From Chthoniobacter flavus (GTDB lineage: Bacteria; Verrucomicrobiota; Verrucomicrobiia; Chthoniobacterales; CAKUMP01), in the NCBI GenBank assembly GCA_020718605.1, contig DYRR01000005.1:1-34531 (forward strand): a stretch of 34,531 nt of DNA. Direction: 5' to 3'. Below the pieces are notes generated by a model that was not told the DNA's origin, searched no databases, and saw nothing but the letters and a program-made list of their open reading frames with translations. The translations under genes were made by a program, and so were the position numbers. How positions within the stretch are numbered: position 1 is the first letter of the stretch; the number at the start of each line of letters is the position of its first letter. Positions 1 to 34,531 of this stretch are shown in pieces.

Positions 1-13
1 GGGGGCATGCTCG

Positions 14-136
14 ATGACGCACGGGATTGACACGGATTTTCTGGTGGCGGCGGAGATCTGGGATCACCCGTTTCACCGCCAGACGGATAAGTTGCTGCAA
101 TCCCTGATGGCGGACGGGCACGATCTGGCGGTCTGA
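14..136 (+). pseudogene. Truncated PIN-domain (VapC-like) toxin N-terminus, 40 codons
   Basis: Manual translation MTHGIDTDFLVAAEIWDHPFHRQTDKLLQSLMADGHDLAV*. The GIDTxFLV...HP.H start resembles PIN-domain N-termini. It stops after ~40 aa, where PIN domains are ~130 aa. Confidence 0.5.
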
Positions 137-203
137 AAAATTACCAAGACTCACCCTGCGATCTCATACTTCCTTTTCATCTCATCAAGAACCAAGCCGA
201 TCC

Positions 204-2456
204 TTACTGGGCTGTTCGGGCGAGACGCTCCGTGAGAGCGGTCCAGCGCGCACGGTGGCGGCGGTTGCCCACGGCCAGCGAGAAGGCTTTGGGATCGCCG
301 ACGAGGATGGCAAGTTTCCGGGCCCGGGTGAGCGCGGTATAGACGAGATTGCGCTGGAGCAGGACGAAATGCTGCATGGATAGAGGGACCACCACGACGG
401 GGAATTCCGATCCCTGCGATTTGTGAATGGTTACCGCAAAAGCGTGCCGGAGTTCGTCAATCTCGGACGGTGGATAGGCGGAAGAACGTCCGTCGTCGAA
501 ACGCACGATCACTTCGGCGGGATCGGCGGTCACCTCCTGGATGCGTCCCATATCCCCGTTGAACACCTCGCGATGGTAGTTGTTGAGAGTCTGCATGACA
601 CGATCGCCCGGGCGGAATTCCACCCCGAAGCGGTCCACACCGGGACACTCCGGGCGGGGTGGATTCAGAGAATCCTGCAGCACGCGGTTGAGATGGATCG
701 CGCCCGTGGAGTTGCGGTTCATCGGCGTGAGCACCTGAATCTCGTCCGGCGAAAAACCGAACCGGGTGGTAATCCGCTCACGCACCAGACAACGCACCAA
801 TTCCGGCAATTTTTCGGAGTCGGGTTCCGCGATGAAATAACAATCGCAATCCGGCTCCGGCCGCGCGGGCAGCGCCGGAACGCGGCCTTCCCGGATGTCG
901 TGTGCGGCCGTGATGATGCGGCTGCGGGCGGCCTGGCGGAAGATTTCGACCAGCCGCACCGAGGGGATCCGGCCCGAAGCAAGGATGCTCTCCAGCACCG
1001 AGCCCGGTCCCACAGAGGGGAGCTGGTCGGCGTCGCCCACCAGCACAAGATGCGCGGCATCGGGCAGCGCGAGCAGGAAATGCCGCATGAGCGTCACATC
1101 CACCATCGAGACCTCGTCGATCACAAAAAAATCGCCTTCCAGCCGGTTGCCCGCATGCCGGGAGAACCCGCCGCTATCGCCGCGTACTTCGAGTTTGCGG
1201 TGCAGGGTGGAGGCGGGAAGCCCCGTGCTTTCCGAGAGGCGTTTGGCGGCGCGTCCGGTCGGCGCGCACAGCACAGGCCCGACTCCTTTCGCGCCGAGAA
1301 TGAGCAGGAGTGTGCGCAGCACCGTGGTCTTGCCCACACCGGGACCGCCGGTGATCACCGCCACGCGTGCGCGAAGCGCGAGCCGCACCGCATCCGCCTG
1401 GCCCGGCGAAAGAACGGTGCCGGTCCGGGTTTCCGCCCAGGAAATCGCACGGTCGGCGTCGATGGCGGGCAACGAGGTGGGTGCCGTGACAAGCCGCGAA
1501 AGAATCCCCGCGACCGCACATTCCGCCTCATGCAAATGCCGGGGAAATATGAGCGGCGCGTCGCCGTGTGTCTCGGGGATGATCTCCCCCGATTGAGCGA
1601 GCCCTTCCAATGCCGCCTCCAGCGGGAGGGCGTCCACTCCGAGCAGCACCCCCCCGAGTTCCAGCAATTGCGGGCGGGGCAATGCGCAGTCGCCGGAAGA
1701 TGCCGCTTCGAAAAGTAAATGGCGCAAGCCCGCCCGCAACCGGGCCGGATGATCGCCCGAAAGTCCGAGGCTGGCGGCGATTTTGTCCGCCGACTTGAAT
1801 CCGATCCCGCGGATGTCCCGGGCAAGCAGGTAGGGATTTTCCCGGACGACCGCCACAGCCTCCTCGCCGTAGGTTTTGTAAATCCTCCGGGCCCGCGCAC
1901 CCCCCACACCGTGGGAGTGGAGAAACACCATGATGTCACGCACGGTCTTCTGGGCGTTCCAGCTCGACTTGATCTGGAGACGGCGCTTGCGTCCGATGCC
2001 GCCGACCTCTTCGAGCCGGGCGGATTCCCGGTCGATGATGTTCAGGACTTCACCGCCGAATTTTTTCACCAGTCGGCGGGAAAGTTCGGGACCGATCCCC
2101 TCGATGAGACCGCTGCCAAGAAACCGCTCGATCCCGGCGGGGGACGCGGGAGTGTCGGTTTGCAGGACGGCGGCCTTGAACTGAGTTCCGTAATCGGCAC
2201 TGCGATGCCAGACCCCCTCGGCGCGGAGGTTTTCTCCGGCATAAACGGCGGGGGTGTTGCCGACCACCGTGACGGGTTCGCGGCGGCCCTTCACGTTGAC
2301 CCGGAGCACGGCGTACCCCGTTTCCTCGTTGAAAAACACGACCCGCTCGACCGCGCCTTCGAGCCTTTCGGGGGATGGATCAGGCCCGGGCAAGGATGTC
2401 GTCGAGGGAATCCAGACAGATCTGCGACCAGCTCTCGAGCGACTCGCGCCGGGCAC
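204..2456 (-). CDS. recD2: RecD-like helicase (RecD2/AAA family ATPase)
   Basis: Helix-hairpin-helix region (GLIEGIGPELSRRLVKKFG), Walker A ITGGPGVGKTT, Walker B FFVIDEVSMVD, C-terminal FAVTIHKSQGSEFPVVVVPL and YTALTRARKLAILVG. The true start may be internal (e.g. TTG at ~2393). Confidence 0.93.
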   Translation of the reverse strand: MPGASRSRAGRRSVWIPSTTSLPGPDPSPERLEGAVERVVFFNEETGYAVLRVNVKGRREPVTVVGNTPAVYAGENLRAEGVWHRSADYGTQFKAAVLQTDTPASPAGIERFLGSGLIEGIGPELSRRLVKKFGGEVLNIIDRESARLEEVGGIGRKRRLQIKSSWNAQKTVRDIMVFLHSHGVGGARARRIYKTYGEEAVAVVRENPYLLARDIRGIGFKSADKIAASLGLSGDHPARLRAGLRHLLFEAASSGDCALPRPQLLELGGVLLGVDALPLEAALEGLAQSGEIIPETHGDAPLIFPRHLHEAECAVAGILSRLVTAPTSLPAIDADRAISWAETRTGTVLSPGQADAVRLALRARVAVITGGPGVGKTTVLRTLLLILGAKGVGPVLCAPTGRAAKRLSESTGLPASTLHRKLEVRGDSGGFSRHAGNRLEGDFFVIDEVSMVDVTLMRHFLLALPDAAHLVLVGDADQLPSVGPGSVLESILASGRIPSVRLVEIFRQAARSRIITAAHDIREGRVPALPARPEPDCDCYFIAEPDSEKLPELVRCLVRERITTRFGFSPDEIQVLTPMNRNSTGAIHLNRVLQDSLNPPRPECPGVDRFGVEFRPGDRVMQTLNNYHREVFNGDMGRIQEVTADPAEVIVRFDDGRSSAYPPSEIDELRHAFAVTIHKSQGSEFPVVVVPLSMQHFVLLQRNLVYTALTRARKLAILVGDPKAFSLAVGNRRHRARWTALTERLARTAQ

Positions 2457-2997
2457 GCAGTTCCGCCGGGGCGAGGAATGCCAGATCGGTGATCACGGCC
2501 TCCCCGGGCCGGACCTCCGGCGAAGGAAGCTGGAAGACATGGACCACGCCAAGGTGCACTCGCCCGACGTCGTTGGAATCGTCGTTGAGCAGGGCCACGA
2601 TGCGGTCGGGGCAATCGCCGGGCAGGACGAGTTCCTCCCGGATTTCCCGTTCCACTCCCGCGCGGTAGGCATCCAGGTCCAGGGCGAAAAGACCCTCGTC
2701 GTGGTCGTTCATGTGTCCGCCGATCCCGATCGATCCCTTGGCGACCAGCCGCTGTTCGCCGGATTTTTTCCCGCGCACATAATGCAGCACCCGGCCTTCG
2801 TGGACAAACAGGGAGTAGGGAATGATCTGCTTGAACGAGGGATCGTTCTCGGCGGCGGACCGTGCGATAAACCGGTTATTGCGGCGGTCCAGAAAGGCGG
2901 GCAGATAGCGGTCCACCTCGAAGCTGAGGCCCTGAAACGCCCCCAACCCGTCCAGGAGCGAACGGGGCACCACCAGGATCATTTCTTCCTTGGCCAT
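2380..2997 (-). CDS. NUDIX-family hydrolase
   Basis: GIGGHMN...AGVEREIREEL resembles a NUDIX box. Lies just upstream of recD2 on the same strand. Confidence 0.75.
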   Translation of the reverse strand: MAKEEMILVVPRSLLDGLGAFQGLSFEVDRYLPAFLDRRNNRFIARSAAENDPSFKQIIPYSLFVHEGRVLHYVRGKKSGEQRLVAKGSIGIGGHMNDHDEGLFALDLDAYRAGVEREIREELVLPGDCPDRIVALLNDDSNDVGRVHLGVVHVFQLPSPEVRPGEAVITDLAFLAPAELRARRESLESWSQICLDSLDDILARA

Positions 2998-3006
2998 GGC
3001 GGAATC

Positions 3007-3684
3007 TCAATTGGCCGGCACCGGAGAAATCTCCGCAGCGGGTGTCGTGGATGGCGAAGCCGCGGGCTTGGGAGCTTCCGGCAGCAGATTCATTTCCTGG
3101 ATGACCTCCTGGATGGCGGGCGTGCCCGGATAGCGCGTGATGGCGTTCTCGAAAACCCGGCGGGCTTCGTCGGGTTTGTCCGCGAGACGCAGCAACCGTC
3201 CCTGCATAAGCAGTGCGTAGGGTGCCGCGTAGCTGCTCTCGTGGGAAACGGCGGCTTTGGCATAGGCCTCCGCAGCAGCGGCCAGATCGCCCTTGGCCTC
3301 CAGCACCGAGCCGCGCAGGAGTGCGGCATTGGGAAGCAGCGGATGCTTCGCGAACTTATCCTCAAACCCGTCGAGTCCCTTGAGTGCTTCGTCGAATTTC
3401 TTCTGATCACGCAACTGCGCGGCGAGCTGAAGCTCCGCGTTGCCCGCGATCGTGCCCCCACCCTTGGCCAGCGAGGCGAGTTGCTCCGGGGTGGTCGCCG
3501 CGGCATAGGAGGCCCGCAGCGAGTTGGTGCGGTTCTGCCAGAGGATCTGGCTCACCGCCGCAATCAGGATCAGCACCAGGACACCGCCTGTCGCCGCGAG
3601 GATTTTTGATTTGTTGCGCTCAAAAAAGTCCGGCTCGGCGGGTTCGAAAAAAATGTCGGGATCGGTCGGTGGCAGTGGATTCAT
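3007..3684 (-). CDS. Tetratricopeptide-repeat membrane-anchored protein
   Basis: Start taken at MNPLPPTDPDIFFEPAEPDFFERNKSKILAATGGVLVLILIAAV (single N-terminal TM), followed by TPR-like helices (NAALLRGSVLEAKGDLAAAAEAYAKA, EARRVFENAITRYPGTPA). Confidence 0.7.
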   Translation of the reverse strand: MNPLPPTDPDIFFEPAEPDFFERNKSKILAATGGVLVLILIAAVSQILWQNRTNSLRASYAAATTPEQLASLAKGGGTIAGNAELQLAAQLRDQKKFDEALKGLDGFEDKFAKHPLLPNAALLRGSVLEAKGDLAAAAEAYAKAAVSHESSYAAPYALLMQGRLLRLADKPDEARRVFENAITRYPGTPAIQEVIQEMNLLPEAPKPAASPSTTPAAEISPVPAN

Positions 3685-3707
3685 AATATGGGATGGGTAA
3701 AGGGGGA

Positions 3708-4673
3708 TCAGGCGCCCACTTCGGCGCGGGCCTCGTCCGCCAGGGCGGTGCTCAGGTAGCGTTCGCCCGTGGAACACGCGATGGTGACGATGAGTTTGCC
3801 CTTGTTCTCGGGACGGTGCGCCAGATCGATCGCGGCATGGACATTGGCACCGGAGCTGATCCCGGCGAGGATGCCCTCCTCCTTGGCGAGGCGGCGGGCC
3901 ATGGCGAACGCATCGTCATTGGAGACCGTGATCACTTCGTCCACCAGATCAAGGTGGAGATTGTTGGGAATAAATCCGGCTCCGGTGCCCTGGATCTTGT
4001 GCGGGCCGGGTTTCAAGGGCTCTCCGTTGCGGGTCTGGGTGATCACGGGAGAGTCCTTGGGCTCGACCGCCACGGCGCGGAAAGTGGGTTTGCGGGATTT
4101 GATGACCTCCGAGACGCCGGTGAGCGTGCCGCCGGTGCCCACGGCGGACACGAGGATATCCACGGCGCCCTCCGTGTCGTCCCAGATTTCCTCGGCGGTG
4201 GTTGTCTGGTGGATGGCCGGGTTGGCCGGATTATTGAACTGCTGGGGCATCCACGCATTGGGGGTTTCGGAGACGATCTGCTCGGCGCGGGCGATGGCGC
4301 CCTTCATGCCTTCCGGGCCGGGGGTGAGCACGAGTTTCGCGCCGAGCATGGCGAGCAGGGTGCGGCGTTCCATGCTCATGGTCTCGGGCATCGTGAGGAT
4401 GAGCGGGTAGCCCTTGGCGGCCGCGACAAAAGCCAGCGCGATGCCGGTGTTGCCACTGGTGGGCTCGACGATCACGGTGTCGGGGGTGAGCCTGCCGTCG
4501 CGTTCGGCGGCCTCGATCATGGCCATGCCAATGCGGTCCTTCACACTGCCGAGCGGATTAAAATATTCGCACTTCACCGCGATGGTGGCGTGCAGGCCGG
4601 CAGAGATGCGGTTGAGTTTCACCAGCGGCGTGTGGCCGACGGTCTCAACGATGTTGTTGTAAATTTTGCCCAT
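3708..4673 (-). CDS. cysK: Cysteine synthase A (O-acetylserine sulfhydrylase)
   Basis: [68 protein letters not shown]. Start placed at the ATG at 4673, not the ORF-track start. Confidence 0.95.
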
Positions 4674-4740
4674 GGGAGTTTTTGGTGTGAGGTGAATTGG
4701 AAAGGCGGATAAAGTCGATGATTCCGGCCCCGGGGTCAAG

Positions 4741-5841
4741 CTAGAGAAACAGCAGGGCGTTGTTGTGGATGAATTCGTAGAGCGGCAATCCCTCCGCCGC
4801 CTGCAACACCGGGGTGAGCGGATCGTCCTGGAGACCGCCCGCGACGATCTCGACCACCTGCAGACGCATGAGTTCGCTGGGAAGATAGCCAAGTTCCTTG
4901 TCCTGGAGCGGCAGGAAAGTGGATTCCTCGTAGTGATCGAGCCAGAGTTTCACCTTCCACCAGGGCAGACTCCAGTAATCGGGCGTCCGGGTGCCCGGCG
5001 GGAAGGAAAGATGGGCCAGCAGGCTGCGCATGGCGTAGGCCACATCGAACACCCGCTCCCGTTCCTGCAAAAAATCGTAGTCCACAACCCCGGCAACCCC
5101 ATCCCCGCGATAGAGGAGATTCCATGGATGGAAATCCCCATGAACCACTGTCCACGGCATTCCGCCGATAAAACGCTCGTAATTGTTGATCAGCACGGGC
5201 AGAACTCTCCGGACAGAGGCCACGGCACCCAGGGCGGTCTGAAGCCGCCGGGGGGTGGCATCGGGCCAGCCGGAGAGCCGGGATTCCACCGTATTGAGCA
5301 ACTCGAAACACTCCTGCGGGCTCAGGTCGTTGCGCATATCCGGAGGGACGACCGGACGCCGCTTCGGCAGATCCTGCAGCAACCGGTGCAGTTCTCCCAA
5401 AGTGCTGGCGGCGGCATTCATGCGGCTCCAGTCACGATGGATCCCGAGGTCATGCGGCATGAACCGCTGCACCTCCACCAGACGGTCGCCCCACAGAATC
5501 CATCCGCGTTTCTCGCGGGTGCGCATCACTTCCGGGGCGGGAAAACCGCCCGCGCGCAGATCGTCCATCACATGATGGAGAAAATCCACCCGGTCGCCAT
5601 ATTCGGGCCCGTGCCGGGCGCGCAGCATGAAAGTGCCCTGTCCCGTGCGGAAGGGTTCCGTGAGATTGCACTGGGTCGAGAGCGGCGCATCCATCTGGAT
5701 GATCCGCCCCAGATCAAACTCATCGGCCAGCTTCTGGATCTGGGCGAGACTGAGCTCGGTAAGTTTGTGCGGCAGACGGCCCACCATCGGCAGGCGCATC
5801 GTATGCGGAAACTCCGCACCACCCAGAACGGGGCCACTCAT
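4741..5841 (-). CDS. Phosphotransferase (APH/HSK-like kinase fold)
   Basis: [44 protein letters not shown] matches the APH-type catalytic loop and DFG-like region. Confidence 0.8.
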
Positions 5842-6092
5842 GGAACAGGGGAGTAGTCTCCGGTAGATTGCCCTGCGGGAGGGCGGGTTCCCAGCGCGTC
5901 CGCGACATAAAAAAGCACCCCGATGAGCGCCATGCCCAGCCCCACCAGAAGAAGAATGCCCATGAGTCTGGCCCGGTCCCGACCGGCCTTGGATTTCCCG
6001 CAGGCGGCACGCCGGAGCGCAAGGTCCATGTCAAGCTGGCGTATCAATGCCTCGACCTCGGTCAATTTTTTAGACTGGTTCTCTTCGGACAC
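5838..6092 (-). CDS. Small single-pass membrane protein
   Basis: 84 aa with hydrophobic segment LMGILLLVGLGMALIGVLFYVADAL. Its stop overlaps the start of the phosphotransferase (ATGA). Confidence 0.6.
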   Translation of the reverse strand: MSEENQSKKLTEVEALIRQLDMDLALRRAACGKSKAGRDRARLMGILLLVGLGMALIGVLFYVADALGTRPPAGQSTGDYSPVP

Positions 6093-6113
6093 GACCTATA
6101 TGTATCGCCCCTC

Positions 6114-6842
6114 ATGGATTCTGCCAAGCTTGAGCATGAGGTGTCCGCAGGGGGCTTTCACGCCCATGTCTGGCCGTTCCTGTATTTCATGGGTTTCCTG
6201 GCACTATGCGGTCTGGTGACAAAACTGGCCGTCGATTTTGCCTCCTCAAACGATCTCCAACTACCCCTCTTCTGGGCGGAACCCCGCTTCTGGATATATC
6301 CGCTCCAGACGTTGGTGTGCGGATTTCTGCTTTGGAAATACTGGAAGTCCTATCATTTCGCCGGCATCGGCAGACCGCTGCTCACAGTGGGCGTGGGCAT
6401 CCTGGTGCTGGCCCTCTGGATCTCGCCGCAACTGATCTTCGGCAGCGCTCCCCGGACGGATGGATTTGACCCCGAGGTCTTTGCGGACACACCGGCTCTC
6501 TACTGGACCACGTTGTTCCTCCGGTTTCTGCGTTTGGTGGTGGTGGTTCCCCTGTTGGAGGAGATTTTCTGGCGCGGATTCCTGCTGCGCTATCTGGTGC
6601 GGCACGACTTCCTGTCGGTGCCCTTTGGCAAATTCCGCCCGATACCATTCTTGGCGGTCGCGCTGCTTTTCGGGCTGGCGCATTCCGGACCGGATTTTCC
6701 CGCAGCCATCCTCACCGGAATCCTCTACAACGCCCTGGCCACATGGACCCGCAGTCTGGGCGCGTGCGTTGCGGCGCACGCGATCACCAACCTGCTTCTG
6801 GGGTTTTATATTCTGGCCACCAAACAATGGGGTTTTTGGTGA
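6114..6842 (+). CDS. CPBP family (CAAX-type) intramembrane protease
   Basis: MDSAKLEHEVSAGG... start at 6114. EEIFWRGFLLRYLV, GLAHSGPDFPAAILTGILYN and CVAAHAITNLLLG fit the CPBP motifs (EExxxR, H..., H...N). Multiple TM segments. Confidence 0.8.
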   Translation: MDSAKLEHEVSAGGFHAHVWPFLYFMGFLALCGLVTKLAVDFASSNDLQLPLFWAEPRFWIYPLQTLVCGFLLWKYWKSYHFAGIGRPLLTVGVGILVLALWISPQLIFGSAPRTDGFDPEVFADTPALYWTTLFLRFLRLVVVVPLLEEIFWRGFLLRYLVRHDFLSVPFGKFRPIPFLAVALLFGLAHSGPDFPAAILTGILYNALATWTRSLGACVAAHAITNLLLGFYILATKQWGFW

Positions 6843-6896
6843 CGAACCGTCCCTGTTCTGTTACATAAGGAAGAGAACCCAACCCCGGACAGCGCA

Positions 6897-7052
6897 ATGC
6901 AACACACCTTTTTCCAAAAACTCATTCTTGTGGTGGTGATGGCCTTCGGTGCGGCCTGTCTCATTTTTTTCTACCGAGAATTTATTGTTAAGGCGGATGA
7001 ATCACTCAACAAAGGCTACCAGAACACCCACAGCATTTCTGGTGGCCGCTGA
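6897..7052 (+). CDS. Putative 51-aa single-TM microprotein
   Basis: Manual translation MQHTFFQKLILVVVMAFGAACLIFFYREFIVKADESLNKGYQNTHSISGGR*. Below the ORF-track length cutoff; fills the CPBP-nadE gap. Confidence 0.45.
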   Translation: MQHTFFQKLILVVVMAFGAACLIFFYREFIVKADESLNKGYQNTHSISGGR

Positions 7053-7079
7053 CCGCGCCAGGCGGTTTTCCCGACGGTC

Positions 7080-8720
7080 ATGAAAATTGGCCTGCTTCAG
7101 ATCGACTCCACAGTGGGGGATTTCGATGGAAATCACCGGCTGATCCTCGAAGGCTACCGTCGCGCGGTCGAAGGCGGCGCACAGATTGTGCTCACCCCCG
7201 AGATGGCGGTCACGGGATATCCCCCGCAGGATCTCGTGTTCAAGTCCCGATTCGTGCCGCTCGCGCTGGAGACGGTGCGCTCGCTGCACGCCAAGGTTGG
7301 AGCGGTGCCTCTCGTGGCGGGATTTGTCGAGGCCAACCCCCGCCGGGACGGCAATCCATTTTTCAACGCCGCCGCCATCCTCCAGCACGGGATGCCGATG
7401 CGGGTGATCCGCAAGACACTGCTTCCGACCTACGATGTGTTCGACGAAGACCGCTACTTCCAACCGGGGGAGAATTCCGAGCCCGTGGTCCTGGCGGGTC
7501 AGATGGTCGGCATCACGATCTGCGAGGATGTCTGGCCCGCCGAACATCTCCACCGGCAGCTCTACCAGATCGATCCCGTTCGCAACCTCACCGCACAGGG
7601 GGCCCGGATCATTCTCAACCTGAGCGCCTCGCCGTTCCACCTCGGGAAACAGGCCGAGCGCCGGGCCATGCTTTCCGGACTGGCGGAGCGGCACGGAATT
7701 CCGTTTGTGTATTGCAACGCCGTGGGGGGAAACGACCAGCTCATCTTTGACGGACGCTCGTTGGCGGTCGATGCCTCCGGACATCTTCTGGGACAGCTCG
7801 CGGCATTCTCCGGGGATGTGGCCGTGATTGATCTGGAGAGCCCTCCGATCCCCGTTCCGGAAGATCCCGAAGAACCTGCGGAACTCTTTGCCGCTCTCCA
7901 GCTTGGGCTCTCCGATTATATGCGCAAATGCGGCTTCCGCTCCGCCGTGGTCGGATTGAGCGGCGGGATCGACTCGGCGGTGACCGCCGTGCTTGCCGCC
8001 CGCACCCTGGGGCCGGACAATGTCCTCGGCATCACCATGCCCACCGAATATTCGTCGGGCGGCAGCGTCTCCGACTCCCAGGCATTGGCCCGCAACCTCG
8101 GCATCCGCTGCCTGGAAATCCCCATCCAGGGCGCCTTCGACGCCGTGCGCCACATGCTTTCGGACGCCCTGGGTCCGCTCTCGGGTCATGTCGCCGAGGA
8201 AAATCTCCAGCCCAGACTGCGGGCACTCGCCCTGATGGCCGCCTCGAACAAGCTGGGGCATCTCGTGCTCACGACCGGCAACAAGAGCGAACTCGCGGTC
8301 GGCTACTGCACGCTCTATGGCGACATGGCTGGCGGCCTGGCCGTGATCAGCGATGTGCCCAAGACCATGATCTACCGGCTCGCCCGGTGGATCAACACGA
8401 CCTCGGACTTCCCGGTGATTCCCCCGGCCACCATCGAGAAACCGCCGAGCGCGGAACTCAGGCCCGACCAGACCGACCAGGATACCCTGCCGCCCTACGA
8501 TCTTCTCGACGCAATCCTGGAACTCTACGTCGAGCATCACCTGGGAGTGGCCGACATCATCGAACGCGGCTTTCCCGCCGACACGGTCCGTTGGGTCCAA
8601 CGCCGGGTCGATCTCAACGAATACAAGCGCGAACAGGCCGCTCCCGGTCTGCGCGTCACCAGCAAAGCCTTCGGAGCGGGTCGGCGCATGCCCGTGGCGC
8701 AACGGTTCGTGGAGAAATAG
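7080..8720 (+). CDS. nadE: Glutamine-dependent NAD+ synthase
   Basis: N-terminal nitrilase/amidase domain (MKIGLLQIDSTVGDFDGN, LTPEMAVTGYPPQDL) plus C-terminal VVGLSGGIDSAVTA PP-loop and LTTGNKSELAVGYCTLYGDMAGG. Confidence 0.95.
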   Translation: MKIGLLQIDSTVGDFDGNHRLILEGYRRAVEGGAQIVLTPEMAVTGYPPQDLVFKSRFVPLALETVRSLHAKVGAVPLVAGFVEANPRRDGNPFFNAAAILQHGMPMRVIRKTLLPTYDVFDEDRYFQPGENSEPVVLAGQMVGITICEDVWPAEHLHRQLYQIDPVRNLTAQGARIILNLSASPFHLGKQAERRAMLSGLAERHGIPFVYCNAVGGNDQLIFDGRSLAVDASGHLLGQLAAFSGDVAVIDLESPPIPVPEDPEEPAELFAALQLGLSDYMRKCGFRSAVVGLSGGIDSAVTAVLAARTLGPDNVLGITMPTEYSSGGSVSDSQALARNLGIRCLEIPIQGAFDAVRHMLSDALGPLSGHVAEENLQPRLRALALMAASNKLGHLVLTTGNKSELAVGYCTLYGDMAGGLAVISDVPKTMIYRLARWINTTSDFPVIPPATIEKPPSAELRPDQTDQDTLPPYDLLDAILELYVEHHLGVADIIERGFPADTVRWVQRRVDLNEYKREQAAPGLRVTSKAFGAGRRMPVAQRFVEK

Positions 8721-8833
8721 GAGGCGCGCATCGTCCATGGGTGCGATGCAACAGCGGGACGCCCCACCAAATCCACTTGACCAAAGTGGAGAATCGACAA
8801 TGGCCGGAGCAATGTGCGAGAATTCACTCCTCC

Positions 8834-8847
8834 CCGGCACGTGCCGG
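8834..8847. promoter_or_regulatory. Perfect 14 bp palindrome CCGGCACGTGCCGG upstream of the sugar operon (candidate operator)
   Basis: Seen directly; 18 bp between its end and the ATG at 8866. Confidence 0.4.
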
Positions 8848-8865
8848 ATTGGTTTCTCCACTCCC

Positions 8866-10293
8866 ATGAAAACAAAAACCCCTTCGCTTGGTGTGCTCTA
8901 CGGCAATCGTGATTTTTTCCCGGATGTTCTTGTGGGGGAAGCCCGCGCCGACATCGCCCGCCTCTTCGATTCTCTTGGAATCCGCGCGATCCAGCTCGGG
9001 GAAAACGACACCAAACTCGGCGGGGTCGAAACCCATGCCGATGCGCGGAAATGCGCGGAGTTGTTCCGCCGTCATGCCGACGAGATCGACGGAATTCTGG
9101 TTTGTCTCCCAAATTTCGGAGACGAAAAAGGCGTCGCCGACACGCTGAAAATGGCGGGCATTTACAAACCCATCCTGGTGCAGGGTTATCCCGATGATCT
9201 TGGAAAACTCAACGTCGCAAGGCGTCGGGACGCGTTTTGCGGGAAGATCTCCGTCTGCAACAATCTCGTGCAGGCCGGCATTCCCTTCTCGCTCACCCAA
9301 CGGCATGTTTGCCGTCCCGACTCTCCATCCTTTCGCGCCGACCTGGAAAAATTTCTCGGGGTTTGCCGGGTGGTCAACGGCCTGCGCGGCGTGCGGCTCG
9401 GAGCGGTGGGCGCGCGGCCCGGCGCTTTCAATACGGTGCGCTATTCCGAGAAGATTCTGGAAAGGCACGGGATCAGTGTGACGACGGTGGACCTGTCGGA
9501 GATCCTGGGCAGGGCCAACCAACTCGACCCTGCCATGCCGGAAGTCGCGGCCAAGCTCGCGGAAATCAAGGGCTACGCGCCCGCGCCGGGCGTGCCGGAG
9601 GATCGTCTGGTCCGGATGGCAAAGATGGGGGTGGTGCTGGAGCGCTGGATTGATCACAACGCCCTCGATGCCACGGCCCTGCAGTGCTGGACTTCCGTCC
9701 AGGAAAATTTCGGATGCAATGTCTGCACCCTCATGAGCATGATGAGCGAGAAATTCATGCCCAGCGCCTGCGAGGTGGATGTGACCGGCGTGCTCACCAT
9801 GTTCGCCATGCAGCTTGCCGCCGGGTCGCCCGCCGCGCTGGTGGATTGGAACAACAACTACGCCGATGACGAGGATAAATGCGTTCTTTTCCACTGCGGC
9901 AACTGGGCGAAATCCTTTCTGCCCGACATCCGCATCGCCACCGCGCCGATCCTCGGAACCTCGGTCGGGGAGGAGAACACCTACGGCGCACTCGCGGGGC
10001 GCACCCCCGCCGGCCCGCTCACATTCGGGCGCATCACCACCGATGACAACAAAGGCACGGTGCGCGTCTATGTGGGCGAGGGGGATCTGACCGATGATCC
10101 GCTCGACACATTCGGCACCCGCGCGGTCGCCCACGTGCCGCAGCTCCAGAAGCTGATGCGGCACGTGTGTTCGCAGGGATTCGAGCATCATGTCGTGATG
10201 ACCGTCTCCCGGAGCGCGGAGATTCTCGCGGAGGCGTTCACCACCTACTTCGATTGGGAGGTTCATTTTCACGGGAATCCCGGCACCCCATGA
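8866..10293 (+). CDS. L-fucose/L-arabinose isomerase family protein
   Basis: Start MKTKTPSLGVLYGNRDFFPDVLVGEARADIARLF. Overall fold-family features (RRHADEIDGILVCLPNFGDEKGVADTLKMAG, GARPGAFNTVRYSEKILERHGISVTTVDLSEI, ...ACEVDVTGVLTMFAMQLA) fit FucI-like sugar isomerases. Confidence 0.8.
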   Translation: MKTKTPSLGVLYGNRDFFPDVLVGEARADIARLFDSLGIRAIQLGENDTKLGGVETHADARKCAELFRRHADEIDGILVCLPNFGDEKGVADTLKMAGIYKPILVQGYPDDLGKLNVARRRDAFCGKISVCNNLVQAGIPFSLTQRHVCRPDSPSFRADLEKFLGVCRVVNGLRGVRLGAVGARPGAFNTVRYSEKILERHGISVTTVDLSEILGRANQLDPAMPEVAAKLAEIKGYAPAPGVPEDRLVRMAKMGVVLERWIDHNALDATALQCWTSVQENFGCNVCTLMSMMSEKFMPSACEVDVTGVLTMFAMQLAAGSPAALVDWNNNYADDEDKCVLFHCGNWAKSFLPDIRIATAPILGTSVGEENTYGALAGRTPAGPLTFGRITTDDNKGTVRVYVGEGDLTDDPLDTFGTRAVAHVPQLQKLMRHVCSQGFEHHVVMTVSRSAEILAEAFTTYFDWEVHFHGNPGTP

Positions 10294-11123
10294 CCGATCA
10301 CGAACTCGCACTGAACGCCGTCCGGCTTCGCCAACGGCTGCTCCGGCTCATCGCGAATGCCGGTGCCGGCCACACCGGGGGCGATCTTTCGTGCCTCGAT
10401 ATTTTGAATGTGCTCTACCATCGTGTTCTGCGGGTTTCCCCGGCGACCCGCGACGATCCGGACCGGGACCGTTATGTCCAAAGCAAGGGGCACTGCGTCG
10501 AGGCGCTCTACGTCGTGTTGTCCAGTTGTGGTTTTTTCCCGGATGCCGATCTGGACACGGTTTGCCGGTTCCGATCGCCGTATGTCGGGCACCCGACCCG
10601 GAAGATTCCGGGCATCGAAATGAACACCGGCGCACTCGGGCACGGCCTTCCCGTGTGTCTCGGGATGGCGCTTGCGGCGAAGATGGACGGACGGTCCGCG
10701 CGTGTGTTCACGCTGCTGGGGGACGGCGAACTTGCCGAGGGTTCCAACTGGGAGGCGGCCATGGCGGCGGCGCACCACGGGCTCGACAATCTCACCGCCA
10801 TTCTCGATCACAACACCCTGCAAATCACCGGCCCCACCCGCGAGGTGATGAGCAATGAACCGGTGGGGGATAAATTCCGTGCTTTTGGCTGGGAAGTGCG
10901 CGAGATCGACGGACACAACTACGCCGCACTCACCCGGGCGCTGACCGATCCGCCCGGGCGCGGCAAACCCACATTTCTCATCGCAAACACCATCAAGGGA
11001 AAGGGCGTGAGCTTTATGGAAAACGTCGCCAAATGGCACCATGGCGTGCCCAGTGAGGCGGAACTCGCGCTGGCCCTGGGCGAGCTTGAAGCCGCCGAAG
11101 CGGCCATGCGCTTCACTTCATAA
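10290..11123 (+). CDS. Transketolase N-terminal subunit (split transketolase)
   Basis: GHTGGDLSCLDILNVLYHRVL, GHCVEALYVVLSSCGFF, NTGALGHGLPVCLGMALAAKMDG, LLGDGELAEGSNWEAAMAAAHHGLDNLTAILDHN (TPP motif). ATG overlaps the upstream stop (ATGA). Confidence 0.92.
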   Translation: MTDHELALNAVRLRQRLLRLIANAGAGHTGGDLSCLDILNVLYHRVLRVSPATRDDPDRDRYVQSKGHCVEALYVVLSSCGFFPDADLDTVCRFRSPYVGHPTRKIPGIEMNTGALGHGLPVCLGMALAAKMDGRSARVFTLLGDGELAEGSNWEAAMAAAHHGLDNLTAILDHNTLQITGPTREVMSNEPVGDKFRAFGWEVREIDGHNYAALTRALTDPPGRGKPTFLIANTIKGKGVSFMENVAKWHHGVPSEAELALALGELEAAEAAMRFTS

Positions 11124-11148
11124 GTCCCATGCGACCTATTCTGCCATC

Positions 11149-12150
11149 ATGAGCGCACCCGCATCCTCCCTGTTCACTCCCGAAGCACTGGCCATGGCGG
11201 AGAAGCTCGGGCTCGGCAAAGGCCGCGCCAACCTCGATGAATTCGCCGCCACCCTCGGGGATCTTGCGCGGGCGGACCGCAATATCCTCGCGGTGACCAG
11301 CGACTCGCGCGGCTCGGGAAAGCTCGCGCCCTTCGGCCACGCGCTGCCCGGACAACTTGTCGAGGTCGGCATTGCGGAGCAGAATCTCGTGGGGATTGTC
11401 GCAGGGCTCGCCGCAAGCGGCAAAAAACCGTTCGGGGTGTCCCCGGCCTGTTTTCTCACCGCACGCTCTCTGGAGCAGATCAAAAACGATGTGTGCTACA
11501 GCGACGTTCCGGCGGTCCTTGTGGGCATCAGTGCCGGGGTGAGTTACGGGGCACTGGGCAGCACCCACCATTCCCTGCACGATTTCGCCGTGCTCCGGGC
11601 AATCCACAATCTCGCGATCCTTGCCCCCGCGGACAACTTCGAGACGCGCGAGGGTGTCCGGGCCACCGCCCGCTCGTCCGGGCCGGTTTATCTCCGGTTT
11701 GGCAAAGTGCCGCTGTTCGATCTGCACGGCCCTGATGCAACATTCGAAACCGGCAGTGCGATCACGCTGTGCGGGGGAAACGATGTGGCTTTCATTGCCA
11801 CGGGGGAGACGGTGGTTCATGCGCGCCTCGCGGCGGGACAACTGTCTGAAGCGGGTGTGAAAGCCCGGGTCCTGAGCATGCACACCATCAAACCATTGGA
11901 TGTCGATGCCGTGCTCCGGGCGGGGCGCGAATGCCGTGCCGTGATCACGGTCGAGGAACACAGCGTCCATGGAGGTCTCGGGGAAGCCTGTGCCGCCGTG
12001 CTCCTGCAATCGGGTGTTGCGGTGGGATTTCGCATCGTGGGGATTCCCGATGAGGACACGGTCACCGGATCCCAGGCCGATATCTTCCGGCACTACGGCA
12101 TTTCCATGGAGGGCCTGGCAATGGTCGCGTGGAATCTTCTTGCCCTATGA
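11149..12150 (+). CDS. Transketolase C-terminal subunit (split transketolase)
   Basis: AVTSDSRGSGKLAPFGHALPGQLVEVGIAEQNLVGIVAGLAASGKKPFGV, followed by a pyrimidine-binding and C-terminal transketolase domain (VITVEEHSVHGGLGEA). Confidence 0.92.
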   Translation: MSAPASSLFTPEALAMAEKLGLGKGRANLDEFAATLGDLARADRNILAVTSDSRGSGKLAPFGHALPGQLVEVGIAEQNLVGIVAGLAASGKKPFGVSPACFLTARSLEQIKNDVCYSDVPAVLVGISAGVSYGALGSTHHSLHDFAVLRAIHNLAILAPADNFETREGVRATARSSGPVYLRFGKVPLFDLHGPDATFETGSAITLCGGNDVAFIATGETVVHARLAAGQLSEAGVKARVLSMHTIKPLDVDAVLRAGRECRAVITVEEHSVHGGLGEACAAVLLQSGVAVGFRIVGIPDEDTVTGSQADIFRHYGISMEGLAMVAWNLLAL

Positions 12151-13625
12151 GCTTCGTTCTCGCCCTCGACCAAAGCACCTCGGCGACCAAGGCGTTGCTG
12201 TTCGACGCGCAGGGCCGGGTGCTCGACAAAGCCTCACGCGAACACCGTCAGATCTATCCCCAACCGGGATGGGTGGAACATGATCCGGCCGAAATCTGGG
12301 ACAACACCCTTGCCGTGATCCGCGAAGTCGCGGAGCGCAACGTGGAGAGGCTTTCCGGTGTTGTCTGTCTGAGCCTCTCCAACCAGCGCGAGACGGTCGT
12401 GGTCTTCGATCGCGCCACCGGCGAGCCGCTCCACAATGCCATTGTCTGGCAATGCCGCCGCGGCGACGCTCTGTGCCGCGAACTCCGGGAACAGGGCCTC
12501 GATGGCTGGGTCCAAAGCAGGACGGGACTTAAAATCGACACCTATTTTTCGGCGTCAAAAATCGCGTGGCTCATGCGGGAACGCCCCCGGATTGCGGCGG
12601 GGGTTGCGGATGGAAGCGCCGTCTTCGGAACGATCGACACCTTTCTGATCCATCGGCTCACCGGAGGCCGCGTGTTTGCGACAGACTGTACCAACGCAAG
12701 CCGCACGCTGCTTTTTGATGTTGGCCGGCTCGCATGGGATGCGGAGTTGTGCGGACGGTTTTCTGTTCCTGTGGATGCGCTGCCGGAGGTTCGCGAGAGC
12801 GCTTCGATCTTTGGGACGACGGATGTGGCGGGTCTCCTGCCCGGACCCGTCCCGATCGCGGGTGTGATGGGAGATTCGCAGGCGTCCCTTTTTGCGCAGG
12901 GTTGTTTTGGCGAAGGCACCGCCAAGGCGACCTTCGGCACGGGAACCAGTGTGTTGTTGAATATTGGCGGGGGGTTCAAATTGCCGCCCGAAGGCGCCGT
13001 CACGGCGCTCGCCCGGGTCTCGAAGGGGCGTCCCGCCTATGCCTTCGAGGGGCTTGTCAACTATTCCGCCGCCACCCTGGAGTGGCTCAAAAATCAGATG
13101 GGCCTGTTCCGGGAGATATCCGAAGTGGAAGCTCTCGCCACGGCGGTCCCGGACAATGCCGGCGTGTATCTCGTGCCCGCCTTCGCGGGATTGAGTGCCC
13201 CCCGCTGGGCGCCGGACGCCCGGGCGGCCATCCTGGGATTGTCGGCCCACTCCAAACGGGAGCATGTTGTGAGGGCGGCGCTGGAATCCATCGCCTACCA
13301 GTTGCGCGATGTTCTGGACATGATGCGCGACGGGGCCGGCCTTTCACTCCGGGCGTTGCACGCGGACGGCGGGCCGACCCGCAACAGCTTTCTCATGCAA
13401 TTCACCTCCGACATCACCGGGGTGGATCTGATGGTGTCGCGGGTGGCCGAATCCTCGCCGTTGGGAGCCGCGATGAATGGCCTGCTGGTGCTCGGACACT
13501 TCGCTTCGGAAGAGGAACTCGCGGCCATTCCCCGCAGGACGGCTGTTTTTCATCCGCGCATGGATGCAGACCAGGCCGCGCGGCTTTACGCCGGCTGGCT
13601 GGCGGCACTGGCCCGTGTTTTGTGA
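12147..13625 (+). CDS. FGGY-family carbohydrate kinase, glycerol-kinase-like
   Basis: FVLALDQSTSATKALLFDAQG, GWVEHDPAEIW, NQRETVVVFDRATGEPLHNAIVWQCRR, SRTGLKIDTYFSASKIAWL, GVMGDSQASLFAQGCF..AKATFGTGTS. ATGA overlap with the upstream gene. Confidence 0.9.
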   Translation: MSFVLALDQSTSATKALLFDAQGRVLDKASREHRQIYPQPGWVEHDPAEIWDNTLAVIREVAERNVERLSGVVCLSLSNQRETVVVFDRATGEPLHNAIVWQCRRGDALCRELREQGLDGWVQSRTGLKIDTYFSASKIAWLMRERPRIAAGVADGSAVFGTIDTFLIHRLTGGRVFATDCTNASRTLLFDVGRLAWDAELCGRFSVPVDALPEVRESASIFGTTDVAGLLPGPVPIAGVMGDSQASLFAQGCFGEGTAKATFGTGTSVLLNIGGGFKLPPEGAVTALARVSKGRPAYAFEGLVNYSAATLEWLKNQMGLFREISEVEALATAVPDNAGVYLVPAFAGLSAPRWAPDARAAILGLSAHSKREHVVRAALESIAYQLRDVLDMMRDGAGLSLRALHADGGPTRNSFLMQFTSDITGVDLMVSRVAESSPLGAAMNGLLVLGHFASEEELAAIPRRTAVFHPRMDADQAARLYAGWLAALARVL

Positions 13626-14677
13626 GAAACCGGAGGAGCGGGCTGCTGCTGGGTGAGGCAATGAAATGCGCCAAGTCCCCAGATCAGTTCCCGGCAGTCA
13701 ATGGGCACGACGCGGCGAGTGGGGAATGCGGTCTGTAAAATGGTGGACGCCCAGTTGTCGTTGGCATCTGCGAATGCAGGCATCAGCACCACGTGGTTGG
13801 CAATGTAAAAATTGGCGTAACTCGCCGGCAACCGCTGTCCCTGTCGGATGATCCTTGATGGCATCGGCATCGGGTGAACCACGAGTGGATGGTCGCCATC
13901 GGCACTCATTTCCTTGAGGCGGCAAAGGTTGACATTGAGGGGCTCAAAATTGGCGTCGTGTTCATCGTCCTCCACGACTGTGATCACATCGTTCCTGCCG
14001 ACAAACCGCGTGATGTCATCCACATGTCCGTCGGTGTCATCCCCCTCGATGCCGTCGCCCAGCCAGAGGATGTTGCGCACACCGAGGTAATTCTGGAGAT
14101 TGCGCTCGATGTCGGTGAGGGAAAGTTCGGGGTTGCGGTTGGGATTGAGGAGACAGGATTTTGTGGTGAGCAGTGCGCCGCATCCGTTCACATCGATTGA
14201 CCCTCCCTCCAGCACCATGGGATTGTTGAACAAGGGCAGACCAAGCTCCTCGGCGACGCGGGTCGGAACGGCATCATCCAGATCGAACGGCGGATATTTG
14301 TATCCCCACGCATTATACCCCCAGTCGATGACGGCGACCGAGGCGTCTTTGTCGCGAACGATAAACATTGGACCATGATCGCGGCACCAGGGTTCGTTGG
14401 TTGGAATGTGATAGAACCGGACATGCTCCGCCCGCAGCCCCGCAAGGGCTTGGCGGACGAATGCCTCCTGGTCGCCGTCGCGCACATTCACGCAGACGGG
14501 TTCGGAGTCGGCGAGCGCGTCGATCATGCGGGCCAGCACCGGCACGATCTGGTCGTAGGAGCCGGGGAAACTGATGCCGTCGCGGTGGGGCCACGAGAGC
14601 CAGGTGGCGGCATGGGGTTCCCACTCGGCCGGCATGCGGTAGCCAAGTCGGGTGGGGACGGGCGGAGTGTTTGGCAT
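13586..14677 (-). CDS. aguA: Agmatine deiminase
   Basis: MPAEWEPHAATWLSWPHRDGISFPGSYDQIVPVLARMI, DHGPMFIVRD, LEGGSIDVNGCGALLTTKSCLLNPNRNP, GDGIEGDDTDGHVDDITRFV. Confidence 0.93.
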   Translation of the reverse strand: MPNTPPVPTRLGYRMPAEWEPHAATWLSWPHRDGISFPGSYDQIVPVLARMIDALADSEPVCVNVRDGDQEAFVRQALAGLRAEHVRFYHIPTNEPWCRDHGPMFIVRDKDASVAVIDWGYNAWGYKYPPFDLDDAVPTRVAEELGLPLFNNPMVLEGGSIDVNGCGALLTTKSCLLNPNRNPELSLTDIERNLQNYLGVRNILWLGDGIEGDDTDGHVDDITRFVGRNDVITVVEDDEHDANFEPLNVNLCRLKEMSADGDHPLVVHPMPMPSRIIRQGQRLPASYANFYIANHVVLMPAFADANDNWASTILQTAFPTRRVVPIDCRELIWGLGAFHCLTQQQPAPPVSHKTRASAASQPA

Positions 14678-14700
14678 GGAGTGGGTGGGCGATGAGAAGG

Positions 14701-15603
14701 CTAGTCCACAAACCTGCGGGTGAGGTCCCCGTAGGCGTCGATGCGCCGGTCGCGCAGGAACGGCCAGTGTGTGCGCTGCACATCGAGGGCGCCGAGGTCG
14801 GCGGTGGCAATCAGGATCTCTTCCTTGTCGGCGGAGGCCTTGGCGAGCACTTCCCCGGAGGGATCACAGAAGAAACTCCCTCCCCAGAATTCGATGCCGT
14901 CGCCGCCGGAAGGAGCTTCGTGTCCCACGCGGTTGGCTGCCGCCACGTAGCAACCATTGGCGATGGCATGCCCACGCTGCACCGTCTCCCAAGCGGAGTG
15001 CTGGCGAGTGCCGTGTGCTGATTTTTCCGAGGGATGCCAGCCAATGGCGGTCGGATAGAAAAGAATCTCCGCCCCGTGCATCGCGGTGAGCCGTGCGGCT
15101 TCGGGATACCATTGATCCCAGCACACACACACGCCGATGCGCGCATACCGGGTGTCCCACGCGCGGAACCCCAGATCGCCTGGAGTGAAGTAAAATTTCT
15201 CGTAGAAAAGCGGGTCGTCCGGGATGTGCATCTTCCGGTACTTACCGAGATACGTTCCGTCGGCATCCAGAATGGCCGCCGTATTGTGGTAGAGTCCGTG
15301 GGCCCGCTTCTCAAATAGAGATGCCACAATCACCACACCCAGTTCTCCGGCTAATTTTGCAAAGATATCAGTCGTGGGACCGGGGATGGATTCTGCCAAT
15401 TGGAAAAATGCGTGATCTTCCGCCTGACAAAAATACTGCGAGGTGAACAATTCCTGGAGACAGATGATTTGCGCACCCTTTGCGGCGGCCTCGCGGGTGC
15501 GCGTGACGGCATGGTCGGTGTTCGCGGCGGGATCGGGCCCGCATCGCGTTTGCACAAGCCCCACCCGGACAAGACGGCTGCGTTCGTTCATGACGGCAGA
15601 CAC
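14701..15603 (-). CDS. aguB: N-carbamoylputrescine amidase (nitrilase superfamily)
   Basis: VGLVQTRCGPDPAANTDHAVTRTREAAAKGAQIICLQELFTSQYFCQAED, GVCVCWDQWYPEAARLTAMHGAEILFYPTAIGW. Adjacent to aguA. Confidence 0.92.
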   Translation of the reverse strand: MSAVMNERSRLVRVGLVQTRCGPDPAANTDHAVTRTREAAAKGAQIICLQELFTSQYFCQAEDHAFFQLAESIPGPTTDIFAKLAGELGVVIVASLFEKRAHGLYHNTAAILDADGTYLGKYRKMHIPDDPLFYEKFYFTPGDLGFRAWDTRYARIGVCVCWDQWYPEAARLTAMHGAEILFYPTAIGWHPSEKSAHGTRQHSAWETVQRGHAIANGCYVAAANRVGHEAPSGGDGIEFWGGSFFCDPSGEVLAKASADKEEILIATADLGALDVQRTHWPFLRDRRIDAYGDLTRRFVD

Positions 15604-15619
15604 TAAACGAGCAAACGTC

Positions 15620-16210
15620 TTACTTCAAGGTGTCGCGCGGAACAATGCTCACGCTCTTCAACTCCACCCGTTCGGTCGGCTTGCTGCGCTCGCCTCCGGG
15701 AGACATGATGACGGGAGTGCCCGCGATGGCGGCCAGCGCTTCCTCGCCCTCGATGAGTTTTCCAAAAGCGGTATATTTTCCGTCCAGAAAGCTCGCGTCC
15801 CCCAGCACAATGAAAAACTGGCTCCCGGCCGAATCCGGGTCGGCGGAGCGGGCCATCGAAATCACTCCGCGCTGGTGCGAATGGCCGTTGAACTCCGCCT
15901 GGATCTTGTATCCGGGATCCCCCGTGCCCCATTCGTTTTCAAGCTTGGCATCCTTGGACTTCGGGTCGCCGCCCTGCACCATGAATCCCGCCACGATGCG
16001 GTGGAACGCGGTGCCGTCGTAGAATTTGTCTTCCGCGAGTTTTTTGAAATTCTTCACGGTCTTGGGTGCCTCATTCTCCCAGAATTCCAAAACGATCCGT
16101 CCCTTGGATGTCTCCAGCACCGCGACATCTTCCGCGAAAAGAGGGCCGACATACGCCAGAAAACCGAGCACCAGAGAAACACAACGAAGGGGATGGCAAT
16201 GAAGTTTCAT
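15620..16210 (-). CDS. Secreted cyclophilin-type peptidyl-prolyl cis-trans isomerase
   Basis: Signal-like N-terminus. FYDGTAFHRIVAGFMVQGGDP, GVISMARSADPDSAGSQFFIVLGDASFLDGKYTAFGKLIEG. Confidence 0.93.
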   Translation of the reverse strand: MKLHCHPLRCVSLVLGFLAYVGPLFAEDVAVLETSKGRIVLEFWENEAPKTVKNFKKLAEDKFYDGTAFHRIVAGFMVQGGDPKSKDAKLENEWGTGDPGYKIQAEFNGHSHQRGVISMARSADPDSAGSQFFIVLGDASFLDGKYTAFGKLIEGEEALAAIAGTPVIMSPGGERSKPTERVELKSVSIVPRDTLK

Positions 16211-16410
16211 GAGGCACCCAGACTAGCTCCGATCCCGCAGTCTGTCACGCGGATTTGAATGATTCCGAAACATCGACATCGGCATGGCGATGCGACTGAA
16301 AACGCTTTGAAATGATGAAGCAGCGGCGGGCGGAAGCGGTCCGACGCGCCACCTTCCCCTGCCGTCTCCACTCGTTTCCGTTCATGGGCGCGATTTCGCA
16401 GATGCCGGTT

Positions 16411-17172
16411 CTATCCCGGTGTCTTGCCAGTGGGCCCGCATCGCGACACTGCCGAATGCCCACCGCTCATCACGCCGCCCAGGCGGGGTTCCATGCGTGT
16501 GATGGGAAATGTGCGGGCCTTATCAAAGAGGTTTTGCAGGCGCATCCGGTGAATCGCAAAGAACAGGATGGATCCGGCGAATGCCAGTGTGAGCAGGCCG
16601 CCCCCGATCAGGAGCGGCGTGCGTCGGCTTTCGGCGTGGCGATATTCCCGGAGCGACTGCCGCATCTCGTATTCCAGATCCATCGCGGCCTCCCGGAGGA
16701 CCACTGCGAGGGGAATGTTGCGTGCCAGCGCCTTCTCGGCGCGATCACTCACCAGTTTGACACTGCGCTCCCCCCGGATCCGCTCGAAGTCGGGATGCGC
16801 CACCACGGCGAATCGTCTGTCGGATTCCAGAAAAATCAGCACCGCTCCATATCCGCCCTCTGGAAACCAGGCGCGCATGAGCCTTGTCGCGCGACCTCCG
16901 GCCACTTCGCCCCCGGGAAGATCTGCGTAGGTGACCAGAAACACCCGGATGTCGTTCTTGGAAGCGTCGGTCAGATATTGCGAGAGACGTTCCGCGCGGG
17001 AAGTGTCGAGAAATCCCCCCTCGTCCAGCACAAATCCCTCCGGACGTGGCGGCAACTCCTGATCGTCGGCGGTTGTTTGCCCGGTGGCAATGGTCATGCC
17101 GGTGAGCCACAGCATCGCCGCCAGCAGCGGGATGGCGGGGAACCAACGGATTCCGCGGGGCAAAGGTGTCAT
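16411..17172 (-). CDS. Secreted/membrane TPM-domain protein (YgcG-like)
   Basis: Signal peptide, GFVLDEGGFLDTSRAERLSQYLTDASKNDIRVFLVTYADLPG, GGYGAVLIFLESDRRFAVVAHPDFE, then a TM segment (LLIGGGLLTLAFAGSILFFAI). Confidence 0.7.
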   Translation of the reverse strand: MTPLPRGIRWFPAIPLLAAMLWLTGMTIATGQTTADDQELPPRPEGFVLDEGGFLDTSRAERLSQYLTDASKNDIRVFLVTYADLPGGEVAGGRATRLMRAWFPEGGYGAVLIFLESDRRFAVVAHPDFERIRGERSVKLVSDRAEKALARNIPLAVVLREAAMDLEYEMRQSLREYRHAESRRTPLLIGGGLLTLAFAGSILFFAIHRMRLQNLFDKARTFPITRMEPRLGGVMSGGHSAVSRCGPTGKTPG

Positions 17173-17717
17173 TTGGCCGCCTCCGTGTGCCGTTGTGCGA
17201 GGAGTTTGATGGTGGTATCCAGGCAGGCTTTCACTCCCTCATGGTAGCGGCGTTTGTCCATTGCCGGACGTCCCGCGGCAAGAATTCCCTCGAGATCCTC
17301 CGTGGAAAGAAGGGGTTCCAGTCCGTATCCTGTCATGAGGCAGGCATCCCGGCTTCCCGTATCCACGACAAGCAGCAGCGAGAAATTGCGGGCGACCTTG
17401 GCCTCGAAGGCGCTGAACTGGCAGCGGTTGAAAAGGTTGAATGTGAGTTCCCGGATCGAACGGCCCGGAAGAAGGTGGGTGAAGAACACGGAAAATCTGC
17501 ACTGCGGAAATTTCCGCTCAAAAAACATAAGGTACCGTTCCAGAGACTGATGCTGGCCCCGGGTGAGGGAATCCATGAGCTGCGTCGTGTCGGTGACATA
17601 GACCCCGTGTCTTGGCACCGCCCCGAATCGCGCGGCAGCCATTTCCAGGCAGAACCCGCAGGCCGGACACGCGGGATCGCCGGGTTTTACAGGTTGGTCG
17701 CAGGAGGGGCAGGTCAT
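17169..17717 (-). CDS. Zinc-ribbon plus TPM-like domain protein
   Basis: N-terminal CPSC...CPACGFC; later YVTDTTQLMDSLTRGQHQSLERYLMFFERKFPQCRFSVFF...LLLVVDTGSRDACLMTGYGLEPLLSTEDLEGIL. ATGA overlap with the downstream TPM gene. Confidence 0.6.
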   Translation of the reverse strand: MTCPSCDQPVKPGDPACPACGFCLEMAAARFGAVPRHGVYVTDTTQLMDSLTRGQHQSLERYLMFFERKFPQCRFSVFFTHLLPGRSIRELTFNLFNRCQFSAFEAKVARNFSLLLVVDTGSRDACLMTGYGLEPLLSTEDLEGILAAGRPAMDKRRYHEGVKACLDTTIKLLAQRHTEAAK

Positions 17718-17763
17718 TGGGATATTGCTCTGGCTAAGGAGTGGTGATTCCGATTAATAGATA

Positions 17764-18294
17764 ATGGAAATGTCCATAGCAACAAAAACAGGGGATCGCG
17801 GAACCACCGCGCTGATGTTTGGGAAAAGGGTTCAGAAGACCGATCCGCGCGTGGAAGCCTACGGGGCGGTGGACGAACTCAACTCCGCCCTCGGGCTTTC
17901 CCGTGCCCACATCACCGATCCCGCCCTCCAAGAGCAGGTGATGGCTCTTCAAAAAGAGCTTGTCATTCTGATGGGTGAACTCGCCACCGCCGCCGAGGAC
18001 CGGGGCCGGTACGCTGAAAAAGGGTTCCAGTTTGTCACCGAATCCATGGTGAACACGCTGGACGCACTCGTCCGGGAAATCGAAAAGCGTCCGGGTCTTT
18101 CTTTCGAGGGGTGGGCGACTCCCGGGGCCAATCCCGCCTCGGCCGGAATGGACCTCGCCCGCTCGGTCTGCCGCCGCGCCGAACGGCGCGTCGTGACCGC
18201 CGAGGATGAGTTTGGCGAGCACAACCCGCAGATCCGCCGCTACCTCAACCGCCTGTCCGATTATTGCTGGCTCCTCGCCCGCTGGTTGGAGTAG
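17764..18294 (+). CDS. ATP:cob(I)alamin adenosyltransferase, PduO type
   Basis: SIATKTGDRGTTALMFGKRVQKTDPRVEAYGAVDELNSALGL and NRLSDYCWLLARW. Confidence 0.93.
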   Translation: MEMSIATKTGDRGTTALMFGKRVQKTDPRVEAYGAVDELNSALGLSRAHITDPALQEQVMALQKELVILMGELATAAEDRGRYAEKGFQFVTESMVNTLDALVREIEKRPGLSFEGWATPGANPASAGMDLARSVCRRAERRVVTAEDEFGEHNPQIRRYLNRLSDYCWLLARWLE

Positions 18295-18379
18295 CCCGAT
18301 CATTGGCATTGGAGATCCCGACGCTCCCGCGCCGGGCTACGAAGCAACCTGTAGCCCGCTCCGGGAGGAGCGGGATCGC
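18291..18379. repeat. REP-like palindromic repeat, copy 1
   Basis: GTAGCCCG(18291)...CGGGCTAC(18340) inverted pair, followed by GTAGCCCGCTCCGGGAGGAGCGGGATCGC (18351-18379) containing the CCCGCTCC-GGGA-GGAGCGGG hairpin. The last 29 bp are identical to copy 2. Confidence 0.8.
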
Positions 18380-18440
18380 CCCCGGCGCTCCCGCCATATT
18401 CCCCCGGACACTTTTCAGGGAAATGCCCGGTCCGACTTGC

Positions 18441-19667
18441 TCATAGCCGTCCGTTGTGGACCTTCGAGGCCACCTTGAGGCGCAGTGCGTTGAGGCGGAT
18501 GAATCCCGTGGCATCGCTCTGGTCGTAGGCCTTGGTGGGATCGGCTTCCATGGTGGCGATGTCGGGATTGTAGAGGCTCACGGGACTCTTCCGTCCGGCG
18601 GCAATCACGTTGCCTTTATAGAGTTTGACCCGCACCGTGCCGCCCACGTTTTTCTGGCTTTCGGTGACGAGTGCCTGCAGGGCGAGGCGCTCCGGGTCGA
18701 ACCAGAATCCATTGTACACCAGGCTGCTGTAGCGGGGAATGAGCGAGTCGCGCAGATGCATCACCTCGCGGTCCATGGTGAGTGACTCCATCTGGCGGTG
18801 CGCAAAGTGCAGGATCGCTCCGCCCGGTGTCTCATACACCCCGCGGCTTTTCATCCCGACAAAGCGGTTCTCGACCATGTCCACGCGCCCGACGCCGTGC
18901 TTGCCGCCGAGGCGGTTGAGTTCGAGCATTACCGCCAGGGGATCCATCGCCCGGCCGTTCACTGCGGTGCAGTTGCCTTTGTTGAATTCCAACTCCACAT
19001 ACTCCGGGGTCTCCGGCGCGTCCTCGGGAGCCACGCTCAGTTTGAACATGGCCTTGTTCTCCTCCGCGCTCGCGTCGAACCAGGGATCCTCGAGGATGCC
19101 GCTCTCGTAGCTGATGTGCAGGAGGTTGCGGTCCATCGAGTAGGATTTTTTGGCCGTCGCGGCTATGGGGATGCCGTGTTTCTCGGCAAAGGCGATCATC
19201 TCGGCGCGGCCCGGAAACTGGTCGCGGAAGCGTTCCTGCCGCCACGGGGCGATCACCTCGAGGTCCGGGGCGAGCGCGGCGGCGGTGAGTTCGAACCGCA
19301 CCTGGTCGTTGCCTTTGCCCGTCGCGCCGTGCGCGAATGCGTCGGCGCCGGTTTCCCGGCAGATATCCACCATGCGTTTGGCGATGAGCGGGCGCGCGAT
19401 GCTGGTGCCCAGAAAATACTGGCCCTCATAGAGTGCCCCGGCCTGGAACATCGGGAAAATAAAATCGGCGGCAAACTCGGCCCGAAGATCATCGATGAAA
19501 CACCGCGAGGCGCCGGTGTTGAGAGCCTTGGCTTCGAGTCCGTCGAGTTCCTCTTCCTGGCCGACATCGGCGCAGAAGGCGATCACCTCCGCCGAGTAGG
19601 TTTCTTTGAGCCAGGTGAGAAGGACCGAGGTGTCGAGTCCGCCGGAGTATGCAACGACAATTTTCAT
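18441..19667 (-). CDS. argG: Argininosuccinate synthase
   Basis: [94 protein letters not shown]. Confidence 0.96.
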
Positions 19668-19783
19668 GGGACACGCGATTTACACGGGATCGCCCCGCAA
19701 GTCCAGACCGGAGAGAACTGGCAAATCCCCGAGATTCGCACTCGCGCAATCTCCCTTCTGCTGCTATAACATCCCTCGATCTT

Positions 19784-20938
19784 ATGAAAAGACACATCCT
19801 TCTTCTCGCCGCGTTATTTATTGACCCGATTCTTTCCGCCCAGGAACCGCCCACCATCACGGTCCGCAAATCCGAGCGGGTCGCGGTCGCGCTGCCCGGC
19901 ATTGGCGGTCCGGCGGGCGCGGCGGCGCTGGCGGTCCTGAAAAAGGATCTGGCGGTCAATGGCGGGATCGATGTCACCGAGGAGGCCCGCGCCAGTTACA
20001 TCGTGCGCGGCAACGCCTCCGAGGGGTCGCTCTCGGGCGAGGTGGTGGACCGCGCGGGCGCCAGGATTCTTTCGAAAGCGTTCTCGGGCGGCGGGGCGGC
20101 GGCCGCTCATGCGTTTGCCGATGAGATCGTTCTCGCGCTCACCGGGCGTCCGGGGTTCGCGTCTTCTCGCATCGCGTTTGCGTCCACCAAGACCGGACGC
20201 AAGGAGATTTTCCTGTGCGGCCCCGACGGATCCAACGTGGTCCAGCTCACGCGGGACAACAACATCAGTGTGGGCCCCTCCATCAGTGCCGACGCCCGCC
20301 GCCTGGCCTATACGGGCTACAAGAGCGGGTATGCCGATATTTACATGGTGGAGATCGCCAGCGGCGCGCGCAACCGGATCGTCAAATTTCCCGGCACCAA
20401 TTCCGGGGCAGCTTTCTCGCCCGACGGATCGCGCATCGCCTTTTCCTCAAGTCAGGACGGCAATCCGGAACTCTACGTGGCGTCTTCTGGCGGCGGCGGC
20501 GCCCGGCGGCTCACCCGCACCCGCGGGGTGGAATCCTCGCCCACCTGGTCGCCCGACGGGCAGGAGATCGTGTTCACCTCCGACGACTCGGGGCGTCCGC
20601 AATTGTTCCGGGTCTCCGCCGGGGGCGGGTCGCCGCAGCCGGTGGCAACGGGCCATTCCTACTGCACGGAACCGAGCTGGGCACCGGACGGAACCAAGCT
20701 CGCCTTCAATGTGCGCGATGGCGGCACGTTCCGCGTCGCCGTACTGGATCTCGAACGCGGCGGGGTGCGGGTCCTCACTTCGGGTGGGGACGCCGAGGAT
20801 CCCTGTTTCGGCGCGGATTCGCGCCACATCATTTACGTGCAGGGCGGGGCGCTTTATCTCCTTGACGCGCAGACTGGCAGCAGCACTAAAGTCCTGTCCG
20901 GTCTCGGGACCATTTCCGAGCCCAGTTGGTCGCGTTGA
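19784..20938 (+). CDS. tolB: TolB-like beta-propeller protein
   Basis: Signal peptide at MKRHILLLAALFIDPILSAQ. Repeated FSPDGSRIAFSSSQDGNPELYV, WSPDGQEIVFTSDDSGRPQLFRV, WAPDGTKLAFNVRDGG. Followed by pal. Confidence 0.88.
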   Translation: MKRHILLLAALFIDPILSAQEPPTITVRKSERVAVALPGIGGPAGAAALAVLKKDLAVNGGIDVTEEARASYIVRGNASEGSLSGEVVDRAGARILSKAFSGGGAAAAHAFADEIVLALTGRPGFASSRIAFASTKTGRKEIFLCGPDGSNVVQLTRDNNISVGPSISADARRLAYTGYKSGYADIYMVEIASGARNRIVKFPGTNSGAAFSPDGSRIAFSSSQDGNPELYVASSGGGGARRLTRTRGVESSPTWSPDGQEIVFTSDDSGRPQLFRVSAGGGSPQPVATGHSYCTEPSWAPDGTKLAFNVRDGGTFRVAVLDLERGGVRVLTSGGDAEDPCFGADSRHIIYVQGGALYLLDAQTGSSTKVLSGLGTISEPSWSR

Positions 20939-20964
20939 TCCACTGTTTCCAAGCATCCCTACCC

Positions 20965-21474
20965 ATGAAAATCCGCACTTTTTCCACCCTCGTTTGCGCC
21001 CTCCTGCTCGTTGTTTCCCTGGGGGCATGCAAGAAGAAGAACAAACTGGGGAGCGGCGTCGATGGCGACTACGATTACGTGTCCGGCACCCCACTTTCCG
21101 ACCGCAACGAAGGCGCGTCGTTTTTTGGCGGCAATGTGAATCGCGGGCAGTTCCCGGGAATCCTTTTTGGCTACGACAGCTTCAGTGTGGACGGCGGCGA
21201 AATGGCCAAGGTGCGGCAGGTCGCCGATTTTGTGCGCCCGTCGGCAAAGGATCTGATCGTGGCGGGGTTCACCGACGAGCGGGGCACGGCGGAGTATAAC
21301 CGCGCCCTGGGCGAACGCCGGGCCCAGTCGGTGCGCGAGGCGCTGATCGGCATGGGTGTGGACGCCTCGAAGATTCAGACCGTGAGTTTCGGCGAGGAAA
21401 TGCCCGCCGACGCCGGGGGGGGAGAGGCGGCCTGGGCAAGAAATCGCCGCGCGGAATTTGGCGTGGTCAATTGA
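20965..21474 (+). CDS. pal: Peptidoglycan-associated lipoprotein (OmpA domain)
   Basis: Lipobox VVSLGAC. LFGYDSFSVDGGEMAKVRQVADFV...LIVAGFTDERGTAEYNRALGERRAQSVREALIGMGVDASKIQTVSFGEEMP. Confidence 0.93.
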   Translation: MKIRTFSTLVCALLLVVSLGACKKKNKLGSGVDGDYDYVSGTPLSDRNEGASFFGGNVNRGQFPGILFGYDSFSVDGGEMAKVRQVADFVRPSAKDLIVAGFTDERGTAEYNRALGERRAQSVREALIGMGVDASKIQTVSFGEEMPADAGGGEAAWARNRRAEFGVVN

Positions 21475-21570
21475 TCCGGCCCACTTGGGTGTGTCCAACC
21501 GGTTTTGACGGGGCCCGCCCCATCGAGGGCCGCCGCCCTTCCCGCCCCCATCTACTATGAAATACCTATT

Positions 21571-22581
21571 ATGAAATACCGCACTTATAAAAACACGGAC
21601 CTCAGGGTCAGCGAAGTTGGATTTGGCTTGTGGACTGTTTCCACAGGCTGGTGGGGGCAGTTCACCGATGGCGAAGCCGTCGAACTTATGCGGAACGCCT
21701 TCGACAAGGGCATCACGCTCTTCGACGCGGCGGACACCTATGGGGACGGGCGCAGCGAGGAGCTGATCTCCAAGGCGTTTGAAGGGTGCCGGGACGAGAT
21801 CGTGGTGGCCACGAAAATCGGCTATCTTTTCGAGGACGACAAAGAGCGCCGGGGCCAGCGGGAACGTGCAAAGGACTTCGGCGCGGTCCACCTGCGCAAA
21901 GCCACGGAGAACGCCCTGCGCCGTCTCCGCACCGACCGCATCGATCTCATGCAACTCCACAACATCGAGATGGAGACCATCGCATCCGACGAAACCTGGG
22001 ACACGATGGAAGCGCTCAAGCGGGAGGGCAAAATCCGCCATTACGGCATGGCGCTGGGGCCCGCCATCGGCTGGCTTTACGAGGGCCGCCGTTGCATCGA
22101 ACGCCGCGGGATCACTTCGGTTCAGCATATTTACAACATGCTCGAACAGCATCCGGGTGCCAAAATCCAGTCTGCGGCCGATGAACATAACCGGGACACC
22201 ATGTTTCTCATCCGGGTCACCCATTCCTCTGGAATGCTGGAGGGGCATTACACCGAGGACACCACATTTCCTCCGACCGACCACCGCAGTCACCGTCCGA
22301 AAAGCTGGCTGATCAACGGGCTTAAGAAAATCGAAACGCTCCGCTTCCTGCAATCCCCCGAACGCACGCTGGGTCAGGCAGCGCTCCTGTGGCTGCTGGC
22401 CGATGCCCGCGTGGCATCCACCCTTCCCAACATCTACAACCGGGAGCAGCTTCGGGAATTCGCCATGGCCCCGGAGTGTCCTCCCCTCTCCGAAGATGAA
22501 ATGGCCCGCATCGCCACGCTCGCGGCGGACAACTTTGGCGTGGACGAGCCTCCTTCCAAATATAAAGGCACGATGGAGTGA
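21571..22581 (+). CDS. Aldo/keto reductase
   Basis: MKYRTYKNTDLRVSEVGFGLW, GITLFDAADTYGDGRSEELISKAF, VVATKIGY, LRRLRTDRIDLMQLHN. Confidence 0.92.
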   Translation: MKYRTYKNTDLRVSEVGFGLWTVSTGWWGQFTDGEAVELMRNAFDKGITLFDAADTYGDGRSEELISKAFEGCRDEIVVATKIGYLFEDDKERRGQRERAKDFGAVHLRKATENALRRLRTDRIDLMQLHNIEMETIASDETWDTMEALKREGKIRHYGMALGPAIGWLYEGRRCIERRGITSVQHIYNMLEQHPGAKIQSAADEHNRDTMFLIRVTHSSGMLEGHYTEDTTFPPTDHRSHRPKSWLINGLKKIETLRFLQSPERTLGQAALLWLLADARVASTLPNIYNREQLREFAMAPECPPLSEDEMARIATLAADNFGVDEPPSKYKGTME

Positions 22582-22594
22582 CCTAATCGTTAGG

Positions 22595-22667
22595 ATTGGC
22601 AGATCCCTGCGCTCCCGCACAGGGCTACGAAGCCGCCTGTAGCCCGCTCCGGGAGGAGCGGGATCGC
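22595..22667. repeat. REP-like palindromic repeat, copy 2
   Basis: ATTGGCAGATCCCTGCGCTCCCGCACAGGGCTACGAAGCCGCCTGTAGCCCGCTCCGGGAGGAGCGGGATCGC. 22639-22667 is identical to 18351-18379, and the upstream ~45 bp also align. Confidence 0.8.
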
Positions 22668-22754
22668 GCACCGCACAATCCCCCATTTTTTCCATTTCCT
22701 CCAGAGGATCGCAATGATTCGGGTGGAGTGACAACCTCCGGCATATCCGGGTAT

Positions 22755-22770
22755 TCCCCCCATCGGGGGA
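22755..22770 (-). terminator. Hairpin directly after the sdhB stop codon (possible weak terminator or mRNA 3' stabiliser)
   Basis: Plus strand TCCCCC-CATC-GGGGGA abuts the sdhB stop (22771-22773). No T-run follows. Confidence 0.35.
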
Positions 22771-23547
22771 TCAGACTCCCACGGTGGCGGATTTGAGCTT
22801 GGCGATGTCGAAGTCGCGGTTGAGGTGGGCGATCACATCGACCTTGATTTCGGCGGGGCAGACCGCTTCGCACTCGTAGTGGTTGGAGCAGTTGCCGAAG
22901 CCTTCCTTGTCCATCTGGCCCACCATCGCCAGCACGCGGCGGTCGCGTTCGGGCTGTCCCTGCGGGAGGCGGGCGAAGTGGGTGACCTTGGCGCCGACGA
23001 ACAGCATCGCCGAGGCGTTCGGGCAGGCCGCGACACAGGCGCCGCAGCCGATGCAGGCGGCGGCGTCCATCGCGCCGTCGGCGTCGCGTTTCGAGACGGG
23101 GTTGGCGTTGGCATCCACCGCCGAGCCGGTGCGGTTGGAGATGAATCCACCGGCCTGCTGGATGCGGTCCAGCGCGGCGCGGTGCACCACAAGATCCTTG
23201 ATGATCGGGAACGGTGTGGCGCGGAACGGCTCGACATAGATGGTCGAACCATCGTCAAAGAGGCGCATGTAGAGCTGGCAGGTGGTGGCATGGCTGCCAT
23301 TGGGGCCGTGCGCCAGGCCGTTGATGACCAGCGAGCACATGCCGCAGATGCCTTCGCGGCAATCGTGGTCGAACGCGATGGGCTCTTCGCCCCTGGCTTC
23401 GAGTTCCTCGTTCACGATGTCGAGCATTTCGAGAAAGGAGGCCTCGTCGGGGATGTTCCTGGCCGGGTAATCGACAAACCGACCGGCGGCGTTGGCGCTT
23501 TTCTGCCTCCAGACGCGGAGGGTGAAGTTCATGGTTTTTCTGTGCAT
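22771..23547 (-). CDS. sdhB: Succinate dehydrogenase/fumarate reductase iron-sulfur subunit
   Basis: [63 protein letters not shown]. Confidence 0.95.
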
Positions 23548-23558
23548 GGGAGTGGGTG

Positions 23559-25481
23559 TTATTTGTAGCTGCGGGTGGCGAGTTTCACATTTTCATAGAC
23601 CAGCGGTTCCTTGTGCAGAACGGGTTCGCCGCCCTGGACATATTCCCAGGCGGAGACGAAGGCATAGTTGTCATCGTCGCGGAGTGCCTCCCCGTCGGGC
23701 GTCTGGTGTTCGGTGCGGAAATGGCCGCCGCAGGATTCTTTGCGGGTGAGCGCGTCCAGGCACATGAGCTCGCCGAACTCGAGGAAATCGGCGACGCGTC
23801 CCGCTTTTTCCAGCGATTGGTTGAGTTCCTCGCCTTCGCCGGGGACGAACACGTTGGACCAGAACTCGGCGCGCAGCTCCGGGATGCGCTTGAGCGCTTC
23901 CTTGAGTCCGGCTTCGTTGCGGGCCATGCCGCACTTGTCCCACATGAGCAGACCCAGCTCGCGGTGGAAGGAATCGACGGTGCGTTTGCCCTTGATGGAC
24001 AGGAGCTTTCTGGTGCGTTCGTTCACTTCCGCCTCGGCCTGCTTGAACTCCGGCGCATCGGGTTTCACCGTGCCGGGTTTCACCGTGGCGAGGTAGTTGG
24101 GCAGGGTGTGGGGGATCACAAAATATCCGTCGGCCAGACCCTGCATGAGGGCCGAGGCTCCGAGCCGGTTTGCGCCGTGATCGGAGAAGTTGGCCTCGCC
24201 CAGCACGTGGAGCCCGGGCAGATTGCTCATGAGGTTGTAGTCCACCCAGAGTCCGCCCATCGTGTAATGGACGGCGGGATAGATGCGCATGGGCTGTTTG
24301 TAGGCGTTCTCGCCCGTGATGCGCTCATACATGTCGAAAAGATTGCCGTAGCGCTCTTTGATCACGGGCTCACCGAAGCGCTTGATGGCGTCCGCGAAAT
24401 CGAGATACACGCCGAGTCCGCCGGGGCCGACCCCGCGTCCGTCGTCACAGGCTTCCTTGGCCGAGCGCGAGGAGATGTCGCGCGGGGCGAGGTTGCCGTA
24501 GCTCGGATATTTGCGTTCGAGATAGTAATCGCGGTCCTCTTCGGCGATCTGGGCGGGTGGTTTGGCGCAATCCTCCTTTTTCTTGGGAACCCAGACGCGT
24601 CCGTCGTTACGCAGCGATTCGGACATGAGAGTGAGTTTGCTCTGGTAATCGCCGGCGACCGGGATGCAGGTCGGGTGGATCTGTGTGAAGCAGGGATTGG
24701 CGAAATAAGCGCCGCGTTTGTAGGCGCGGTAGGTCGCAGTGACGTTGCAGCCTTTGGCATTGGTGGAAAGGAAGAAGACATTGCCGTAGCCGCCGGTGCA
24801 GAGCAGAACCGCATCGCCCGCGTGGGAGCGGACTTTGCCGCTCACCATGTCGCGCACCACGATGCCTTTGGCGTGTCCGTCCACCACGACGAGATCCAGC
24901 ATCTCGGTGCGCGGGAACATTTTCACCGCGCCGAGTCCGATCTGCCGGACGAGTGAGGAATACGCCCCGAGCAGGAGCTGCTGGCCGGTCTGGCCGCGGG
25001 CGTAGAAGGTGCGGGAAACCTGGGAGCCGCCAAAGGAGCGGTTCGCCAGGAGTCCGCCGTATTCGCGGGCGAAGGGCACGCCGGTCGCGACGCACTGGTC
25101 GATGATGGCCGAGGAAACCTCCGCGAGCCGATAGACGTTGGCCTCGCGGGCGCGGAAATCGCCGCCCTTGATCGTGTCGAAGAAGAGCCGATAGACGCTG
25201 TCGCCGTCGCCCTGGTAGTTTTTGGCGGCATTGATGCCGCCCTGGGCCGCGATGGAGTGGGCGCGGCGCGCACTGTCCTGGTAACAAAAACATTCCACGG
25301 CATAGCCCTGTTCGGCCAGCGTGGCGGCGGCGGCGCCTCCGGCGAGGCCCGATCCCACCACGAGGATCTTATATTTGCGCTTGTTGTGCGGGGCGATCAG
25401 CTTGCTGTCGAAACAATAGCGCTGCCACTTGGATTCAAGCGGTCCGGCGGGAGTTTTGGAGTCGAGATGTGGCGTGTGCAT
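23559..25481 (-). CDS. sdhA: Succinate dehydrogenase/fumarate reductase flavoprotein subunit
   Basis: [97 protein letters not shown]. Confidence 0.96.
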
Positions 25482-25503
25482 AATGTGGTGCTGGGTTGAG
25501 TGA

Positions 25504-26286
25504 TTATTTGCAGCAGGTGCTTCCAGTGGCCTTCACAAGGCCGAGAAGCACGGAGGCAGGAATCGAGGAATAGCCAAGGAAAATCGCCCACGCGAAGAGG
25601 CGCGAGCCGATGGTGAGTCCTTTTTCGATCTGGCGGCTGCGAAGCCCGAAGGTCTGCACAAAGCTTGCCGCACCATGGCTTAGGTGCATGCAGAGCAGGA
25701 ACATGCCGACGATGTAGAACGCCGAGATATACCAGCGCTGGAATCCGGCGACCATCATGTCGTGGACATTGTGGACCGTGTGCGCGGGCACATCGCCGAG
25801 CGGGATGCCCCAATGCTTGGTGAATCCCCCGATCTCGTGGTTGACAACCGTGCCGTCCACAAGATGAATTTCCTCATTGTAGGTGTGGCCCGGGACCACC
25901 CGCACCGTGAAATGCAGCAGATGGAACACGATAAAGCAGACCAGGATGAGACCGCTCACGATCATGGTGCGGGAAGCGGCGGTCGAAGCCCGGTAGGCCG
26001 GCACGGCGTAGCCCTGCGGGCGGGCTTTGCGGTTCTGGAGGGTGAGCGAGATGGTCGCCAGGATGTGCGTGCCCACCACCGCCAACAGCCCGAGACGGAT
26101 CACCCACAGCAGCGCACCGAGGCTTTGCAGTTTGTGCCCGTAGGCGTTGATCCATTCCGGCGGCAGGAAAAACTGGAGATTGCCGACCAGATGTCCGGTC
26201 ACAAAGAGGATCAAGAGCAGGCCCGTCACGGCGACGATGGTTTTTTTGCCGATGGAAGATCGGCAGTAGGAGAGAAGTGCGTTCAT
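25504..26286 (-). CDS. sdhC: Succinate dehydrogenase cytochrome b subunit (type B SdhC)
   Basis: Start [36 protein letters not shown]; multiple TM segments with conserved histidines ([19 protein letters not shown]); operonic with sdhA and sdhB. Confidence 0.9.
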
Positions 26287-26354
26287 GAGTGGTGTGGAAA
26301 AGGTGTGTTGGAAACGCTTGTCCACCGGAAGGGCGGACGCAGCCGGAGCAGATT

Positions 26355-26377
26355 ATTAGGGACCCTAATGATGTCAA
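26355..26377 (-). promoter_or_regulatory. Candidate sdhCAB promoter/operator: TTGACA box followed by palindrome ATTAGGGTCCCTAAT
   Basis: Plus strand ATTAGGG-A-CCCTAAT at 26355-26369. TGTCAA at 26372-26377 reads TTGACA on the minus strand. Located 69-91 bp upstream of the sdhC ATG. Confidence 0.5.
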
Positions 26378-26489
26378 CACTATTTGACCGGGAACGCAAT
26401 TTTCTACCGGGGACGGGCGTTTTGCCGGGATTCGGGCATTCTTTCCTGTGCATGTTTGGTGAAATCTTCTACAAGCCAAGTCATCCCGC

Positions 26490-27038
26490 ATGAGCGCACC
26501 TTCGATCCCCAGCCCGGAAAAGCACGTCACGATCTACAGCGATGGCGGGTGTCATGGAAATCCGGGGCCGGGCGGTTGGGCTGCGGTGCTTGTGTATGGT
26601 GAACGCACCCGTGAGATCTCGGGTGGCGAGTCGGCGACAACCAATAACCGCATGGAATTGCTCGCGGCGATTCGTGCCCTGGAAGCGTTGAAAGAACCCT
26701 GTGTCGTGTCGTTTCATACCGACTCGAAATATGTGAAATCGGGCATCACCGAATGGCTGCGGAAGTGGAAGGCCGCGGGTTGGCGTGCGCGGAGCAGGAA
26801 TCCCGTGAAGAACATTGACCTCTGGCAGGCATTGGATCTCGCCGCTTCCAGACACCAGATCCAGTGGAAATGGGTGCGGGGTCATGCCGGAAACAAATTC
26901 AACGAGCAATGCGACCGCCTGGCCACGGAACAGATCACCCACATCAAGAGCCACCACACCCCCGCACAACTCAAAACCAGCCTCGGGGCTTTCGAGGCCG
27001 CAAAGCACCCAGGCCCGTCAAAACTGGAATTGTTTTAG
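26490..27038 (+). CDS. rnhA: Ribonuclease HI
   Basis: [79 protein letters not shown]. Confidence 0.95.
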
Positions 27039-27068
27039 GTCCACCCAACGTCATGTCCGGGCCGCAAA

Positions 27069-29708
27069 TTGTCTGGCGTAACGGCGGGGCTTCATTCAGA
27101 AATATCTCCCGTGCCAGATTCAGCCTCCCCATCCACAACCCGCCCCGCCTTGGAACGCATCCGGGTCCGGGCCAAATTTTTCTTTGAGGGCGACCGGAAA
27201 TTTTTCATCAAGGGTGTGACCTACGGTCCGTTCGCGCCCGACGCTGCGGGGGATTATTTCGGGGCGCCCGGGCGTGTCCGTGAGGACATGGCACTGCTCC
27301 GGGAGATGGGGGCGAATTTGTTGCGCGTGTACTACGTTCCTCCGCGCTGGTTCATGGATCGGTGCGCCGAGGCGGGGGTGCGCGTGCTCATCTCGATCCC
27401 CTGGGCCGAGCATTTGGACTTTCTCTCGGGTCAGACCCGCAAAGAGGCCGAGACGGCGGTGCGCGAGGGGGTGCGTGCGCATCGCGGGCATCCGGCGGTG
27501 TTTGGCTACCTCGTCGGCAACGAAATCCCAAGCTCCATGGTCCGTTGGCTTGGAGCGGGGCGGGTCACGGAATTTGTCGAGCGCCTCATCGAGATCGGGC
27601 GCACCGAAGATCCCGCCGCGCTGTTTTCCTATGCGAGTTATCCGCCCACGGAATATCTGCTGCCGCAGAATGTGGATTTCTACACGTTCAATGTCTATCT
27701 GCACCGGCGGGAGGATTTTGAGAAATATCTGGCCCGGCTCCAGAACCTGGCCGTGGATCGCCCGCTGGTGATGGGTGAGTTCGGGATGGATACCATCCGG
27801 CATCCCGAGGAGGAGCAGGCGGAGATGCTGCGCTGGCACATCGAGAGCGTCGTGCGGGGCGGTCTTGCGGGCACGATCCTCTATGCCTGGACCGATGAAT
27901 GGTTCCGGGGCGGCATGGAGATTCTGGACTGGGCTTTCGGGCTTGTGCGGCGCGACCGTTCCCTCAAGCCGGCCTATGGGACCGTGAAAAAACTGTTTAC
28001 CGGCGACGGCCCGCTCACTGTCCGGACCGGCCTCGACCGGTATCCGAAAGTCTCGGTGATCGTGTGTTCCTACAATGGCGCGAAGACCCTGGGCGAGTGT
28101 CTGGAAAGCCTCCAACATCTCAATTATCCGGACTACGAGGTCGTTCTGGTCGATGACGGCTCGAAGGACAACACGCAGGAGATTGTGAAGGCTTTCCCGT
28201 CGGTCGTGAATATCGTGCAGACGAATATGGGGCTGAGTTACGCGCGCAATGCCGGCGCGGCGGCGGCCTCCGGCGAGATCTATGCGTACACCGACTCCGA
28301 TTGCATGGCCGATCCCGACTGGCTCTACTATCTGGTGGGGACATTGCTCTCGGGGGAATACGCGGGAGTGGGCGGCCCGAACATATCGCCCCCGGCGGTG
28401 AACTGGGTTCAGGCTTCGGTCTCTGCGGCACCGGGCGGTCCCAGCCATGTGCTGCTCACCGACACCGTCGCGGAACATATCCCCGGCTGCAACATGGCCT
28501 TCCACGCCGCGGCATTCTGGAACATTGGGGGCTTTGACACGGAGTACAGGAAAGCCGGGGACGACGTGGATTTTTGCTGGCGCCTGCAGACCGGGGGCGG
28601 CGTGATCGCGTTCAGCCCCTCGGCGATCGTGTGGCATTACCGCCGGTTCACACTCCAGGCGTTCCGCAAACAACAGGAGGGCTACGGCGAGGCCGAGTCC
28701 ATGCTGCGGTTCAAGCATCTCATCTTCTTCGGCCCCACGGGGACTGCAAAATGGAAAGGCCAGATCTACGGCGCGACGCGGTTCACCTGGCTGGGCGGAC
28801 GGCCGATCATCTACCACGGGGTGTTTGGCAGCGGACTCTTCCAATCGGTCTATCCCGTTCCGCAATCCGAGGTGGCGGGCTACCTGAGCAGCATCGAGTG
28901 GGTCGTGCTCACGATTTTCATGTTCGTGTTGTCGATCCCGTTGAAGGACATCCGGATTCTTCCCTACCTCATGTTCCTGGGGACATTTCTCGTGGCGCTT
29001 TCCTACATGCTAAATGCCCGGATCGAACCCAAGTTTGACACGGTGCGGGCGCGGCTGCTTGTGATGGGGCTGGCCCTGCTGCAGCCGCTGGTGCGCGGCT
29101 GGGCCCGGTATTTCACCTGGCTCAAGTTCAAGCGCACCCCCGAACGCGTGATCAGCACTCCCGAAAGCGATTTTGCGCCCACCCGCGGGATGAGCATCAA
29201 CCGGCTGCGTTTTTGGAGCGAAGAGGGCAGAGGACGCGAGGAATTGCTGGCCGCCACCGCCCACTCGCTCGAAGAGGAAGGTTGGCGCTACTCCACCGAT
29301 ACCGGTTGGACGGATTGGGATTTTCAGATCTACGGCAATTTTTGGTGGAGCGTGAAGATGCGTTCGGTCACGGAGTATCACGGCGGGCCGAAATGCCTCA
29401 CCCGTGTCTCCTTTCGCTGCCGGGCGGTGGTCACGACCGTGTTGCTCAATGCCGTCATTCTTGGCGTGCTTGGCTGGCGCGAGATTTTTGGCCATGGCTC
29501 TCCCTGGTGGCTGTGGCTTCCCTATGGCGGGTTTGTGCTGCTCCTCATGGTGCGCGCCCACCGGCTCAAGCGCCGCGCCGCGCATCTCGTGGAGGCTGCC
29601 GCCACCCGGATCGGACTCACCCGCATCGGACGCAGAAAATCGCGGACAAAATCCCGGGACAAGGAATCCGATCCGGCCGTTCCCACATCGGCGAGCCCGG
29701 GAAACTAA
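27069..29708 (+). CDS. Fusion: N-terminal GH-A-clan-like glycoside hydrolase domain, GT2 glycosyltransferase, C-terminal membrane region
   Basis: GH-like: FFIKGVTYGPFAP, EMGANLLRVYYVPP, GYLVGNEIPSS (NE), PLVMGEFGMDT (E). GT2: VSVIVCSYNGAKTLGECLESLQHLNYPDYEVVLVDDGSKDNTQEI, YTDSDCMADPDWL. TM segments toward the C-terminus. The start is non-ATG (TTG 27069 or GTG 27111). Confidence 0.85.
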   Translation: MSGVTAGLHSEISPVPDSASPSTTRPALERIRVRAKFFFEGDRKFFIKGVTYGPFAPDAAGDYFGAPGRVREDMALLREMGANLLRVYYVPPRWFMDRCAEAGVRVLISIPWAEHLDFLSGQTRKEAETAVREGVRAHRGHPAVFGYLVGNEIPSSMVRWLGAGRVTEFVERLIEIGRTEDPAALFSYASYPPTEYLLPQNVDFYTFNVYLHRREDFEKYLARLQNLAVDRPLVMGEFGMDTIRHPEEEQAEMLRWHIESVVRGGLAGTILYAWTDEWFRGGMEILDWAFGLVRRDRSLKPAYGTVKKLFTGDGPLTVRTGLDRYPKVSVIVCSYNGAKTLGECLESLQHLNYPDYEVVLVDDGSKDNTQEIVKAFPSVVNIVQTNMGLSYARNAGAAAASGEIYAYTDSDCMADPDWLYYLVGTLLSGEYAGVGGPNISPPAVNWVQASVSAAPGGPSHVLLTDTVAEHIPGCNMAFHAAAFWNIGGFDTEYRKAGDDVDFCWRLQTGGGVIAFSPSAIVWHYRRFTLQAFRKQQEGYGEAESMLRFKHLIFFGPTGTAKWKGQIYGATRFTWLGGRPIIYHGVFGSGLFQSVYPVPQSEVAGYLSSIEWVVLTIFMFVLSIPLKDIRILPYLMFLGTFLVALSYMLNARIEPKFDTVRARLLVMGLALLQPLVRGWARYFTWLKFKRTPERVISTPESDFAPTRGMSINRLRFWSEEGRGREELLAATAHSLEEEGWRYSTDTGWTDWDFQIYGNFWWSVKMRSVTEYHGGPKCLTRVSFRCRAVVTTVLLNAVILGVLGWREIFGHGSPWWLWLPYGGFVLLLMVRAHRLKRRAAHLVEAAATRIGLTRIGRRKSRTKSRDKESDPAVPTSASPGN

Positions 29709-29759
29709 CCCCCGGGCCGCGAGGAATATCCGCGCAGTGTTTCCGATCCGGCCATCAGG

Positions 29760-30737
29760 ATGAGGACTTCCGATTTTTCCTACCACCTTCCCGAGGATCT
29801 GATTGCGGTGCATCCGCCGGTGCGGAGAGAGGATTCCCGGATGCTGGTGCTGGACCGCGCGACGGGTCGCGTTTCGCACCGCATGTTCCGCGATCTGCCC
29901 GGGTTCATGGAGCCGGGCGACCTTGCGGTGCTCAACGACACCCGTGTGATCCCGGCGAGACTGACGACCCGGGATCCCAACAATGAGATTCTGTTGCTGG
30001 AAAAACTGGAGGTCCGCACCTGGCTCTGCATCGTGAGACCGGGCCGCCGCTTCCGCTCCTCCGCCCGGGTTTCGATCGCCGACACCGTGGCCGAGGTGCT
30101 GGAAATCCGGGAGTCCGGCGAGCGGGTGGTGCGTTTCGACGACGACCCCGACCTGGACACCCACGGGGCCATGCCGCTTCCACCCTATCTCCGGCGTCCG
30201 GCACAGGCGGAGGACCGGGAGCGCTACCAAACGGTCTTTGCGGCGCAGCCCGGGGCCGTGGCCGCCCCCACGGCCGGACTGCATTTCACCCCGCAGATTC
30301 TGGCCGCCATTCCGCATGTGTTCGTGACGCTGCATGTCGGACCGGGCACCTTCGTGCCGGTCAAGGTCGCGGATCTTCGCGATCACCAGATGCATGAGGA
30401 GCGCTTTGCCATCTCGCAATCCACGGCGGACGCAATCCTCGGTGCGCGAAGAGTCCTGGCTGTCGGCACCACCACGGTGCGTGTGCTGGAGACGCTCGCC
30501 GCAGAATCCGCCGGTGTTGTGCGGGCGGGGGAGGGCCGGACCTCCATCTTTATTTACCCGCCCCATGAATTCCGCGCCGTGGACCGGCTGCTCACCAATT
30601 TTCATCTGCCCCAGTCCACGCTGCTCATGCTCGTGAGCGCGTTTGCGGGCCGGGAAGCCGTGCTGCATGCCTACGCGGAGGCCGTGCGGGAACGCTATCG
30701 CTTCTTCAGCTATGGCGATTGCATGCTGGTGCTGTGA
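29760..30737 (+). CDS. queA: S-adenosylmethionine:tRNA ribosyltransferase-isomerase
   Basis: DFSYHLPEDLIAVHPPVRREDSRMLVLDR, LNDTRVIPARL, TAGLHFT, HVGPGTFVPVK, TNFHLPQSTLLMLVSAFAG. Confidence 0.95.
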   Translation: MRTSDFSYHLPEDLIAVHPPVRREDSRMLVLDRATGRVSHRMFRDLPGFMEPGDLAVLNDTRVIPARLTTRDPNNEILLLEKLEVRTWLCIVRPGRRFRSSARVSIADTVAEVLEIRESGERVVRFDDDPDLDTHGAMPLPPYLRRPAQAEDRERYQTVFAAQPGAVAAPTAGLHFTPQILAAIPHVFVTLHVGPGTFVPVKVADLRDHQMHEERFAISQSTADAILGARRVLAVGTTTVRVLETLAAESAGVVRAGEGRTSIFIYPPHEFRAVDRLLTNFHLPQSTLLMLVSAFAGREAVLHAYAEAVRERYRFFSYGDCMLVL

Positions 30738-30845
30738 CCGCGTTCCAACGGCACCCGGCAGACGGCGCCAACCCACAACCCCGCGCACCGGGGTGGATTT
30801 CTTGCTTTCCATCCCTCCATTTAGTTGGCTAATCTGCGCACCCTC

Positions 30846-32150
30846 ATGTCCCCCACATCCCTCATTCCCATTTTTTTAGTTGCCGTTTCTGCGGCCGTCT
30901 CTGCCGACACGCTCACTCTCACCGACGGGCGAAAGCTCTCGGGAAAGGTGATCGAGGAAACCGCCGACGGAGTCCTTTTTGAAACACAGGTGTCGGCCAG
31001 CATCGTCGATACCAAGATGATCTCCAAAGACGAGATCGACAAGATCGAGCGGAAGAGCCCCGAAGACAAGGCATGGACTGCCCTCGCCAGCCTCAAGCCC
31101 GGGCCAAACAGCCTGACGTCGGCAGCCTACGACAACATCATCGTCACGCGCCTGGAGGCCCATCTCCGGCAGTTCCCGCAATCGACCCACAAAGGCGAAA
31201 TCGAGGGAATGATCGAAGCGTTCCGGCAGGAAAAAGCCCGGGTCGAAGCGGGGGACGTGAAGCTGGGGGGGCGGTGGATCACCGCGGAGGAGGTGGAAAA
31301 AAATGGCGCGGAAATCGAATCCTGCCAAATTTTCGAAGCGATGAAAGACTCGCTGCGCCAGCGTGATTTCAGCACCGCCCTGAACACCTTTGAAACGCTG
31401 GAAAAAAAATATCCCGGCACCAGTGTGTTTCCAGATGCGCTGGATCTTGCGCGCCAGGCCCTCACCGCTTTCCGGGGGGACTTGGAACTGCGCGCCGCAG
31501 CCCTGAAGCGTTATCAGGAGAAATGGAAGCAGAGCTACGAGAACAACACCCTGGCCGATCAGAAGCAGCAGCTCGATTATTACGCCAATCAGGAAAAGGA
31601 AAAAGCCCTGTCAACCCTCGCCAAGGCGAAGGAAGCGGGGCTCAAGTGGGTGCCGATCATCGAACGCAACGAGGACAGCCTGGTTGAGCTCCAAAAGCTG
31701 GTGCCCACCGAGATGCAGCGGCTCATCGCGCTGGATTCCACGAAAATGCGCGATGCCCTCGCCAAACTTGGGGAAGCCGAAGCCAAACTGGCCGACAACG
31801 ATTTCGAATCCGCCTCGGCACTGGTGACGGAAGCCAAAGCGCTCTGGCCCGCTCTGGATCGCGCCACCCGTCTCCTGGCCGAGATTCCCGCGCTCAAGGA
31901 AAAAGCGGTGAAGGTCGCCATGGCAACCCCGGTCGCCACTCCCACCCCGGCGGCAACCCCGGCGGCGGATGAGGAGAAGACCAAGGCGTCTGTCGCGTCC
32001 GCCCCCGCAAGCGAAGCGGCACCGGAGAAAAAACCATTTTACATGACCACCATGGGCGCCGTCGCCATCGCCGCCGGTGCCCTGGTGCTGGTCGGCGGAC
32101 TTTCCCTGTTGGGCAAGCTGCGCGGGAACAAACCCACCGTAGGGGAATAA
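30846..32150 (+). CDS. Secreted/anchored hypothetical protein with N-terminal DxLxLxDGRKLxGxV motif and C-terminal TM
   Basis: Signal peptide MSPTSLIPIFLVAVSAAVSA; DTLTLTDGRKLSGKVIEE; helical/TPR-like middle; PT/A-rich linker; C-terminal TM and basic tail. Start at ATG 30846 or TTG 30825. Confidence 0.7.
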   Translation: MSPTSLIPIFLVAVSAAVSADTLTLTDGRKLSGKVIEETADGVLFETQVSASIVDTKMISKDEIDKIERKSPEDKAWTALASLKPGPNSLTSAAYDNIIVTRLEAHLRQFPQSTHKGEIEGMIEAFRQEKARVEAGDVKLGGRWITAEEVEKNGAEIESCQIFEAMKDSLRQRDFSTALNTFETLEKKYPGTSVFPDALDLARQALTAFRGDLELRAAALKRYQEKWKQSYENNTLADQKQQLDYYANQEKEKALSTLAKAKEAGLKWVPIIERNEDSLVELQKLVPTEMQRLIALDSTKMRDALAKLGEAEAKLADNDFESASALVTEAKALWPALDRATRLLAEIPALKEKAVKVAMATPVATPTPAATPAADEEKTKASVASAPASEAAPEKKPFYMTTMGAVAIAAGALVLVGGLSLLGKLRGNKPTVGE

Positions 32151-32740
32151 TGAACCGAAAATCATCCATCCAACGGGCCACCGCCGAAACGCGGATCGCT
32201 GTCACCCTTGATCTGGACGGATCCGGAGCATCCCGGATCGCAACGGGCATTCCGTTTTTCGACCACATGCTCACTCTCTTTTCCAAGCATGGCCTGTTCG
32301 ATCTCGACGTGAATGCGGAGGGTGATCTCGAGGTGGATTTTCACCACACCGTGGAAGACACGGGCATCACTCTGGGACAGGCGTTTTCCAAAGCCCTGGG
32401 CGACCGGGCGGGCATCACCCGTTACGGGCATGCCTATGTGCCCATGGATGAGGCGCTGGTCCGCGCGGTGATCGATTTCAGCGGACGCCCCTTTCTGGAA
32501 TATCGCGCCCCCTCGGGTGTCGCGGCCATCGGCGGGTTTCCCTTCCAGCTCGTCGAGGAGTTCCTGCGCGGGTTTGCCGTGCATGCCGGGGTGAATCTCC
32601 ATGTCGAGATTCTTTATGGACGCGACGCGCATCACATGGCGGAGGGCGTCTTCAAAGCACTGGCAAAGGCATCCGGCACCGCCTGCCGCATCGATCCGCG
32701 TGTCCATGGCATCCCCAGCACCAAGGGATCGCTCGTCTGA
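32150..32740 (+). CDS. hisB: Imidazoleglycerol-phosphate dehydratase
   Basis: IATGIPFFDHMLTLFSKHGLFDL, DFHHTVEDTGITLGQAF, HAGVNLHVEILYGRDAHHMAEGVFKALAKA. TAATG overlap with the upstream gene. Confidence 0.96.
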   Translation: MNRKSSIQRATAETRIAVTLDLDGSGASRIATGIPFFDHMLTLFSKHGLFDLDVNAEGDLEVDFHHTVEDTGITLGQAFSKALGDRAGITRYGHAYVPMDEALVRAVIDFSGRPFLEYRAPSGVAAIGGFPFQLVEEFLRGFAVHAGVNLHVEILYGRDAHHMAEGVFKALAKASGTACRIDPRVHGIPSTKGSLV

Positions 32741-32746
32741 TCCGGG

Positions 32747-32993
32747 TGCATTTCTGGGTCAGCGTCCCCGCCTGACCGGTAGCGCAGGCGTCCCACCTGT
32801 AGGACATCCCGGCGTCCCGCCGGATGCCTCCCCCCGGATGCGCTGTCGGCAAAGAGTTCCGGGCGGGACGCCCGAAACGGGTAGGGACAAGCGGCCCGCT
32901 TGTCCGGGAGCGAAGCCGCCCCCCGGCACACGGACGCGCGAGGCCGCACGCCCCTACCAATCGGCCAGCGTCTCGCCTGACCCAAAATATGCA
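32747..32993. repeat. ~247 bp palindrome-rich intergenic element with imperfect terminal inverted repeats
   Basis: Left TGCATTTCTGGGTCAG (32747-32762) versus right CTGACCCAAAATATGCA (32977-32993). Direct repeat CAGCGTCCCCGCCTGACC (32760-32777) / CAGCGTCTCGCCTGACC (32966-32982). Internal hairpins include GACAAGCGG-C-CCGCTTGTC (32886-32904) and CGGGCG-GGA-CGCCCG (32860-32874). Confidence 0.6.
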
Positions 32994-33077
32994 TCGAGGC
33001 TTGCCCCGGGGTTCTTTACTTTCGGCGCATTCGGGGCTGGCAATCCACGGGTTGTCCGACCATAGTCCGCGCTTCTT

Positions 33078-33692
33078 ATGCCGGTCATTGCATTGATCAA
33101 CTACGACAGTGGCAACCTGCGCAGCGTCAGCCAGTCTCTGGTCGCAGCCGGAGCCGAGGTGCGTCTGGTTGGAGCACCAGATGCAATCCAGGGTGCGGAC
33201 GCCGTGGTGCTTCCCGGTGTGGGCTCTTTCGGCGATGCGGCGGCAAGTCTGAAATCCCGGGGTCTGTGGGACCCGGTGCGCGACTGGGTGGCCGCAGACC
33301 GGCCTTTCCTGGGAATCTGCCTCGGATATCAGCTTTTGTTCGAGTCCGGCGAGGAATCACCCGGTGTCGAAGGCTTCGGCATTTTCCCCGGCAAAGTCGT
33401 CCGGTTCGAAAACACCGGTCTCAAAATTCCGCACATGGGCTGGAACACCATCTCGCCGGTGAATCCCGGCGGGGATCTTTGGAGGGGGTTGCCGCCCGAT
33501 CCCCATGTGTTTTTCGTGCACAGTTATTATCCGGCACCGGACGATGACAGTCTCGTGAGTTCTTATTGCGATTACGGCGTCCGGTTCGCCGCAAGCATCC
33601 GCAGGGGGCGGGTGCGGGCCACTCAGTTTCACCCCGAGAAAAGCCAGGAGACCGGTCTGGCGATTCTGCGCAACTTCATTTCCAGCCTGTGA
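33078..33692 (+). CDS. hisH: Imidazole glycerol phosphate synthase, glutamine amidotransferase subunit
   Basis: IALINYDSGNLRSVSQSL, VVLPGVGSFGDAAASL, FLGICLGYQLLFESGEESPGVEGFGIFPG, VFFVHSYY, ATQFHPEKSQETGLAIL. Confidence 0.96.
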   Translation: MPVIALINYDSGNLRSVSQSLVAAGAEVRLVGAPDAIQGADAVVLPGVGSFGDAAASLKSRGLWDPVRDWVAADRPFLGICLGYQLLFESGEESPGVEGFGIFPGKVVRFENTGLKIPHMGWNTISPVNPGGDLWRGLPPDPHVFFVHSYYPAPDDDSLVSSYCDYGVRFAASIRRGRVRATQFHPEKSQETGLAILRNFISSL

Positions 33693-34423
33693 TTCTTCTG
33701 CCCGCAATCGATCTGATGGATGGAAAGGTCGTCCGCCTGCAACAGGGCCGGGCCGACCAGTGCACGGTGTATTCCGACAACCCCGCCGCGTTCGCCATGC
33801 GCTGGGAGCGCGAGGGGGGCGACTATCTGCATGTCGTGGATCTTGACGCCGCGTTCAGCGGGGAAGCCCGCAATCTGGAAAGCGTGCGGGCCATCGTTGC
33901 GGCGGTGAGTCTGCCCGTCGAACTTGGCGGCGGCATGCGTTCCGAAGAAGCCATCCGCAACGCCCTCGACGTCGGGGTTTCCCGGGTGGTCATCGGCACC
34001 CGCGCGGCGGAATCGGTGGCGTTTGTGAGGGACATGGTGGCCCGCTTCGGCGGCGGGCGCATTGCGGTCGGCATTGATGCCAAGCAGGGCATGGTCTCGG
34101 TGAAAGGCTGGACGGAATCCTCGGGGATCGCCGCCGTGGATCTGGCTCGCTCGATGGAGGATGCCGGAGTGGGCACCCTCATCTACACAGACATCGCGAC
34201 CGACGGCATGTTGACCGGACCCAACTATGCCGAGCTGGAAAAAATGCTCGCCACGGTGGATATCCCGCTTGTGGCAAGCGGAGGAGTGGGCACCGTGGAT
34301 CACATCACGCGTCTTGCGGCGATGCCCGGATTATACGGTGCCATCATCGGCAAAGCACTCTACGACGGCACCGTCGATCTGGCCGATGCGCGAACCTGCG
34401 AAAGATGGATCCGTTCAAGGTAA
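33689..34423 (+). CDS. hisA: Phosphoribosylformimino-5-aminoimidazole carboxamide ribotide isomerase
   Basis: GTG start VILLPAIDLMDGKVVRLQQGRADQCTVYSDNP overlapping the hisH stop. LHVVDLDAAFSGEARNLESVRAI, VELGGGMRSEEAI, LIYTDIATDGMLTGPNYAEL, ASGGVGTVDHI. Confidence 0.95.
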   Translation: MILLPAIDLMDGKVVRLQQGRADQCTVYSDNPAAFAMRWEREGGDYLHVVDLDAAFSGEARNLESVRAIVAAVSLPVELGGGMRSEEAIRNALDVGVSRVVIGTRAAESVAFVRDMVARFGGGRIAVGIDAKQGMVSVKGWTESSGIAAVDLARSMEDAGVGTLIYTDIATDGMLTGPNYAELEKMLATVDIPLVASGGVGTVDHITRLAAMPGLYGAIIGKALYDGTVDLADARTCERWIRSR

Positions 34424-34531
34424 AAATCGACCGACGTCTGAGAGGTGAAACTACAATGACAATGGCTTGGATTGCGGAGAGACTTCACGCTGGCACGGCT
34501 GGAACATTGGCAGTAGCTTTGCATCAGGAAA
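34405..34531 (+). mobile_element. C-terminal fragment resembling a REP-associated (RAYT/Y1-type) transposase, running off the window edge
   Basis: Manual frame MDPFKVKIDRRLRGETTMTMAWIAERLHAGTAGTLAVALHQE... The LRxETTMTxxWIAxRLxxG pattern resembles the C-terminal region of many RAYT-like transposase annotations. No N-terminal Y1/HUH domain precedes it in the window. Confidence 0.5.

Follow-up and report, generated by a model that had tools for sequence, protein, structure and literature searches.

A probable hybrid cluster of REP elements from at least four families in the hisB–hisH spacer of Chthoniobacter flavus

The spacer that separates hisB from hisH in Chthoniobacter flavus is very probably a hybrid BIME, a cluster of REP and REPIN elements that belong to at least four families and were presumably built by RAYT-type activity. 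An A-type REPIN, formed by two A hairpins and their outer flanks, lies just after the hisB stop codon, and inside its loop are a GTAG double hairpin (B), a half-surviving element (C) and a GTAG REPIN that is complete (D). REPs of several families are here piled up inside one another, opening a his junction that is normally tight. Hybrid, nested REP clusters are already known as a type; the presence of four families in one junction is unusual. To our knowledge, REPs have been little studied in the phylum Verrucomicrobiota.

Results

A repeat mosaic between hisB and hisH

The hisB–hisH gap measures exactly 337 bp in the sequence of the window, the whole stretch of 34,531 nucleotides analysed here. 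Among the nearest genomes available, 23 members of the same order have hisH adjoining hisB, and their gaps span −10 to +42 bp (computed for forward-oriented loci and taken from printed coordinates for reverse-oriented ones); at the Verrucomicrobiota loci where hisH comes after hisB, the gap is −7 to +85 bp, a range that leaves out distant Proteobacteria, some of which have wider gaps. Searched whole, the spacer matches the genome at a single place, while its parts hit dozens of sites. To obtain copy numbers, we searched for sequence patterns and fetched individual regions of the genome, with the reversed pattern as control. A generic repeat finder reported no families in the spacer, so the case for repeats rests on these genome-wide copies. 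The resulting map is given in Table 1.

Table 1. Features of the hisB–hisH region, in window coordinates
Feature	Position	Strand	Evidence
hisB (imidazoleglycerol-phosphate dehydratase)	32150–32740	+	PF00475 6e-64; NCBIfam HisB models, NF002111 over cut-off
A-left, left unit of outer REP pair	32747–32777	+	TGCATTTCT flank and hairpin GGTCAGCGTCCCCGCCTGACC (32757–32777)
B, GTAG-tagged double hairpin, GGTAGCGCAGGCGTCCCACCTGT and GGACATCCCGGCGTCCCGCCGGATGCC	32778–32828	+	copies at C202 (85% over 51 bp), C23, C257
23-bp junction between B and C, origin uncertain	32829–32851	.	no separate genome copies found
C, distal half of GTAG double hairpin, minus-strand GTTTCGGGCGTCCCGCCCGGAACTCTT	32852–32878	-	six copies in the genome, none for the control
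D, complete inverted pair (REPIN) of GTAG units, GTAGGGACAAGCGGCCCGCTTGTCC ... GGACGCGCGAGGCCGCACGCCCCTAC	32880–32958	+	D1 copies; whole pairs elsewhere
A-right, right unit of outer REP pair, with TATGCA flank (A unit 32963–32982)	32963–32993	+	aligns with A-right copies at C54, C158, C83, C252, C195
Outer flanking hairpin and tail of A element (ATCGAGGCTTGCCCCGGGGTTCTTTACTTT)	32994–33023	+	tails 83–90% identical at C54, C158, C83, C252, C195
Non-repetitive remainder, 54 bp	33024–33077	+	no repeat matches in genome
hisH	33078–33692	+	TIGR01855 4.5e-62
hisA	from 33692	+	TIGR00007

The canonical A element consists of a hairpin, an A unit, ~15 nt, an inverted A unit and a second hairpin. In the his copy, which is intergenic, the usual ~15-nt linker is replaced by ~185 bp between the A units, and B, half of C and the complete D lie inside the A loop. 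The right outer hairpin carries an TTCTTTACTTTC tail. We place the right boundary at ~33,023, because other genome copies match query positions 235–283; repeat-derived DNA consequently runs 30 bp past the end of the element that the first-pass annotation had delimited at 32747–32993. The remainder, together with 32741–32746, makes up a non-repetitive gap of 60 bp, a length inside the range of the relatives. No empty site was found among the relatives compared, the nearest of which has a HisB ~72% identical, and this counts against the hybrid-BIME reading.

The first-pass annotation had described a MITE-like composite element or, as its other option, a nested-REP insertion different from the GTAGCCCGCTCC family. 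The former, a single 247-bp MITE moved as one unit by a conventional transposase, is very improbable. The spacer does have the compact palindromic body and the imperfect terminal inverted repeats of such an element, and the latter are present as quoted (32747–32762 and 32977–32993), but they are the outer REP pair of the A family rather than MITE ends. Likewise, the terminal direct repeat, CAGCGTC..CGCCTGACC, can be found at 32760–32777 and 32966–32982, but it is actually the two A-family hairpins themselves. Where a MITE should occur in multiple full-length copies, the whole unit is single-copy and its parts turn up on their own or differently combined. Inspection of 32741–32747 and 33023, boundaries that are uncertain by a few bases, revealed no evident target-site duplication. 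The second option agrees with what we see, as the units belong to other families of dispersed repeats and are nested; searches of the genome with the sub-units, which that annotation had proposed, did return other copies.

Repeat families and their copies in the genome

Unit A, GGTCAGCGTCCCCGCCTGACC, has 62 copies in the genome at ≤3 mismatches, with none for the reversed control. The unit is amplified here: at ≤2 mismatches this genome has 59 copies, whereas none of 196 others from the order exceeds 6. Elsewhere in the genome, A often has a GGAG foot and an inverted partner ~35 bp away, and the pair is in some cases bordered by further hairpins. Both his A units are without the GGAG foot (in A-left, GGAGGG has become GGG), which counts against a hybrid BIME. 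The GTAGCCCGCTCC family is represented by 99 genome copies (control, 0); two perfect copies of this REP occur in the window, at 18351–18374 and 22639–22662.

The units enclosed by the A pair are less abundant. Intact relatives of C, starting GTAGCGCACGCGTCCCGCGTGC, were found at C120, C258 and C37, and the his copy is missing the GTAG-proximal hairpin. D1 has three genome copies and none in the control; the full D pair is also present at C244 and, outside the genus, in G002 (L031, L041 and L043). B is the weakest family: its core pattern gave five matches versus five control matches and is not significant by itself, the two counts being equal, while support for it comes from the longer alignments obtained at C202 and C23. 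The low copy numbers of B, C and D1 in this genome are a further point against the hybrid-BIME reading.

These families present the characters by which REPs and BIMEs are recognised. Short repeated palindromes are provided by A, GTAGCCCGCTCC, C and D1, and weakly by B; GTAG (or a variant) at the 5′ foot of the hairpin is seen in B and in both D units, which carry GTAG itself; and inverted pairs or clusters between genes are represented by the D pair, here and elsewhere, and by A pairs at many loci. A putative cognate RAYT accompanies A as well. The gene on C179 is a RAYT (NF047646, 80.9 bits versus a cut-off of 80) with HUH (DHVHLF) and ESY motifs, and A-family hairpins with GGAG feet stand on both sides of it. 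A RAYT flanked on both sides by its REPs is the layout termed a REPtron. This gene was found with the NCBIfam model and missed by a Pfam Y1_Tnp search. Profile searches of the genome found no RAYT for B, C or D, and this too counts against the hybrid-BIME reading.

Nested composites at other loci

Nine A loci have a GTAGCCCGCTCC unit at +25 to +32 bp from the A start, always in the same orientation; in two of the nine, an inverted A partner can be recognised further on. Altogether, a GTAGCCCGCTCC unit lies no more than 150 bp from 13 of the 62 A units; the number expected averages 0.75 under uniform placement and 5.9 if the units are placed in an assumed 12% intergenic fraction (p 0.006). Linkers are common to several of these loci, which suggests that some A–GTAGCCCGCTCC composites are copies of a few founders.

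A second A-B-D cluster was found at C23:2343–2546 (L201), beside a tRNA-Gln(CTG) gene. It bears on whether the A-B-(C)-D string had formed before it spread, instead of being assembled between hisB and hisH by separate insertions, a course of events that we consider unlikely. Order and orientation at C23 are those of the his spacer, B and D are recognisably homologous, and the linkers common to A and GTAGCCCGCTCC composites at several loci would suit such a spread; against it, the A-B and B-D linkers of C23 are unrelated to those of the his spacer, an extra hairpin stands between A and B, and both C and the right-hand A unit are absent.

By stepwise assembly, which we prefer, the cluster would have grown through successive RAYT-type events, the outer A probably arriving first. 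This order is read from the nesting alone, a pattern that rearrangement could mimic, and to that extent the point weighs against the reading. In E. coli, REP hairpins in single-stranded form are recognised by TnpA-REP, which cuts beside them (PMC8266576); by analogy, RAYT-type tyrosine transposases may have copied the units here by cleaving single-stranded REP hairpins.

We also raise, tentatively and as no better than a doubtful possibility, that REPINs of one family are preferred landing pads for the REPs of other families, which would enter the loop between the two hairpins. Nested composites, such as A with B, C and D or A with GTAGCCCGCTCC at a near-fixed offset, would then grow stepwise and might subsequently spread as new units. 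With nine A units carrying GTAGCCCGCTCC at a near-constant offset, whether REPINs attract other REPs is testable.

Spacer folding and the his transcript

Folded as RNA, the 337-nt gap reaches −167 kcal/mol (z −3.3 versus dinucleotide shuffles, none of which was as low), and the D pair alone (32880–32960) has a z of −4.6, in line with the strong hairpins reported by the first-pass annotation. A-left folds at −11.1 kcal/mol. As single-stranded DNA, the fold of the gap is marginal (z −1.9).

A strong RNA fold upstream of a biosynthetic gene is what a regulatory leader of hisH would show, be it an attenuator, a riboswitch or a T-box conserved as a property of the locus. That explanation is nonetheless hardly credible. 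No Rfam family reaches the gathering threshold in the window, and the sequence is made of dispersed repeats. The first-pass annotation had allowed for an ordinary leader, in the form of a spacer conserved only at this locus across relatives; the 337-bp spacer is absent from every same-order relative checked that has hisB and then hisH.

A promoter scan found no promoter, and a terminator scan returned one weak terminator-like stem at 33048–33069, outside the repeats (0.3 expected). We had considered an intrinsic terminator at the right-hand hairpin with its T-rich tail, which is terminator-like in other copies; the idea was dropped because this hairpin folds poorly here (−4.4 kcal/mol, z +1.5).

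In the transcript, a junction that is short enough for translational coupling in the relatives is replaced by a long structured spacer. Judging from the sequence, the REP cluster probably separates the translation of hisH from ribosomes finishing hisB. It would also add strong structure to the mRNA, as the folding models predict, and may lower transcription by attenuation or shield the hisB message upstream of it, by analogy with E. coli REPs, which can attenuate transcription, stabilise upstream mRNA and stall ribosomes if ≤15 nt from the stop codon (PMC12306157). Here the first paired base comes 16 nt past the hisB stop codon and narrowly misses that range. A search of the literature on REP effects in operons found nothing more specific. 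Any host function of the cluster is probably incidental.

Discussion

Relation to known REP systems

Hybrid BIMEs with REPs of two RAYTs have been described in Stenotrophomonas (Nunvar et al. 2010, PMC2817692). As in those, the his cluster alternates REP orientations and mixes families, and a RAYT is flanked by the same REP family. It differs in having further REP units inside the loop of one REPIN, in drawing on four families, in its outer A units, whose copies elsewhere in the genome bear GGAG in place of GTAG, and in its host, a member of Verrucomicrobiota. In the same phylum, a survey of GTAG and CGTC elements reported several GTAG REP families in Opitutus terrae, with head-to-head dimers and frequent insertion near or inside genes (2013, PMC3733652). 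B and D resemble these in carrying GTAG, a likeness drawn from the description and not from family consensus sequences, whereas unit A carries GGAG. A and D match REPINs (PMC3116915) in comprising two inverted REPs and a loop, dispersed as a unit; unlike them, the A REPIN is bordered by extra hairpins on the outside, and other repeats here fill its loop. Otherwise, this is an ordinary REP cluster, although its elaboration is unusual.

Other transposase-related genes in the genome

A RAYT-like gene below the cut-off (64.7 bits) was found on the minus strand of contig C192 (6411–6821; L135), between inverted repeats TTCGCGCGAAGCGCTTTGGACTGCGGCGACTTGTCGCCGC that are unrelated to the his units. 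On contig C42 (L049) there is an IS200-like transposase gene (NF033573 over cut-off), with a partial relative on contig C180 (L052), in a region where tandem repeats have frames coding for peptides, for example LARKKGARLWRGRRGHAFGAEEG. On contig C14, carB, the gene for the carbamoyl-phosphate synthase large subunit (L198:2677–6816, also L050 and L134; NF003671, 1629 bits), forms a single open frame of 1380 codons that contains, in frame, a RAYT-like transposase at residues ~594–700 (NF047646, 70 bits, below the 80-bit cut-off) and two further in-frame inserts, REP-encoded in appearance. A transposase gene in frame inside a housekeeping enzyme is unusual.
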